NCBI RefSeq assembly: GCF_002964975.1
Contig: NZ_PSZM01000036.1
Span: 1 to 64,000, forward strand
Reading direction: 5' to 3'
Length of the DNA stretch: 64,000 bases
Source: Apibacter adventoris
GTDB lineage: Bacteria; Bacteroidota; Bacteroidia; Flavobacteriales; Weeksellaceae
Of this stretch, positions 1-64,000 are shown one piece after another; positions within the stretch are counted from its first letter, which is position 1, and every line of letters starts with the position of its first letter. The position numbers were made by a program, and so were the translations under genes. The notes beneath the pieces were generated by a model that saw only the letters and a list, made by a program, of their open reading frames with translations, was not told the DNA's origin and searched no databases.

Positions 1-1224
1 CGGGTTGTGGTAACGTTTTATCCTGAATTGTTATGTTACAACTTTTTGTTTCTACTTCTATTGGTATTATACCGATTTGTGTCGGAGTTCCACTTATAGT
101 CACAGCTATTACTCCACTTCCGGATAAACTTATCTGTTGCCCTTCTGTGCCTACTTCTATTGTCATCCCTTTTTCCGTTTTCTTATAACCTGTAAAGTTT
201 ATAGGATTTCCGATTACTGTGTATTTTAATTGTAATGTTTTATTAAAAGAACTTCCTACTTCTAAGGTGGATCCATTTATACTATTACAATCCAAGGTTA
301 GTTTGCCGGGTTGTGGTAACGTTTTATCCTGAATTGTTATGTTACAACTTTTTGTTTCTACTTCTATTGGTATTATACCGATTTGTGTCGGAGTTCCACT
401 TATAGTCACAGCTATTACTCCACTTCCGGATAAACTTATCTGTTGCCCTTCTGTGCCTACTTCTATTGTCATCCCTTTTTCCGTTTTCTTATAACCTGTA
501 AAGTTTATAGGATTTCCGATTACTGTGTATTTTAATTGTAATGTTTTATTAAAAGAACTTCCTACTTCTAAGGTGGATCCATTTATACTATTACAATCCA
601 AGGTTAGTTTGCCGGGTTGTGGTAACGTTTTATCCTGAATTGTTATGTTACAACTTTTTGTTTCTACTTCTATTGGTATTATACCGATTTGTGTCGGAGT
701 TCCACTTATAGTCACAGCTATTACTCCACTTCCGGATAAACTTATCTGTTGCCCTTCTGTGCCTACTTCTATTGTTATCCCTTTTTCCGTTTTCTTATAG
801 CCTGTAAAGTTTATAGGATTTCCGATTACTGTGTATTTTAATTGTAATGTTTTATTGGAAGAACTTCCTACTTCTAAGGTGGATCCATTTATACTATTAC
901 AATCCAAAGTTAGTTTGCCGGGTTGTGGTAACGTTTTGTCCTGAATTGTTATGTTACAACTTTTTGTTTCTACTTCTATTGGTATTATGCCGGTTTGTGT
1001 CGGAGTTCCACTTATGGTTACTGGAATTATTCCTTTTTCAATTAACTCTATTGTTCGTCCTTCTTTACCTATTTCTATGATCAATCCATTTAAAACCTTC
1101 TTATATCCTGTAAAACTTATAGGCACATTCCCTTTTATATTATATCTTAATTCTTGTAAAACATTTAACTTTTCTCCTATATTAATTTGCAAAGTGTTTA
1201 AATCTGAACAATCTAAAACCAGTT
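1..1224. repeat. 306-bp in-frame tandem repeats, at least four units
   Basis: The same sequence recurs at exact 306-bp spacing, with units beginning at 1, 307, 613 and 919. This equals 102 codons, so copy-number change keeps the giant gene in frame. Units 1 and 2 look identical by eye. Unit 3 differs at a handful of positions, and unit 4 diverges in its distal half (after about 1015). The array is cut by the left edge. Older, strongly diverged protein-level copies lie at about 2480-3380. The encoded unit contains a conserved GYKK-G-IEVG core and a single Cys pair (ETKSCNI, TLDCNS). Confidence 0.95.
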
Positions 1225-4200
1225 CAGACACTTCTATAACTTTAGAATATATTAATATATTATTTGAATTATACAATCTCAATCTATAATAAATATGACC
1301 GGATATATTTTCATCTGTAAAATCATAATTTTTAGGATCATTCGTTGTAATTCCTTTAGCAGGCTGTTGATTAATAATTATAAAGTTATTTTCATTATCC
1401 ATACTTCTTTCTAATGTAAAATACTGCGCTAAATATTCCTTAGTAGTTTTCCATACCAATTTTATGCTTTGAGGTTTTATTTTTTCAAAATGAAAATCAC
1501 TTACTTTTGTTGGTGGAGATATTATAGGCCCTTTTACTATAATCTTAAGTTGCGCTTTCAACATACCTACATATGCACTCAAAGTTGCCTCTCCACCTTT
1601 TATTCCCTCAATATTTTCTTTATCTATCTTCTTAATTACTTTTTCGTCTGAAATTTTATAGTTAATAATATCTTCTCTATCATTAATACGCCTTTCTACT
1701 CCATCTGCAAATGTTCCCAATAAATCAAACTTATAAATATTTCCTTGATTCGCTTTAATCTCAGTATTAGAAAATCTTATTTTCTCTAGCAAAGTCTCTG
1801 GTTTAACAACCTTAGGAGATACCGTATGTTTGGCTACCATATTTCCTTCTTTAAATCCATATACTGTTACAAAAAAATCTTTAGAGGGTAAATAACCTTC
1901 GGGTATTTCAAAGGTAAATGTATTTTTTAATTCTAATTTTTTATTTGAAAGTGAGTCAGGATCAAGTATGGGTTTCTCTGCCTCATTTACTATTTTATTT
2001 CTAGCGAAGGAATAAATTCCTTCAACACCCGGATACTGAATAGCAATAAGCATCTGATCTATATTTTCCTGATAAACATCAAAAGAAACTTTATCCCCTG
2101 GAGATAGGTTCAAAGAATTTGATATAAAAGATTTGGGATTTATTGCCAGCTTACTTTCATTTTTCTTGTTTTCATCTAACTTAAAATCGGATAAAAAATT
2201 ATATTTTATTTCTTTGGGTTGAATATTTTGAGAAAAACTTCCTGACTCACTTCTTACATCCTGTTTTAATAATTCAATTATTTCATTTTGTATTTCCAAA
2301 GATTTTGTTATTCCTTCAATTTTAAATGTTGGAAATTCTATATGCATTAGATCTGGAAACTCGCTAGTATATTTCTCGGATAATCCGGCATTCATACTTG
2401 AAGTAGGAACTACATAATCATTAGATTGATTATCATATAAATTTTCTAAAACATTTACATATGGTAAAGAATCTGTAGATTTTTTTACTATATATTTTAT
2501 ATTTACATTAACATCTGTATTTGTATTTGTTTGTAGCGTAACTCCACTTAGAGCAGAACAATCTATAGTTAAAATTCCTGAGTTTTGTTTTTTTTCTTCT
2601 CTTACATGTATTGTACAATATTTATCTTTAATTTCTATTTTTATATTTACAGGAGATAACGATTTACCTTTAATTTTAACTGGAAGATTTCCTTTGCCTT
2701 TTAATAAAATATTTTTTCCATCTTCTCCCACTTCTACCGTTAAACCATTTTTATTTATCTTATATCCAATAAAATTAATTGGATTACCATTTACTATATA
2801 TTCTAATTTCTCTGTAGTATCAATATTTGTATTAGTTTCTAAATCTAATAATCTGAAATTATCACAATTTAAAGTTAACTTTCCAGGTTTTGTATCTTTA
2901 GAATCTCTTACCACAATTACACAAAAATAATCTCCTACATTAACAGGAATATTACCAGAAGATGTAGCTTTACCATTGATAGATACATCAATACTTCCTT
3001 TTCCTTTTAACAGTTCCATTTTTCCTTGTTTTCCTACTTCTATAGATAAACCGTTTACCTCTATTTTATACCCTACAAAATTTATAGGTTTGACCATATT
3101 ATAAGATAATTTTACTGTAGTTTTAATTTCATTTCCAACTACCACATCTGTATTATTTAAATCTGAAGAGTCTAACCCGTAATCTTCATTATTAGATCCA
3201 TTTACAAAAAGTGAACAAAATGTGGAATTTACCTCTACTTTAATTTTTCCCGGGGCTACTGGTGTTCCCATAATTTTAACCGGTAGATTTCCTGTTCCTG
3301 ATAACTTCATTACCTTACCAACCTCTCCTACTTCAATAGTCAACCCATTTACATTTTTCTTATATCCTATAAATTTTATGGTTCCATCTTCCCCTAAAGG
3401 ATTTACTGACTTACCTAGTAAATAGGTTGCAAACAATTTTTCGGGAACTCTTGTAAACGCTGTCTGATTTACATACCATTTTTGTTTATTATCAAATGTT
3501 GAGTTAAATGTATGAATCGGTACTTTTGCTTCTTTAAATTTAGCTAGATTTTCTTTTGAATTTAATTTTTCAATTAAATCTGTTTCTTCTTTTTTATATG
3601 CCCCTGAAAGTGAATCTTTCGCAACCATCATATTTTTTGCGCCCCAAAGAGTTTTACTTTCAGCTTCAGACATAAAAGGAACCATCTGAAAGATATCTTT
3701 TATTTTAAGAGAACTTTCATCTTTAAATGTAATCTTTTTAAAATTAAACTCAGTTTCTGGAACTACAGGGACTTTTATCTTGGGACTAATCACTCTTTGA
3801 TCTACTACTGCATTAGCTAATTGTGTACCACTATGTGGTGTATTTACCGTAATTAATGAATTAACATCAAATCTGTATGGGGTTTTATCTGAAAGACTTT
3901 CTATATACCCGCGTGTATATAATCCTCCACGGCTATAGGCAACTATATTTACCTTTCCTACCGACATATTTGCTTTAGAAGCTGATCCTTTCAACAGATC
4001 AATATAATTAGGAATCTCATCTATCATCTCCTTAGATGATACTTCTGCCGTGTTTTTATCTGTTTTCCATATTTTAAGTATTTGATTACGGGTATATCCT
4101 TTATCCAACATGTTATTTTGTATACTATCTAAAGTCAAGGTATCTGACCATGCGCCATGTATTAATAATACAGGGGACAGAGTAAATTTAATAGGATATC

Positions 4201-7200
4201 GGGTTTTTAATGGTTCTTTAGGAAAATCTTTATTTATTAGTATTAAACTGTATTTTTTTTCTATTTTCCCTTCCTCTAAATCTTTTTCATCTATATAGCT
4301 TGGATGCTGATACAAAATATCAACATAATTTAAATCCTCTATATTTCCATTATAAAATTTAGCCGGCTTTAAAGTTAACTTGCCATATTTTTTAATATAT
4401 TCATCACTATTTTCATCCCCCTCAATAATATTTCCCTCTTCATCTCCAATAGCCAGTTTAAATTGATGTTTTTTGTAAAAAACAGAGGGTTTATAACCCA
4501 CAATTGAAAATATTGTAGAGGGACTTCCGTCTGAAGTAACTGAAAATGTAGATTCATCATTATTATTTTGACTCTCTTTAGCACTAGCCTCTTTTAACTG
4601 TGTTAAAAAAACATGGTTTGTTTTTCCGTTTACTTTTTCTTTAAAGGGTTTATCCGGATCTTTAGTAACATCTATATCTTGTACATGATAAGCATACATT
4701 TCCACAATAGGTATATGTGCTTTTACAACACCTTTATCAGTTACCAACCATACATAGTTAGGATCTTTACCATCTACCACTCCTGTTTTTATATTATTTG
4801 AAATCAAAGGAATATCAACTAAACATTGAGAATTATTCGGTAGTTTCCCTTGGTAAAGAGATAAGTTCACATAATGTTTATAAGAATTATAATTAAATAA
4901 ATCTCCTACTCCATTATAAACAATCATACCATCTGTAGTACCAATAAAAACTCTCCCATATTTATCTCCCCATATTCCCGCAGGATTCACTTTTGATTTG
5001 GGAAAAATAATATTGCTATCATTATTCAATTTTAACTCATCAGTAGACATTATATACATAGCATATTTACCTTCATTTGAATTTGAGCCTATCCATACAA
5101 CTTTACCATCAGAATATACAGACGTCAATTGACCTGATAATGTTAATTGATCAATAGTAGCAGAAGCTATTAATTTATTATCAAAACCATATTTCATAAT
5201 TTTAGAAGGAATTAGCTTATTTTCAAATTCAAAACTTTCTACAGCTATCCATACTGCTAAACTATCAGCAGAAATGGAATAAATATTTCGGGTTCCTTCT
5301 TTTTTATTAATTGGCGGATTATATGTATTATCTGGAAAAGAAATGCCAGAATCTTGCCTGTGGTAAGTACCCACAGGAATAAATTTCCCATTAGTATCTG
5401 AAGCTGAAATTGAAGCAAAACTTCCGGGAGTTATAATATATTTAGAGCCCATTCCAGAATAAAGAATATGATGAAATCCCTGTGATACTCGTACTATGTT
5501 ATATGGATCTACAATTACTTGTAATGTATTACGGGTTCCCAAACCATCATTTTCAAGAAATGGTAATTTATAGGTGTCCTGATCGGGTTTAAAATGTCGT
5601 TGATCTGATATATTATTAATATTAATTCTATTTACTCCTCCTAATTGAAAAAAACCAAATGACGACTGTATTCCACTTTGCCCTACCCATAAATTCCCTA
5701 ATGTATCTGCCGCTAATGACCTTATCCAGGATTGATCTAAATTTTTATTAATAGTAATTTTTGAGAAAATTGTGTCTTTTTTAGATTGATCCATAAAATA
5801 TAATCCTTTATATTTTGTACCCACCCAAACATTATTATTTTTATCTACAGTTACAGAAGTGAATTCTGTATCTTTTTCTTCAAGAACCGTTTTAAAATCA
5901 GAAGTATTTATAACAATATCTACGATATATAAAATCTCATCATTTTTACTCTTTAAAGGCAAGCTTAAAAGCGTTTTCTCAGCTTTTACTAATTTACCTG
6001 ATAGTTCTATAGAAAATTTCCCTAATTCATTTGTAGCTTTAGAAAACATCGTTGATTTAATACTTACTTTGATCCCATTAACTTCTGCAGATGTAGCTTT
6101 TAGCTCAAATTTTTCTCCCTTAAACAAATATCCTATTTCTAAATCAACATTAATTGATTGATCCTTTGCTATTGTTAAATTAAATAAATTTGAATAAATA
6201 ATTGGTTTTTCATTATTATCCTCAACTTTAATAGTAATCTCACAGGTGTTTATCTCTTTCCCTCCTTTTTTATTAATTGGTAATTTCAAAGTTATAATAC
6301 CTGTTTTTTCTGGAACTCCTTCAACTCTAAAATTTAATTTTCCTATAGACGAATTTAAATTCACAGCGTCTAGATATGCTGTTAAACCACTAACTTTAAT
6401 AGAATTGGAAGATTCAAGATTTATAGAGTCTCCTTTTAATATATAGGATATACTTCCCATTTGCTTTAATGGATCTCTAATTACAGCTTTTATTGCATTA
6501 ATAGGATTTTCAACCATAAGTTCAGCATCAACCAGAACTGAAACTTTGCAATCAATTTTGTTTATACTAATTGGAACTTCTGCATTCGCTATCGGTTTTC
6601 CTAATAAATTTACCTTAACAGTTCCACCCAAACCAATAAGCTTCTGGGCAGGAACAGAACTATTTAGCCCATTAATTGTATCTGAAACCTTAGGAGGAAT
6701 ATCAAAAAAATATTTTTCTCCAGCCAAATTCATATCATATTGAACTAGTAAGGGGTTATCAATTTTTTTCCCAACTACAACTTTTACAGGATTTTTAGGA
6801 CACGTTATTTTAAATGTGGAAATTAAAACTTCACTATTTTGTATAAGCAATCCTTCTTCATTTTTAATTGGAATATGTACAGAACTCGCAATAAAATATT
6901 TGGGACTACCTTTTACTAAAACTTTAATTTTACCAGAAGATTTCAGTGTAGTTCCATTTATTATATAAACTAGCCCATCTTTCTGAACCGAAGAAGACTT
7001 TATAATTTGTTTCCCACTTGATAAAGAATAAGGAATTTCTACCTCAGTATCTGCATTTTCTCCATAATTTAGCATTAATTCCACTTCTTTATCTATTTTT
7101 AATACAGAAACTATTATTTTTAGAGTTTGTATTGTATCTTTTTTTGAATTTAAAAGCGGAAGTTTTAAAGTTATATCTTTTGTGCTATCAGGATCTCCTT

Positions 7201-7483
7201 CAATTTTTATAGCTATTTTTCCTGAAGGTGATTTTAAGGTAGCTGCTTCTATATAAGCTTTCATTCCACTTACTTTTTTAGACTCGCTTGATGCCAATGT
7301 GTATTCCCCACAACTCATTTCATAAGTTGTTTTAATAAAATGTTTATTAGAAGTACCATAAGTTGCTTGTAACGTATCTTTTAAAGTTTCAAAACTTGGT
7401 ATAGGCTGTGCATGTCCAATATAAATGAAAATTAAAAATAAAAACAATAAATTGCTTTTAAAAGAATATAAAAATATTTTCAT
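1..7483 (-). CDS. giant secreted multidomain protein with beta-propeller, lipase-like hydrolase core and tandem repeats (3' end outside window)
   Basis: A single uninterrupted reverse frame starts with ATG at 7483 and leaves the window at position 1, giving at least 2,494 codons. A signal peptide ends at GHAQ (about residue 21). Residues ~25-530 are beta-sandwich stretches resembling cadherin/Calx-type repeats. Residues ~540-870 read like two-component-regulator propeller blades (NNVWVGT, GNLWVGQ, GRVFIGTTDG). Residues ~1100-1300 carry an alpha/beta-hydrolase signature: LLIHGAW with His about 1109, then VAYSRGG with the putative nucleophile Ser about 1184, and NTPHSG. Residues ~1365-1667 hold three diverged copies of a ~102-residue repeat. 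A Big2-like segment and an FN3-like segment (~1890-2080) follow, then near-identical copies of the repeat to the edge. It is probably secreted or surface-anchored. Substrate and anchoring are unknown, because any C-terminal sorting domain lies outside the window. Confidence 0.85.
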   Translation of the reverse strand, partial: MKIFLYSFKSNLLFLFLIFIYIGHAQPIPSFETLKDTLQATYGTSNKHFIKTTYEMSCGEYTLASSESKKVSGMKAYIEAATLKSPSGKIAIKIEGDPDSTKDITLKLPLLNSKKDTIQTLKIIVSVLKIDKEVELMLNYGENADTEVEIPYSLSSGKQIIKSSSVQKDGLVYIINGTTLKSSGKIKVLVKGSPKYFIASSVHIPIKNEEGLLIQNSEVLISTFKITCPKNPVKVVVGKKIDNPLLVQYDMNLAGEKYFFDIPPKVSDTINGLNSSVPAQKLIGLGGTVKVNLLGKPIANAEVPISINKIDCKVSVLVDAELMVENPINAIKAVIRDPLKQMGSISYILKGDSINLESSNSIKVSGLTAYLDAVNLNSSIGKLNFRVEGVPEKTGIITLKLPINKKGGKEINTCEITIKVEDNNEKPIIYSNLFNLTIAKDQSINVDLEIGYLFKGEKFELKATSAEVNGIKVSIKSTMFSKATNELGKFSIELSGKLVKAEKTLLSLPLKSKNDEILYIVDIVINTSDFKTVLEEKDTEFTSVTVDKNNNVWVGTKYKGLYFMDQSKKDTIFSKITINKNLDQSWIRSLAADTLGNLWVGQSGIQSSFGFFQLGGVNRININNISDQRHFKPDQDTYKLPFLENDGLGTRNTLQVIVDPYNIVRVSQGFHHILYSGMGSKYIITPGSFASISASDTNGKFIPVGTYHRQDSGISFPDNTYNPPINKKEGTRNIYSISADSLAVWIAVESFEFENKLIPSKIMKYGFDNKLIASATIDQLTLSGQLTSVYSDGKVVWIGSNSNEGKYAMYIMSTDELKLNNDSNIIFPKSKVNPAGIWGDKYGRVFIGTTDGMIVYNGVGDLFNYNSYKHYVNLSLYQGKLPNNSQCLVDIPLISNNIKTGVVDGKDPNYVWLVTDKGVVKAHIPIVEMYAYHVQDIDVTKDPDKPFKEKVNGKTNHVFLTQLKEASAKESQNNNDESTFSVTSDGSPSTIFSIVGYKPSVFYKKHQFKLAIGDEEGNIIEGDENSDEYIKKYGKLTLKPAKFYNGNIEDLNYVDILYQHPSYIDEKDLEEGKIEKKYSLILINKDFPKEPLKTRYPIKFTLSPVLLIHGAWSDTLTLDSIQNNMLDKGYTRNQILKIWKTDKNTAEVSSKEMIDEIPNYIDLLKGSASKANMSVGKVNIVAYSRGGLYTRGYIESLSDKTPYRFDVNSLITVNTPHSGTQLANAVVDQRVISPKIKVPVVPETEFNFKKITFKDESSLKIKDIFQMVPFMSEAESKTLWGAKNMMVAKDSLSGAYKKEETDLIEKLNSKENLAKFKEAKVPIHTFNSTFDNKQKWYVNQTAFTRVPEKLFATYLLGKSVNPLGEDGTIKFIGYKKNVNGLTIEVGEVGKVMKLSGTGNLPVKIMGTPVAPGKIKVEVNSTFCSLFVNGSNNEDYGLDSSDLNNTDVVVGNEIKTTVKLSYNMVKPINFVGYKIEVNGLSIEVGKQGKMELLKGKGSIDVSINGKATSSGNIPVNVGDYFCVIVVRDSKDTKPGKLTLNCDNFRLLDLETNTNIDTTEKLEYIVNGNPINFIGYKINKNGLTVEVGEDGKNILLKGKGNLPVKIKGKSLSPVNIKIEIKDKYCTIHVREEKKQNSGILTIDCSALSGVTLQTNTNTDVNVNIKYIVKKSTDSLPYVNVLENLYDNQSNDYVVPTSSMNAGLSEKYTSEFPDLMHIEFPTFKIEGITKSLEIQNEIIELLKQDVRSESGSFSQNIQPKEIKYNFLSDFKLDENKKNESKLAINPKSFISNSLNLSPGDKVSFDVYQENIDQMLIAIQYPGVEGIYSFARNKIVNEAEKPILDPDSLSNKKLELKNTFTFEIPEGYLPSKDFFVTVYGFKEGNMVAKHTVSPKVVKPETLLEKIRFSNTEIKANQGNIYKFDLLGTFADGVERRINDREDIINYKISDEKVIKKIDKENIEGIKGGEATLSAYVGMLKAQLKIIVKGPIISPPTKVSDFHFEKIKPQSIKLVWKTTKEYLAQYFTLERSMDNENNFIIINQQPAKGITTNDPKNYDFTDENISGHIYYRLRLYNSNNILIYSKVIEVSELVLDCSDLNTLQINIGEKLNVLQELRYNIKGNVPISFTGYKKVLNGLIIEIGKEGRTIELIEKGIIPVTISGTPTQTGIIPIEVETKSCNITIQDKTLPQPGKLTLDCNSINGSTLEVGSSSNKTLQLKYTVIGNPINFTGYKKTEKGITIEVGTEGQQISLSGSGVIAVTISGTPTQIGIIPIEVETKSCNITIQDKTLPQPGKLTLDCNSINGSTLEVGSSFNKTLQLKYTVIGNPINFTGYKKTEKGMTIEVGTEGQQISLSGSGVIAVTISGTPTQIGIIPIEVETKSCNITIQDKTLPQPGKLTLDCNSINGSTLEVGSSFNKTLQLKYTVIGNPINFTGYKKTEKGMTIEVGTEGQQISLSGSGVIAVTISGTPTQIGIIPIEVETKSCNITIQDKTLPQP

Positions 7484-7894
7484 AATTTAAATTTTAAATC
7501 GTGATTGTATAAATGCTTTTTTTGATAAGATCTTAACCATTTAAAGAACAAATCCATTTATTACAAATATAATTTAAATATAAATAAATGTAATAATTAA
7601 AATAAAATAAATATATATACATTAATTTAAAAAATAAAATTTAGTATTATTTTAAAATAAGTATAATTTATAAATATATAGATAAATCTTTTATTTAGAA
7701 CAATCTCTGATTTAATTATTTGATAACCTTACTAAAAAACTATTATAAAAAAATAATAATTAACGTGTTATTATCCTAAATTCATAAACATATAAAATTA
7801 AAACAATGAAAATTTGAGATATTTAACAAAAAAGCCTAATTTTAAACTTTCCCTTTTTCAAAATGATATATTAAATATAAACTTACCTGTTTTT
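7484..7894. other. AT-rich divergent intergenic region
   Basis: This 411-bp gap separates the giant minus-strand gene from the permease. It is nearly all A/T. Apart from the candidate -7 box at 7564-7571 and a three-codon ATG...TGA at 7806, nothing gene-like is visible. A TTG-initiated extension of the permease (from 7814) falls here but is not supported by family length. Confidence 0.5.
7564..7571 (-). promoter_or_regulatory. candidate -7 box (TATATTTG) for the giant secreted protein
   Basis: Read on the minus strand this is TATATTTG, a match to the Bacteroidota TAnnTTTG element. It lies about 80 bp upstream of the ATG at 7483. No clear TTG -33 partner was found, so this is a weak prediction. 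Confidence 0.35.
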
Positions 7895-9298
7895 ATGAAT
7901 GATTCTAACAAAAAATTACAAAGAAATCTTACAAATAGACATATTCAACTCATTGCAATAGGAGGAGCTATTGGAACCGGACTATTTATGGGTTCAGGAA
8001 AAACTATAAATTTAGCAGGTCCTTCCATTTTATTAGTATACACTATTATTGGTTTTATTTTATTTTTTGTAATGAGAGCAATGGGAGAACTACTTTTATC
8101 TAACTTAAAATATAAATCTTTTGTAGATTTTGTCTCAGACTTATTAGGTCCAATGGCTGGCTTTTTTATGGGATGGACATATTGGTTTTGTTGGATAGTT
8201 ACTGGAAGTGCAGATTTAATAGCTATTTCTGGATATGTAGAATACCTTTTTCCTGGAATGATAGCCCCATGGATTCCTGCATTTGTCTGTATACTTTTTT
8301 TCTTATGTTTAAACCTACTAACCGTAAAATTATTCGGAGAAACAGAATTTTGGTTTGCCATTATAAAAATATTAGCCATTATAAGTTTAATAGCTATAGG
8401 AATTTTTTTTATTATTTACAGATTCACACCTCCCTCTGGAGTAACAACCTCCCTTAGCAACATTTGGAATGATGGAGGATTTTTTCCTACTGGTTTTGCT
8501 GGATTTGTAGCTGGATTTCAGATTGCTGCTTTTGCTTTTGTAGGTGTAGAACTAGTAGGAACAACTGCAGCTGAAACTAATAATCCTGAAAAAACATTAC
8601 CTAAAGCAATTAATGCCATCCCTATAAGAATAATACTTTTTTATGTCTTAGCATTAGCTGTAATTATGTCTGTAATGCCTTGGAGAACTATAAATCCCGA
8701 TAAAAGTCCTTTTATTGTTCTATTCTCTTTTGCTGGAATTACCTCGGCTTTTAATATAACTTATTTTGTCGTACTTACCTCTGCAGCATCCTCTGCTAAT
8801 AGCGGAATTTTTTCTACAAGTAGGATGCTTTATGGACTATCTTTAAACCAAAAAGCACCTAAGGCTTTTAAAAAATTATCTAAAGCATCTGTTCCGGCTT
8901 GGGGACTAACTTTTTCATGTATTTGTCTTCTTCCATCGGTTTTGCTTCTTTATTTTGGAAACGAAAATGTTATGCATGCCTTTACTTTAGTAACTACAGT
9001 TGCCACTGTTCTATTTGTTTTCGTCTGGTCTATGATTTTATTTGCATATATTTCCTTTCGAAAAAAAAGGCCTGAATTACATCAAAAATCAAAATACAAA
9101 GTTCCCGGAGGTTTATTTTCAATCTATATTTCATTAATTTTTTTCCTATTACTAATAATTTCTTTTTGGTTTAAAGAAGATACTAAACAAGCTCTTACAT
9201 ACACCCCTTTATGGTTTATAATATTAGGAATGTGTTATTTAATAATTCCTAAAAAAATAAAACAACAATGGATAAAATCATTCAAAAATAATTTGTAA
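7895..9298 (+). CDS. cycA: APC-family amino-acid permease, CycA-like (D-serine/D-alanine/glycine:H+ symporter type)
   Basis: This inner-membrane secondary transporter of the amino acid-polyamine-organocation family has about 12 hydrophobic segments. The N-terminal signature NRHIQLIAIGGAIGTGLF and the following MGSGK are near-verbatim for the CycA/AnsP/GabP group. The GFQIAAFAFVGVELVGTTAAE and SSANSGIFSTSRMLYGLS blocks are also typical. I chose ATG 7895 (467 codons, close to the ~470 of E. coli CycA). The frame is open upstream to a TTG at 7814, which would add an unlikely 27-residue leader. D-Ser/D-Ala/Gly uptake is inferred by family; other neutral amino acids are possible. The gene is monocistronic, followed by a 58-bp gap to menB. 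Confidence 0.85.
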   Translation: MNDSNKKLQRNLTNRHIQLIAIGGAIGTGLFMGSGKTINLAGPSILLVYTIIGFILFFVMRAMGELLLSNLKYKSFVDFVSDLLGPMAGFFMGWTYWFCWIVTGSADLIAISGYVEYLFPGMIAPWIPAFVCILFFLCLNLLTVKLFGETEFWFAIIKILAIISLIAIGIFFIIYRFTPPSGVTTSLSNIWNDGGFFPTGFAGFVAGFQIAAFAFVGVELVGTTAAETNNPEKTLPKAINAIPIRIILFYVLALAVIMSVMPWRTINPDKSPFIVLFSFAGITSAFNITYFVVLTSAASSANSGIFSTSRMLYGLSLNQKAPKAFKKLSKASVPAWGLTFSCICLLPSVLLLYFGNENVMHAFTLVTTVATVLFVFVWSMILFAYISFRKKRPELHQKSKYKVPGGLFSIYISLIFFLLLIISFWFKEDTKQALTYTPLWFIILGMCYLIIPKKIKQQWIKSFKNNL

Positions 9299-9332
9299 AC
9301 AAAGACTAGAAAAACTATTTCTTTAAAATTAG

Positions 9333-9340
9333 TAAATTTG
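9333..9340 (+). promoter_or_regulatory. candidate -7 box (TAAATTTG) for menB
   Basis: TAAATTTG matches the Bacteroidota TAnnTTTG -7 element and lies 16 bp upstream of the menB ATG. This suggests menB has its own promoter rather than reading through from the permease. Confidence 0.5.
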
Positions 9341-9356
9341 ACTAAAAATAAATTAA

Positions 9357-10175
9357 ATGGCTAGAAATTGGCAGACTATAAAAGAATTTTCTGATATTTT
9401 ATTTGAATATTGGGAAGGAATTGCTAAAATAACGATTAATAGACCTAAAGTTTACAATGCTTTTCGCCCGGAAACTAATTTTCAAATGTTAGAAGCAATA
9501 GATTATTGTCGTGAACACCCTGAAATAGATGTAATAATCTTAACCGGAGCTGGAGATAAAGCTTTTTGCAGTGGAGGAGATCAAAACGTGAAAGGTATAG
9601 GAGGTTACGTGGGTGAAGATGGTATTCCCAGATTAAATGTATTAGATTTACATAAAAAAATAAGAGAAATACCTAAACCCGTAATTGCCATGGTAAACGG
9701 ATATGCCATAGGAGGTGGTCATGTACTACATGTAGTTTGTGATTTGACTATCGCTTCTGAAAATGCAAAATTTGGACAAACAGGACCTAAAGTAGGCAGT
9801 TTTGACGGAGGTTTCGGATCATCTTATCTAGCCAGAAGCGTGGGACAAAAAAAAGTAAGAGAAATTTGGTTTTTATGTCAGCAATATACAGCAAACGAAG
9901 CAATGGAAATGGGAATGGTAAATAAAGTGGTTCCACTTGAGAAATTAGAAGATGAAACAGTTGAATGGTGTCAAATTATGCAACAAAGAAGCCCGATGGC
10001 TTTACGTATGATTAAACGATGTTTAAATGCAGAATTAGATGGACAACATGGGCTCATGCAGCTAGCTGGTGATGCCACTTTAATGTATTATTTAATGGAT
10101 GAAGCTCAAGAAGGTAAAAAAGCATTTTTGGAAAAACGAAAACCCAATTTTAAACAATTCCCCAAATTTCCTTAA
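9357..10175 (+). CDS. menB: 1,4-dihydroxy-2-naphthoyl-CoA synthase
   Basis: This crotonase-fold enzyme closes the second ring of menaquinone by converting o-succinylbenzoyl-CoA to 1,4-dihydroxy-2-naphthoyl-CoA. At 272 residues it has normal family length. Diagnostic MenB blocks are [12 protein letters not shown] (oxyanion-hole segment), [18 protein letters not shown] and [16 protein letters not shown] with the conserved catalytic-site Asp. The C-terminal tail KRKPNF is also typical. No other men gene is adjacent, so the pathway must be completed elsewhere. Its product, menaquinone, is the likely electron acceptor for the GlpABC and GlpD dehydrogenases encoded downstream. Confidence 0.95.
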
Positions 10176-10182
10176 AAATTAT

Positions 10183-10211
10183 AAAAGGGTTGTTTTAAAA
10201 ACAACCCTTTT
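10183..10211 (+). terminator. hairpin terminator after menB
   Basis: AAAAGGGTTGTTTT pairs with AAAACAACCCTTTT across almost no loop, so the inner A/T pairs probably open to form it. The stem ends in a T run. It lies 8 bp after the menB stop and isolates menB from the glp operon. Confidence 0.8.
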
Positions 10212-10523
10212 AAAGTCTTTTTCCTTTTCTAATTAAACACTATAAAGCAAAAAATTTCTTTTCTGTATTTAAACTAATATGTAATAATTAGGTTTCATAT
10301 GGTTTTACTTTGCCGAAGTAATAACATTTTTTTATCATTTTTTTTTTACAAACATTTTATAATAAAGGTTTTTGAAAAAAATATAAAATAATAAAACACT
10401 ATCAATAGTTCCTAATTTAGAATGAAAACATATAAACAAAAATGACTTATATCACGTGTTTAATTTACACTTTGTTTCGTTTCCTTTCGTATTTTTGAAG
10501 TGTAAAAATAAACAAAAATCATT
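10212..10523. other. glpA upstream regulatory region
   Basis: This gap of about 310 bp holds no gene. Its last 60 bases contain the candidate -7 box and a pair of TTTCGT hexamers. A CACGTG at 10454 lacks the flanking bases of parS. The rest is A/T-rich with no clear structure. Confidence 0.5.
10475..10497 (+). promoter_or_regulatory. glpA promoter -7 box with overlapping paired TTTCGT operator candidate
   Basis: TATTTTTG at 10490-10497 matches TAnnTTTG. Just upstream, and overlapping its first base, TTTCGT occurs at 10475-10480 and again at 10485-10490, exactly 10 bp apart and so on the same face of the helix. The same hexamer or its complement lies upstream of glpD and glpR, as expected for a DeoR-type repressor covering the promoter. 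The operator role is inferred from position and recurrence. Confidence 0.5.
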
Positions 10524-12185
10524 GTGAATATAAAATCTTTAAATTCAAGTAAAACCAACCCTTGGGATGTAATTATTATTGGAGGGGGTGCAACTGGCGC
10601 AGGAACTGCAAGAGACTGTGCTAGAAGAGGTTTACGTACACTTATGCTAGAAAGACATGATATCGCAGGAGGAGCTACCGGTAGAAATCATGGGTTACTA
10701 CATAGTGGAAGTCGTTATGCGGTAACCGATAGAGAATCCGCAGAAGAATGTATTAAAGAGAATATGACTCTTAAAAAAATTGCCAGTCATTGCGTTGAGA
10801 AAACTGACGGGTTATTTTTAACTCTCCCTGAAGATGATATTGCTTATCAAACCAAATTTATTGAATCTTGCCAATCAGCAGGAATTGATGCCCAAGCAAT
10901 TGATCCTAAAGAAGCTTTACGAATGGAACCCTCTGCCAACCCTTCTATAATTGGCGCTGTAAAAGTTCCTGATGGTACCGTAGATCCTTTTAGACTAACA
11001 CTTTCTAACATCATGGATGCCAAAGATCATGGAGCGGAAATTTTAACCTATCATGAAGTTTTAGGATTAATTAAAGAACAAAATCGTATAATAGGTGTTA
11101 AAGTATACGACCATAAAACAAAAGAAGAAAAAGAAATATATGCCTCTATAGTGGTGAATGCAGGAGGAATATGGGGGCAAAAAATAGCTGAATATGCAGA
11201 TCTAAAAATAAAAATGTTCCCCGCAAAAGGAGCTCTACTTATTTTTGGACATAGGGTAAATAAAATGGTATTAAACAGATGCCGTAAACCTGCAGATGCA
11301 GACATCTTAGTTCCTGGAGATACTATATGTTTAATCGGAACTACTTCTACACATGTTCCTTATGATGAAATAGATGATATGTATGTTACCCCAGAAGAAG
11401 TAGATATTTTAATCCGAGAAGGAGAAAAATTAGCACCTATCCTACTTCAAACCCGAATTTTAAGAGGATATGCAGGAGTTCGGCCTTTGGTAGCTTCCGA
11501 TGATGATCCATCTGGTCGTAATGTAAGCCGAGGTATTGTTTTGCTAGACCATGCCACCCGTGACGGATTAGAAGGATTTATTACGATTACAGGAGGAAAA
11601 TTAATGACCTATCGATTAATGGCAGAATGGGCTACAGATTTAGTATGTAAAAAATTAAACAATTCCACTCCATGTACTACTGCTGTTGAAAAACTTCCGG
11701 GTTCACAACAAAGTACAGAAGAAATAAATCAAAAAATGGCATCATTTCCTTCCTCTATTAGGAAATCTGCCATATACAGAATGGGTGATCGTGCAGAGAA
11801 TCTGTCAAAAAATACAGTTACAGCCAACAGTTTAGTTTGTGAATGTGAAGAAGTTTCTGCCGGTGAAGTAGAATATGCTATTCAAGAATTACATGTAAAT
11901 AACCTTATAGATCTTCGTAGAAGAACCCGTGTTGGTATGGGAACCTGCCAAGGAGAACTTTGTGCATGTAGAGCTACAGGACTTATGAACCACTATCAGG
12001 CATTAAATACAGATAAATCTAAAGAAGATTTATCTATATTCCTTAACGAAAGATGGAAAGGAATCAGACCCATTGCTTGGGGGGATACTTTAAGGGAAAG
12101 TGAATTTACAAGTTGGGTATATGAAGGAGTATGTGGTTTAAATTTATCTCAAGAACAAATTAAAAAAGCAAAAGATGAAATTTGA
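10524..12185 (+). CDS. glpA: anaerobic glycerol-3-phosphate dehydrogenase subunit A (FAD)
   Basis: This is the catalytic flavoprotein subunit of GlpABC, which oxidises sn-glycerol-3-phosphate to dihydroxyacetone phosphate and passes electrons to menaquinone. It has an N-terminal FAD fold with IIIGGGATGAGTA (residues ~17-29), a DAO-family core, and a C-terminal BFD-like [2Fe-2S]-binding domain (CECEE near residue 438, then GTCQGELCACR), a feature of GlpA absent from GlpD. The start is GTG at 10524, and 553 residues is close to the E. coli length. It is the first gene of glpABC, overlapping glpB by 11 bp, which implies translational coupling. A typical TTTCGT operator candidate lies upstream. 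Confidence 0.95.
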   Translation: MNIKSLNSSKTNPWDVIIIGGGATGAGTARDCARRGLRTLMLERHDIAGGATGRNHGLLHSGSRYAVTDRESAEECIKENMTLKKIASHCVEKTDGLFLTLPEDDIAYQTKFIESCQSAGIDAQAIDPKEALRMEPSANPSIIGAVKVPDGTVDPFRLTLSNIMDAKDHGAEILTYHEVLGLIKEQNRIIGVKVYDHKTKEEKEIYASIVVNAGGIWGQKIAEYADLKIKMFPAKGALLIFGHRVNKMVLNRCRKPADADILVPGDTICLIGTTSTHVPYDEIDDMYVTPEEVDILIREGEKLAPILLQTRILRGYAGVRPLVASDDDPSGRNVSRGIVLLDHATRDGLEGFITITGGKLMTYRLMAEWATDLVCKKLNNSTPCTTAVEKLPGSQQSTEEINQKMASFPSSIRKSAIYRMGDRAENLSKNTVTANSLVCECEEVSAGEVEYAIQELHVNNLIDLRRRTRVGMGTCQGELCACRATGLMNHYQALNTDKSKEDLSIFLNERWKGIRPIAWGDTLRESEFTSWVYEGVCGLNLSQEQIKKAKDEI

Positions 12186-13458
12186 TACAGTAATAATAGG
12201 TGGTGGGTTAACAGGTTTAATTAGTGGGATCCGCTTATTACAGCGCGGACAAAAATGTGCAATTATATCTTCAGGACAAAGCGCCTTACATTTTTTTTCG
12301 GGTTCTTTTGATTTGCTAAATTTTTTACCGGATGGAAGTCCTGTTCAAAACCCAGAAGCTTCTATAAAAGATCTTGCTCAACAAGCCCCTAATCACCCAT
12401 ATGCGAAAATAGGTGAATCCAAATTTGTGCAATTAGCAAAAGAAGCAGAAAAATTTCTTTTAGAAATAGGTATTCCTGCACATGGTTCTTCTAGTAAAAA
12501 TCATTACAGGATTACTCCTATGGGGGTATTAAAGCCTACCTGGCTAACCATGCCAAACTTTGCTTATAATGAAGATAATGAAAAACTTCCATGGAAAAAA
12601 GTTTCTATACTTAATATAGAAGGGTTTCTAGATTTTCATCCTGAATTTATTTCTGAAGCTCTTGAAAAAATTCATATTGAAACTGAAATAAAATACTTTA
12701 ACCTTCCTGAATTAGATGCTGTAAGGAAAAATCCTAGTGAATTCAGATCAACTAATCTTTCCATTGTTTTTGACAAAGAAGAAAACATGGATACTTTAGC
12801 TAAGATTTTTTCTGAAAACAGTAAAAATAGTGATGCCATTATTTTCCCTGATTGCATTGGATTTAAAAATACTGAAATCTTACCTACACTCATTAAAAAA
12901 ATAGGAAAACCCATTCTTCTGGTACCTACATTTCCTCCATCATTAGTAGGTGTTCGCACACAACAATATTTAAAAAATTATTTTACAAAATTAGGTGGAA
13001 TCTACATGCTGGGAGATAACGTAGTTCATGCTGATGTAGAAGGATACCATGTATCTAAAATATATACACATAATCATGGAGATATTCCATTTATTGCTAA
13101 AAATATAATACTTTCCTCCGGAAGCTTTTTCAGCCAAGGATTAATAGCTGATACTAAGCAAGTATATGAGCCCGTATTTAATTTAGATACCGATTATTTA
13201 ACTGATAGAGCTGATTGGTACAACTCTAATTTATTTGATAGACAAAATTACCAGCAATTTGGTGTGAAAACAAATTCTAACTTTAATGCAATAAAAGATG
13301 ATCAACCTATCGACAACTTATTTGTTGCAGGAGCCACCCTTAGTGGTTTTAATCCATTAAAAGAAGGATGCGGAGCTGGAGTATCCATACTTTCTGCCCT
13401 ACATGTTGCTGAACAAATTTTAACCAAAGAAAAAACTCATGAACCTATTACTCAATAA
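12175..13458 (+). CDS. glpB: anaerobic glycerol-3-phosphate dehydrogenase subunit B
   Basis: This is the second subunit of the GlpABC complex, a flavoprotein-like protein thought to link GlpA to the membrane subunit. The N-terminus VIIGGGLTGLISGIRLLQRG is a Rossmann FAD/NAD-binding motif. The C-terminal block NLFVAGATLSGFNPLKEGCG matches the GlpB family, and 427 residues is normal. The ATG lies inside the end of glpA, and its own 3' end overlaps glpC by 20 bp, so the three subunits are translated as a tightly coupled unit. Nothing appears truncated. Confidence 0.92.
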   Translation: MKFDTVIIGGGLTGLISGIRLLQRGQKCAIISSGQSALHFFSGSFDLLNFLPDGSPVQNPEASIKDLAQQAPNHPYAKIGESKFVQLAKEAEKFLLEIGIPAHGSSSKNHYRITPMGVLKPTWLTMPNFAYNEDNEKLPWKKVSILNIEGFLDFHPEFISEALEKIHIETEIKYFNLPELDAVRKNPSEFRSTNLSIVFDKEENMDTLAKIFSENSKNSDAIIFPDCIGFKNTEILPTLIKKIGKPILLVPTFPPSLVGVRTQQYLKNYFTKLGGIYMLGDNVVHADVEGYHVSKIYTHNHGDIPFIAKNIILSSGSFFSQGLIADTKQVYEPVFNLDTDYLTDRADWYNSNLFDRQNYQQFGVKTNSNFNAIKDDQPIDNLFVAGATLSGFNPLKEGCGAGVSILSALHVAEQILTKEKTHEPITQ

Positions 13459-14653
13459 AAGTGAAAATAATTTCGAACAATGCATAAAATGTACTATTTG
13501 TACTGTGTATTGTCCCGTTTCCAAAGTTAATCCAGATTATCCCGGACCAAAACAAGCTGGACCAGATGGAGAAAGATTACGATTAAAAGACGCTAATTTT
13601 TATGACGAATCTTTAAAATATTGTATTAATTGTAAACGATGCGAAGTGGCATGCCCTTCAAATGTTAAAATTGGGGATATTATCCAATTGGCCCGTATTA
13701 AATATAGTAAGAAAAAGCCAATTCTTAGAGATGCTATTTTAGCTCACACTGATTTTATGGGTTCTCTTGCCACTCCTTTTGCTCCTATTGTAAATGCAAT
13801 GACATCAGCAAAACCCATTAAAAGCCTAATTGAGCCTGTTTTAAAAATTGATAAAAGAAGAAGTCTACCTAAATATTCTTTTGGAACATTTAAAAGCTGG
13901 TATAAAAAAGTAGCTGAAAAACAAAAAGAATTTTCTTCACAGGTTTCTTATTTTCACGGATGTTATGTTAACTATAACAATCCTCAATTAGGAAAAGATA
14001 TGATAAAGGTACTTAACTCATTAAAAATAGGAGTTCAGTTGCTTGAAAAAGAACGATGTTGTGGTATTGCTTTAGTTTCTAATGGTTTTATTGACAAAGC
14101 AAGAAAAAATGCTGAGTTGGATGAAAGAGAAATTCGTAAATCTGTAATAGATAAAAAACTTCCTGTCATTACTACATCTTCATCATGTACTTTTACTATT
14201 CGTGAAGAACATCCACATCTTTTGGGTGTAGATAACAGTAAAGTAAAAGATCAAATAGAATTAGCAACTCGCTATGTTTACAGACTATTAAGTAATACTA
14301 ATCTTCAGCTAAAATTTAAAAATAAACCATTAAAAATTGCTTATCATACGCCTTGTCACATGGCAAAATTAGGATGGTCTTATTATTCTATAGAATTACT
14401 TAAGCTAATTCCGAATGCTGAAGTTACTGTTTTAGATTCTAATTGTTGTGGAATTGCCGGAACGTTTGGATTTAAAAAAGAAAATCATGAAGTTTCCAAA
14501 AAAATAGGGGATCCTCTTTTCAAACAAATTGAAGAAGGTGGATTTGACTTGGTTGCTACAGATTGTGAAACATGTAAGTGGCAAATTGAAATGTTTACAA
14601 CAAAAGCATGCGAAAATCCGATAAGTATTTTAGCTAATGCTTTAGAAGACTAA
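13439..14653 (+). CDS. glpC: anaerobic glycerol-3-phosphate dehydrogenase subunit C (Fe-S)
   Basis: This Fe-S subunit anchors GlpAB and delivers electrons to the quinone pool. Two [4Fe-4S] motifs are visible, CIKCTICTVYCP (Cys 15, 18, 21, 25) and CINCKRCEVACP (Cys 62, 65, 68, 72). Two CCG domains follow, with ERCCGIA and NCCGIAG. The C-terminal CETCKWQIEM is typical of the family. At 404 residues it matches expected length. It ends the glpABC operon; a perfect 23-bp inverted repeat follows and is shared with the convergent regulator gene. Confidence 0.93.
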   Translation: MNLLLNKSENNFEQCIKCTICTVYCPVSKVNPDYPGPKQAGPDGERLRLKDANFYDESLKYCINCKRCEVACPSNVKIGDIIQLARIKYSKKKPILRDAILAHTDFMGSLATPFAPIVNAMTSAKPIKSLIEPVLKIDKRRSLPKYSFGTFKSWYKKVAEKQKEFSSQVSYFHGCYVNYNNPQLGKDMIKVLNSLKIGVQLLEKERCCGIALVSNGFIDKARKNAELDEREIRKSVIDKKLPVITTSSSCTFTIREEHPHLLGVDNSKVKDQIELATRYVYRLLSNTNLQLKFKNKPLKIAYHTPCHMAKLGWSYYSIELLKLIPNAEVTVLDSNCCGIAGTFGFKKENHEVSKKIGDPLFKQIEEGGFDLVATDCETCKWQIEMFTTKACENPISILANALED

Positions 14654-14663
14654 TAAGTTATCA

Positions 14664-14712
14664 TTTAAATTAAAAAAATCTTACAAAAATTGTAAGATTT
14701 TTTTAATTTAAA
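14664..14712. terminator. bidirectional terminator between glpC and glpR
   Basis: A perfect 23-bp inverted repeat (14664-14686 and 14690-14712) surrounds a 3-bp AAA loop. The inner part of the stem is CTTACAA/TTGTAAG, flanked by A and T runs on either side, so it can terminate both convergent genes. Confidence 0.9.
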
Positions 14713-14718
14713 TTTATT

Positions 14719-15486
14719 CTATTTAGCTATAATTACTTCTATACCATGATCTTCAAAAGAAATTAAATCTTTTTCGGAAATATCATTATCTGTAATTAAA
14801 ACATCCACTTTATCCAAAGAACAAATCTGTCCAAATCCTCTTTTATTGATTTTAGTAGAATCGGCCAGAACGATGACTTTTTCAGATTGATCAATCATTA
14901 CTTTGTTCAAATGAGCTTCAGTGGAATTAGAAGTTGATAATCCAAAATCTAAATCTATCCCATCTATTCCTATGAATAATTTATTACATGAAAAATTCTT
15001 AAGTTCTAATTCTGCAATAGCTCCAATAACAGAAACAGAACTTTTTCTCAAATCTCCACCTAATTGAATCACATCCGTAAATGGATCATTACTTAATTCC
15101 ATAGAAACTTGTAAGGCAGAAGTAACTACCGTTAACTTTTCATATCCAGAAATAATTTTTGCTAGATAATAAACTGTAGTCCCAGAAGCAAGAATAATAA
15201 AATCATGATCATTTATAAATTGTAATGCCGCTTTCGCTATTTTTTGTTTTTGAGCAACTTGAACAAATTCTTTTTCATTAATATTTTTTTCAAAAGCATA
15301 TAAAGATTGCTTACTTGCTCCACCATGGGTACGATATAGTAATCCTTTATTTTCAAGATATTGCAAGTCTTTACGAATAGTTACAGCAGATACATTTAAC
15401 TTTTCGCAAAGATCATTAACTTTAATAAAATTTTGATCATTTAACTCATCAATAATTATCTGTTGTCTTCCATTTAACTTAACCAT
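14719..15486 (-). CDS. glpR: DeoR/GlpR-family transcriptional repressor
   Basis: The N-terminal DeoR winged helix-turn-helix covers residues ~5-57, with a recognition helix around VSAVTIRKDLQYLE and the trailing RTHGGA family signature. The C-terminal sugar-phosphate sensor domain (DeoRC, ~75-235) includes ILASGTTVYYLA, LGGDLRKSS, FIGIDGID and VLADSTKINKRGF. The 255 residues are typical. Location between glpABC and glpD makes it the likely glp regulon repressor, relieved by glycerol-3-phosphate as in other GlpR proteins. An inverted TTCGTT/AACGAA pair directly upstream suggests autoregulation. The assignment to glp rests on context, because DeoR paralogues look alike. Confidence 0.8.
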   Translation of the reverse strand: MVKLNGRQQIIIDELNDQNFIKVNDLCEKLNVSAVTIRKDLQYLENKGLLYRTHGGASKQSLYAFEKNINEKEFVQVAQKQKIAKAALQFINDHDFIILASGTTVYYLAKIISGYEKLTVVTSALQVSMELSNDPFTDVIQLGGDLRKSSVSVIGAIAELELKNFSCNKLFIGIDGIDLDFGLSTSNSTEAHLNKVMIDQSEKVIVLADSTKINKRGFGQICSLDKVDVLITDNDISEKDLISFEDHGIEVIIAK

Positions 15487-15769
15487 GATTCGTTTTTGGG
15501 CTAAATATAACGAAAAAATAACAGTAATAAATTAACTTTTTCTCTATTTTTATACATTTTCCTATATAAATTTGAAATGATATTTTTATATATTTTTTAT
15601 ATTATTTATTAATATTATATTAATAATTATTTGTTTTTTAACAAATAACTACATATAAATAGTAGGTTTACTACAAATCTGAAAAATATCATTAAAAAAA
15701 ACATTCTGGTTTCGTATTGTTTTTTTGTATATTTACGGCACACATGAAAAGAATAAAAAAATAATTAAA
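15487..15769. promoter_or_regulatory. divergent glpR/glpD control region with operator-like motifs
   Basis: TTCGTT at 15489-15494 and AACGAA at 15509-15514 form a spaced inverted repeat immediately upstream of glpR. TTTCGT at 15710-15715 precedes glpD, followed by a near-consensus -7 box, TATATTTA, at 15728-15735. The middle of the region is almost pure A/T, with a short GTAG...CTAC inverted repeat near 15661-15673. Regulation by GlpR is inferred. Confidence 0.5.
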
Positions 15770-17347
15770 ATGAAACGAACAGAGCAAATATCAAAATTAA
15801 ACGACTCTAATGTTGAATGGGACGTAATAATTATCGGAGGAGGAGCCAGTGGTTTAGGTACAGCTGTTGATGCAGCTACCAGAGGATATAAAACTATTTT
15901 ATTTGAAGCAAATGATTTTGCTAAAGCTACATCAAGCCGATCTACAAAATTAGTTCACGGTGGGGTAAGATATCTTGCCCAGGGAGATGTATCTTTAGTA
16001 AAAGAAGCTTTAAGAGAGAGAGGGTTATTAGAAAGAAATGCTAGCCATTTAGCAAAAAAACAATCTTTCGTAATTCCTATCTATAAATGGTTTGATGGAC
16101 CTTTCTATACGATAGGTCTGAAACTTTATGATATGTTATCAAAAAAACTAAGTTTAGGAAAATCTGTACATATTAATAAAGAAAAAACTATTGAACAGCT
16201 TCCTACTATTAAAAAAGAAAAACTTAGAGGAGGGGTTGTATATTATGATGGTCAATTTGATGATTCAAGATTAGCGGTTAACCTAGCACAAACAGCTGTA
16301 GAAAATGGAGCTACTGTTATTAATCATATAAAAGTGACTGATTTATTAAAAGACAATACAGGGAAAATAATTGGAGTAAAAGTAAAAGATGCATTATATG
16401 GAAACGAATATAATGTGAAAGGAAAAGCAATTTTTAATGCCACTGGAGTATTTACCAATGACATTTTGAATATGAATGATCCTAACCATAAAAAAACTGT
16501 TGTTCCTAGCCAAGGAATTCATCTTGTCTTAGATAAATCCTTTTTACCAGGAGATAGTGCTTTAATGATCCCTAAAACTAGCGATGGGCGAGTATTATTT
16601 GCTGTCCCTTGGCACAATAGAATTGTTGTAGGTACTACCGACATCTTAGTAGAACACCCAAGTTTAGAACCCAGAGCTCTGGAACAAGAAATTGAATTTG
16701 TATTATCTACCGCTTCCCAATATTTAACAAAAAAACCTACAAGAAAAGATGTTTTAACAGTCTTTGCTGGTCAAAGACCTTTGGCTGCTCCTGAAAAAGA
16801 AGGAGAAAGTACAAAAGAGGTATCCAGAAGTCATAAAATAATGGTTTCTAATACCGGTTTGATTTCAATAATAGGAGGAAAATGGACTACCTATAGACAA
16901 ATGGCTGAAGATTTTATTAATAAAGCCATACAAATAAATAAAATTCCTAATAAACCATGTAAAACAGAAAATCTTTCTATACATGGAAATATTCCTGCTG
17001 AAAAAGTAGATAGAACTAATCATTTATACATTTATGGGGCAGATATACCAGAAATTTTAAAATTACAACAAGAAAACAGTGAATATGCTGAAAAAATACA
17101 CCCTAATCATGATTATACTAAAGCAGAAATCATTTGGGCTATAAGAACAGAAATGGCTGAAAAAGTTGAAGATATCCTGGCTCGTAGAGTACGTTTATTA
17201 TTTATAGACGCAAGAGCGGCCATTGATTGTGCAGAAACAGTCGCTAAAATTATGGCAAAAGAACTAGGGCATGATAATCAATGGATTGAAAAAGAAGTAA
17301 ATGAATTTAGAGATTTAGCCAAAGGCTATTTATTAGTAGATTACTAA
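15770..17347 (+). CDS. glpD: aerobic-type glycerol-3-phosphate dehydrogenase
   Basis: This FAD-dependent, membrane-associated enzyme oxidises G3P to DHAP and reduces quinone. The dinucleotide motif IIIGGGASGLGTA (~20-32), the substrate/FAD block SSRSTKLVHGGVRYL, and GTTDILVEHP and GGKWTTYRQMAEDF are GlpD hallmarks. A C-terminal DAO_C helical domain is present, and it lacks the BFD domain of GlpA. I chose ATG 15770 (525 codons): an upstream in-frame TTG at 15725 would lie upstream of, or within, the likely promoter. It heads glpD-glpT-HAD-glpQ. Co-occurrence with glpABC lets the cell use G3P under high and low oxygen. Confidence 0.95.
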   Translation: MKRTEQISKLNDSNVEWDVIIIGGGASGLGTAVDAATRGYKTILFEANDFAKATSSRSTKLVHGGVRYLAQGDVSLVKEALRERGLLERNASHLAKKQSFVIPIYKWFDGPFYTIGLKLYDMLSKKLSLGKSVHINKEKTIEQLPTIKKEKLRGGVVYYDGQFDDSRLAVNLAQTAVENGATVINHIKVTDLLKDNTGKIIGVKVKDALYGNEYNVKGKAIFNATGVFTNDILNMNDPNHKKTVVPSQGIHLVLDKSFLPGDSALMIPKTSDGRVLFAVPWHNRIVVGTTDILVEHPSLEPRALEQEIEFVLSTASQYLTKKPTRKDVLTVFAGQRPLAAPEKEGESTKEVSRSHKIMVSNTGLISIIGGKWTTYRQMAEDFINKAIQINKIPNKPCKTENLSIHGNIPAEKVDRTNHLYIYGADIPEILKLQQENSEYAEKIHPNHDYTKAEIIWAIRTEMAEKVEDILARRVRLLFIDARAAIDCAETVAKIMAKELGHDNQWIEKEVNEFRDLAKGYLLVDY

Positions 17348-17396
17348 CAAAAAATTAATATAACTTAAACACACAACTATTATTAAATTAAAAAAA

Positions 17397-18767
17397 ATGT
17401 CAAATTTTTTAACACCTCCCAAGCCTATAAAGCGTAAACCAGAATCTGAAATAGATGCATCTTACAAAAAATTACGTCTTCAGGTTTTTATTGGTATTTA
17501 TGCAGGATATGCTGCTTATTATTTAGTTAGAAAAAACCTGACTCTAGCTATGCCATTTTTAGAAAAAGAATTTGGATACACTAAAGACTATTTAGGGGCA
17601 GCCTTAGCCTGTAATGGTATTGGATATGGTATTTCTAAATTTGTCATGGGAGGAATTTCTGATAGAAGTGATGCACGTAAATTTTTATCCCTCGGTTTAA
17701 TATTAGCTTCCTTAACTATAATTATTGCCGGTACTAATTTTGGAGTTTCCAATGTTTTTATTATTGGAATTCTTCAATTTTTAATCGGCTGGTTTGGAGG
17801 AATGGGATGGCCTCCCTGTGGTAGAGTTATGACCCACTGGTTCTCTTCATCTGAAAGAGGTAGTAAAATGTCTATTTGGAACACGGCACATAATGTAGGG
17901 GGAATGTTAATTGGCCCTGTAACTTCTAGTGCTACCGGTTATATAGCCTTATTAGGAATCCAACATTCTTGGAAATTTGGTACATTTGGAGTTCCTGCAG
18001 TAATTGCTATACTTATTGCCTTACTTGCTTATGCATTAATTAGGGATAATCCTCAATCTTGTGGACTTCCTTCTATAGAAGAATATAAAAATGATTATCC
18101 TGCAGACTATAGCCAAGAATCTGAAAAAGTATTATCTGCAAAAGAAATATTCTTTAAATATGTTTTAAACAATAAAATTCTTTGGGTTGTAGCACTGGCA
18201 AATGCTTTTGTGTATCTCGTAAGATATGGTGTATTAGACTGGGCTCCAACGTACCTTAAAGAAGTAAAAGGATACGATATCAAACAAGTAGGCTGGGCAT
18301 ATTTTGCTTATGAATTTGCTGCTATACCTGGAACCATTATTTGTGGATGGATTAGCGATAAAATTTTCAAAGGGAAAAGAGCGGTTACTACAATTATCTT
18401 TATGCTGTTAGTAATGATTGCTGTTTTTGTTTATTGGAAAAATGAAAATAACATGATGATAGATATCATAGCTTTAATATCTATAGGATTTTTAATCTAT
18501 GGTCCAGTAATGTTGATTGGAGTACATGCTCTTGACTTAGCTCCTAAAAATGCAGCAGGAGCTTCTGCCGGATTTACCGGTTTCTTTGGTTATTTTATAG
18601 GAACCGCTGTTCTATCCAATATTCTTATGGGATATATTGCAGAACACTATGGCTGGAGTGCCGGTTTTGAATTATTAATTGGAAGTTGTATTATAGCTTC
18701 TATTTTAATGGCTTTTACTATTCCAGATGAAAATAAAAAATCAAAACTTAAAATGCTAAAAAAATAA
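17397..18767 (+). CDS. glpT: glycerol-3-phosphate transporter (MFS, organophosphate:Pi antiporter)
   Basis: This inner-membrane major-facilitator protein belongs to the organophosphate:phosphate antiporter group and exchanges external G3P for internal phosphate. It is 456 residues long with about 12 membrane spans. The early AAYYLVRKNLTLAMPFL block contains the substrate-binding Arg conserved in GlpT. GWFGGMGWPPCGRVMTHWFSSSERG and the central GVLDWAPTYLKEVKG match GlpT/UhpT. The gene begins 49 bp after glpD, with no terminator between, so it is likely co-transcribed. Next-gene spacing is only 11 bp. Confidence 0.93.
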   Translation: MSNFLTPPKPIKRKPESEIDASYKKLRLQVFIGIYAGYAAYYLVRKNLTLAMPFLEKEFGYTKDYLGAALACNGIGYGISKFVMGGISDRSDARKFLSLGLILASLTIIIAGTNFGVSNVFIIGILQFLIGWFGGMGWPPCGRVMTHWFSSSERGSKMSIWNTAHNVGGMLIGPVTSSATGYIALLGIQHSWKFGTFGVPAVIAILIALLAYALIRDNPQSCGLPSIEEYKNDYPADYSQESEKVLSAKEIFFKYVLNNKILWVVALANAFVYLVRYGVLDWAPTYLKEVKGYDIKQVGWAYFAYEFAAIPGTIICGWISDKIFKGKRAVTTIIFMLLVMIAVFVYWKNENNMMIDIIALISIGFLIYGPVMLIGVHALDLAPKNAAGASAGFTGFFGYFIGTAVLSNILMGYIAEHYGWSAGFELLIGSCIIASILMAFTIPDENKKSKLKMLKK

Positions 18768-18778
18768 ACAAAAAAGTA

Positions 18779-19702
18779 ATGAAAAAATTATTATTATATA
18801 TTTTTTTAGCCCAAATTTCTTTAATAAATGCGCAAAAATACAGCTATATTCAAGGTTGGTCTAAAGAGGCAAATACAAAAATTGAAAAATTTTTAAACTC
18901 TCAAATAAAATCTAAAGAAAGAAAAGTAGCTGTATTTGATTGCGATGGTACCGTATTTGGTCAAGTACCATATTATCTTGCTGATGAAGCACTTTATATG
19001 TATGCAGATAACAATTACAGAGGAAAAACTGATGAAATATCTAAAGAAAAGTTAGCAATTCTGGATAGAATGGTTAAGGATGGTAATAATGTTGGAAAAA
19101 ATTATGTAGAAGACCGTGTTCATTTTCTTTCCGGATTATCTCCTGAAGAAATTAGACAAATAGGTGTAGATTGTTATCAAAAAACCTACAAAAATAAGAT
19201 GTATCCCGAAATGAAAGAACTAATTAAAAACCTGAAAAATTATGGTTTTGAAGTTTGGATACTAACTGCTTCTCCAGAGCTGCTATATCAAAAATTTGTT
19301 TCAGATGAATTGGAAATTCCTCCGTTAAATGTATTGGGAGTGAAATCTGTAATTGAAAACAATCTATCAACCAAACAAATAATATTACCTATACCTCAAG
19401 ACGATGGAAAAGCTTACACAATAGAAACTTTTATTCAAACCAAGCCACTTATCGTTGGCGGAAATAGTCGTGGTGATCTAGATATGCTTAATGAATCTGC
19501 AGGTCTAAAAATTATAGTAAACCCAGATAATGAAGTTGTACGTCCGAAAGAAGATGGAGTAATTGGAGGATACACTGTAAAATCTTATTGGGAAAAGAAT
19601 GACGGTATCATTGTTTATTGTAAAGATTCAGAAGATTCAAATATTAATTATCACACTAAACAATGGAAAATAAGAAAAAATAAAGATACTTCTAAGCCAT
19701 AA
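18779..19702 (+). CDS. secreted HAD-superfamily phosphatase
   Basis: A signal peptide (cleavage near INAQ, residue 19) precedes a haloacid-dehalogenase phosphatase fold. Motif I is FDCDGTVFG (Asp54, Asp56), motif II is ILTASPE, and motif IV is VGGNSRGDLDML. The substrate cannot be read from sequence. The position between the G3P transporter and a surface glycerophosphodiesterase suggests it removes phosphate from a product of glycerophosphodiester cleavage, for example phosphocholine or phosphoethanolamine. That is inference; secreted phosphorylcholine phosphatases of the HAD fold are known in other bacteria. It is co-directional with glpT (11-bp gap) and glpQ (31-bp gap). Confidence 0.8.
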   Translation: MKKLLLYIFLAQISLINAQKYSYIQGWSKEANTKIEKFLNSQIKSKERKVAVFDCDGTVFGQVPYYLADEALYMYADNNYRGKTDEISKEKLAILDRMVKDGNNVGKNYVEDRVHFLSGLSPEEIRQIGVDCYQKTYKNKMYPEMKELIKNLKNYGFEVWILTASPELLYQKFVSDELEIPPLNVLGVKSVIENNLSTKQIILPIPQDDGKAYTIETFIQTKPLIVGGNSRGDLDMLNESAGLKIIVNPDNEVVRPKEDGVIGGYTVKSYWEKNDGIIVYCKDSEDSNINYHTKQWKIRKNKDTSKP

Positions 19703-19733
19703 ATATTTAACTAAACCACAAAATCAATAATTT

Positions 19734-20957
19734 ATGAAATCCATTAAAATAGCTCTTTTATCTTGTTTAAGTATGCTAACAATAGCATGCAGTGACGATG
19801 ACGATAATGCACTTCCATTACGTGGCGAAAGATTACATTCACTAACGGCTGAAATGAAAATTGTTAGAGATTATGTTCCTGATAATGCTATCATAGCTCA
19901 TAGGGGAACATCCTATTGGGCACCGGAGTCAACTGAATCCGCTTATAGATGGGCCAGAAATATAGGTGCTGATTACTTGGAAGCCGATTTACAGATGACT
20001 AAAGATGGGGTCATCTTAGTTATGCATGATAATGTAATGACAAGGACCACAAATATTAAAGATATATATCCTAACCGAGCCAAAGACCCAACTTCAACAT
20101 TTACTTATGAAGAATTATTAAAACTAGATGCCGGAAGTTGGTTTAATAAAGACAATCCAGACAGAGCAAGGTCAAGTTTTAAAAATCAACATCAATATAT
20201 TTCTACTCTTGAAGACCTTATTATGTATGCAGAAGGTAAAAGATTAAAAAGAAATGCACAAGGTGAAAGAATATGGAGCAAAAACTCAGACGGATCTTAT
20301 AATTTTGAATATGAGCAAGACCCTAATGATAACGGAAATAGACCCGGAATTTATGTTGAAACTAAAGAACCTGCTTTAAATCCAGGAATAGAACAAGCTT
20401 TAGAAAAAGAATTAAACAGATTAGGTTGGAATATTAATACCCAACCTGCAACAGAAACAGCACAATTTAAAAATGGAAAAATAAATGTGGGAAATACAAA
20501 TGGTAAAGTTGTATTACAAACATTTTCTCATGAAAGTTTATTAATCCTAAAAAGTATATTTAACGGAAAAATACCAACAGCACTACTTTTTTGGAAAGGA
20601 ACAGGTCCTGATGATATTCACAATGATGAAACATCAACCTATATACAACACATTAATTTTGGTTTAGATAATTTAGCACAATTCATTGGACCTTCTATAG
20701 CAGGTGGTACTCCTCCGGATAACTGGCCAGAATTATTGAATTCTTGGCAAGCTGATTTAATACATAAATCTGGCATGAAAATACACCCTTACTCTTTTGA
20801 TAATAAAGAACAAATGGAAAAATATTTCAATAACTCTGACGGGATGTTTACCAATCAATCAGACATGACAATATTATTTTATCATAGCAAAGGCTTAAGA
20901 AACGGTGGGCCCGCATATCAAGATGCAAAAACAGTATTAACAACATTAGGTTATTAA
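19734..20957 (+). CDS. glpQ: surface-lipoprotein glycerophosphodiester phosphodiesterase
   Basis: This enzyme hydrolyses glycerophosphodiesters (deacylated phospholipids) to G3P plus an alcohol. The lipobox LTIAC puts the lipidated Cys at residue 19. It is followed at once by SDDDD, which fits the Bacteroidota lipoprotein export signal for the outer face of the outer membrane. The catalytic core is IIAHRGTSYWAPES (His56), EADLQMTKDG (Glu83, Asp85) and VMHD (His98), as in the GDPD family. At 407 residues it is longer than cytosolic UgpQ and comparable to periplasmic GlpQ. It closes the glpD operon and would feed the GlpT transporter. Confidence 0.93.
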   Translation: MKSIKIALLSCLSMLTIACSDDDDNALPLRGERLHSLTAEMKIVRDYVPDNAIIAHRGTSYWAPESTESAYRWARNIGADYLEADLQMTKDGVILVMHDNVMTRTTNIKDIYPNRAKDPTSTFTYEELLKLDAGSWFNKDNPDRARSSFKNQHQYISTLEDLIMYAEGKRLKRNAQGERIWSKNSDGSYNFEYEQDPNDNGNRPGIYVETKEPALNPGIEQALEKELNRLGWNINTQPATETAQFKNGKINVGNTNGKVVLQTFSHESLLILKSIFNGKIPTALLFWKGTGPDDIHNDETSTYIQHINFGLDNLAQFIGPSIAGGTPPDNWPELLNSWQADLIHKSGMKIHPYSFDNKEQMEKYFNNSDGMFTNQSDMTILFYHSKGLRNGGPAYQDAKTVLTTLGY

Positions 20958-21140
20958 AAAAATTTCGTAAAATGAAAAAACATTTTAAAATTTTTCCTAA
21001 ATATTATATTTATTTAAAACAGTATAATTTTTCTATATAACTAAATATTTGTAATAATGTACTCATTATAACATGAGATCATTTCACAGAATATTAGTAT
21101 AATTTATAAAATATAACACTTAAATAATAAAAACAATAAC

Positions 21141-22004
21141 ATGAAGAAATTATTATTGGCTGCTTTATTGTTAGGATTTACAACAATAAATGCACAAGAG
21201 ATTGCAAAATCTGGAAAAGATTACAAGTTAAAAAACGTAATTACAGTAGATGGCAGACAAGGTATAGCTGCTGATAAAGACTTCTATTATGTATCTAGTA
21301 GTACTGCTCTATTTAAATATGATAAAACAGGAAAATTAATTACCAAAAATGAAAAACCTTTTATATACTTTAAAAAAGAAGTAAACCATTTCGGTGATAT
21401 TGATGTATATAATGGAGAAGTTTATACAGGCGTTGAATTTTTTGAATCCGGAAATGTTAGAAATATACAAATCGCTGTATATGATGCTAAAACATTAGAT
21501 TATAAATATTCTATCGATTTCGGACAAATTGAACAACCAGAAGTATGCGGTATCGCCATTGATAAACAAAATGATATAGCTTGGATGGCTGATTGGACAC
21601 AAGGTAACTATATATACAAATATGACTTGAAAAATAAAAAATATATAGGCAAAATTCATTTACAGCCTTCTCCACAATGGCAACAAGGAATTTTTTATAA
21701 TAACGGAAAAGTATTAATTACTGCAGACGATGGAGATGCGGACTTAAACGAACCCGATAACATTTACATAGCAGACGTTAATACATCTGATGACCAAACA
21801 AGAACCAATGTAAGTTTATTTAGATCTATTCCTGAGTTTAAAAAAGAAGGTGAAATAGAAGGAATTACTATTGACCCAACTAATAATGATTTATTAATTC
21901 TTAATAACAGAGGTTCTATCATAAAAATGGGAATGCCTTCAGGATTTTATCCTGGGTACGATAAAGAAATCCATGAAGTATATATTTTTGAAAGAATTAA
22001 ATAA
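21141..22004 (+). CDS. secreted beta-propeller-like protein of unknown function
   Basis: A signal peptide (TINAQ, cleavage ~residue 19) leads a ~265-residue domain with regularly spaced short strands, such as GIAADKDFYYVSS, GDIDVYNGEVYTG, CGIAIDKQNDIAWMADW and GITIDPTNNDLLILNN. These look like NHL/SMP-30-type propeller blades. No catalytic metal-binding set is clear. The gene stands alone: 183 bp separate it from glpQ and a terminator follows. The location inside the glp cluster suggests a role in extracellular glycerol or phosphodiester use, but the sequence itself gives no reaction. Confidence 0.65.
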   Translation: MKKLLLAALLLGFTTINAQEIAKSGKDYKLKNVITVDGRQGIAADKDFYYVSSSTALFKYDKTGKLITKNEKPFIYFKKEVNHFGDIDVYNGEVYTGVEFFESGNVRNIQIAVYDAKTLDYKYSIDFGQIEQPEVCGIAIDKQNDIAWMADWTQGNYIYKYDLKNKKYIGKIHLQPSPQWQQGIFYNNGKVLITADDGDADLNEPDNIYIADVNTSDDQTRTNVSLFRSIPEFKKEGEIEGITIDPTNNDLLILNNRGSIIKMGMPSGFYPGYDKEIHEVYIFERIK

Positions 22005-22042
22005 TAGAATGATTTGACTCATTAAAAGATATGATAAATAAC

Positions 22043-22085
22043 AATAAGGTAAAGACAATTAATATTAGTCTTTGCCTTATTTTTA
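22043..22085 (+). terminator. hairpin terminator after the propeller gene
   Basis: AATAAGGTAAAGAC pairs with GTCTTTGCCTTATT, with one G-T pair, around an 11-bp loop, followed by a T run. It separates the propeller gene from the porin-glpK operon. Confidence 0.75.
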
Positions 22086-22120
22086 CAAAATAAATTACCT
22101 TATTAATAATACACATCATT

Positions 22121-23566
22121 ATGAAATATAAACTTTTATATTTAATATTATTAACTCCTTTTTTTTCTTTATACTCGCAAGAGAAATCTGATCTTGAAAA
22201 AAGAGTAGAGGCTTTAGAACAAGCTCTAAATGTTAAAAACAAAGAACTTGAAGAAAAAAATAAAGCCTTAGAAGAAGCTATAAAAACTAAAAATGAAAAT
22301 ACCGAAATTGTAAAAAACACTTCTACAGGAACTCTTAATTTAATGAGCTATGATACAATTGCTCGTACAGAAAAACCTTTTATACAACGTGTAACCGGCG
22401 AAGGATCAGCATTACAAGATGGAATTAAACTTAATTTCCTTAAAGATATATTAGGAGGTGATGAAAATAGCTTTACCCCTACCCTTAAATACGGAATTGG
22501 TATGGTATTGGAAACTATATATCAAGAAGTTCCTAGCGATAAAAACGTTTATAAAGAAGCAAATTCCAGTTACAACTTCCAACCGGGAGCATTTAAAATT
22601 GGATTTTTGCACACCGACATGCAAATTACACCAAAGTTAGGTGCTAGTGTTACTTGGAATTTACATGCTAATAAAATTACAGACGCATTTATCAAATACG
22701 ATTTTCATAAATTATTAGGAGTGCAAATTGGGCGTTTCAAAGGTGCCGGAAACAGAGCTGCAAATGAAACCTCTGCTTATGACATAGACTTAGTCGATTT
22801 CACTTACACCTCAGAAAATCAAAGTACTGACCAAGGAGCTCCTGACTTAAGACACTATGGTATAGATCTTTATGGTAAATGGAAATGGGTAAAATACTCT
22901 TTCTTTTGGCATAACAGCGATAGTAATAGAGATAGATACTGGTCTGGATTTAATGATGGCCCAAATGTAGACCAAGGAAATCACGGACTAGAATTTAAAA
23001 GTTGGGATTTCTCATTACACTTATTCCCTATAAAAAATATTGAATTCGGAGGGCATATGGGTAGCGTAAACCTTCCTGGTATGGGATATAAACAATCTTG
23101 GGCTTATTCAGGTTATCTATATTATATAAACCCTAAAAAATATAAATTTAAATTTGATTATGGTACACACAAACAAGTTAGATTCTTTAATCCTAAAACA
23201 GGAGATTACAATTTAACATCATCTGCCGGTGGAAATTTAGATTATACGAAACATGACTTTATAAAAGTAAACAAATTAGGATATTCATTCTTAGTAGGCT
23301 ACAACGTTACTAACCATATTGAACCAGTAGCAAGATATGAATATTATGATCAAGGAAATAAAGCAATTTCAGGATTTAACTATGAAAAACTAAACCTTTA
23401 TACTATTGGAGTAAACTATTACGTATATCCAAACAGTCCTAGAATGGCAAAAATAACTGCTTTCTATCAACATCGAGATGAAACCGGTGGACCAAAAATT
23501 GCAAATGACTGGTTTGGTTTAAGTTATCAAATTGTATTATACAACAATAGTAAAGGTAATTTTTAA
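22121..23566 (+). CDS. outer-membrane porin, OprO/OprP (phosphate-selective)-like
   Basis: The protein starts with a signal peptide ending YSQ (residue 20). A charged, heptad-like segment (~22-60, rich in EEKNKALEEAIK) follows that should form a coiled coil, probably a trimer or periplasmic handle. The remaining ~410 residues show alternating aromatic beta-strand patterns and end in YQIVLYNNSKGNF. Features such as GAFKIGFLHTDMQI and LLGVQIGRFKGAG resemble the porin O/P family. It lies 28 bp upstream of glpK, so the likely cargo is glycerol or a phosphorylated glycerol compound. Cargo is inferred from context only. Confidence 0.75.
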   Translation: MKYKLLYLILLTPFFSLYSQEKSDLEKRVEALEQALNVKNKELEEKNKALEEAIKTKNENTEIVKNTSTGTLNLMSYDTIARTEKPFIQRVTGEGSALQDGIKLNFLKDILGGDENSFTPTLKYGIGMVLETIYQEVPSDKNVYKEANSSYNFQPGAFKIGFLHTDMQITPKLGASVTWNLHANKITDAFIKYDFHKLLGVQIGRFKGAGNRAANETSAYDIDLVDFTYTSENQSTDQGAPDLRHYGIDLYGKWKWVKYSFFWHNSDSNRDRYWSGFNDGPNVDQGNHGLEFKSWDFSLHLFPIKNIEFGGHMGSVNLPGMGYKQSWAYSGYLYYINPKKYKFKFDYGTHKQVRFFNPKTGDYNLTSSAGGNLDYTKHDFIKVNKLGYSFLVGYNVTNHIEPVARYEYYDQGNKAISGFNYEKLNLYTIGVNYYVYPNSPRMAKITAFYQHRDETGGPKIANDWFGLSYQIVLYNNSKGNF

Positions 23567-23594
23567 CTAAAATTTTAACTAAAAACACAAAAAA

Positions 23595-25100
23595 ATGAAA
23601 GAAAAATTTATTTTAGCTCTCGATCAAGGAACTACCTCTTCCCGAGCTATTTTATTTAACCATGGCGGTGAAATTACATCTGTTGCACAAAGGGATTATA
23701 CCCAACATTTCCCTAAACCAGGTTGGGTTGAACATGATCCGGAAGAAATTTGGTCTTCTCAAATTTCTGTAGCTGCGGAAGCAATTGCAAAAAAAGGCGT
23801 TTCTGGATTAGACATTGCGGCAATAGGAATTACAAACCAAAGGGAAACAACAATCATTTGGGATAGAGAAACCAGTGAGCCCGTTTATAATGCTATTGTT
23901 TGGCAAGACAGAAGAACTGCAAAATATTGTGATGAATTAAAAGCACAAGGATTAACGCAAGAAATTCGTGAAAAAACAGGATTAATCCTTGACGCATATT
24001 TTTCAGGAACAAAAGTTAAATGGATATTAGATAATGTTCCCGGAGTAAGAGAAAGAGCTGAACAAGGGAAATTATGCTTTGGAACTGTTGATACTTGGTT
24101 AATATGGAAGTTAACCTTTGGAAAAATGCATGTTACAGATGTATCAAATGCCTCTCGTACATTATTATTTAATATACATACCATGCAATGGGATGAAGAT
24201 TTGTTAAAATTATTTAACATCCCAAAATCTATTTTGCCTGAAGTAAAACAAAGTAGCGAAATATATGGAGAAACCTCAACTACCTTATTCTCCACTAAAA
24301 TCCCAATTGCAGGTATTGCAGGAGACCAACAAGCTGCTCTTTTTGGTCAATTATGTGATAAACCAGGAATGGCAAAAAATACTTATGGCACTGGATGTTT
24401 CTTATTAATGAACACAGGAGAAAAACCTGTAATGTCTAAAAATAACCTCTTAACTACCATTGCTTGGAAAATAAATGGAAAAACACATTATGCTTTAGAA
24501 GGAAGTGTATTTGTAGGAGGTGCTGCAGTACAATGGATAAGAGATGGTGCTAAACTAGTAAAAACCTCTCCAGATACTGAGAACCTAGCAAAAACAGTTC
24601 CAGATAATGGAGGGGTTTATTTTGTACCTGCTTTAACTGGATTAGGTGCTCCTTACTGGGATCCTTATGCAAGGGGCGGTATTCTTGGAATAACAAGAGG
24701 AACAACAGACGGACACATAGCCCGAGCTACTTTAGAAGGTATAGCTTATCAAGTATATGATTTAGTAAAAGCTATGGAAGCCGATTCTGGGGTTAAAGAC
24801 CTTGAATTAAGAGTAGATGGTGGAGCTTGTGCTAATAATCTAATGATGCAATTTCAGGCTGATATATTTGGTTTTAATGTAGTTAGACCTAAAACATTAG
24901 AAACAACCGCTTTAGGAGCTGCTTATTTAGCTGGATTAGCTGTTGGTTATTGGAAAAATATAGATGAAATTCAAAGTCAAAGAGTTATAGATAGAGTATT
25001 TAAACCCGAAATGAAAGCTGAAGATGTAGCCCATAATATAAGTGGTTGGAAGAAAGCAGTAGGCAGAGTTCTTAACTGGGTAGATGAGGAAGATAAATAA
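23595..25100 (+). CDS. glpK: glycerol kinase
   Basis: This cytosolic FGGY-family kinase phosphorylates glycerol to sn-glycerol-3-phosphate. At 501 residues it has textbook length. The N-terminal phosphate loop [13 protein letters not shown], the substrate signature [34 protein letters not shown] and [18 protein letters not shown] are all intact. It is the second gene of porin-glpK-GlpF-like-outer-membrane protein, with 28-bp and 17-bp gaps. Because the adjacent facilitator is degenerate, glycerol may enter by diffusion or through another channel. Confidence 0.97.
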
Positions 25101-25117
25101 CCACAAGAATTAACAAA

Positions 25118-25741
25118 ATGGTCCCTTTATATATACATTTTGCAGAATTGATTAGTACATTACTCTTAGCCATTTTAATAGGAAATAGTGTTTGTACAAA
25201 TCTTGCACTGAAAAAAACTGTAGGTAATAGATCAAGGTTAATTAATATTGCTTCCGGATTTACTTTTATTGTATTTCTGGGAGCAATAATTTCCGTAATC
25301 ATAAATAAAGTACATTCTATTCCAGCAGTTAAAATAAAACGAGCTATAGCAGAAAACTTACTATGTAATGAAATACAAATTAATATTATTTCACAATTAA
25401 TAGGAACTGTTTTAGGAACTATTTTAGTATATATCCAATACAAAAAAAATTTTGATACTACTAAAAACCCGAATTTTAAAAAAGATGTATTTAGTACAAA
25501 TCCAACTATAAAAAATTACCTCAAAAATCCAATATCAGAGGTAATAGGGATCTATGTACTTACATTTACAATTTTTTACATTTTAATAGGGTATTTTAAA
25601 ATTAATGAAAATTCATCAATTTTTGGATTAAGTTCTTTAATCTCTGTACCTATAGCTTTATTTATTAGGTCCTATAATAGGAATATTAACAACCAATGGT
25701 ATATTCCTTTAGAATCATTTTCAGTGCAATATAAAAAATAA
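25118..25741 (+). CDS. degenerate glycerol facilitator (GlpF/MIP-family remnant) without NPA motifs
   Basis: This 207-residue membrane protein is collinear with GlpF but eroded. AELISTLLLAILIGNSV followed by TNLALKKTVGN matches the GlpF start, and QLIGTVLGTILVYIQYKKNFD, VFSTNPTIKNY and NPISEVIGIYVLTFTIFYI match the centre. The first NPA box of the HLNPAV type reads HSIPAV here (Ile68 for Asn). The second half, which should carry NPARD, is missing between IALFIRSYNRN and QWYIPLESF. The frame is otherwise intact, with no internal stop. It sits where glpF normally lies, 17 bp after glpK. Channel activity seems unlikely. It could be a pseudogene in the making or a repurposed membrane protein. I recognised the family by remembered sequence, not by search. 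Confidence 0.75.
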   Translation: MVPLYIHFAELISTLLLAILIGNSVCTNLALKKTVGNRSRLINIASGFTFIVFLGAIISVIINKVHSIPAVKIKRAIAENLLCNEIQINIISQLIGTVLGTILVYIQYKKNFDTTKNPNFKKDVFSTNPTIKNYLKNPISEVIGIYVLTFTIFYILIGYFKINENSSIFGLSSLISVPIALFIRSYNRNINNQWYIPLESFSVQYKK

Positions 25742-25768
25742 TAACTTACAAATTAAAATTATAAAAAA

Positions 25769-26548
25769 ATGAAAAAAATTATTGCACTTTTAACAACAAC
25801 AATATTTACCATAATTTCTTATGGTCAGGAGACAAATAATCTGGATAAAGTCCTGGATCGATTTGATTTTAACCTAGAATTAAAATCCAATCACCTATGG
25901 AAAGGGATAATAGTTTCTGATGTTCCTATCGCTGCTGTAGATCTAAATTACTCATTAGATAGAAATAAAAATCTCAAAATAGGAGTTTGGGGTGGTATGG
26001 GATTATCAGATAATAATGGTGAACATTATCATGAAATCAATTACTACATAAATTATGGCACAAAAAGATACGGTATAGGTATTTGGGATGTATTCAACTC
26101 TACAGGAAGAGAGAAAGGGGATCCTAATAATGATATTTGGAATTATGACAGAAAAGACACCGGGCACAGACTTGATTTAAGAGGATATGTAGTTTTTGCT
26201 GAAAATTTCCCTCTAAGATTAGATCTAGTTTCTTCATTTTTTGGAGAAGATAGAAAAGAAAATAAAGATAGAGATCAAAAATTTTCCACTAACGTAGAAC
26301 TTAGCTACCCAATTATTGATAATGAAAAAATTAATGTAAACTTATTCTGTGGTGGAGCTTTTCCCTTAAACGGGGGACAGTCCCATTTTTATGGAAATGA
26401 AAAACATGATTTTGATATAGTTAATGTTGGATTTAAAGCCGCTAAAGATATTCCTGTATTAGGATATAAACTTCCTGTATCTGCCACTGTTATGTGGAAT
26501 CCGTCAAATAAAGAAGCTCGAGTACAGATAGCCACATCTTTATTTTAA
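25769..26548 (+). CDS. outer-membrane beta-barrel protein, TorF-like
   Basis: A signal peptide (ISYGQ, ~residue 19) is followed by ~240 residues of amphipathic strands ending in ...RVQIATSLF, a C-terminal Phe typical of outer-membrane barrels. The segment FNLELKSNHLWKGI and the GVWGGMGLS / NYYINYGTKRYGIGI pattern resemble the TorF/'putative porin' family. It is the last gene of the porin-glpK operon and is followed by a strong terminator. A role in glycerol or glycerophosphodiester uptake is suggested only by position. Confidence 0.65.
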   Translation: MKKIIALLTTTIFTIISYGQETNNLDKVLDRFDFNLELKSNHLWKGIIVSDVPIAAVDLNYSLDRNKNLKIGVWGGMGLSDNNGEHYHEINYYINYGTKRYGIGIWDVFNSTGREKGDPNNDIWNYDRKDTGHRLDLRGYVVFAENFPLRLDLVSSFFGEDRKENKDRDQKFSTNVELSYPIIDNEKINVNLFCGGAFPLNGGQSHFYGNEKHDFDIVNVGFKAAKDIPVLGYKLPVSATVMWNPSNKEARVQIATSLF

Positions 26549-26578
26549 ATAGAAGATAATATTGAACTTTTATACAAT

Positions 26579-26612
26579 AAAAAACCTATGCAAGCTTGCA
26601 TAGGTTTTTTTT
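26579..26612. terminator. strong terminator closing the glp region
   Basis: A near-perfect palindrome centred on AAGCTT (26592-26597) has 16-bp arms with AAAACCTATG on the left and CATAGGTTTT on the right, followed by a T run. It ends the porin-glpK operon. Confidence 0.9.
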
Positions 26613-26638
26613 TATTCTTATAATTAAATAATTGCTTT

Positions 26639-26671
26639 TTGTATTAAATAAAATATCTTTTGTTACATTTG
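26639..26671 (+). promoter_or_regulatory. candidate promoter (TTG ... TACATTTG) for the DUF5686 gene
   Basis: TTG at 26639-26641 and TACATTTG at 26664-26671 are separated by 22 bp, within the range used by Bacteroidota sigma-ABfr promoters. The start codon follows about 70 bp later. Confidence 0.55.
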
Positions 26672-26739
26672 TATTCTAAATGTCTAAAATTGGGCAGGAA
26701 TAATTTTATAAATAAAAATCTGTCGAGCTAACCATTTTT

Positions 26740-29109
26740 ATGAGTAGAAAAATTTTTATATCTTTTCTCAATCTCCTTCTATTTACACAAGCATTTGCCC
26801 AATTACAAATTAAAGTTGTTAATATTAATAATAAACAACCCGTAGTTAATGCTCATATATATGACGAATCAAAAAAATTATTAGGAAAAACAAATGATCA
26901 AGGTATTTTTTATATAAATAATAAAGAAGACAAAATATTAATATTGGCAGATAGTTTCGCAAAGAAAACAGAAACTTTAGGAAAATTAAATAAAACTATT
27001 TATTTATTTCCACCAAAAACAAACCCTAAAAGTGATCCTTTGGCTCTTAAAATTATACAAAAATCTTGGATAAATCGATCCAAAAATAATCCTGATTTTT
27101 TAGAAAATTATAGATTTAACTCTTATGTAAAATTTACTTTAGATGTACCATCCGATTCGGTGAAATATATCACAAATCCCAAAAGGAAATTAGATAGTTT
27201 AAACAATGCTTTTAAACAACTTTTGGAAAAAAATCTGCTTTTTATAGGAGAAAGAATTATGGTATATAAATACGATAAAAAATATGGAAAAAAAGCCATT
27301 ATTACAGCATATAAAGCAGGAGGATTAAATAATCCGGAATTATATAACATATCAATGTCTCAATCAATGGTTAATACATATCCGGAAATACTAAAACCTA
27401 AAGAAATACAAAATAACGTAGTAAAATTCATAGATAGTTTAAATATTAATGGTAGAAAAACATATGAAATTTTAATGTATTCCAAAGGTAAAAGTGAAAC
27501 ACAATTTTACAGAAATCTTGATATTTTTGTAGATGCAGAAAGTTTTGCCTTAGTAAAAATACTAGGTAATACATCAAAAATTTCTGATGTTTATTATGAA
27601 ATAGTTTATACTCCGTACCAAGGAATATGGCATGCCGAATCAGAATATATGAAAACAAAAATTCTGAGTAAAAATTTTATAAATAAAATTAATAAAATAC
27701 TACCTAAAGGACTACATACTATAACAAAACTTACTACTACCTCAACAGTAGAATCACATTTTTTAAATTTTGAAAGTCCGGTATCTTTTACCGCTAAAGA
27801 ATTTCAAGGGTATGAATACCAAATTGATAAAAACGTATCTCAAAATTCAAATGAAAAAATTGCATCTTTAAGAACTGATAGTCTAACTCTTAGAGAAGCT
27901 TCTACATATAATCAGTTAAATAAAATCTTTCAAAAATATAAACTGGAATCTAAACTTCGCTTTTTAAGAAGCTTATCATCCGGAGAATTAGAATTAAGCT
28001 TTTTTAGTCTCGATCTCTATAATTTATTTAGCCATAATATGTATGAATCTTTCCGCTATCAACTTGGAGGACATACAAATTATAAATTGAGCACCAATTT
28101 TCAAATTGGGGGATATATAGCCAAAGCAACCCGAGATGAAGAAGTGAAAGCAGGAGGAGAAATTAAATTTTTTATAAATAAGAAACAAGGAGGAGAACTC
28201 TCTTTTAAAGCAGAAACTGACGTTTTACCTGCAGGTAGAACTAAAATAAAGTATCTTACCCCTAAAGATGAAATATCCGCTAAGTCCAACAATATATATA
28301 ATGACACTTATTTTAGTTATAGAAAACTAGAACTCTCCTATCAACAAGATTTTTTCAAAAATTTGGATATTACTTTTTCTGTAGATTATCAAAGACAACG
28401 TGCTGAGTTTGATTATCTTTTTAAAGATTATAACAAGGATACCTGGTTTAATTTTGTTAATACAGCTATAAGATTAAGATATGCCCCAAAAGTTAAATAT
28501 TTAGAAACCCCTGTTGGCAGAACTACATTTAAAGATAGCCCTCCATATTATTATTTAACCTATTCCAAATCATGGAATCTTTTTGATCGTAGTACAGCTA
28601 CACATAGATTGTATTTATCTGCCGTATATACATTTATGAACAAATTAGGTAATACTAAAATAACAGGTAATTTAGGGGCCATATTCGGAGAAACACCTAT
28701 TATGAATACCTACGAAGGTATGGGGGTAGCCAAACATGGACACAATCTTTGGGGAAGATTTAGTGTAAGAGGGTTTCAAAGCTTTGAAACTATGGATCCT
28801 GCTTCATTTTTTTCAGATAAATTTGCATCAATCCAATTTACTCATTATCTTAGACCGATAAGAGTCAGTGAATTTAAATCTCTGCACTTTGCTCTTATAT
28901 ACAACGGTCTCATAGGAACAATGAAAAATAAAAGTGACCATCAGTTATTAGATTTTGATGTTCCCAAAGATTATTACCAAGAGTTTGGAGTAGAAGCCAA
29001 TAAACTTTTATTGGGAATTATAGGAGTCGGAGTATATTGTAGATTAGGTGCCTATCAGGTAAGTAATTTAGATAAAAATCTTTATATAAAGTTGACCTTG
29101 GAGATTTAA
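26740..29109 (+). CDS. DUF5686 outer-membrane protein with carboxypeptidase-like regulatory domain
   Basis: After a signal peptide (AFAQ, residue 20) comes a CarboxypepD_reg-like beta-sandwich (~21-95). The DUF5686-type segment DPLALKIIQKSWINRSKNNPDFLENYRFNSYVKF follows, then a long C-terminal barrel that ends YIKLTLEI. The 789 residues match this Bacteroidota-specific family. Members are thought to be outer-membrane barrels of unknown function. It has its own promoter, follows the glp terminator and is separated from the next gene by 43 bp, so co-transcription with the dehydrogenase is possible. Confidence 0.8.
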   Translation: MSRKIFISFLNLLLFTQAFAQLQIKVVNINNKQPVVNAHIYDESKKLLGKTNDQGIFYINNKEDKILILADSFAKKTETLGKLNKTIYLFPPKTNPKSDPLALKIIQKSWINRSKNNPDFLENYRFNSYVKFTLDVPSDSVKYITNPKRKLDSLNNAFKQLLEKNLLFIGERIMVYKYDKKYGKKAIITAYKAGGLNNPELYNISMSQSMVNTYPEILKPKEIQNNVVKFIDSLNINGRKTYEILMYSKGKSETQFYRNLDIFVDAESFALVKILGNTSKISDVYYEIVYTPYQGIWHAESEYMKTKILSKNFINKINKILPKGLHTITKLTTTSTVESHFLNFESPVSFTAKEFQGYEYQIDKNVSQNSNEKIASLRTDSLTLREASTYNQLNKIFQKYKLESKLRFLRSLSSGELELSFFSLDLYNLFSHNMYESFRYQLGGHTNYKLSTNFQIGGYIAKATRDEEVKAGGEIKFFINKKQGGELSFKAETDVLPAGRTKIKYLTPKDEISAKSNNIYNDTYFSYRKLELSYQQDFFKNLDITFSVDYQRQRAEFDYLFKDYNKDTWFNFVNTAIRLRYAPKVKYLETPVGRTTFKDSPPYYYLTYSKSWNLFDRSTATHRLYLSAVYTFMNKLGNTKITGNLGAIFGETPIMNTYEGMGVAKHGHNLWGRFSVRGFQSFETMDPASFFSDKFASIQFTHYLRPIRVSEFKSLHFALIYNGLIGTMKNKSDHQLLDFDVPKDYYQEFGVEANKLLLGIIGVGVYCRLGAYQVSNLDKNLYIKLTLEI

Positions 29110-29152
29110 TTAAGCTTACTTTTATCCATATAATAAAACCTTATATAAATTT

Positions 29153-31975
29153 ATGTTACCTGAAAAATATTCCCTTTTATTAAAGGAGCTATCTAAAAAA
29201 ATACCTCCTAAAAGATTAGTTACCGATCCTCTAAAAACCCTAGCATATGGAACCGATGCCAGTTTTTATAGACTTATCCCTAAAATCGTTGTACAAGCAC
29301 ATTCTGAAAAAGAAGTCATAGAAACACTAAAAATCACAGGAAAAATGAAAATTCCTGTAACTTTTAGAGCCTCAGGAACCAGTCTCTCCGGACAAGCAAT
29401 CACAGATTCAGTACTTATAGTTGCCACTCATTCATGGAATAATTATACTATTCTGGATGGGGGTAATAAAATACAATTGCAACCTGGAATAGTTGGTGCT
29501 CGTGCTAATATTTTCCTATCTCCATACGCTAAAAAGATAGGTCCAGATCCGGCCTCGATTAATTCTGCCAGAATTGGGGGCATAGCGGCTAATAATGCTA
29601 GTGGAATGTGTTGTGGAACTTCTCAAAATTCATATAATACAATTGCAGATATTAGAATAATACTATATGATGGATCCATATTAGATACTTCAGATCCTTA
29701 CAGCATTGAACAATTTAAAAAAGAACATTCTGATATTATACAGAATATAATAAAAATAAGAGATAATATTACTTCTGATTCTTTACTTTATGAAAGAATC
29801 AAAAGAAAATTTAAAATTAAAAATACTACAGGTTACAGCCTTAATGCTTTTGTGGACTATAAAGATCCGATAGATATTCTAAAACACCTCATGATAGGAT
29901 CTGAAGGAACTTTAGGCTTTATCTCCCATATTACTTACCATACGGTTACCGATTTTAAATACAAAGCCTGTGCTCTTCTAATTTACACAACCATAGAACA
30001 AGCTTGTGAAGCAGTTCCTTTATTACGTGAGAGTCCTGTATCTGCTGTGGAGTTATTAGACCGTGATAGTATACGTTCGGTAGAAAATGACCCTGATGCA
30101 CCTGAATATTTCAAATCCTTACCTGAAACTGTAGGGGTCTTACTAGTAGATATACAAGCAAACAATAAAGAAGAAATACAGGAAAAAGAATCTATAATTC
30201 GAAAATCTGTAAATTCTATTCCAATATTGCAACCCTACAAATTTACCTCTGATCCTAAAGAATATAATTTTAATTGGAAAGCAAGAAAAGGTTTACTAGC
30301 CTCTGTCGGAGGTCTCCGAAAAAAAGGAACTACCTGTCTTATCGAAGATGTGGCTTTTCCTGTTCCGCGTTTAGCAGAAGCTTGTACAGCTTTAAAAAAA
30401 CTATTCAAAAAATATAAATATCAGGATGCAGTTTTATTCGGACATGCTCTGGAAGGAAACTTACATTTGGTTTTTTCGCAGGATTTTTCAGATCCTAAAG
30501 AAGTAAAAAGATATGCTGACCTTATGGATGAATTGGCTGTAATTGTAGTGGATCAATTTGACGGTTCTTTAAAAGCAGAACATGGCACTGGACGGAATAT
30601 GGCTCCTTTTGTAGAAAAAGAATGGGGAGAAGCAGCCTATAAGCTTATGGTACAAATAAAAAATACTTTTGACCCTTTTAAACTCATCAACCCTGGAGTT
30701 ATTATTAACCCTAATCCACAAATTCATTTAGAAAACTTAAAACCACTACCGGAAGCACATGACTTGATTGATAAATGTATGGAATGTGGTTTTTGTGAAT
30801 CATCTTGTGTCTCTGAAGGTCTTACTTTATCTCCTAGACAAAGGATTGTAGTAAGCCGTGAAATAGCGCGATTAAAAAAAACCGGGGAAAATACTCAACG
30901 TTTAAAACATTTTTTAGAAAAATCTAACTATAATGTAGATGAAACTTGTGCTACTGATGGTTTATGTCTATTAGCTTGTCCAGTAGGCATAGATACAGGT
31001 ATTTTTGTAAAAGCTTTAAGAAAAGAAAAAATACGTTCTTTTGAGAAAAAAAATGCACGTTATATTGCAGACCATTTTCAGAGGACTTCTTCTTTTTTAA
31101 AAACAGGTCTTAGTGTGGCTTATTTTGGACAAAAATTTTTAGGTAATCACTTAATGAGCTTCCTATCTTCTGGGATAAGAAAATTATCTTTTGACAAAAT
31201 ACCTTTATGGAACCGGGCTATGCCTTATCCTGCTAAAAAAATTAAACTTAATGCTGTACATGAAGGAAATGAATTAAAAGTAGTATATTTTCCATCATGT
31301 ATTAATCGTGCTATGGGAAAATCTGAAAAATATCCTACAGAAGAAGTTTCCCTTACACAAAAAACAGAAGAATTATTAATTCGTGCAGGTTATACTATTA
31401 TTTATCCTGAAAATCTTAATTCTTTATGTTGTGGAATGCCTTTTAGCAGCAAAGGATACGTTCAAGAATCTGAACAAAAATCAATGGAGCTGAAAGATGC
31501 TCTATATAAAGCTTCAGATAATGGAAAATATCCTATACTTTATGATATGAGTCCTTGTTATTATACTTCACATTCTCATTTTTCTCATAAAGATTTACCT
31601 ATATATGATCCTATAAAATTTATGTTGGAATTTGTAATGCCTAAATTGAAAGTAAAAAATCCTAAGGAAAATGCCACCATATTTCCTATCTGTTCGGTTA
31701 AAAAATTAGGGCTTATGAACGATCTAATGAAATTAACTCAACTATGTGCAAAAAATGTAAATATAATACAAACTAATTGTTGTGGATTTGCTGGAGATCG
31801 AGGATTTACCTATCCGGAGCTTAATCAACATGGACAAAGACACTTAAAAGAACAAATCCATACAGGTTGCTCTGAAGGATATTCTACGAGCCGAACTTGT
31901 GAAATAGGAATGGAGGAATACAGCGATATTAATTTTAAATCTATTTTTTATTTGATTGATGAAGTAACCCGATAA
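29153..31975 (+). CDS. FAD-binding and Fe-S dehydrogenase, D-lactate dehydrogenase (quinone) type
   Basis: This large 940-residue respiratory flavoprotein has the domain order FAD_binding_4 (~40-230; TFRASGTSLSGQA, GPDPASINSARIGGIAANNASGMCCG), FAD-oxidase C (~270-530; LFGHALEGNLHLVFSQD and KAEHGTGRNMAP), a [4Fe-4S] pair (CMECGFCESSC and CATDGLCLLACP) and two CCG segments (SLCCGMPFSSKG, NCCGFAGDRG). This matches the Dld-II / YdiJ class, which oxidises D-lactate or D-2-hydroxyglutarate and reduces quinone or cytochrome. The substrate cannot be fixed by sequence. It converges on a D-2-hydroxyacid dehydrogenase and may consume that enzyme's products. Confidence 0.88.
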   Translation: MLPEKYSLLLKELSKKIPPKRLVTDPLKTLAYGTDASFYRLIPKIVVQAHSEKEVIETLKITGKMKIPVTFRASGTSLSGQAITDSVLIVATHSWNNYTILDGGNKIQLQPGIVGARANIFLSPYAKKIGPDPASINSARIGGIAANNASGMCCGTSQNSYNTIADIRIILYDGSILDTSDPYSIEQFKKEHSDIIQNIIKIRDNITSDSLLYERIKRKFKIKNTTGYSLNAFVDYKDPIDILKHLMIGSEGTLGFISHITYHTVTDFKYKACALLIYTTIEQACEAVPLLRESPVSAVELLDRDSIRSVENDPDAPEYFKSLPETVGVLLVDIQANNKEEIQEKESIIRKSVNSIPILQPYKFTSDPKEYNFNWKARKGLLASVGGLRKKGTTCLIEDVAFPVPRLAEACTALKKLFKKYKYQDAVLFGHALEGNLHLVFSQDFSDPKEVKRYADLMDELAVIVVDQFDGSLKAEHGTGRNMAPFVEKEWGEAAYKLMVQIKNTFDPFKLINPGVIINPNPQIHLENLKPLPEAHDLIDKCMECGFCESSCVSEGLTLSPRQRIVVSREIARLKKTGENTQRLKHFLEKSNYNVDETCATDGLCLLACPVGIDTGIFVKALRKEKIRSFEKKNARYIADHFQRTSSFLKTGLSVAYFGQKFLGNHLMSFLSSGIRKLSFDKIPLWNRAMPYPAKKIKLNAVHEGNELKVVYFPSCINRAMGKSEKYPTEEVSLTQKTEELLIRAGYTIIYPENLNSLCCGMPFSSKGYVQESEQKSMELKDALYKASDNGKYPILYDMSPCYYTSHSHFSHKDLPIYDPIKFMLEFVMPKLKVKNPKENATIFPICSVKKLGLMNDLMKLTQLCAKNVNIIQTNCCGFAGDRGFTYPELNQHGQRHLKEQIHTGCSEGYSTSRTCEIGMEEYSDINFKSIFYLIDEVTR

Positions 31976-32135
31976 TCTTAAATTTACCTTGAGTTTTATT
32001 TGAATTAATTAATAAACTATTTTAATTGTTATAAATAAAATATTTAAAATATTAAAACATTGAATGAATTGATGATATCTTTTTTAACTAATGAAAATTT
32101 ATCATTCATCCTAAAAAAATGTAAACTCAATAAAT

Positions 32136-32163
32136 AAAAAAAGCGGTTAAAACCGCTTTTTTT
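32136..32163. terminator. bidirectional terminator between convergent dehydrogenase genes
   Basis: AAAAAAAGCGGTT and AACCGCTTTTTTT form a perfect 13-bp stem with a 2-base centre. The A and T runs on the two flanks make it usable from both directions. Confidence 0.9.
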
Positions 32164-32191
32164 ATCTATAACTAATTGCGAATATGTTAAT

Positions 32192-33172
32192 TTAATTATT
32201 TTTATAAACCTCCGGATTTACTACGCAGGGTAATTTTTCACCTTTTATTCCTGCAATTATATTTTTTGCACATAATACAGACATGGCATTTCGAGCTTCT
32301 ACCGTAGCTGATCCAATATGTGGAGTAATTGCCACATTTTCCATTTGTAACAGAGGATTATCTGCTTTCATTGGTTCCGGATCTGTTACATCTAATCCTG
32401 CACCCCATATTTGACCGCTTTGAAGAGCCTGTATCAAATCTTTTTCATTCACCATAGCACCTCTAGCCGTATTTATTAGAATAGAAGTATTTTTCATTTT
32501 TTTTAAGGTAGAATCATTAAAAATACCTTTATTCTCTTCAGATAAAGGAGCATGTATACTCAATACATCTGCTTGATTCAATAATTCTTCGAAAGAGACA
32601 TAAGTAGCTCCTATTTCTTTTTCTGCTTGCTCTTGTTTATGACGATTATGATAAATCACCTTCATCCCATATGCTCCCTTGCATTTTTCAGCCATTTTAA
32701 AACCTATACGCCCCATTCCGAATATTCCCAAAGTTTTTCCATTCAGTTCTTGCCCTAAATAATCCACAGATAAAAAACCGGGTTTCCAATTTCCTTCTAT
32801 AATCCTACGGTAATTGAAAAAAGCTTTTCTTGAAACATTCAACATTAATAAAAAAGCCGTATCTGCTGTAGCATTACTCAATACATCAGGAGTATTACCC
32901 ACCGGAATACCTAAACGGGTAGATGTTGGAATATCAATATGATTAAAACCAACAGAAAAAGTAGATATCACTTTTAATTGAGAACAGGCTTCTAAAAACT
33001 TTCCCGAAACTGGAGACATAACATTAATGTAGCCGTCTGCATCTTTACATTTATCAATCAATTCATCTAAAGTAATGGGTTGAGAATGGTTCCATTCCTC
33101 AACTATATACCCTTCTTCTTGAAGCATCTTCACGCCAATTTGGGGAATAACTCCGGAAATAAATATTTTCAT
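32192..33172 (-). CDS. D-2-hydroxyacid dehydrogenase (GhrB/glyoxylate-hydroxypyruvate reductase-like)
   Basis: This 326-residue NAD(P)-dependent enzyme reduces 2-keto acids such as glyoxylate or hydroxypyruvate. Visible family landmarks are STFSVGFNHIDI, the Rossmann motif LGIFGMGRIGFKMAEK, INTARGAMVNEKDLIQAL with the catalytic Arg, LDVTDPEP with the acidic residue, and ITPHIGSATVEAR with the catalytic His. It is the last gene of a four-gene minus-strand operon of oxidoreductases, 21 bp after the nitroreductase, and ends at a shared bidirectional terminator. Confidence 0.9.
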   Translation of the reverse strand: MKIFISGVIPQIGVKMLQEEGYIVEEWNHSQPITLDELIDKCKDADGYINVMSPVSGKFLEACSQLKVISTFSVGFNHIDIPTSTRLGIPVGNTPDVLSNATADTAFLLMLNVSRKAFFNYRRIIEGNWKPGFLSVDYLGQELNGKTLGIFGMGRIGFKMAEKCKGAYGMKVIYHNRHKQEQAEKEIGATYVSFEELLNQADVLSIHAPLSEENKGIFNDSTLKKMKNTSILINTARGAMVNEKDLIQALQSGQIWGAGLDVTDPEPMKADNPLLQMENVAITPHIGSATVEARNAMSVLCAKNIIAGIKGEKLPCVVNPEVYKNN

Positions 33173-33193
33173 ATTCTTAATATTTGTATTTTA

Positions 33194-33829
33194 TTAATTT
33201 ATTTCCATTACAAATTCATTTTTTGGGTGTCTTACTTTTTTTAGGTTTACTAACCAGTCATTTTCGGCATCTCTATATCCTAACGGTAATACAACTACAC
33301 TTTTCAGTCCCTGTTCATGAAGATTCAATAAATTGTCTAATGCCTCATTATTGAATCCTTCCATTGGGGTTGCATCTACTTTCAGCTCGGCAGCCATAGC
33401 TATGGAATAGGCAAACGCTATATATACCTGACGTGCTATATGTTCAAAATTTAAATGTTCAGGTCTTGAAAGATATATAGATTTAATGTAATCGGTATAA
33501 GGTTTATATTGATCTTTACCCTGATCTCTTTCGCTGGTTATTAAATGATAGATATAGTCTATTCTTTCCTCAGTATAATTATCCCAACCTGCAAATACTA
33601 AAAGGTGAGAACAATCTATTACTTGTTGCTGGTTTTTTGCTATAGGATAAATTTTTTCTTTTAATTCCGTATTGGTTATAATAAGTATTTTAAAAGGTTG
33701 TAATCCTGATGAAGTTGGTGCTAGATAAGCTGCTTCTACTATTTTATCTACTTGGTCCTGATCTAGTTTTTTGGAAGGATCAAATTTTTTTGTAGCATAT
33801 CTCCATTTAGATTCTTCTAATAATCCCAT
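33194..33829 (-). CDS. NAD(P)H-dependent nitroreductase-family oxidoreductase
   Basis: This 211-residue FMN protein of the NfsB/NfsA-like nitroreductase superfamily starts with the typical RYATKKFDPSKKL and has the FMN-contacting EAAYLAPTSSGLQPFKILI. The central ARQVYIAFAYSIAMAAELKVDATPMEGF and the late VVLPLGYRDAENDWL complete the fold. It probably reduces quinones or nitro compounds with NAD(P)H. The natural substrate is unknown. It lies between an SDR and a hydroxyacid dehydrogenase in one operon. Confidence 0.9.
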   Translation of the reverse strand: MGLLEESKWRYATKKFDPSKKLDQDQVDKIVEAAYLAPTSSGLQPFKILIITNTELKEKIYPIAKNQQQVIDCSHLLVFAGWDNYTEERIDYIYHLITSERDQGKDQYKPYTDYIKSIYLSRPEHLNFEHIARQVYIAFAYSIAMAAELKVDATPMEGFNNEALDNLLNLHEQGLKSVVVLPLGYRDAENDWLVNLKKVRHPKNEFVMEIN

Positions 33830-33881
33830 ACTATTTTTATTCTTTTTCTTTTATTTTTATTAATTAAATTCTTTTCTTTTT

Positions 33882-34601
33882 TTATGGATTGGTAGACCAA
33901 AGGGATGCATTGGCTAATAAAGCTCTTTTGTTAAGCTTCAAAATATCAATCACTAAATCTGCAAAATCTTCTGGTTGTAAAACTTTTTCAGGATTTCCAT
34001 CGGTTATTTTCAGTTCTTTCACAGACATATCAGAAGCAATTGTACTAGGAGTTAATGTTGTCACACGTATATTATGTTTTCTCATTTCAAACATCAAGGA
34101 TTCGGAAAGAGAAATTAATCCTGCTTTTGAAACACTGTATGCAGATGTAGTAGCCCCCCCTTTTAATCCGGCAGTTGAGGAAACATTAATTATATCTCCT
34201 CCTTTTTTTTCTACCATAGAGGGAAGTATGATTTTAGATACATAATATGGTCCGAATAGATTGGTTTGTACAATATTCATCCATTCCTTTTCAGGCATAT
34301 CCAAAAAACTTCCAAATGCTGCAATTCCTGCATTATTAATTAGAATATCAAAGGTTCCAAAATCATTTTGTAATTTTTTTAAAGAAAATTCTACTTCCTG
34401 GAAATTTGAAATGTCAAAAACAGAATACATTGTTTTTATTCCTCTGGTTTGCAATTCTTTAGTTGTTTCCTTCAAAGATTTTTCGTTGCGTCCTGTAATA
34501 GCGACCTCCACTCCTTCAGCAGCTAAAGCTAAGGCTATTGCTTTTCCTAGTCCACGACTACCTCCTGTAACTAATGCTTTTTTTCCTTTAAGATTTTCCA
34601 T
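33882..34601 (-). CDS. short-chain dehydrogenase/reductase, FabG-like
   Basis: This 239-residue classical SDR has the cofactor motif TGGSRGLGKAIA (residues ~8-19), the NNAG structural motif and the active site Ser in INVSSTAG with YSVSKAG (Tyr-x3-Lys). The 3-ketoacyl-ACP reductase name is common for such proteins, but the genomic setting among redox enzymes rather than fat-acid genes argues for a carbonyl reductase. It begins 9 bp after the aldo/keto reductase, so co-translation is likely. Confidence 0.88.
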   Translation of the reverse strand: MENLKGKKALVTGGSRGLGKAIALALAAEGVEVAITGRNEKSLKETTKELQTRGIKTMYSVFDISNFQEVEFSLKKLQNDFGTFDILINNAGIAAFGSFLDMPEKEWMNIVQTNLFGPYYVSKIILPSMVEKKGGDIINVSSTAGLKGGATTSAYSVSKAGLISLSESLMFEMRKHNIRVTTLTPSTIASDMSVKELKITDGNPEKVLQPEDFADLVIDILKLNKRALLANASLWSTNP

Positions 34602-34610
34602 ATTTTTATT

Positions 34611-35594
34611 TTATAATTTTGCTATTTCTTTATTTATAAAGTCAATATCCTCTTGTGTAAGCGTAATTTCTGCCGCTTTTGCATTTTGAAGGGCTTGTTC
34701 TGCATTTCTGGCACCAGCTAAAGCAATGGTTATTCCCGGCTGTTTTATTGTCCAGTTAAGTACTAATTGTGCCAGAGTAGCACCATGTTCTTCTGCAATT
34801 GGTTTTATTCTGTTTAAAAATTCATTTACTTTTTGGATATTTTCCGGTCGGTATATTTTCATATTGCTTCTTCCATCTCCTGCAGCAAAGATATGATCCG
34901 GTTTTATTTTTCCGGTTAATAAACCTCGTTCCATAGGACTATAAGCCAAAATAGATTTATTATTTTTTATGCAATAAGGAATAGCCTCTGCTTCTATTTT
35001 ACGATTCATCATACTATAAGGAAGCTGATTAGATACTATATTGCAGTATTTTTCTGCTTCTTTCATTTGAGCTGCTGAATAGTTACAAACAGCGGCATAT
35101 CTTATTTTCCCTTGTTCTATTAATGTTGAAACAGCTTCAAATGTCTCCTGAATAGGAGTAACTGTTTCCGGCCAATGCATTTGATACAGATCAATATAAT
35201 CTGTTCCTAATCGTTTTAAGCTTTGTTCACATTCATATATTATACTTTTTTTACCTGCATATTTATAAATATCAATCTCGTTACCTGAATTGTCTTTACT
35301 ATGTGCAACAAAGTCACCCTTGGGTAAGTCCCATCGCATTCCAAACTTTGTCAAAATCTGAACTTTATCTCTTGAAAATTCTTTAATAGCTTCTCCCACA
35401 ATCTCTTCACTGGTTCCTTGTCCATAAATGGGGGCTGTATCAATAGAAGTAATTCCTACCTCAAATCCTGATTTAATAGCATTTACGGCATCTTTTCTAT
35501 TGGAGCCACCCCACATCCATCCTCCGGCAGCCCAAGCTCCAAAAGTTATTACTGATAGAGACAATTCTGAATCTCCTAGCTTTTTATACTCCAT
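34611..35594 (-). CDS. aldo/keto reductase
   Basis: This 327-residue NADPH-dependent TIM-barrel reductase shows the GITSIDTAPIYGQGTSEEIVGEA block containing the catalytic Asp and Tyr, LTKFGM with the Lys, and YIDLYQMHWPE with the His. The C-terminal LAGARNAEQALQNAKAAEITL binds the cofactor phosphate. It is the first gene of the four-gene operon that ends at 32192. Together the set looks like a carbonyl/quinone detoxification or fermentation module, but no regulator or pathway-specific gene is adjacent. Confidence 0.9.
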   Translation of the reverse strand: MEYKKLGDSELSLSVITFGAWAAGGWMWGGSNRKDAVNAIKSGFEVGITSIDTAPIYGQGTSEEIVGEAIKEFSRDKVQILTKFGMRWDLPKGDFVAHSKDNSGNEIDIYKYAGKKSIIYECEQSLKRLGTDYIDLYQMHWPETVTPIQETFEAVSTLIEQGKIRYAAVCNYSAAQMKEAEKYCNIVSNQLPYSMMNRKIEAEAIPYCIKNNKSILAYSPMERGLLTGKIKPDHIFAAGDGRSNMKIYRPENIQKVNEFLNRIKPIAEEHGATLAQLVLNWTIKQPGITIALAGARNAEQALQNAKAAEITLTQEDIDFINKEIAKL

Positions 35595-36049
35595 TTTTTT
35601 ATTTTTATAGCATAAAATTAGTTAATATTATCGAGTCTGTATATTAATTTTATAATATAAATATTTATTTTTTTATTCTAAAAAAGTACATACTTTGACT
35701 AAATGTTCAATATATTACTGTTTTTATTTGATTATTTTTTTTCGTTTGTATCCTTTTTTCTATATCAAGGAAAACTTCATTAAAATATTTTTTATTTTAT
35801 CAGGAATCTAAAATCATCATGTGGATGTAATGTTTTCTTATGAGTTATTAATTAATAATTTAAACAAGTCCAAATTAACTAAATTTCCCATATATATATG
35901 TTTAGATTAATACTAAGATTTCTTTTTCCATATATAATTGGGAATTAGAGATATTGCAAATATATGAATCACCCATATAGCTTATGAAAAAGTAGACAGA
36001 TTAGCACGTTTAATATACCAATTCGTCTATTTTAGAAATTTGTAAGATG
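35595..36049. other. intergenic region between the AKR operon and the LytTR module
   Basis: This gap of about 455 bp contains no ORF of note. It must carry the promoter for the AKR operon, but no clear TAnnTTTG box was found on the minus strand. A 12-bp AAAAAGTAGACA at 35987-35998 recurs on the other side of the module at 41323-41334. Confidence 0.4.
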
Positions 36050-36760
36050 TTAACGCTTTTCCGGAATAATCCTTTGAAAAAATGCTTCCCGATAATTGTT
36101 TCCTATTCCAATTTCGTATGTATTGATGAAAATATCGTTGTTATTAAAAGATTCAATCCGATTCAGATTGACTATATATGATCTATTGATACGAAAAAAG
36201 ATGTTGTGAGGTAGTAATTCTAATATGTTTTTCAAATACATTTTAGTAATAATTCTTTTATTTTCTGTCTGTATGATAACATAATCTTTCAAACCTTCAA
36301 TAAATAGGACATCTCTATAATAAATTTTGAAGAATTTTCTTTCTGATTTTACAAAAATATGGTCAGATTTAATATCTCCCATGTTTCCCTTTTCTTCATT
36401 CATCAATAAGGTATGATAAGCAACGGCTTTTTGCACTGCTTTTGCTAAGCGATCTTCTTCAATAGGTTTTACCAAATAGTCTATGGCATCAACATCGTAA
36501 CTATCAAGTGCATATTCCGAATAAGCAGTAGTGAATATAACAAGAGTGGTTCGAGGTATATTTTTTGCAAAATCGATTCCATTTATTCCCGGCATTTGGA
36601 TATCAAGAAATGCTAAATCAACAGTTTTATCTAACATAAATTCAGATGCAGACTCAGCATCTTCGAAGCTACCGACAAGCTGCAACTGAGAGATTTTGTC
36701 CACTAAGGCTGCAAGTCCCAAGCGAGCAATCGGTTCATCATCAACTATAATACACTTCAT
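36050..36760 (-). CDS. LytTR-family response regulator
   Basis: This 236-residue regulator has a receiver domain (1-~115) with the acidic pair VDDEP and phospho-acceptor Asp53 in FLDIQMPG, plus the conserved DAIDYLVKP lysine segment. The C-terminal LytTR DNA-binding domain (~135-236) includes VKSERKFFKIYYRDVLFIEGLKDYV and FFRINRSYIVNLNRI. Such regulators bind direct-repeat sites. It overlaps its kinase by 4 bp (ATGA) and is last in a four-gene operon behind a TonB-dependent receptor, so the receptor gene is a plausible target. Confidence 0.92.
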   Translation of the reverse strand: MKCIIVDDEPIARLGLAALVDKISQLQLVGSFEDAESASEFMLDKTVDLAFLDIQMPGINGIDFAKNIPRTTLVIFTTAYSEYALDSYDVDAIDYLVKPIEEDRLAKAVQKAVAYHTLLMNEEKGNMGDIKSDHIFVKSERKFFKIYYRDVLFIEGLKDYVIIQTENKRIITKMYLKNILELLPHNIFFRINRSYIVNLNRIESFNNNDIFINTYEIGIGNNYREAFFQRIIPEKR

Positions 36761-37812
36761 ATTTTCAAATTTAATGTAATAGAATATATTGTATTGGTTT
36801 CGTGTATTTTCAAAGCAAAATCATTTTTGTAGAGCAATTCCAGACGACGTCTTATATTTGCCAATCCTAATCCTCCTTCAGTCTTAATAGGCGGGCTTTG
36901 GGGCTTTGAGTTTACACAAAAGAATAATAATTGCGAGTTATTTATTTTGAATGAGATATCAACATAAGACATGTTTTTATTTCCGGAGCTATGTTTTACC
37001 GCATTTTCAATGAAAGGTATAAATAACATAGGAGGTATTTTGATCGTGTGTAATACTCCTTCTTTTAAAATAGCATAATTAAACCTGTTTCTGCGAGATT
37101 TTTCCAGTTCAAGATAATCGGTCAAAAATCTGATTTCATCATCGAGGGAAACAAATTCTTTAGTGCTGCCATCTATTTGGTAAGATAGTAGATCATTAAA
37201 CTTTGTAAGCATTTCTGCAGCCATTATCGGATTGTGTTTTATCATGATGTTCACATTATTAAGAATATTGAAAAGAAAGTGTGGATTGATTTGATTTTTC
37301 AATTGTTGTAATTCAGCATTTACGGTAATTGTTTCCAATTCCCTTATCCGTTTATTATTTATAATCCAGTTTTTTAAAATAATAAATGTTGAGGAACAAA
37401 TAATAATAATACCAAAGGCTATAATTGAGTTTGTCAAACTAAGGAAGAGACTAACGTAGTTTATACCTTTACTCAAATCAACAATATGAAATACAAATTG
37501 TGAAAGTGATATTAGTAGTAACAATATGAGAATAATTAAGAACAAAAGTATAAAATATACCGAACTTCTATTTTTCAATAAGAATGAAGGAACCATAACA
37601 TACATGTTTATATATATAACCCCGGTAAATATTATAAAGAATACCAACCATTCATAATATTGATAAAAGGATGCTTTATATGCACCATTGAGATTCATAC
37701 AAGATGCTACAATACTGATGATAAACAATAGAATAAAATGCCTGAATAATCTGAACTTTGAGCCGGTCAGGATATTGGGGATAAAGGTGTTATTTATACT
37801 GTTTACAAACAT
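36757..37812 (-). CDS. LytS-type sensor histidine kinase
   Basis: This 351-residue membrane kinase has four hydrophobic segments in the first ~150 residues, then a His_kinase domain with QINPHFLFN (His178). The ATPase half follows, with N-box FIPFIENAVKH and G-box GGLGLANIRRRLELLY. All expected catalytic parts are present. The cognate regulator overlaps its 3' end. A second, degenerate copy of the kinase is encoded 2 bp upstream. The ligand is unknown; no periplasmic sensor domain is apparent. Confidence 0.92.
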   Translation of the reverse strand: MFVNSINNTFIPNILTGSKFRLFRHFILLFIISIVASCMNLNGAYKASFYQYYEWLVFFIIFTGVIYINMYVMVPSFLLKNRSSVYFILLFLIILILLLLISLSQFVFHIVDLSKGINYVSLFLSLTNSIIAFGIIIICSSTFIILKNWIINNKRIRELETITVNAELQQLKNQINPHFLFNILNNVNIMIKHNPIMAAEMLTKFNDLLSYQIDGSTKEFVSLDDEIRFLTDYLELEKSRRNRFNYAILKEGVLHTIKIPPMLFIPFIENAVKHSSGNKNMSYVDISFKINNSQLLFFCVNSKPQSPPIKTEGGLGLANIRRRLELLYKNDFALKIHETNTIYSITLNLKI

Positions 37813-37814
37813 AT

Positions 37815-38867
37815 TTATACAGCGATTTGGATAGTCAGTTCTTTTTCATTTTGTATTTTTATCGAATATTTATTATGATACAATAATTCGAGTCTATGGT
37901 TAACCTGCGAATAATTTATATTCTCAACGTTATTGCTTATACAACTGAATTGCAAAAGATTATTTTCTACTAAAAAGCTAAGTTGCAGAATTAATTTATT
38001 GTTAAGCTCATGATTAGATATGATAGATTGCTGAATAAATGGAAGAAACAATAATGGAGGTATAAAAAGATGTGTCATATCCCCATTTTTATTGATAATA
38101 AAATCAAAATTTCCGAGATAGTTTTTTTCAAGACTGAGGTAATTCGTTAAAAAAACGATCTCAGAACTTAACAAAACTTTATCCCTGCCGCAATCATATA
38201 ATTGATATCTAAGTATCTTACTTAAATTCAGAAGCATCGCAGACGATTCTTCCGGCGCTGATATGGCTAGAGAAGCTGATTTCTTTAATATTCGGGATAA
38301 GAAAGATGGGCTTACTTTTTCTTTCATTCTTTCTAATTGAGAGCGTAGATCTTCTGTTTCCAGCTGATTAATACGCTGAATATTCATTAGCCAACTTTTA
38401 AATAGTACACTCATTGAAATACCCACTATATAAATTCCAGATATCAAGAACGAACGAACCAACTCGATAATGAGATTTATCTCCGAATAAAAAGTGAGCG
38501 AGGAATCGAATATAGTATTCTTAGGTTTGAAAATAAAGTATTCAAAACCCAGATTAGTTACAATAGAGAAGGTTATTAATATTAACAATGTGACTGTGTA
38601 TTGCAAATACTTACTCTTTAATAATAATTTCGGAACAATAATATATAAATTGAAATAGATAATTGTCATGTCTAATATTAAAGAAAAAAGAATTATCCAA
38701 TATATCTTATTTTCGAGAATAGAGTAATTTTTACCGTAAGTAATTAAAGTGCTATTCATCTCAATAATCGCAATAGATAAAATGAGAAAAATATGTCTCC
38801 ATATTTCGAACCGTTTTTTTGTCAATAAATCAGGCAGAAAACTATATTTTTCTTTATTTGATTTCAA
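37815..38867 (-). CDS. degenerate LytS-type kinase paralogue (pseudokinase)
   Basis: This 350-residue protein aligns end to end with its downstream neighbour: a similar start (FLPDLLTKKRFEIWRH versus FIPNILTGSKFRLFRH), four membrane spans and the same C-terminal RLELLYHNKYSIKI. The catalytic residues are lost. INPHFLFN has become VSPSFLSR (Ser188 in place of His), the N-box PFIENAVKH has become PFIQQSIIS, and the glycine box is missing. The frame is intact, which suggests a maintained non-catalytic partner, perhaps a heterodimer subunit or decoy. Spacing is 2 bp to the active kinase and 37 bp from the receptor gene. Confidence 0.85.
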   Translation of the reverse strand: MKSNKEKYSFLPDLLTKKRFEIWRHIFLILSIAIIEMNSTLITYGKNYSILENKIYWIILFSLILDMTIIYFNLYIIVPKLLLKSKYLQYTVTLLILITFSIVTNLGFEYFIFKPKNTIFDSSLTFYSEINLIIELVRSFLISGIYIVGISMSVLFKSWLMNIQRINQLETEDLRSQLERMKEKVSPSFLSRILKKSASLAISAPEESSAMLLNLSKILRYQLYDCGRDKVLLSSEIVFLTNYLSLEKNYLGNFDFIINKNGDMTHLFIPPLLFLPFIQQSIISNHELNNKLILQLSFLVENNLLQFSCISNNVENINYSQVNHRLELLYHNKYSIKIQNEKELTIQIAV

Positions 38868-38904
38868 TATTATTTTCTTTTTATCTAAAAATACTTATCA
38901 TAAT

Positions 38905-41259
38905 TTAAAATTCAAGTTTATAATAGAGATTACCTATCGAAGAAGAATCTCTATATTTCTCTATTGCGCCGGTTTTAAAATTATATCTGTGTCCATAAAA
39001 TTCTTTTGCGCTTGTCGCATTTAAACCTACAATGCCCCATTCATACGATCTTTTTTTATTATTAACGCGATAGCTCAAGGTATAATTTAACAAGAGCATT
39101 GCCCCTAATTGTTTGGAGTAGGCTTTTCGTTCATTATATTGGGCTTCTTTATCAGGATCATTCATTGTTGCTTCAACGTCTAAAGGAGAATAACGGTCAC
39201 CGCCTTGTAACGTTAACCTAAGATTGGCGCTAAGTATTTTATTCTTCCTTTTTCCAAATATCCATTCTTTTCCTCCCGAAGCATTCAATATATAATTCCG
39301 GTTAAATTTTGTATTATGCCAAACCCCATCTCCTCCCTTATATCTTGAATCAAACAATGTAGCAGTTATCAAATAATAATAGCCTTTATTAAGATATCTC
39401 TCCAAAGTAATATCAATACCTAAATTTGTTCCTTTCCCTTTATTGACCAAAGGTTCTTCAACATAAAACTGATCCCTGTTTAATACTGAGTAAGAACTAT
39501 CCGCTATTACCGGCACATCATAAAGATACTGAAAATATGGTTCTATCTTTAAATTAGTATTGTCTGATAATTTATAACTATAAGTAAACATCGCATGATG
39601 AGCTTTTGTGAAATCTAAATCTTTATTCATTGATTTGCTACCTGTGCTTTGAGTCTTTACAAAAAAAACATCTATTTTTTCCATTCTACTATGCATACCA
39701 TATGCAATTGCAAAGTAGGTCCGATCCCCGCTCTTCCACTTCATGGAAATACGAGGTTCAATAGTCCAATGATTATTTAAAGTTAGAATCTGGCTGTATA
39801 TACCCTGATTGAATGTCACTCTATCGCTTAGTCCAAACGATGCGCTTGTATAGCCCGATATTAATTCAGTATTTCCTTTACCTTGTGAAATTGTTTCGAG
39901 TGGATAAGCTTCATGAGGTGCTTTTTGCAAATTCATTCCATAAAACATTTTTGTATAAGTAAATCCTGTTTTATTGGTAAATCTATGACTGAATTTTTTA
40001 TTTAGAGATGCGTTGAAAATTAAATTGGTAGTATGACTATCAAGATATCCATAAGGAGTTGAGTTCATATTGGCGTCAAATACATCCTGTTTCACATTAT
40101 ATTTCGCATATGTACTTGCCAAAGAGCTTTTCAACATCGTATTATCATTGAAGAAATAGCGATGCGTTAATCCACCCGAAAGCATATATTGCTTTGATTG
40201 ACCTTTATTTCTATCTGAAAAATATTCCCATTTTTCCTGATCTTTTTCAAATTTTTGCTTATAGCTATCATATAATGCAGTACCCCAAACGGAAAAAGTG
40301 CCTGTTTTTTTTGTCGGAAAGTTTAGTTTGAAATTCAAGTCCTGATAGTTAAAATGATTTGAGGTTGAATCTTTGTCTATCTTATTCATCAAACCAATAA
40401 GCGAATACCGATAGTTTATAATATAGGAAGAATTTTGTTTCTTATTAATCGCTCCTTCGGATGCTAAATCTATCCCTAAAGTTCCAATTTGTAAAGTATA
40501 TTCTCTATTTTGAGTATTCCCATTTCTCATGCGCATATCAAAAACTCCTGATACTGCATTGCCATATTCAGCGGGAAAAGCGGCGGAGAAAAAATCAGAA
40601 TTACCAAGAACCTTATTGCTCAGTGAAGATAGTATACCCCCGCCAAGGGTTTGTATATCGGCAAAGTGATTGGGATTTGGTATTTCAACATCTTCTAATC
40701 TCCATTGTAGCAGATGTGGCGCGTTACCGTGAACGGATATTCCATTTGAAGATGGTGCAGATGCGATTCCCGCAAATGAAGAAATTAAACGGGCGGGATC
40801 ATCCAATCCTCCTGCAAAGCGGCTAGCTTCTTCCACGCTTAACATACGTGCTCCTGTCAGTGCCATTTTATTTATTGGGGCATCTTTTTCATAAGCGCTT
40901 ATAGTAATTTCACTTAGTTCATGTGAACTTTCCGTCATTGGAATTTCCAAATAGACTTCTTTTGATGTAGTTACTAGGATTTCACGAATAAAAAATGGTT
41001 GGTAACCTATACATGTTGCTTGAATAGTATGTCTTCCTACCGGTACATTTTTCAATATAAAATTTCCTTGCTCATCTGTTGTCGTTCCTATCTCAGGTAT
41101 ATCCGATATTCCAATTGAGATGAAAGATAATGGTTTTCCGGACTGAGAATCAACGGTTATGCCACGTATCGTTTGAGTAAATTGATCGTTTGTTACTTGT
41201 GCTTTTATATGAGCATAACATAAGAATCCTATTAAAAAGCTAATAACAAAATATTTCAT
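38905..41259 (-). CDS. TonB-dependent receptor with carboxypeptidase-like N-terminal domain
   Basis: This outer-membrane active-transport receptor has 784 residues. A signal peptide (HIKAQ, ~residue 21) is followed by a CarboxypepD_reg-like domain (TIRGITVDSQSGKPLSFISIGI...GTTTDEQGNFILKNVPVG). A plug domain (~130-240; ISVHGNAPHLLQWRLEDVEIPNPNHFADIQTLGGG) and a 22-strand-type barrel ending YYKLEF complete it. No SusD partner is adjacent, so polysaccharide uptake is not implied. It heads an operon with the two kinases and the LytTR regulator. Its G+C is visibly higher than its neighbours, which suggests horizontal origin. Confidence 0.88.
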   Translation of the reverse strand: MKYFVISFLIGFLCYAHIKAQVTNDQFTQTIRGITVDSQSGKPLSFISIGISDIPEIGTTTDEQGNFILKNVPVGRHTIQATCIGYQPFFIREILVTTSKEVYLEIPMTESSHELSEITISAYEKDAPINKMALTGARMLSVEEASRFAGGLDDPARLISSFAGIASAPSSNGISVHGNAPHLLQWRLEDVEIPNPNHFADIQTLGGGILSSLSNKVLGNSDFFSAAFPAEYGNAVSGVFDMRMRNGNTQNREYTLQIGTLGIDLASEGAINKKQNSSYIINYRYSLIGLMNKIDKDSTSNHFNYQDLNFKLNFPTKKTGTFSVWGTALYDSYKQKFEKDQEKWEYFSDRNKGQSKQYMLSGGLTHRYFFNDNTMLKSSLASTYAKYNVKQDVFDANMNSTPYGYLDSHTTNLIFNASLNKKFSHRFTNKTGFTYTKMFYGMNLQKAPHEAYPLETISQGKGNTELISGYTSASFGLSDRVTFNQGIYSQILTLNNHWTIEPRISMKWKSGDRTYFAIAYGMHSRMEKIDVFFVKTQSTGSKSMNKDLDFTKAHHAMFTYSYKLSDNTNLKIEPYFQYLYDVPVIADSSYSVLNRDQFYVEEPLVNKGKGTNLGIDITLERYLNKGYYYLITATLFDSRYKGGDGVWHNTKFNRNYILNASGGKEWIFGKRKNKILSANLRLTLQGGDRYSPLDVEATMNDPDKEAQYNERKAYSKQLGAMLLLNYTLSYRVNNKKRSYEWGIVGLNATSAKEFYGHRYNFKTGAIEKYRDSSSIGNLYYKLEF

Positions 41260-41704
41260 ATCTACGACTATTTATAGAATTTGACATTTTGTAAATCTAT
41301 ATTTAGTTTTATTAGCATTCAAAAAAAGTAGACAAAGACAAGTTTTTGATAGACGGATGGCGCTGAAATGATAATAGAATATAAGATGGGCAATGATTTA
41401 TTATAGTATTAAAAGGTAAAAAGCGGTTAATCCAAATAGATTATAATCATTGTCATAGATTTATTTCGTACTATGAAAATGAAATATAGAAGACAATAGT
41501 TTGCTCGTTTTTAAATCATTGTTTATTGTTCATATTTCTATATTTATTACCTATTTTTCAACAGATAAATTATATTTTTTTATTATTATATTTTTTAATA
41601 ATACCTTTAAAATATGTTTATAATTATATATTTATATTAATGGATTCTATTTTTAATTACCTTTGTTTTTTATCTTTTATAAAGTAACTAAAACAAAGAT
41701 TTCC
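41260..41704. other. divergent intergenic region between the two outer-membrane receptors
   Basis: This 445-bp gap contains the second copy of AAAAAGTAGACA (41323-41334) and the -7 box of the downstream gene. No ORF or clear gene remnant is visible. The half next to the receptor has more G/C than the A/T-dominated half next to 41705. Confidence 0.45.
41658..41665 (+). promoter_or_regulatory. candidate -7 box (TACCTTTG)
   Basis: TACCTTTG matches TAnnTTTG and lies about 40 bp upstream of the ATG at 41705. Its position argues against the in-frame TTG at 41663 being the start codon. Confidence 0.5.
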
Positions 41705-44206
41705 ATGAAATTTTTAATTATTGTATTCTTTTCTTTTTTTATTTCTTTGTTTGCTTATACTCAGGATAGTTTAGTTATTATATCTAAAATTATAAATCCT
41801 GATATTCCTTGTAGAAAAGATAGTACAAATAAAAAAATTACCCTACAGTATAAACAAAATAACTCTTATATAGATATTAATACTTTTAAATCTAATAAAT
41901 GTATAAATTATTATATTATTCCTAAAGTTAATGGTGAATATAAATTTATTGTTACAACTAAGAGCTATGAAACCGAATTTTCTACTTTCGAAATAACTGA
42001 AAAAACCTCTGATTCTTTAGAAATCAATGAAATATTTCTTTTTAATAAAGCACCCATATATTATAAAGAAAAGGAAATACATGAAGTTACTATAACAGGA
42101 GAACGCAAAAGTTTAGTGAAATTTGAGGCAAATAAAACCATTTATATGGTAAAAGATAATGATTTATTATCCGGGGGAAGCATAGAAGATGCTGTTAAAA
42201 AACTGCCTGGTGTGATTAAAGGTTTTGGTGGAGAGTTAACTGTCAACGGTAAATCTATGGCTATCTATATTGATAATTCCCCTTCAGGTTTGACAGGTTC
42301 TGACTTGGAAAATCTTTTACAAAGTATCCCAGCAAGTTCTATTGAAAAAATTGAAATTATAAATAATCCCGGAGCTTCTTATGATGCAAATACGGGAGGA
42401 GGAATTATTAATATTATTACCAACGGAAATGCTTTGAGAGGTATTAATGGAGCTGCTACTTTAAATTATCGTTTTAACCGAAATAATAAAATTTCTCCTT
42501 CTATTAATATAAATTCTCGGCTTAATAATATAAGTGTACAATTGAATAGCGGATTTAATTATAGGGAATGGAACAAAACCAATAATTATGAGAGAGAGTT
42601 CATTTATTTTTCTCCGCATATTTTTTTCTATCAAAAAGGAAAAGATGAAGGATATAATCGTTATTATTATTTTCGACCTTCAGCTAATATAAAATTAGGA
42701 AATAAAAGTAATTTACTTATTAATTATAATTATAGTTATACATATAATGATCTTTTTAACACTACTAATTCTGAAAGCCTAAATTCTATTAAATCTATAG
42801 ATTTATCTTCTACTAACAAATCCACAAACAAAAACTCTAATCACGAAATAATAACTCAATATAAAACTCAATTAGACAGTCTAGGAACAAAATTTGATGT
42901 TACAGCCTATTTTTCTCATTATGATAAAATACCTAGTAATAAAAATGCTCAAAATAATTCAGGTATCAATTCTTACTCTATCAATAAAATTGATTTGAAT
43001 TATAATAATTTTTATGCAAAATCCAACTTTGAAATTCCAATAAAAAAAATAGACTTAAGTGTAAATTTAGGGGGAAAATATTCTATCACTCATTCATCAA
43101 GTTCAGGAAAATATAATTTAATGAACAAGTCTTCTTCTATATTTGAATATCCGGAGTATATTTCTAATCTTACTTTTGATTATGATGATTATCAATATGC
43201 TTTTTACACAGAGGTAAATAAAAACTTTAAAAAATTAAATATTACTGCTGGTTTACGTTATGAAAATTTGAAATATAAAAGTCATATAAAGGAATATGTT
43301 CGAGAAATTGATAATCGATTAGACAAAATGTATCCTTCTATAAGCTTTTTATATAAAATAACTCCTATACTAAATTTTACTACATCATATAGAAAAAGTA
43401 TATCACTCCCTCCCTATACTAACTTAGATCCTAATATAAATGGATATTATGATGAATTTAATACAACTACAGGAAACCCTTATTTAAAACCGGATTTTTA
43501 CAATAATTATGAGATAACTTTCAGTGCTTTTAATTATTTACGTTTAGGTTTTCAATACACGTATTCTAATCAGGTAAACCTACTTTCTTTTGAAACTAAA
43601 GATAATTCTCTTAATGTAAACCAAACAACTCAAACATTTAACGGATTAAAAAATTATAACGTTTCTTTAGGAATACCAATTCCTTTTGATCTAATTAGAA
43701 AAGGTAAAAAATTTTTTAAAGAGCCCTTAAATGTTGATAAAATGAGTTTTCTGTATTTTTTTAATATGTATAATTATTTTAAACTTGATGACTATCCTTA
43801 TATAAATAAGGTAAAACCTATATGGATTTTTAGTTTTTATACACAAATCTTTCTTCCTATGGATTTAAAATTCTCTGGATTTTATTTGTTCAGTACTAAT
43901 AAAGGAAATTATAAAATATATACTGCAAATAGACCTTTTAACTATTCAAATTTTGAATTATCAAAATCTTTTTATAACAAAGCTTTTAAAGCATCATTTG
44001 GGGTAGAAAATTTGTTTAATAACAGTAAAATTGCAGCTGGTATTATAAGTCATAACCTAAATACTAATTCTTATCAAAAAGATGATAATCAAATATTTTA
44101 TTTAAAATTATCTTATAACTTCGGAAAGTTAAAAAATCTTAAAAAAGAAAATACAATTATAGATAATGATAAACAAAAAAATAGTTTTAACATACCTTAT
44201 AAATAA
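41705..44206 (+). CDS. outer-membrane beta-barrel receptor of the TonB-dependent receptor superfamily
   Basis: The 833-residue product has a signal peptide (AYTQ, ~residue 20) and a short Ig-like region (~21-115). A plug follows with EVTITGERKSLVKFEANKTIYMVKD, LPGVIKGFGGELTVNGKSMAIYIDN and IEIINNPGASYDANTGGGIINI. The long barrel has FGVENLFNN near its end. This is the 'outer membrane beta-barrel family' (OMP_b-brl_3) pattern. A C-terminal tail of ~25 charged residues extends past the last strand. Ligand unknown. It converges on the GNAT gene with only 6 bp between stops and no visible terminator. Confidence 0.85.
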   Translation: MKFLIIVFFSFFISLFAYTQDSLVIISKIINPDIPCRKDSTNKKITLQYKQNNSYIDINTFKSNKCINYYIIPKVNGEYKFIVTTKSYETEFSTFEITEKTSDSLEINEIFLFNKAPIYYKEKEIHEVTITGERKSLVKFEANKTIYMVKDNDLLSGGSIEDAVKKLPGVIKGFGGELTVNGKSMAIYIDNSPSGLTGSDLENLLQSIPASSIEKIEIINNPGASYDANTGGGIINIITNGNALRGINGAATLNYRFNRNNKISPSININSRLNNISVQLNSGFNYREWNKTNNYEREFIYFSPHIFFYQKGKDEGYNRYYYFRPSANIKLGNKSNLLINYNYSYTYNDLFNTTNSESLNSIKSIDLSSTNKSTNKNSNHEIITQYKTQLDSLGTKFDVTAYFSHYDKIPSNKNAQNNSGINSYSINKIDLNYNNFYAKSNFEIPIKKIDLSVNLGGKYSITHSSSSGKYNLMNKSSSIFEYPEYISNLTFDYDDYQYAFYTEVNKNFKKLNITAGLRYENLKYKSHIKEYVREIDNRLDKMYPSISFLYKITPILNFTTSYRKSISLPPYTNLDPNINGYYDEFNTTTGNPYLKPDFYNNYEITFSAFNYLRLGFQYTYSNQVNLLSFETKDNSLNVNQTTQTFNGLKNYNVSLGIPIPFDLIRKGKKFFKEPLNVDKMSFLYFFNMYNYFKLDDYPYINKVKPIWIFSFYTQIFLPMDLKFSGFYLFSTNKGNYKIYTANRPFNYSNFELSKSFYNKAFKASFGVENLFNNSKIAAGIISHNLNTNSYQKDDNQIFYLKLSYNFGKLKNLKKENTIIDNDKQKNSFNIPYK

Positions 44207-44212
44207 TTATTC

Positions 44213-44674
44213 CTATTTAGCATGTTTTATCATCTCAATATGCTTAATTCCATCTTCTAAATAAACCTCACCTTCTGTTACAAAATTAAATTTTTTATAA
44301 AAAGGAATAGCATAATATTGTGCTCCTATTCTTATGTTTTGTTTTCCATAAAGTTCATATAAGGTTTCTATTGACTTTTCCATTAATAATTTACCTATTC
44401 CTGATGAACGTACTTTTTTATGGGTAATTACCCTACCTATAGAGGCTTCTTTAAAGGTGATTCCTACATCAAAAATACGAGAATAAGCTACCAGTTTACC
44501 ATCTAAATACACAAGAATATGTGTTGCTTTAAAATCTTTATTATCTAAGTCCTGATAAGGGCAATTTTGTTCAACAATAAAAATTTCATTTCGCAATTGC
44601 ATTATTTCATACAATTCATACAAAGTTAATTCATTAAACTTCTTTACTACACTTTTAAAATTATTCGTTTGCAT
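44213..44674 (-). CDS. GNAT N-acetyltransferase, ElaA-like
   Basis: This 153-residue protein has [28 protein letters not shown], a block shared by the ElaA family, and the acetyl-CoA-binding segment [25 protein letters not shown] (Q/RxxGxG/A type). The acceptor substrate is unknown. Its ATG lies within the end of fbp (14-bp overlap), so it is likely translated from the fbp transcript. Confidence 0.85.
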
Positions 44675-45674
44675 TTTTCATAAATTCCTCAACTTTTATA
44701 ACCATTTCTTTTGATCCACAAATAAAAGGTGACCTTTGGTGTAATTCTATAGGATTCAGGTCTAAAATACGAGTAAAACCATCACTAGCAGAACCACCTG
44801 CTTGTTCAGCTAGAAAGGCCATAGGATTACATTCGTAAAGCAAACGTAGTTTACCTTTCGGCGCATGGGAATAAGACGGGTATAAGTAAATTCCTCCTTT
44901 TAACATATTCCTATGAAAATCAGCTACCAATGAACCAATATATCGAGAGGTATAGGGCCTTTCTCCTTCTTCTTCTTGACAATATTTTATGTATTTTTTT
45001 ATTCCTAAAGGAAATTTTATATAATTTCCTTCATTTATGGAATATATATTCCCTTTTTCAGGGATTTTAATATCTGGATGTGAAAGATAATAAACACCTA
45101 AAGCCGGGTCTAAAGTAAATCCATTTACTCCGTATCCTGTTGTATATACTATCATAGTAGAAGAACCATAAACTACATACCCTGCTGCCACTTGTTTATT
45201 TCCTGGTTGTAAAAAATCTTTAAGTTCTACGGGCGTTCCTTCAGAAGTAACTCTCCTATATATAGAAAAAATAGTTCCTACATTTACATTTACATCTATA
45301 TTTGAAGAACCATCTAAGGGGTCTATTAAAACAACATATTTACTTTCATTAGCATTTTTTCCTGCTTTTACTTCAATAAAATCCTTATTTTCTTCTGAAG
45401 CTATTCCACATACTACTTCCCTGTTATTTAATGCCGCTATAAAAACTTCATTTGCAAAAACATCTAATTTTTGCTGTTCTTCTCCTTGCACATTTTTGTT
45501 TCCCATAGCTCCGATAATATCTACCAAACCTGCCTTATTAACTTCTTGATTAACAACTTTAGATGCCAATTTAATAGCACTTAAAAGTCTCGATAATTCT
45601 CCTGAAGAATATTGAAATTCAGATTGTTTTTCTATGATAAATTCTCCTAGTGTTTGCGGATTTATTATTTTCAT
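44661..45674 (-). CDS. fbp: fructose-1,6-bisphosphatase, class I
   Basis: This gluconeogenic enzyme hydrolyses fructose-1,6-bisphosphate to fructose-6-phosphate. The 337 residues contain the metal-site motif [24 protein letters not shown] and the substrate-binding block [44 protein letters not shown] is also typical. It is expected to be Mg-dependent and cytosolic. The partner role fits the window: G3P oxidised to DHAP by the Glp enzymes can be routed to hexoses through Fbp. A candidate -7 box precedes the start. Confidence 0.95.
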
Positions 45675-45705
45675 TTTAAACCTATATTTGTGGTTATCTT
45701 CAATC

Positions 45706-45713
45706 CAAATATA
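45706..45713 (-). promoter_or_regulatory. candidate -7 box (TATATTTG) for fbp
   Basis: On the minus strand this is TATATTTG, matching TAnnTTTG, about 32 bp upstream of the fbp ATG. Confidence 0.5.
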
Positions 45714-45755
45714 TTCATTTTTAGCTTTACTTTATAACTATATTTATATTTATCA

Positions 45756-45763
45756 TATCTTTG
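45756..45763 (+). promoter_or_regulatory. candidate -7 box (TATCTTTG) for the GNAT-aspartokinase-olsF operon
   Basis: TATCTTTG matches TAnnTTTG and lies about 48 bp upstream of the GNAT ATG at 45812. It is divergent from the fbp promoter. Confidence 0.5.
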
Positions 45764-45811
45764 TTTAATTAAAATTATATAAAAATATAATTTATATTTC
45801 TGTAAAACAAT

Positions 45812-46258
45812 ATGATAACTATTAATAAAGCAGCACTGAATGAAATAACACATTGCTATAAGTTGATACAAAAATTGGCTGTTTATGAAGGAGAAGATAG
45901 TAACTCTATTATAAGTTTAAAAGAGTTTATTAACCTTACTTCTACTACATCTCCTATTTTTCATATTTTAACAGCAAAAAAAAATAATATTATAGCAGGA
46001 ATTGCAATTTATTATTATAGGTATTCTACTTGGAAAGGCAAACATATTCATTTGGAAGATTTATTTGTAGATGAAAGTTACCGTAAAGAAGGAATAGGTA
46101 AATTATTAATGGAAAAGTTAATTTCTATAGCTAAAACTGAACAATTAAAAAGAATAGAGTGGGAGGTACATAGTATAAATATCGAAGCTAAAAATTTTTA
46201 TAAAAAAATGGGTGCTGAAATTAGTGAAATCTGGCAAATTAGTCGTTTAGAATTATAA
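45812..46258 (+). CDS. GNAT N-acetyltransferase
   Basis: This 148-residue single-domain acetyltransferase resembles the spermidine/diamine acetyltransferase-like group. ITHCYKLIQKLAVYEGE opens it, and [25 protein letters not shown] is the acetyl-CoA site. RIEWEVHSINIEAKNFYKKMGAE is the conserved C-terminal half of that group. The acceptor is unknown but could be a polyamine or an amino acid. It starts an operon with aspartate kinase (17-bp gap). Confidence 0.85.
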   Translation: MITINKAALNEITHCYKLIQKLAVYEGEDSNSIISLKEFINLTSTTSPIFHILTAKKNNIIAGIAIYYYRYSTWKGKHIHLEDLFVDESYRKEGIGKLLMEKLISIAKTEQLKRIEWEVHSINIEAKNFYKKMGAEISEIWQISRLEL

Positions 46259-46275
46259 TAACATTTAATGTCCTT

Positions 46276-47526
46276 ATGAATGTTTATAAATTTGGTGGGG
46301 CTTCTGTTAAAGATGCTGATAGTATTAAAAACGTTGTAAATGTTTTACGTACTTCTGGTTATAATAATACAGTTATTGTTGTTTCAGCTATGGGTAATAC
46401 CACTAATGAATTAGAAGAAATTGTAAATTCTTATTTTGTCAACAATAATTATTCGGATTGTATTGAAAAAATAAGGAAAAATCATTTTGAAATACTTTCG
46501 CAACTATTTGATTATAAGGAAAATATTTTTACTATTATCAATAAATATTTCTCTGATCTATATACATTTCTGAAGAAAAATAAGTCTCAAAATTATAATT
46601 TTATTTATGATCAAATTGTAAGTTTTGGTGAACTTATTTCCAGTCAAATTGTAAGCAATTATCTTAATAAATCCGGAATAATAAATACTTGGATTGATAT
46701 CAGAGACTATATAAAAACTGACAATACTTATAGAGAAGGAAAAGTAATTTGGAAATTAACTGAAAAAAATTTTGAAAATTTTGATACTTCTAAAGTATAT
46801 GTTACTCAAGGTTTTTTAGCTGCAGATGACAATTACTTTAGTGTAACACTAGGACGTGAAGGATCAGATTATTCAGCTGCAATTATTGCTTATTGCTTAC
46901 AAGCTGAAAAAATGATTATATGGAAAGATGTACCTGGAGTAATGAATGCAGATCCAAAATATTTTAAAGAAGCTCAATTGTTAAAATTTATTTCTTATGA
47001 AGAAACTATAGAATTATCTTTTTATGGAGCTTCTGTTATACACCCAAAAACCATACAACCATTACAACAAAAAGAAATACCACTAAATGTTAGGTCTTTT
47101 ATATATCCAGAAAAAAAAGGAACCATTATTAAAAAAGGGGCAACTATTGATCCTTTAATTCCTTGCTTTATATTAAAAAAAGATATACATCTTTTAACAA
47201 TATCATCACGTGATTTTTCATTTATGCAAGAAAAAAATTTAAGTTATATTTTTAATAAATTATCTGTTCTAAACATTAAAGTTACTATGTTAAATATAGC
47301 AGCTGTTTCAATATCTTTATGTGTTGAAGATAAGTATAATAATTTAAGTAAATTAATAGAAGAATTAGAAATATTTTTTAAATTAAATATTATTAAAAAT
47401 GTATCTTTATATACTATTCGACATTCTAATGCTGAAATACAGCATAAACTTAAAAGCAATAAAAATGTTTTGTTAGAACAATTAGTAAAAAATACCTATC
47501 AAGTAGTTATAAATGATTCGTTATGA
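46276..47526 (+). CDS. lysC: aspartate kinase
   Basis: This enzyme phosphorylates L-aspartate, the first step toward lysine/diaminopimelate, threonine and methionine. The start MNVYKFGGASVKDADSI is the KFGG kinase signature. VTLGREGSDYSAAIIAYCL and WKDVPGVMNADPK are the core ATP/aspartate motifs, and YGASVIHPKTIQPL closes the kinase domain (~1-285). Two ACT-like regulatory segments occupy ~300-400. At 416 residues it is monofunctional, with no fused homoserine dehydrogenase. It overlaps olsF by ATGA (4 bp), suggesting coupling of amino-acid and ornithine-lipid-like synthesis genes. The symbol is generic. Confidence 0.9.
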   Translation: MNVYKFGGASVKDADSIKNVVNVLRTSGYNNTVIVVSAMGNTTNELEEIVNSYFVNNNYSDCIEKIRKNHFEILSQLFDYKENIFTIINKYFSDLYTFLKKNKSQNYNFIYDQIVSFGELISSQIVSNYLNKSGIINTWIDIRDYIKTDNTYREGKVIWKLTEKNFENFDTSKVYVTQGFLAADDNYFSVTLGREGSDYSAAIIAYCLQAEKMIIWKDVPGVMNADPKYFKEAQLLKFISYEETIELSFYGASVIHPKTIQPLQQKEIPLNVRSFIYPEKKGTIIKKGATIDPLIPCFILKKDIHLLTISSRDFSFMQEKNLSYIFNKLSVLNIKVTMLNIAAVSISLCVEDKYNNLSKLIEELEIFFKLNIIKNVSLYTIRHSNAEIQHKLKSNKNVLLEQLVKNTYQVVINDSL

Positions 47527-49352
47527 GCTTAATTTCTTTAAACGATATACAAGATGTTTTAAAACTAAAAAAATTTGGATTTTTAGGGAAATGTATTTCA
47601 TGGATTATATTAAAAACTTTTCGACTCAATCGGGTAAACGAAGAATATGATAAAACTAAAAATTTACCTACAAAAGAATTTTTATCCACAATTTTAAAAA
47701 ATTTTAAAGTATCTTATCATATACATGAAGAGGACCTGAAAAGAATACCGGAGAAAGGTCCATTTATTATTGTATCTAATCATCCTTTAGGTGCCCTAGA
47801 TGGTATTATCTTAATGAAAATACTATCGGAAATACGCCCTGATTTTAAAATGATGGCCAACTTTTTATTAAAAAAAATTAATCCCTTAAAAAATATAGTT
47901 ATACCCGTAAATCCTTTTGAAACAAGAAAAGAAAGTTTTGATAGTAAAAAAGGAATTGTAGAAGCTTTCCGTTTTTTAAAAGAAGGACACTGTTTAGCTA
48001 TTTTCCCGGCAGGAGAAGTATCTCATTATAATTCTAAAACAAAAGAATATCAAGATAGAGAATGGACAGAAAGCGGTCTTAAATTTATACAAAAAGCAAA
48101 GGTACCGGTAATTCCTATGTATTTTCACGCTAAAAACAGTAAACTTTTTTATAAAGCTTATGATATACATCCTGACCTGCAAACGGCTTTACTTCCATCT
48201 GAAATGGTAAGGAAAAGGAAGCAACCTATACAAATAAGAATCGGAAAGCCTATATCTATAAAACAGCAACAAGAATATTCTGATATAAAAGATTATGGTA
48301 ATTTTTTAAGGAATAAGGTTTATATGCTTAAATCCTTTTATACCATGACAAAAAATCCTTTTAAAAATGTAAAATTTCTTTCTGTTTCCGCTATGACCAA
48401 ATCAGCAAATTCTGATGAAGTAAAACCTATTATAGAAGAAACTCCTAAAAACAATATAAAAAAAGAAATAGAGCTTCTAAGAGAATTTGATTGTCAATTA
48501 TTTACTAATTATCAATATGAAATATTTTTTAGCAAAGCAGAAAAAATTCCCAATATTTTAAGAGAAATTGGAAGATTAAGGGAACTAACATTTCGAGAAG
48601 TAGGAGAGGGCACAAATGAGCCTTTTGATTTAGATGAATTTGATCAGTTTTATCATCATTTATTTTTATGGGATAGTGAAAATGAACTTATTGTAGGAGC
48701 TTATAGGATGGGAATGGGTAAAAGTATCTATACAAAATACGGAATCAATGGCTTTTACACGGCTTCTTTATTTGAATTTGATACAGAACTCTATCCGTTT
48801 TTTAAAAGAGTTATTGAAATGGGAAGGGCCTTTATTATTTCAGAATTTCAACAAAAGCCATTACCTTTATTTTTATTATGGAGAGGAATTGTTCATGTAT
48901 GTTTAAGACATTCTGATTATAAATATTTAATTGGAGGTGTAAGTATAAGCAATCAATTTTCAAATTTCTCTAAATCTATAATGGTAGAATTTATGCGTTC
49001 TCATTATTTTGATGCATACGTAGCTCAATATGTTCACCCTAAAAATGAATTTAAAGTAAAATTAAAAGAAAACGAAAAAGATCTATTTTTTGATGCTGCA
49101 GAAGATGATTTAAATAAGTTTGATAAATTAATTGATGAATTGGAACCTGCTTTACGATTGCCTGTTTTAATAAAAAAATACTTTAAACAAAATGCTAGAG
49201 TAATAGCATTTAACGTAGATCCTAAATTTAACGATGCTATTGATGGTTTAATGTATATTAGAATTAGCGATTTACCAGAAAGTACTATAAAACCGGTTCT
49301 CGAAGAGTTACAAAATGAAGTGACAAAAAAATGTAATAATAATCATAAATAA
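47523..49352 (+). CDS. olsF: bifunctional acyltransferase fusion, OlsF-like (ornithine/amino-acid lipid synthase)
   Basis: Two acyltransferases are fused in this 609-residue protein. The N-terminal ~270 residues are PlsC-like, with VSNHPLGALDG (His87-x5-Asp93, as HPxxxxD), VIPVNPFETR and FPAGEVSH. The C-terminal ~280 residues are a GNAT of the OlsB type, with LRELTFREVGEG, AYRMGMG, ELYPFFKRVIEMGRAFI, LLWRGI and YLIGGVSISN. In known OlsF proteins the C-terminal half N-acylates ornithine with a hydroxyacyl-ACP and the N-terminal half adds the second acyl chain, making ornithine lipids. Glycine or other amino-acid lipids are also made in Bacteroidota, so the acceptor is not certain. Confidence 0.88.
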   Translation: MSLISLNDIQDVLKLKKFGFLGKCISWIILKTFRLNRVNEEYDKTKNLPTKEFLSTILKNFKVSYHIHEEDLKRIPEKGPFIIVSNHPLGALDGIILMKILSEIRPDFKMMANFLLKKINPLKNIVIPVNPFETRKESFDSKKGIVEAFRFLKEGHCLAIFPAGEVSHYNSKTKEYQDREWTESGLKFIQKAKVPVIPMYFHAKNSKLFYKAYDIHPDLQTALLPSEMVRKRKQPIQIRIGKPISIKQQQEYSDIKDYGNFLRNKVYMLKSFYTMTKNPFKNVKFLSVSAMTKSANSDEVKPIIEETPKNNIKKEIELLREFDCQLFTNYQYEIFFSKAEKIPNILREIGRLRELTFREVGEGTNEPFDLDEFDQFYHHLFLWDSENELIVGAYRMGMGKSIYTKYGINGFYTASLFEFDTELYPFFKRVIEMGRAFIISEFQQKPLPLFLLWRGIVHVCLRHSDYKYLIGGVSISNQFSNFSKSIMVEFMRSHYFDAYVAQYVHPKNEFKVKLKENEKDLFFDAAEDDLNKFDKLIDELEPALRLPVLIKKYFKQNARVIAFNVDPKFNDAIDGLMYIRISDLPESTIKPVLEELQNEVTKKCNNNHK

Positions 49353-49401
49353 TCATAATTTAATCGCTAATTTCAAAATCATTTTAAAAAAAATTTAATT
49401 A

Positions 49402-50133
49402 ATGAAAAGAAAATTAGTAATAGGTGATATTCATGGTGGACTTAAAGGTTTAAAACAAGTATTAAAAAAAGCTGAAATAACTGAAAATGATCTTCTTATT
49501 TTCTTGGGAGATTATGTAGATGGATGGAGTGATACTCCTAACACCTTAGATTTTCTAATTGAATTGAAAAAAAAATTTAATTGTATTTTCATAAAAGGAA
49601 ATCATGATGTTCTTTTACTAAATTGGTTAAAATCCAATACACCTAATCCTAAATGGTTAAAACATGGTGGAGCTATTACAATTAAAAATTATGCGAATAT
49701 CTCTGATAAAACAAAAAAAAAACATATTAAATTTTTAGAAAATCTATTAACTTACTACCTCGATGACAAAAAACGGTTATTCTTACATGCTGGTTTTACA
49801 CACGTAAGAGGTATTGAAAATGAAACTCATGAAGATGTGTTTTATTGGGATAGAACACTTTGGGAAACTGCAACAGCTATGGACACAAACTTATGTATGA
49901 ATTCACCTTTATATCCAAAAAGATTAAAAATTTATAAAGAAATTTATATAGGTCATACTCCTACAATACATATAAATTCACCTTTTCCTACACAAAAAGC
50001 TTGCGTATGGAATTTAGATACAGGAGCTGCTTTTACTGGTAAAATATCTGTATTAGATATTGATACAAAAGAGTTTTGGCAAAGCGATTTACTTACATAT
50101 TTATATTCTAATGAAAAAGGAAGAAACATATAA
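49402..50133 (+). CDS. calcineurin-like metallophosphatase
   Basis: This 243-residue serine/threonine-protein-phosphatase-like enzyme has the metal-binding motifs GDIHGGLKG, FLGDYVDGWSD and KGNHDVLLL, then FLHAGFTH and the late IYIGHTPTI with the distal histidine. The fold is PP1/bis(5'-nucleosyl)-tetraphosphatase-like. Protein phosphatase and ApaH-like activity cannot be separated by sequence alone. The gene follows olsF by 49 bp, co-directional, with no terminator between them. Confidence 0.88.
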   Translation: MKRKLVIGDIHGGLKGLKQVLKKAEITENDLLIFLGDYVDGWSDTPNTLDFLIELKKKFNCIFIKGNHDVLLLNWLKSNTPNPKWLKHGGAITIKNYANISDKTKKKHIKFLENLLTYYLDDKKRLFLHAGFTHVRGIENETHEDVFYWDRTLWETATAMDTNLCMNSPLYPKRLKIYKEIYIGHTPTIHINSPFPTQKACVWNLDTGAAFTGKISVLDIDTKEFWQSDLLTYLYSNEKGRNI

Positions 50134-50180
50134 ATACTAATTATATATAATTTATATTTTTTTTATATTAACATTTTTTT

Positions 50181-50188
50181 TACTTTTG
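50181..50188 (+). promoter_or_regulatory. candidate -7 box (TACTTTTG)
   Basis: TACTTTTG matches TAnnTTTG, 21 bp upstream of the DUF2085 ATG. Confidence 0.5.
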
Positions 50189-50209
50189 CCATCCAAACTA
50201 AGTTAAACT

Positions 50210-50545
50210 ATGTATAAATTCCATGCCTGTCATCAAAAACCGGAACGATCATTTTTTTGGAAAGGAAAACAATTTCCTTTGTGTGCACGATGCACAGGAA
50301 TTTATATAGCTTTTGTTCCCTTCTCATTTTTATTTATATTTTTTGATATAAATATTTGGTATTCTATTTTATTGCTTTTACCTGCATATTTAGATGGATC
50401 AACACAATTATTTTTTAAAAGAGAAAGTAATAACATATTAAGAGTAATTACTGGTTTTTTATGTGGTATAGGATTAGCTTCTCTAGCTTCTTGTTTAGGT
50501 AAATTTATTGGTAATTTTATTTTAGAATATATATTAAATAAATAA
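50210..50545 (+). CDS. DUF2085 small membrane protein
   Basis: This 111-residue protein begins FHACHQKPERSFFWKGKQFPLCARCTGIYIAF, the conserved Cys/His-rich start of DUF2085 (CHQ...PLCARCTG). About three membrane spans follow. The Cys/His cluster might bind a metal, but function is unknown for the family. It has its own -7 box and is followed 22 bp later by another small membrane protein. Confidence 0.85.
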   Translation: MYKFHACHQKPERSFFWKGKQFPLCARCTGIYIAFVPFSFLFIFFDINIWYSILLLLPAYLDGSTQLFFKRESNNILRVITGFLCGIGLASLASCLGKFIGNFILEYILNK

Positions 50546-50567
50546 TAATCATTAAAATTTATAAATT

Positions 50568-50807
50568 ATGTCAACAGAAAATCAATCTGAAAATTTTAAT
50601 CAACAAGATCCTTCTAATGAAGAAGATTTAAGCACTTTACTTAAAGTTGCAAGTGTCTTAATTCCTTTAGTAGGTATAATTTTATTTTTTGTAGAAAAGA
50701 ATAAAAATCCTAAAAAATCTAAATCTGCATGTTATTTTGCTATAGGAGGATTTTTATTAAATCTCATTCTTAATATTATTTTTAGTATATATATTATTAA
50801 AAAATAA
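50568..50807 (+). CDS. small membrane protein of unknown function (79 aa)
   Basis: An acidic, Asn/Gln-rich N-terminus (~25 residues) precedes two hydrophobic spans (~28-43 and ~56-76) separated by a basic loop NKNPKKSKSACY. The protein resembles small DUF4870-like or PspC-like membrane proteins only in layout, and I cannot place it in a family. A clear terminator follows it. It is probably co-transcribed with the DUF2085 gene. Confidence 0.65.
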   Translation: MSTENQSENFNQQDPSNEEDLSTLLKVASVLIPLVGIILFFVEKNKNPKKSKSACYFAIGGFLLNLILNIIFSIYIIKK

Positions 50808-50822
50808 TAATCTTAATTATAA

Positions 50823-50858
50823 AAAAAAAACCATCTATAATAATAGATGGTTTTTTTT
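50823..50858 (+). terminator. hairpin terminator after the small membrane protein gene
   Basis: CCATCTAT (50831-50838) pairs with ATAGATGG (50843-50850) around AATA. An A run and a T run extend the stem on both sides. Confidence 0.88.
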
Positions 50859-51440
50859 ATAATTATTTTATTGATTATTAATAAATTAAATAAAAATTAA
50901 GTCATAATATATTGATTTATAGTTAATTAATATGTTGTTTATAACTTTATAAATATATTAATTATATAAAAATATATATAATAAACAAAATCAAATATTT
51001 ATAAAAAAAATATTTATTTCTAATTATTTAATTACCTAAAAATAGGTAGGTTAAACAAATATTAACATTTAAAAAAAATTATTGTTAAAAAATAAAATTA
51101 AAAATATTTTTATAAAATACGATTTTTGATATTATTATATAATTTATTTTTTATCCAAATTTATTTATATATATTACTACTAAGTTTTGAAAGTTATTTA
51201 TTTCAGTTATTAACATTAAATCTATAAACAAATAAGTTATTCAAATTTGTAATTATTTGTTAAAATATATGTAAATTATTAATATACAAATTATTATACT
51301 TGTATACATGTTAATAAACATGTTAATATCACCTTTAAAATTATTATTATAAAATTTATTAACATATAAACATCTATATTATTACTATTACTATATATTT
51401 TGTTTTTAATTAAAAAAATTTATAATAATAATAGTACAAA

Positions 51441-51449
51441 TGTGGATAA
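51441..51449 (-). promoter_or_regulatory. DnaA box (TTATCCACA, minus strand)
   Basis: The plus strand reads TGTGGATAA, the complement of the consensus DnaA box, within the AT-rich gap and 72 bp before pgk. Confidence 0.55.
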
Positions 51450-51489
51450 ATTTCAGCCTTTAAAATTTCTATTTTACTTTCAATGAAAC

Positions 51490-51497
51490 TATCTTTG
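51490..51497 (+). promoter_or_regulatory. candidate -7 box (TATCTTTG) for pgk
   Basis: TATCTTTG matches TAnnTTTG and lies 23 bp upstream of the pgk ATG. Confidence 0.5.
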
Positions 51498-51520
51498 TAT
51501 TAAATATTAAAAGGTAAAAT

Positions 51521-52714
51521 ATGAAAACAGTTAATGATTTTAATTTTAATGGAAAAAAAGCATTAATTCGTGTAGATTTTAATGTTCCACAAGATGAAAA
51601 TCTAAAAGTTACAGATTCTACTAGAATAATTTCAGCAAAACCTACAATAGATAAAGTATTAAATGATGGTGGATCTGTTATTTTAATGACTCATTTAGGA
51701 AGACCTAAAGGACAGGTTACTGATAAATACTCTCTAAAACATATAGTAGATAAAGTATCAGAAGTATTAGGTACAAAAGTAAAATTTGTTGATGAATGTG
51801 TTGGATCAAAAGCTGAATCTGCAGCTTTAGCATTAAAACCTGGTGAAGTTTTATTGTTAGAAAATTTAAGATTTCATTCAGAAGAAGAAAAAGGTGATGT
51901 AGATTTTGCTAAACAATTAGCAAAATTAGGAGATATCTACGTAAATGATGCTTTTGGAACTGCACATAGAGCACATGCTTCAACAGCTGTAATAGCTCAG
52001 TTTTTTCCAAATGCTAAATGTTTTGGTTTATTAATGGCTAAAGAATTAGATGCTATTCAAAAGGTGCTTAAAACAGGAGAAAAACCTGTTACTGCAATAT
52101 TAGGAGGATCTAAAGTATCTTCAAAAATTACAATTATAGAAAATATACTTCCGGTAGTTGATAATTTAATTATTGGTGGCGGGATGACTTATACTTTTGT
52201 CAAAGCTTTAGGTGGAAGTGTAGGTAAATCAATATGTGAAGATGATAAATTAGATTTAGCTTTAGATATATTAAAAAAAGCTAAAGAAAATAATGTAAAA
52301 GTTTTCATTCCTGAAGATTCTGTTATTGCTGATGATTTTTCTAATGATGCTAAAACTCAGGTTGTTGAAACAAAGAATATTCCGGAAGGTTGGGAAGGAC
52401 TTGATGTTGGTCCTAAAACAATTAAATCTTTTTCTGATGTAATTTTACATTCAAAAACTATTCTTTGGAATGGACCATTAGGTGTATTTGAAATGCCAAA
52501 TTTTGCAGTTGGTACTAAAGCAATTGGGGATGCTATTGCAGAAGCTACAAAAAACGGTGCTTTTTCTTTAGTAGGAGGTGGAGATAGTGTAGCTTTTGTT
52601 AAACAAAATGGTTATACTGATAAAGTTAGTTATGTTTCAACAGGTGGTGGTGCAATGTTAGAATCTTTAGAAGGAAAAGAATTACCGGGTGTTGCTGCTA
52701 TTTTAAACAATTAA
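51521..52714 (+). CDS. pgk: phosphoglycerate kinase
   Basis: This glycolytic/gluconeogenic enzyme transfers phosphate between 1,3-bisphosphoglycerate and ADP. At 397 residues it has standard length. The N-terminal [37 protein letters not shown] and [13 protein letters not shown] form the substrate half. [20 protein letters not shown] and GGGDSVAFV form the nucleotide half. It is a single-gene unit with its own -7 box and terminator, next to the putative origin region. Confidence 0.97.
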
Positions 52715-52736
52715 TTAAATATTTACATAATATAAT

Positions 52737-52768
52737 AAAAAGAGACAATGTTATCATTGTCTCTTTTT
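52737..52768 (+). terminator. hairpin terminator after pgk
   Basis: A 14-bp perfect stem (AAAAAGAGACAATG with its complement at 52755-52768) and a TTAT loop are followed by a T run. It also lies at the end of the convergent methyltransferase gene. Confidence 0.9.
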
Positions 52769-52787
52769 ATATAATATTTATACAATT

Positions 52788-53600
52788 TTATTTATTTAAA
52801 ATATATATGAGTGAAGAATAATTTTTATTTTTCAAAGCTTTTATATTAGATAGTATACCAATAAATGGAAAACGTAATAAACTAAAATAGTTTTTAGAGT
52901 AATTTTCACTAATTAATGAAATATAAAAACTATCAAAGGGTAGGGGATAAGTGTGGATTACATTAAACTGATTTAAATTAAAAAAGTTTATAGCTCCTTC
53001 TTTAGAATAATGATAAATATGTCTTGGAACATCCCATGCTGCCCAATTTTCTTTATAATATTTTGCATCATAGGATTTATAATTTGGAATAGCTATTATG
53101 AGTATTCCATTTTTTTTTAATTTATTTTTTAATTCATTTAAAATTTTTTCTGGATTTGATATATGTTCTAATACATGCCAAAGTGTAATAATATCTATAG
53201 AATTATTTTCAATATCGTTTAATGAATTAATTGTATTTTCTTTTCCAATTTTATAAATAGCATTATTTAAAGCTTTAGAATTTGGTTCATATCCTATAAT
53301 TGAATAATTATTATTTTTCATAAATTTCAGGAAAGATCCATCTCCACAACCATAATCTAGAATTTTACCAGTTTTTTTATATTTAGAAATTATTTTAAGT
53401 TTATATTTTTCATTTAATTTTTGAGTATACTGATATATTTTAGATTTTAATGAATTATCTTTTGAATGTGATAAGTATTTATTACTTTCATAATATTTTT
53501 CTAAATTTTCAGGTATATTTTGTGTTTTTAAAACACCTTTATATTGAGTTTCTTTAACTTCAAAAATTTCTTTTGTTAAAAAATGATCTTTAATTTTCAT
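52788..53600 (-). CDS. class I SAM-dependent methyltransferase
   Basis: This 270-residue protein has a Rossmann methyltransferase core with SAM motif I ILDYGCGDGSFLKFM (~residues 85-99), GYEPNSKAL, LWHVLEHISNPEKIL and LIIAIPNYKSYDAKYY. The late WAAWDVPRHIYHYSKEG is common in methyltransferases of surface-polysaccharide and lipid gene clusters. The first ~75 residues look like a zinc-ribbon-less extension. The substrate is unknown. It ends 51 bp after the pgk terminator begins and lies 83 bp after mnmG, with a parS site in that gap. Confidence 0.85.
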   Translation of the reverse strand: MKIKDHFLTKEIFEVKETQYKGVLKTQNIPENLEKYYESNKYLSHSKDNSLKSKIYQYTQKLNEKYKLKIISKYKKTGKILDYGCGDGSFLKFMKNNNYSIIGYEPNSKALNNAIYKIGKENTINSLNDIENNSIDIITLWHVLEHISNPEKILNELKNKLKKNGILIIAIPNYKSYDAKYYKENWAAWDVPRHIYHYSKEGAINFFNLNQFNVIHTYPLPFDSFYISLISENYSKNYFSLLRFPFIGILSNIKALKNKNYSSLIYILNK

Positions 53601-53636
53601 TATTTATTTTCCTTGAAATTTAAACATAAAATTTAA

Positions 53637-53652
53637 TGTTTCACGTGGAACA
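53637..53652. promoter_or_regulatory. parS-like ParB binding site 1
   Basis: TGTTTCACGTGGAACA is read on the plus strand. Its complement, TGTTCCACGTGAAACA, is an exact match to the conserved parS consensus TGTTNCACGTGAAACA. It sits between the methyltransferase and mnmG genes. Confidence 0.85.
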
Positions 53653-53683
53653 TTTAGATTATGTATTTTTAATTTTTATTTTT

Positions 53684-55552
53684 TTATCTTCCCATATATA
53701 TTAATAGTACATTAATATCAGATGGCGATACTCCACTTATTCTACTAGCTTGACCAATAGTTTCAGGTTTAAATTTTATTAATTTTTGTTTTGCCTCTGT
53801 AGAAATACTATTTAATTTTGAATAATCAAAATTAGATGGTATTTTTATATTTTCTAGTCTATTTAATTTTTCAACATTTTCAAGTTCTTTATCTATATAT
53901 CCTTTATATTTAATTTTAATTTCAACTTGTTCTAATATTTCATCTGAATAATTATGTGCATATAAATAATTTTGAATATTATTAATTTTTTCTAAATCTT
54001 TTAATTTTATATTAGGTCTTACTAAAATACTATCTGCTTTTACAGTTTGTGTAATAGGAGTAGATTTTTTATCGATTAATATTGGATTTGTTTCCTCTTG
54101 TTTTATAGAAGTTGATTTTATAAAAGCTATACACTCATTAGTCTTTTTTAATTTTTCTTCTAAATTTTTCATTCTTTTTTCTGAAACTAAACCTATATTA
54201 TAACCTAATGGAGTAAGTCTTTCATCTGCATTATCTTGTCTTAAACTCATTCTATATTCTGCTCTAGAAGTGAACATTCTATAAGGTTCTTCTGTACCTT
54301 TAGTTATTAAATCATCTATAAGTACACCTATATAAGCTTCATTTCTTTTTAAAGTAAAAGAATTTTTTTCTTGAATTTTTAAAGAGGCATTAATTCCTGC
54401 AATTAAACCTTGAGCAGCAGCTTCTTCATAACCTGTTGTACCATTTATTTGTCCGGCAAAATATAAATTATCTATTATTTTTGTTTCTAACGTATTTTTT
54501 AATTGTGTTGGAGGAAAATAATCATATTCTATAGCATATCCAGGTCTAAATAGTTTAGCATTTTCAAAACCTGGTATTAATTGTAATGCTTTTATTTGAA
54601 TATCATCTGGTAAAGATGTACTAAATCCATTTATATAATATTCAATAGTTTTCCAACCTTCTGGTTCAGCAAAAATTTGATGTCTTTCCCTTTCAGAGAA
54701 TCTATTAATTTTATCTTCAATAGAAGGGCAATATCTGGGACCGGTACTTTTAATTGTACCATTAAATAAAGGTGATCTTTCAAAACCTTCTTTTAAAGTT
54801 TCATGTACTTTTATATTTGTATAGGTTATATAACAGCTTCTTTGTTTTTTTAATTTTGGTGTATTGGTATATGAAAATTTTTGTGGATCTGTATCTCCTT
54901 TTTGTTCTTCCATTTTAGAAAAATCAATGCTTCTACCATCTACACGTGGAGGAGTACCTGTTTTCATTCTTCCAGATTCAAAACCTAATTTTATTAAACT
55001 TTCCGTGATGCCAAAAGCTGCTTTTTCACCCATTCTACCACCTCCAAATTGTTTTTCACCTATATGAATTAATCCATTTAAAAAAGTTCCATTTGTAAGT
55101 ATTACAGATTTAGAATAAATTATGGCTCCCATAAATGTCTTAACACCCACAATTTTATGTTGATCTGTGATTATTTCCGTAACCATATCCTGAAAAAAAT
55201 CTAAATTAGGAATATTTTCTAATTGATTTCTCCATTCTTCTGAAAATTTCATTCTATCTGATTGAGCTCTAGGACTCCACATAGCTGGACCTTTAGATAA
55301 GTTTAACATTTTAAACTGAATCATAGTTTTATCAGTTACAATACCTGATAAACCTCCTAAAGCATCAATTTCTCTTATAATTTGTCCTTTTGCAATTCCT
55401 CCCATAGCAGGATTACATGACATTTGACCTATAGTTTGAAGGTTCATAGTTATCAATAAGGTTTTAGAACCTAATTGTGCTGCAGCTGCAGCTGCTTCAC
55501 AGCCTGCATGTCCTGCACCAACTACAATTACATCATATTTTTCTAATATCAT
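53684..55552 (-). CDS. mnmG: tRNA uridine-5-carboxymethylaminomethyl synthesis enzyme MnmG (GidA)
   Basis: This FAD enzyme forms with MnmE the complex that adds the cmnm5 group to U34 of some tRNAs. The 622 residues begin with [20 protein letters not shown] (FAD site), followed by [31 protein letters not shown] and [21 protein letters not shown]. The helical C-terminal domain ends in the typical [13 protein letters not shown]. In many bacteria gidA lies close to oriC, which agrees with the two parS sites flanking it. The gene is probably transcribed alone; ybeY lies just upstream. Confidence 0.96.
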
Positions 55553-55561
55553 ATTTTATAA

Positions 55562-55577
55562 TGTTTCACGTGAAACA
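55562..55577. promoter_or_regulatory. parS-like ParB binding site 2
   Basis: TGTTTCACGTGAAACA is a perfect 16-bp palindrome identical to the canonical parS sequence. It lies 10 bp upstream of the mnmG start, between mnmG and ybeY, so ParB binding could also affect mnmG transcription. Confidence 0.9.
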
Positions 55578-55582
55578 AATAT

Positions 55583-56002
55583 TTATTGTAAATTTTTATA
55601 TATGTTTAAATAATAATTTTCTTTTTCTCGCATTAATTTTGAGTCTTCAATTGATTTATCTTTATAACCAATTATATGTAAAATTCCATGTACTAAAACC
55701 CTATTCAATTCTTCTTCAAAATTTGATTTATTAATATTTGAATTTTCTTTGATTCTATCAATAGAAATAAAAATATCACCAGAAATAATATCATTTTCTC
55801 TATAATCAAATGTAATAATATCAGTATAGAAATCATGATTGAGATATTCAATATTAATTTTTAATAACTGTTCATCAGAACAAAAAATATAATTAATATT
55901 ACCTAATTTTGTATTTTCATTTATAATGGTATTATGTATCCATTTTTTTCTTTTTCTTTTATTTTTTAGAATAAAATTATTTTCTGAAAAATAATGTATC
56001 AT
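55583..56002 (-). CDS. ybeY: endoribonuclease YbeY
   Basis: This 139-residue metal-dependent RNase acts in 16S rRNA 3'-end maturation and ribosome quality control. The zinc-site motif appears as LVHGILHIIGYKD. In many bacteria this block is HGxLHLxGYDH. Here the last histidine position is not His (KDKS), a variation I recall from flavobacterial members. DIITFDY, SGDIFISIDR and the terminal LMREKENYYL support the family. It sits between mnmG and the patatin gene. Confidence 0.9.
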   Translation of the reverse strand: MIHYFSENNFILKNKRKRKKWIHNTIINENTKLGNINYIFCSDEQLLKINIEYLNHDFYTDIITFDYRENDIISGDIFISIDRIKENSNINKSNFEEELNRVLVHGILHIIGYKDKSIEDSKLMREKENYYLNIYKNLQ

Positions 56003-56023
56003 TGTATTTGTATTATATTTAAT

Positions 56024-58237
56024 TTAAAACCAATAACCTAATCCTACGCTAAATACTCCTTTTTTTTGATTTACAGAATAAGTGTATAATAAATTAATTG
56101 GGCCGAAAGGACTATCATAACCATAGCCTATTCCATAACTGGAATATTTATAATTAAAATATTTTATATCTTTAAAATAGTTTTCTACATTGGCATAATT
56201 AACATATAATTTAGCATAATGATTTTTTAATATTTTATAATTTATAGAACTGTATAAAGAAATAAGATGATTTCCACTTGTATATGCAAAAGGTAATCCT
56301 AAAAATCGTTTAAAATTATAGAGTTCTTGCTCAAAATAACCTCCAATGTAATATTTATATTGCATTGCCGGACTATTAAAAGAAGTTCCTAAAAAATCTT
56401 GGTTTTCAATAAATAATTTTTTTGTTATGGGTATTGAAAAGTTTAAATCTCCTTTTATAATGGTAAAGTCATTAAAATTTGGTGCATTAGAAACTAATAT
56501 TTGCTTAGCAATAGCATTTATTTTAAAACCTCTAGAAGAGAAATTTGCGTTGTCTCTTGTATCAACTTTGATATAAAAATATGGATTTATAAAATAGCTT
56601 TCATCTTTTAAGAAAGTTGGATTAGATTTAAAAGGAGAAAAATTAATATAACTATATTCTAAACCTAATCCTACAGCATATTTTTCTTTAAGAGTTGATT
56701 GAAAATATATTTGCTGATCAAAATTTCGTATTCTGTTTATAATATATTTACTTTTCTTTAAATCAGAATAATTAAAATTAAAAGCATTAAAATTTGTATT
56801 AAACCCTATGCTAGGATAAACTCCATTATCAATAAAATAGTTAATATAAGTTCTAAAATTATTACTAAAAACTATATCTGTTGATAAGGAAGAATTTTTA
56901 AATAAAAGCTTATATAAAGTTATATTTGTAAGAATAGAAGCTTTATAAACATCGTCATAATGTATTCCTAATTTAAGTGAATTGTTATTTTTTTCATCTA
57001 AAAACAGTGTTAGTTTTATACTATCATTTTTTTCCTTATTATTTTGAATTTGATAATATACTCTATTAAAGTTTCCTGTTGAATACAAAGCGGAAATTCC
57101 TTTACTTATGTCTTTTATAGAAGTATTACCAGGAATTTCAATTCCAATTTTTCTCTTAATATATTTAGAATCATACGAGTTTTTACCTTCAATATTTAAT
57201 GTAGTAACATATAAATTTTTATTAACTGGTATTTCTTTTGTATTGTTAATCGTATCTTTATTATTTTGCAGTTTAGCTATTTTTTTTAATTCTATATATG
57301 CTTTTTCTGCAGCAAGTTTACCTTTTAGTAATATAGAATCCTTCTTATCAAAATCTGTAACGCTATAATCTTTCAAGTCAGGTTTTATTAAAAGATTAAC
57401 ATAACTTCTTTCAAAGTCAGTTTTCATATTTATTCTATAACTAATAATTTGATTTATCACATTTATTAATGATTTAATATCTTCAGCTTTTTGTAATCCG
57501 GATCCTAAATCTACACCGATAATTATATCTATACCTTTGTCTTTTAATGCTTTAGCAGGGAAATTATCAACTATACCACCATCAATATATAATTTATTAT
57601 TTATTTTAATAGGTTCTATCAAAGAGGGATAAGCTGCACTCGCTAATACACTTAGAGGTAAAAATCCATTTTCCATCTGTTCTTCATCTCCAGTTTCTAA
57701 ATTAGTTGCTATGCAAAGGAAAGGAATTGGAAGTTTAGAATAATCCTTTATATCATGTACATTGCTTAATAAATTAGTTAATAACAATAAAGAACCTTGC
57801 CCTTTACTAATAGCTGTAGGCAAAGTAAATTTTAATTTATTATCAAAGGGAAGTGTAAATAAATATTTATCACGATATGATTTATCTATAAATGGAATGA
57901 AACTACGATCTTTTTCCTGAAGAAAAAGCCCAACAAAATCAATATTTTCAATAGCTTTTTTTATTTCTTTGGGAGAATATCCAGCAGCATATAATGAACC
58001 TACTATTGCTCCCATACTGGTTCCGCTTATATAATCGATTTTAATACCGGCTTTTTCTATAGCTTCAATAACTTCTACATGTGCAAAACCTTTAGCACCA
58101 CCACCACTTAATACCAAACCAACTTTAGGATTTTTTTTGATATGTGTTTTGTCAATGATTAATGTCTGTGCTTTATAATTAATTAAAGCTATTAGAAAAA
58201 CAATAAAAAAAATACTTATTTTTTTCCTAAAAATCAT
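56024..58237 (-). CDS. patatin-like phospholipase with C-terminal BamA-type barrel (PlpD-like)
   Basis: The start at 58237 gives 737 residues with a signal peptide (INYKAQ, ~24); a longer frame reaches 58309 but adds a second hydrophobic stretch. Residues ~38-240 are a patatin phospholipase with GGGAKG oxyanion loop, GTSMG (nucleophile Ser ~74) and the DGG catalytic Asp. A POTRA-like segment (~340-420; LNIEGKNSYDSKYIKRKIGIEIPGN) and a 16-strand barrel follow, ending in VGLGYWF. This is the layout of type Vd autotransporters such as PlpD, so the enzyme is likely exported to the outer-membrane surface. The gene is flanked by ybeY and a divergent GT cluster. Confidence 0.88.
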   Translation of the reverse strand: MIFRKKISIFFIVFLIALINYKAQTLIIDKTHIKKNPKVGLVLSGGGAKGFAHVEVIEAIEKAGIKIDYISGTSMGAIVGSLYAAGYSPKEIKKAIENIDFVGLFLQEKDRSFIPFIDKSYRDKYLFTLPFDNKLKFTLPTAISKGQGSLLLLTNLLSNVHDIKDYSKLPIPFLCIATNLETGDEEQMENGFLPLSVLASAAYPSLIEPIKINNKLYIDGGIVDNFPAKALKDKGIDIIIGVDLGSGLQKAEDIKSLINVINQIISYRINMKTDFERSYVNLLIKPDLKDYSVTDFDKKDSILLKGKLAAEKAYIELKKIAKLQNNKDTINNTKEIPVNKNLYVTTLNIEGKNSYDSKYIKRKIGIEIPGNTSIKDISKGISALYSTGNFNRVYYQIQNNKEKNDSIKLTLFLDEKNNNSLKLGIHYDDVYKASILTNITLYKLLFKNSSLSTDIVFSNNFRTYINYFIDNGVYPSIGFNTNFNAFNFNYSDLKKSKYIINRIRNFDQQIYFQSTLKEKYAVGLGLEYSYINFSPFKSNPTFLKDESYFINPYFYIKVDTRDNANFSSRGFKINAIAKQILVSNAPNFNDFTIIKGDLNFSIPITKKLFIENQDFLGTSFNSPAMQYKYYIGGYFEQELYNFKRFLGLPFAYTSGNHLISLYSSINYKILKNHYAKLYVNYANVENYFKDIKYFNYKYSSYGIGYGYDSPFGPINLLYTYSVNQKKGVFSVGLGYWF

Positions 58238-58352
58238 GATAGCAAATATATAAATAATAGTTTGAAGAATATAAGTTACAATAGTGTATAAAATTAATAA
58301 TATTTGCATAGAACTTATAAAAAAGATGTAACTATATATAAATACTAATTTT

Positions 58353-58360
58353 TATCTTTG
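58353..58360 (+). promoter_or_regulatory. candidate -7 box (TATCTTTG) for the glycan cluster
   Basis: TATCTTTG matches TAnnTTTG and lies 13 bp upstream of the first ATG of the glycosyltransferase operon. Confidence 0.5.
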
Positions 58361-58373
58361 TTAATTATTTATA

Positions 58374-59519
58374 ATGCAGAAAAAAAAAATAAAAGTTTTA
58401 TTTAGATTAAGATCTATGGAAATGGGAGGGGTTCAAAAAGTAATTTTGGATCTTTTAAATAATTTATCAAAAGATAAATTTGAATTTACATTGTTACTTA
58501 ATTTATATCAGGGAGAACTTAGAAATGATATACCGAAAAATGTAAAACTTTTATATCTAACAAAAGGAAAAGAAGATTTTAGTAAGAATCCATTATTAAA
58601 AAAGATTCAACTTGCATTTAGACTATTAAAATTATATTTATATAAAAAATTTCCTTCATTTCAACTTAAAGAAAAATATGATATAGAAGTAGCTTCAAGT
58701 TATTCAGAATATGATATGACTTTAAATAGTTCAAATAAAAATTCAAAAAAAATTGCGTGGTTTCATTCAGAAGTTACTTATGAAAGATTAAGATCGAAAT
58801 CATGGGAATATATAAAAAAAATGAAAAAATTTGATTATGTAGTTTTTTGTGCCAATCAAATTAGGAATCTAATAGAAGAAAAATATGGTATAACTTTTTC
58901 TAATAGTTCGGTTATTTATAATGCAGTACATGTTGACGAAATAAAAAAAAAGGCAGAAGAATATAATGTAGATTACGGGAAATTAAAAAAACCAATTTTT
59001 TGTTCCATAGGACGTTTACATAGTAGAAAAGGATATGAAATACTTGTAAATGTTCATGCTAGACTTATAAATGAAAATTATATACATTCAATAGTAATAG
59101 TAGGAGATGGTGAAGAAATGGATAGATTAAAAAAGCAAGTAATTGCTTTAAAGGTTGAAAAAACATTTAAACTATTAGGAACGAAATTAAATCCATATCC
59201 TTACTTAAAAGCAGCAGATTATTTTGTTTTACCCACTAAATCTGAGGCATATCCTTTAGTTATAAATGAAGCATTAGCACTGGAAAAACCAATTATTAGT
59301 ACTAGAGTAGGAGGAATACCAGAAATGATAGATAATAATTTTAATGGTTTATTAGTTAATTGTAATGAAGAAGAAATATACCAAGGTATGAAGAAATTTA
59401 TTCAGAATTCGAAATTTGTTGATGATATAAAGAGAAATTTAGAAAAACCTGAAGAAAAATTTAATCCAGATAGTATTTATCAAGAAGTTGAAGAATTGTT
59501 ATTACAATTATTAAACTAG
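58374..59519 (+). CDS. glycosyltransferase family 4
   Basis: This 381-residue GT-B retaining glycosyltransferase has an N-terminal acceptor domain (~1-190; RSMEMGGVQKVILDLLNNL) and a C-terminal GT4 domain. The latter shows ICSIGRLHSRKGYEIL, IVGDGEEMDRL and FVLPTKSEAYPLVINEALALEKPIISTRVGGIPEMI with the EX7E-type motif. The donor sugar and acceptor cannot be told. It opens a five-gene surface-glycan cluster; the next gene starts 10 bp later. Confidence 0.9.
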   Translation: MQKKKIKVLFRLRSMEMGGVQKVILDLLNNLSKDKFEFTLLLNLYQGELRNDIPKNVKLLYLTKGKEDFSKNPLLKKIQLAFRLLKLYLYKKFPSFQLKEKYDIEVASSYSEYDMTLNSSNKNSKKIAWFHSEVTYERLRSKSWEYIKKMKKFDYVVFCANQIRNLIEEKYGITFSNSSVIYNAVHVDEIKKKAEEYNVDYGKLKKPIFCSIGRLHSRKGYEILVNVHARLINENYIHSIVIVGDGEEMDRLKKQVIALKVEKTFKLLGTKLNPYPYLKAADYFVLPTKSEAYPLVINEALALEKPIISTRVGGIPEMIDNNFNGLLVNCNEEEIYQGMKKFIQNSKFVDDIKRNLEKPEEKFNPDSIYQEVEELLLQLLN

Positions 59520-59529
59520 TCAATATACG

Positions 59530-60096
59530 ATGAAAAATTTTATACAAGTTTTTTTTTATATGATTAGAAAAATACAAAAAAAATTTTCTGATGAATATTA
59601 TATAAAAAAATCTATAAAAAGAGGTTTAAAATTAGGTAAAAATGTAATTTTTGTAGATATGCCCAATTTTGGTTCTGAGCCATTTCTTATTGAAATTGGA
59701 GATAATACAAAAATAACATCTGGTGTAAGATTTATAAATCATGATGGCGGTAATTATGTTATAAAAAATATGTTGAAATATGAGGATGCAAGAAATGTAG
59801 GTAGAATTAAGATAGGGAATAATTGTTTTATAGGGAATAATTGCATTATTTTACCCAATGTAAAAATTGGTAATAATTGTATTCTAGGAGCAGGTGCTGT
59901 ATTGACTAAATCTATGCCTGATAATACAGTTTATGCTGGTAATCCGGCGAAATTTATTTGTACTATTGAAGAATATGCAGATAAAATGCTTAAAAACACA
60001 ACAAAATATCCAAGAGAATTAGAAAAAAATAGAAAAGAATTGGAAAAATACTGGGCAGAAAAATTACCATATGAGTACAAAAAAGATACTTATTAG
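59530..60096 (+). CDS. left-handed beta-helix acetyltransferase (CatB/WbbJ-like)
   Basis: This 188-residue hexapeptide-repeat acyltransferase has repeated I-G-N-C-type turns (IEIGDNTKITSGV, IKIGNNCFIGNNCIILPNVKIGNNCILGAGAVLTKS), the hallmark of LbH trimers. The HDGGNY segment contains the likely catalytic His. The final PDNTVYAGNPAKFI caps the helix. It probably acetylates a sugar in the glycan made by the flanking transferases. It overlaps the next gene by 26 bp. Confidence 0.88.
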   Translation: MKNFIQVFFYMIRKIQKKFSDEYYIKKSIKRGLKLGKNVIFVDMPNFGSEPFLIEIGDNTKITSGVRFINHDGGNYVIKNMLKYEDARNVGRIKIGNNCFIGNNCIILPNVKIGNNCILGAGAVLTKSMPDNTVYAGNPAKFICTIEEYADKMLKNTTKYPRELEKNRKELEKYWAEKLPYEYKKDTY

Positions 60097-61219
60097 GATA
60101 GGTTCACTCCGTCATGGAGGCGCTGAAAAAGTATTAATCACTTTTTTAAAAAACATACCCAAAAATAAATATCAGATTGATTTATTATTAAATCTTAAAT
60201 CAGGCAAATACCTTTCCGAAGTACCAGATTGGATTAATTTGTTTTATCTTAATGAAGGTGAAATGATTACAACCAATAAGCCTTGGGAAATACCCCAAAA
60301 AGCTTATAGAAAAATATATCAAGGAATTTTAAAATTATTTCCTAAGTTGCTTTATAAATTTATACTAAAAAAAGAAGATTATGACATAGAATTGATTGCA
60401 AACCACAGTTTACTACAAGAGGTGCTCAAAAGCCCTGTAAAAACATCTAAAAAAGTAGTCTGGGTCCATAATGATCTATTTAGTATACCAGAATATAAAC
60501 CAAACAAACTTATAAAATTTTTTAAAGCTGATAAAATTTGGGTTATTTCAGATAAAATAAAAGATGATTTTCAAAAACTTGCAAGAAATTCCATAGAAAA
60601 AGAAAAACTAATTAAAATTTATAATCCCATAGATTCTGATGAGATAGTAAACAAAGCAAAGGAAAAAATTGAATTTGATTTTTCAGAATATCAAGAAAAA
60701 ACATTTGTAGCCATTGGAACTGTTTTTCCGCAGAAAGGATTTGATAGACTTATAAAAGTGCATAAAAAATTATTAGAAGAAGGTTTATATCATAAAATAA
60801 TTATAGTGGGCGATGGGTATGATTTTATAAAAATTAAAAATCTTATAAAAAAATTAAACCTAGAAAAAACAATAAAAATGGCAGAATTTCAAAAAAATCC
60901 TTATCCATTTCTGAAAAATACAGATTATTTTATTCTTTCTTCCCGATATGAGGGATATCCCACAGTTCTATTTGAAGCATTAACACTAAAAAAACCAATT
61001 ATAGCAACAAATGTATCAGGAGTAAAAGAAATTTTACATAAAGGAGAATTAGGTATGATAGTTGAAAATTCAGAAGATGGAATTTATAATGGAATGAAGA
61101 AATTTTTGACAGATTCTCACATACCAGATCAATATATAGAAAAAATGAATAAAAAAGAATTACCATTTTCTTTAGAAAATGCAGTAAATTCGCTTTTAAA
61201 AATATTAGATAATCTATAA
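60071..61219 (+). CDS. glycosyltransferase family 4
   Basis: This 382-residue GT-B enzyme is similar in layout to the first GT of the cluster. It starts STKKILIRIGSLRHGGAEKVLITFL and has FVAIGTVFPQKGFDRLI, IVGDGYDFIKI and FILSSRYEGYPTVLFEALTLKKPIIATNVSG in the donor domain. It overlaps the 5' acetyltransferase gene and sits 2 bp before the next. It is likely to add one residue of the same polysaccharide. Confidence 0.9.
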   Translation: MSTKKILIRIGSLRHGGAEKVLITFLKNIPKNKYQIDLLLNLKSGKYLSEVPDWINLFYLNEGEMITTNKPWEIPQKAYRKIYQGILKLFPKLLYKFILKKEDYDIELIANHSLLQEVLKSPVKTSKKVVWVHNDLFSIPEYKPNKLIKFFKADKIWVISDKIKDDFQKLARNSIEKEKLIKIYNPIDSDEIVNKAKEKIEFDFSEYQEKTFVAIGTVFPQKGFDRLIKVHKKLLEEGLYHKIIIVGDGYDFIKIKNLIKKLNLEKTIKMAEFQKNPYPFLKNTDYFILSSRYEGYPTVLFEALTLKKPIIATNVSGVKEILHKGELGMIVENSEDGIYNGMKKFLTDSHIPDQYIEKMNKKELPFSLENAVNSLLKILDNL

Positions 61220-61221
61220 CT

Positions 61222-61770
61222 ATGACACGAACTATAATACAAAAAGATTATTATAGAATTCATGGAAAATGGCCAGGAAAGTTTATTTGCAGAGGGATGA
61301 TAGATCCTAATTTTAGGTATTTATATATATTTAGGAAAGCATCAAAATATAGAAAAAAAACTGTGTTAGGAGTTTTTTATAGAATATTATTATACCATTA
61401 TCAAGTAAAATATGGCTTTCAAATATATCCTGGGACAAATATTGGTGAAGGATTCTACTTAGGTCATTGGGGAACAGTAATAATAAACCCTAAAGTAAAA
61501 ATTGGTAAAAATTGTAATATTGCTACAGGAGTAACTATTGGTCAAACAAACCGAGGAGATAAAAAAGGAGTTCCCATATTAGGAGATGAAGTATGGATAG
61601 GAACTAATGCTGTTATTGTTGGAGACATAAAAATAGGTAGTAATGTTTTAATTGCACCTAATTCGTATGTTACAAGAGATGTTCCGGATAATTCTGTAGT
61701 TGTAGGAAACTTAGCCAGAGTCATGCAAAATGATGAAGCTACTTTAGGATACATTAATAACAAAGTATAG
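61222..61770 (+). CDS. serine acetyltransferase-like hexapeptide transferase
   Basis: The 182-residue protein has a helical N-terminus and an LbH domain with GFYLGHWGTVIINPKVKIGKNCNIATGVTIGQ and GVPILGDEVWIGTNAVIVGDIKIGSNVLIAPNSYV. These resemble the SAT/CysE-like class often found in O-antigen and capsule clusters. A sugar O-acetyltransferase role fits better than cysteine synthesis because the neighbours are glycosyltransferases. Its stop overlaps the next GTG start by one base. Confidence 0.88.
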   Translation: MTRTIIQKDYYRIHGKWPGKFICRGMIDPNFRYLYIFRKASKYRKKTVLGVFYRILLYHYQVKYGFQIYPGTNIGEGFYLGHWGTVIINPKVKIGKNCNIATGVTIGQTNRGDKKGVPILGDEVWIGTNAVIVGDIKIGSNVLIAPNSYVTRDVPDNSVVVGNLARVMQNDEATLGYINNKV

Positions 61771-62834
61771 TGAAAGTTATTTTATTTATTCTTCCAAATA
61801 TGAAAATGGGAGGAGCAGAAAGAATAATAATGACACTAATAAACTCTATTGATAAAACAAAATACAAATCTAAACTCCTTCTTATGAGAAAAGAAGGATA
61901 CTATTTAAAACTTTTAGATCAAAATACAGAAATTATTGAGTTAAAAAAAGATAGGATTAGAAATGCTTTTTTCCCTGTAATAAAAGCTATTCGAAAATAC
62001 AAACCTGCGATTGTATTTGGCGGTTGGGGAGAAATTTCCGCTTTTTTATCACCTATAATACCATTTTTTCCTAAAATTCATTTTATCACAAGAGAAACCA
62101 ATATAGTATCAAAACATGTAATAAGGCCGGAAATTAAATTTTTTTATAAATTTTATAACAACTTTTCTACAATTGTTGCCCAAAGTGAAGATATGAAATC
62201 AGATTTAATTAAAAATCTGAAGATAAAAGAATCCAAAATTGTTAAAATTAATAATCCGGTAGATTTTGATTTAATAGAATCCAAACTAAAAGAAAAAATT
62301 GAACTTCCATATTTAAAAGAAAATAAAAATGTTATTGCTATTGGCAATCTATCCAAAAGAAAAGGATTTGATAATCTCTTGAAAGTATTTATATATTTAA
62401 AAGAAGAGAATATACATTTATATATAATAGGTGAAGGAGATGAAGAAGAAAATCTTAAATTACAAAAAGAACAAAATAAACTAAATAATGTTCATTTTTT
62501 AGGAAAAAAGACAAATCCTTTTCCCTTTATAAAAAATGCAGACTTATTTGTACTTTCTTCACGTTACGAAGGATTTCCAAATGTTTTGTTAGAAGCAGGA
62601 GCTTGTGGCATATTTTCAATTGTAAATAATTGTAAAGGAGGAATTAATGAAATTATACAACCTAATATTAATGGAAAAATAGTTAATATCGAGAATTTTC
62701 ATTTATTTGCAAATGAAATTAAAAGAGAAGTTAATATTCAACATGAAAAAAATATAATAAAAAAATCTATTAAAGATAGATATTCAAAAGAAAAAATCAT
62801 TAGACAATATGAAGATCTATTTTCTGTCATTTAA
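61770..62834 (+). CDS. glycosyltransferase family 4
   Basis: This 354-residue GT-B transferase starts with GTG at 61770, right on the previous stop. The N-terminus FILPNMKMGGAERIIMTLINSI is the GT4 acceptor start. Donor-domain features are VIAIGNLSKRKGFDNLL, IIGEGDEEENL and FVLSSRYEGFPNVLLEAGACGIF. It ends the five-gene cluster. No polymerase or flippase is seen next to it, so the product may be a lipid-linked oligosaccharide core rather than a full capsule. Confidence 0.9.
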   Translation: MKVILFILPNMKMGGAERIIMTLINSIDKTKYKSKLLLMRKEGYYLKLLDQNTEIIELKKDRIRNAFFPVIKAIRKYKPAIVFGGWGEISAFLSPIIPFFPKIHFITRETNIVSKHVIRPEIKFFYKFYNNFSTIVAQSEDMKSDLIKNLKIKESKIVKINNPVDFDLIESKLKEKIELPYLKENKNVIAIGNLSKRKGFDNLLKVFIYLKEENIHLYIIGEGDEEENLKLQKEQNKLNNVHFLGKKTNPFPFIKNADLFVLSSRYEGFPNVLLEAGACGIFSIVNNCKGGINEIIQPNINGKIVNIENFHLFANEIKREVNIQHEKNIIKKSIKDRYSKEKIIRQYEDLFSVI

Positions 62835-62899
62835 AATTATATTTTAAATACCACATAAAGTTTCTTAATAAAAAAACATATTTACACAACAAAAATACC

Positions 62900-62907
62900 T
62901 ACTTTTG
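62900..62907 (+). promoter_or_regulatory. candidate -7 box (TACTTTTG) for the amidinotransferase-fold gene
   Basis: TACTTTTG matches TAnnTTTG, about 43 bp upstream of ATG 62951. Confidence 0.45.
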
Positions 62908-62950
62908 GTATAATATTTCCTTATCTTTAAAATAATCTTGATTGAATTTT

Positions 62951-63871
62951 ATGCAATTATTAAATATAAATGATGAAACATCAGAATTAGAAACTGTTGT
63001 ATTAGGTCAACCTCATTCTATGGGTAAAACCCCTAATTTAGAGGAAACCTACGATGCAAAATCTTACGAAAACGTTACTAATAATTCATATCCTCAAGAA
63101 GACGACATTATTTATGAAATGACTTGTTTTGAAAAAATATTAAACGACCATAAAGTAAAAGTGTTACGTCCCAGAATACTAAAAGATTGTAATCAAGTCT
63201 TTGCAAGAGATGTCGCTTTTGTAATTGAAAATAAAGTTATTATATCTAACATAATTCCCGACAGAGCAGACGAGCAAGAAGCCTATAAAGAAATATTTGA
63301 TATGATTTCTTTTCAAGATATATATAACTTGCCTGAAAAAGCACATGTTGAGGGAGGAGATATAATTCTTTGTAATGATACTATTTTTTGTGGGGTATAT
63401 AAAGGGGATGATTATTCTTCACTTAAAACCGCAAGAACCAATGCATATGCTATAGACTTTCTAAAAGAATTATTTCCACATAAAACATTTATAGATATAT
63501 CCTTAAAAAAAAATGACAAAGATCCTAAACAAGGAATATTGCATTTAGATTGTACATTTATGCCGGTTGGAAAAAACAAAGCAATTGTGTATAAAGAAGG
63601 TTTTATAAATCTTAAGGATTATCAATTTATAGTAGATTTTTTTGGAAAAGATAATATTTTTGAAATTACTCAACAAGAAATGTATTATATGAATACAAAT
63701 ATATTTTCAATTTCTCCGGAAGTAGTTGTTTCAGAAGAAAGATTCATTAGACTTAATAAATTTTTAGAAGAAAAATGGAATCTAACTGTAAAAAAAGTTC
63801 CATATTATGAAATATCCAAAATGGGAGGACTGTTAAGATGTTCAACATTACCTTTAAAACGTAAAAAATAA
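62951..63871 (+). CDS. arginine deiminase/dimethylarginine dimethylaminohydrolase-superfamily hydrolase
   Basis: This 306-residue protein of the guanidino-group-modifying alpha/beta-propeller superfamily starts at ATG 62951; an upstream TTG at 62942 is less likely. Catalytic landmarks are present: FARDVAFVIENKVI, the acidic HVEGGDIILC, ILHLDCTFMP with His, and a C-terminal LLRCSTLPL with the nucleophilic Cys. The reaction is probably hydrolysis of a guanidino compound such as arginine, but amidinotransferase activity cannot be excluded. A second superfamily member follows 3 bp later. Confidence 0.85.
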   Translation: MQLLNINDETSELETVVLGQPHSMGKTPNLEETYDAKSYENVTNNSYPQEDDIIYEMTCFEKILNDHKVKVLRPRILKDCNQVFARDVAFVIENKVIISNIIPDRADEQEAYKEIFDMISFQDIYNLPEKAHVEGGDIILCNDTIFCGVYKGDDYSSLKTARTNAYAIDFLKELFPHKTFIDISLKKNDKDPKQGILHLDCTFMPVGKNKAIVYKEGFINLKDYQFIVDFFGKDNIFEITQQEMYYMNTNIFSISPEVVVSEERFIRLNKFLEEKWNLTVKKVPYYEISKMGGLLRCSTLPLKRKK

Positions 63872-63874
63872 ATA

Positions 63875-64000
63875 ATGAAGATGAAAAATAAACAGATAAC
63901 AAATACTGTATTAATGATTGAACCTATTGTTTTTGGATTCAATGAAGAAACTGCAACAAATAATTTTTTTCAAAAAAAAGATTCTGATCCTAAGAAATTG
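63875..64000 (+). CDS. ctlX: citrulline-utilization hydrolase CtlX-like protein (5' fragment, cut by window end)
   Basis: Only the first 42 codons are present. The N-terminus carries ITNTVLMIEPIVFGFNEETATNN, which resembles the conserved start of CtlX-type hydrolases (TNTVLMIRP..F..NEETA.NN). It begins 3 bp after the preceding hydrolase gene, so the two form an operon. Assignment rests on this short segment alone. Confidence 0.65.
   Translation, partial: MKMKNKQITNTVLMIEPIVFGFNEETATNNFFQKKDSDPKKL

Follow-up and report, generated by a model that had tools for sequence, protein, structure and literature searches.

Histidine kinases are generally regarded as homodimers. Histidine-kinase-like proteins that lack normal kinase function and act in signalling complexes include DivL and the degenerate ethylene receptors of plants. 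In group A Streptococcus, the FasBCA system consists of two sensor-kinase-like membrane proteins and one regulator encoded in one operon; FasB and FasC formed a heterodimer in bacterial two-hybrid analysis, and one of the partners is proposed to be a pseudokinase (PMC12675982). RocA is a membrane pseudokinase that interacts with the functional sensor kinase CovS (PMC7028121). In Corynebacterium glutamicum, the pseudokinase ChrS is without a working ATPase domain and forms heterodimers with its active paralogue HrrS, and the output is changed (PMC9491836).

Here we analysed a locus of Apibacter adventoris with the FasBCA-type layout, in which tandem kinase-like genes are followed by one regulator gene. 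The comparison with related loci suggests that the upstream protein, HK1, is probably a dedicated and anciently inactivated subunit of a two-protein sensor, working as a heterodimer with the kinase HK2.

Results

The window, i.e. the whole stretch of 64,000 nucleotides that was analysed, carries a four-gene unit on its minus strand, which is transcribed in the order receptor-like gene, HK1, HK2 and LytTR response regulator gene. The first gene (38905..41259) encodes an outer-membrane receptor-like protein of 784 aa with a CarbopepD_reg-like domain, and the last one (36050..36760) encodes a response regulator with receiver and LytTR domains and overlaps the end of HK2 by 4 bp; both were assigned by ORF and domain search. 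On the basis of ORF, alignment and Pfam, HK1 (37815..38867, 350 aa) is a LytS-type pseudokinase with four hydrophobic segments (about residues 25-44, 54-82, 88-113 and 130-158), a degenerate His_kinase region and a degenerate ATPase part, and HK2 (36757..37812, 351 aa) is a LytS-type kinase with intact His, N-box and glycine box. The two genes are separated by 2 bp (37813-37814). The start codon of HK1 is TTG; the first in-frame ATG is that of residue 37, and this codon is ATA in the near relative L004. A second outer-membrane receptor-like gene (OMP_b-brl_3, 41663-44206 of the plus strand) is divergent from the four-gene unit.

The original prediction described HK1 as a full-length copy of its active neighbour with a Ser in place of the phospho-acceptor His, without the N-box Asn and the glycine box, with its frame and hydrophobic segments kept and 2 bp away from the kinase, all of which agreed with our alignment and ORF analysis. 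HK1 and HK2 were aligned over nearly the whole length with 102 identities in 341 positions (30%, E 3e-40). Both matched the Pfam family His_kinase PF06580 (46.9 bits for HK1 and 79.9 bits for HK2, cut-off 25.2), and the NCBIfam search gave no match for HK1 or HK2. The phospho-acceptor region reads VSPSFLSRIL in HK1 and INPHFLFNIL in HK2, placing the Ser188 codon of HK1 (38304..38306, minus strand) at the position of the His178 codon of HK2 (37279..37281, minus strand). The N-box reads IQQSIIS in HK1 as against IENAVKH in HK2, with Gln279-Gln280 (38028..38033, minus strand) replacing Glu-Asn, and the glycine box GGLGLAN of HK2 is absent from the corresponding stretch of HK1 (37878..37922, minus strand). 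The only solved structures matching the window HK1 were 6swj/6swk, which were also the sole convincing structure match of a six-row profile. An AlphaFold2 model of the window HK1 made from a two-row alignment was rejected (mean pLDDT 46.4, pTM 0.23).

A search for the same pair in other Bacteroidota, proposed together with the original prediction, recovered the dead/live pair repeatedly: 36 pairs were opened in 26 genomes of 6 families and 2 orders, with the fused pair of genome G1112 entered as one. The opened loci are the best-scoring and tandem matches among all matches, and the match lists vary with profile and threshold. When the window's family was searched with a profile of HK1 and its relative from genome G003 (197 genomes at E up to 1e-20, 320 genomes at E up to 1e-45), side-by-side double matches were obtained only in the window genome (G000) and in G003, and the 31 other opened matches of this family (L048-L078) were all single and all with His. 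Among 395 genomes sampled from the phylum, pairs were present in G940 (one) and G841 (two); the family of G841 (61 genomes) added one genome, G996, 19 of the 78 genomes in the family of G940 contained pairs, and the order of G940 (247 genomes) added three more families with pairs, in G1148, G1249 and G1343. The named genome collection gave one related locus, L004, from a Dysgonomonas MAG. Plasmids yielded 11 records, all below 60% identity (the 10 listed were 22-30% identical and annotated as histidine kinase), and the viral contigs searched yielded no match. The receptor beside one pair in another order (G841:C6, L097:9161-11533, minus strand) scored 1021 bits against the window receptor, more than the 845 bits of the copy from G003, which is of the same genus as the window. 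The four-gene unit may have been transferred horizontally.

At the phospho-acceptor site, His was found in 0 of 36 HK1s, 36 of 36 HK2s and 24 of 24 single kinases, and in all 36 pairs the upstream member was the one without His and the downstream member the one with it. Orthologues of HK1 with His at this site had been named in advance as contrary to the prediction, and none appeared among the 36. That a pseudogene had lost one His by chance was rejected as well, as the loss is shared by 36 of 36 pairs. The His was replaced by Ala (8), Glu (8), Ser (6), Gln (5), Val (3), Gly (3), Asp (2) or Thr (1); with none of these residues preferred, it is unlikely that another chemistry operates at the site. 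The N-box Asn was present in 3 of the 34 HK1s with a letter there as against 35 of 35 HK2s, and the second glycine of the glycine box (Gly316) in 2 of 27 HK1s as against 32 of 32 HK2s. Over 30 pairs, the mean entropy of the membrane part was 2.34 bits in HK1 versus 2.32 bits in HK2, while HK1 was relaxed in the His helix (1.98 versus 0.60 bits) and in the N-box region (2.02 versus 0.81 bits). The dimerisation-helix motif is among the best-kept parts of HK1. As far as the sequence goes, 35 HK1 frames are without interruption, with three rows (G1076a, G1047 and G1106c) reaching or approaching a contig edge; the exception, G1071a, has internal stops.

Several pairs differ in architecture. In the draft genome G1112 (C16; L160:5294-7048, minus strand), an HK1-like membrane and dimerisation part with Glu at the His site and without the ATPase domain is fused to a complete HK2 in a single frame of 585 aa, as judged from the sequence only. 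In G1115 (C2; L155:5523-6275, plus strand), HK1 is an open frame of 251 aa which ends just after the LRHQLY motif, is without the ATPase domain and overlaps with its end the likely start of HK2. In G841:C9 and G996, the C-terminal end of HK1 is shortened or altered, and the frame of G841:C9 stops before the end of the profile. Membrane helices and dimerisation helices are common to these variants.

The residues lost by HK2 were examined at 54 positions with at least 85% conservation in 56 distinct single kinases. Among these positions, 24 were kept in both proteins, 15 were lost only in HK1, 12 were mixed and 3 were lost only in HK2. The HK1-only losses fell in the His helix, the N-box, the glycine-box region and a few other places, and the HK2-only losses, Ser206, Leu213 and Tyr214, were clustered in the second dimerisation helix. 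Ser206 was found in 56 of 56 singles, 25 of 35 HK1s (Gly in the rest) and 2 of 36 HK2s; Leu213 in 53 of 56, 35 of 35 and 13 of 36, respectively; and Tyr214 in 55 of 56, 35 of 35 and 1 of 36. In the window, this segment of HK1 is LSKILRYQLYDCGR (residues 215-228; 38184..38225, minus strand), with Tyr224 as the Tyr present in all 35 HK1s with a letter there, and residues 205-214 of HK2 read FNDLLSYQID (37171..37200, minus strand), with Asn206 and Asp214 where the singles have Ser and nearly always Tyr. Many singles had been obtained with an HK1-based profile, which raised the concern of a fetching artefact, and 18 more singles from the list of the HK2 profile were therefore used as control. These had Ser206 in 18 of 18, Leu213 in 18 of 18 and Tyr214 in 15 of 18 (Ser in the other three), which counters the artefact explanation. 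Of eight more distant LytS kinases beside related receptors, seven carried Ala and one Ser at position 206, and all eight carried Asp, Glu or Gln at position 214. Given these kinases and the Ser214 of three of the 18 nearer singles, the patch characterises this subfamily together with its near kin, and not every LytS kinase requires it. Counted along the hairpin from Pro195, residues 210-214 would lie about level with His178.

The reciprocal loss suggests an obligate heterodimer of HK1 and HK2. A heterodimeric sensor had been put forward in the original prediction, and this interpretation is supported in part. An alternative is that HK1 modulates self-sufficient HK2 homodimers, as inhibitor or activator, by transient contact as in RocA-CovS and RetS-GacS. 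Known pseudokinases do act as modulators (RocA, PMC7028121; RetS-GacS as mentioned in PMC12675982), but Ser206 and Tyr214 occurred together in 0 of 36 paired HK2s as against 70 of 74 singles, and HK1 and HK2 form one polypeptide in G1112. Among the matches of the HK2 profile with at least 320 bits in the family searched, 24 of 25 were in pairs, with the fusion as one of these 24. The one clearly unpaired HK2-like kinase (L162, G1113:C280) has both Ser206 and Tyr214, so that it offers no example of an HK2 acting alone without the patch; two HK2-like kinases cut by a contig end, so that pairing is not visible (L163 and L181), have Asn at both positions. We therefore consider modulation of HK2 homodimers unlikely. 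The patch loss in HK2 may also be one ancestral change with another meaning.

In a tree of 30 HK1s and 30 HK2s on all columns, the HK1s formed one group (100/99) and the HK2s one group (92/91). When the catalytic columns were removed (the His helix and all residues from 255 onwards), the remaining 228 columns of 36 pairs again placed the HK1s in one group (89/89) and the HK2s in another (99/94). The simplest account would be a single duplication and a single inactivation, after which the two genes were inherited jointly. Several independent inactivations of HK1 are less likely because the HK1s remain one group without the catalytic columns, with support (89/89) below the significance star. The distance matrices of HK1 and HK2 were correlated (Mantel r 0.84 for 30 pairs and 0.80 for 36 pairs, 0 of 5000 permutations in each case), and nearest neighbours agreed for 23 of 30 and 23 of 36 pairs. 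Since linkage of adjacent genes alone would produce matching trees, this agreement speaks for persistence of the pair and not for contact. The median ratio of HK1 to HK2 distances was 1.58 on all columns and 1.14 on the non-catalytic columns.

Selection was estimated in seven comparisons of related loci, of which three were informative (dS below 1.4 in both genes) and the other four were saturated in at least one gene. In the informative comparisons dN/dS was 0.178, 0.118 and 0.177 for HK1 and 0.138, 0.141 and 0.121 for HK2, the estimate being rough in two of the three, where dS was 0.8 to 1.4. HK1 is under purifying selection in these three comparisons. The 36 pairs, the matching trees and the purifying selection in the three informative comparisons of the seven give good support to the claim that a dead partner is maintained next to a live kinase. 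For the family, catalytic residues have been lost while the gene was kept by selection; for the window's own lineage this is less well supported.

In that lineage, HK1 may be relaxed. Comparison of 225 codons between the window HK1 and L004 gave about 8.5 nonsynonymous changes and about 3.5 synonymous ones, with a dN/dS of about 0.65 (0.50 to 0.91 depending on the length taken) as against 0.11 for the adjoining receptor. The probability of at least 8 nonsynonymous changes in 12 (8-9 were counted) is 0.056 at a dN/dS of 0.178 and 0.91 under neutrality. It is conceivable that HK1 is here a decaying duplicate which is becoming a pseudogene while the pair matters elsewhere; this would agree with the high ratio, with the TTG start of HK1 and with three in-frame stops in L004, but no more than about 12 changes underlie the ratio, the reading frame of the window HK1 is uninterrupted, and 13 of the 15 letters by which HK1s differ from HK2s are present in it (on average, 41% of these letters are also present in singles, so some of them are ancestral). 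The stops in L004 are confined to the terminal 72 bases of its contig (L004:4923-4994), which have 6 differences as against 12 in the preceding 675 bases (Fisher p about 0.006, entered as 6/75); five of these six are G-to-T or C-to-A changes, which can occur at contig ends of poor quality. Because stops and excess differences crowd into these last bases, low quality of the contig end would explain them as well as decay does. Decay in close relatives, which had been named as contrary to the original prediction, is only partly excluded: the confinement of the L004 stops to the contig end speaks against it, and the relaxed change and stops of L004 and the stops in G1071a speak for it. Overall, local decay of HK1 appears improbable. 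The most decayed-looking pair was that of G1071:C105 (L146:2114-3169, minus strand), with stops in the HK1 frame and a shortened HK2 frame. HK2 was broken or shortened in five draft loci (G1056a, G1056b, G1071a, G1065 and, at a contig end, G1076b).

In 14 of 36 loci (the window, 9 of 29 and 4 of 6 others), the gene immediately upstream of HK1 is a receptor orthologue, and these 14 receptors clustered together, separately from 30 other receptors (SH-aLRT 98), with distances tracking those of HK1 (r 0.89) and HK2 (r 0.83). A gene of the Pfam family DUF6268 takes the upstream place in 7 of 29 loci and was not seen there in the other 6 loci examined. In 26 of 29 and 4 of 6 loci, the regulator gene is located no more than 400 bases downstream. 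On contig C24 of the window genome (L003:2621-3535, minus strand), a DUF6268-like protein, by a resemblance judged by eye, is encoded beside another LytS-type kinase. The co-inherited receptor and the DUF6268 genes would suit HK1 as a membrane adaptor, not a kinase subunit, that couples one of these proteins to HK2 or binds the regulator, but neither gene was found beside HK1 in 13 of 29 loci (three of them with less than 100 bases of upstream sequence) and the dimerisation-helix motif is well kept in HK1. Such a role appears very improbable.

Discussion

We propose that a LytS-type kinase was duplicated once to give the pseudokinase HK1 and the kinase HK2, which have been inherited together since. 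The natural fusion, the co-inheritance and the reciprocal residue loss suggest that the two proteins form a heterodimer, in which the membrane helices and the dimerisation helices would make the contact. HK2 would provide ATP binding, the only phosphorylatable His and the phosphotransfer to the LytTR regulator, while HK1 would provide its membrane part and the helix-2 surface (Ser-xxx-Arg-Tyr-x-Leu-Tyr) that is gone from HK2, and on its own HK2 would have little or no activity. In many loci, the outer-membrane protein whose gene directly precedes HK1 is the probable input, and HK1 may relay its signal. The sequences show the residue pattern, the co-inheritance, the purifying selection in three HK1 comparisons, one fusion and one HK1 that lacks the ATPase domain; the physical dimer, the dependence of HK2 on HK1, the direction of control and the role of the receptor are what we infer from sequence comparison. 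More tentatively, and with slightly less than even chances, the pair could be a reciprocally degenerated kinase in which HK1 has lost catalysis and HK2 the Ser206/Leu213/Tyr214 surface, so that only the heterodimer would be complete and the surface would be supplied in trans beside the HK2 His.

The heterodimers encountered in the literature are single cases, and here 36 naturally asymmetric dead/live pairs are at hand. The residues lost by the two halves complement each other, one member is fused and another is reduced to membrane and dimerisation helices, and the set is a natural mutant collection for dissecting the halves of a dimer. They are also a warning that a protein annotated as histidine kinase by a PF06580 match can be a pseudokinase.

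Pseudokinase-kinase heteromers are already known (FasBC, RocA-CovS and ChrS-HrrS), and the LytS tandem adds a further variant to them; no LytS-type tandem of this kind was found among the matches listed in the open-licence literature. DivL and the ethylene receptors have other domain types and partners and are not tandem LytS-type genes with a LytTR regulator. Group A Streptococcus belongs to another phylum than the HK1-HK2 host, and rocA is located apart from covRS. FasBCA is the closest system in layout, with two kinase-like genes and a regulator together, but in that system the phosphorylated His (H246) comes from the pseudokinase FasC and the kinase domain from FasB, whereas here HK2 has both and HK1 neither, none of the 36 HK1s carrying that His; in addition, six membrane segments are predicted in FasBCA as against four in HK1 (PMC12675982). 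RocA truncated to lack its catalytic domain still complements, and the HK1 of G1115 is likewise without that domain, but RocA keeps a dispensable His (H246) at the predicted site, unlike HK1, which has none (PMC7028121). The ChrS-HrrS state arose in laboratory evolution (PMC9491836), whereas the HK1-HK2 state is old and common to 36 loci.
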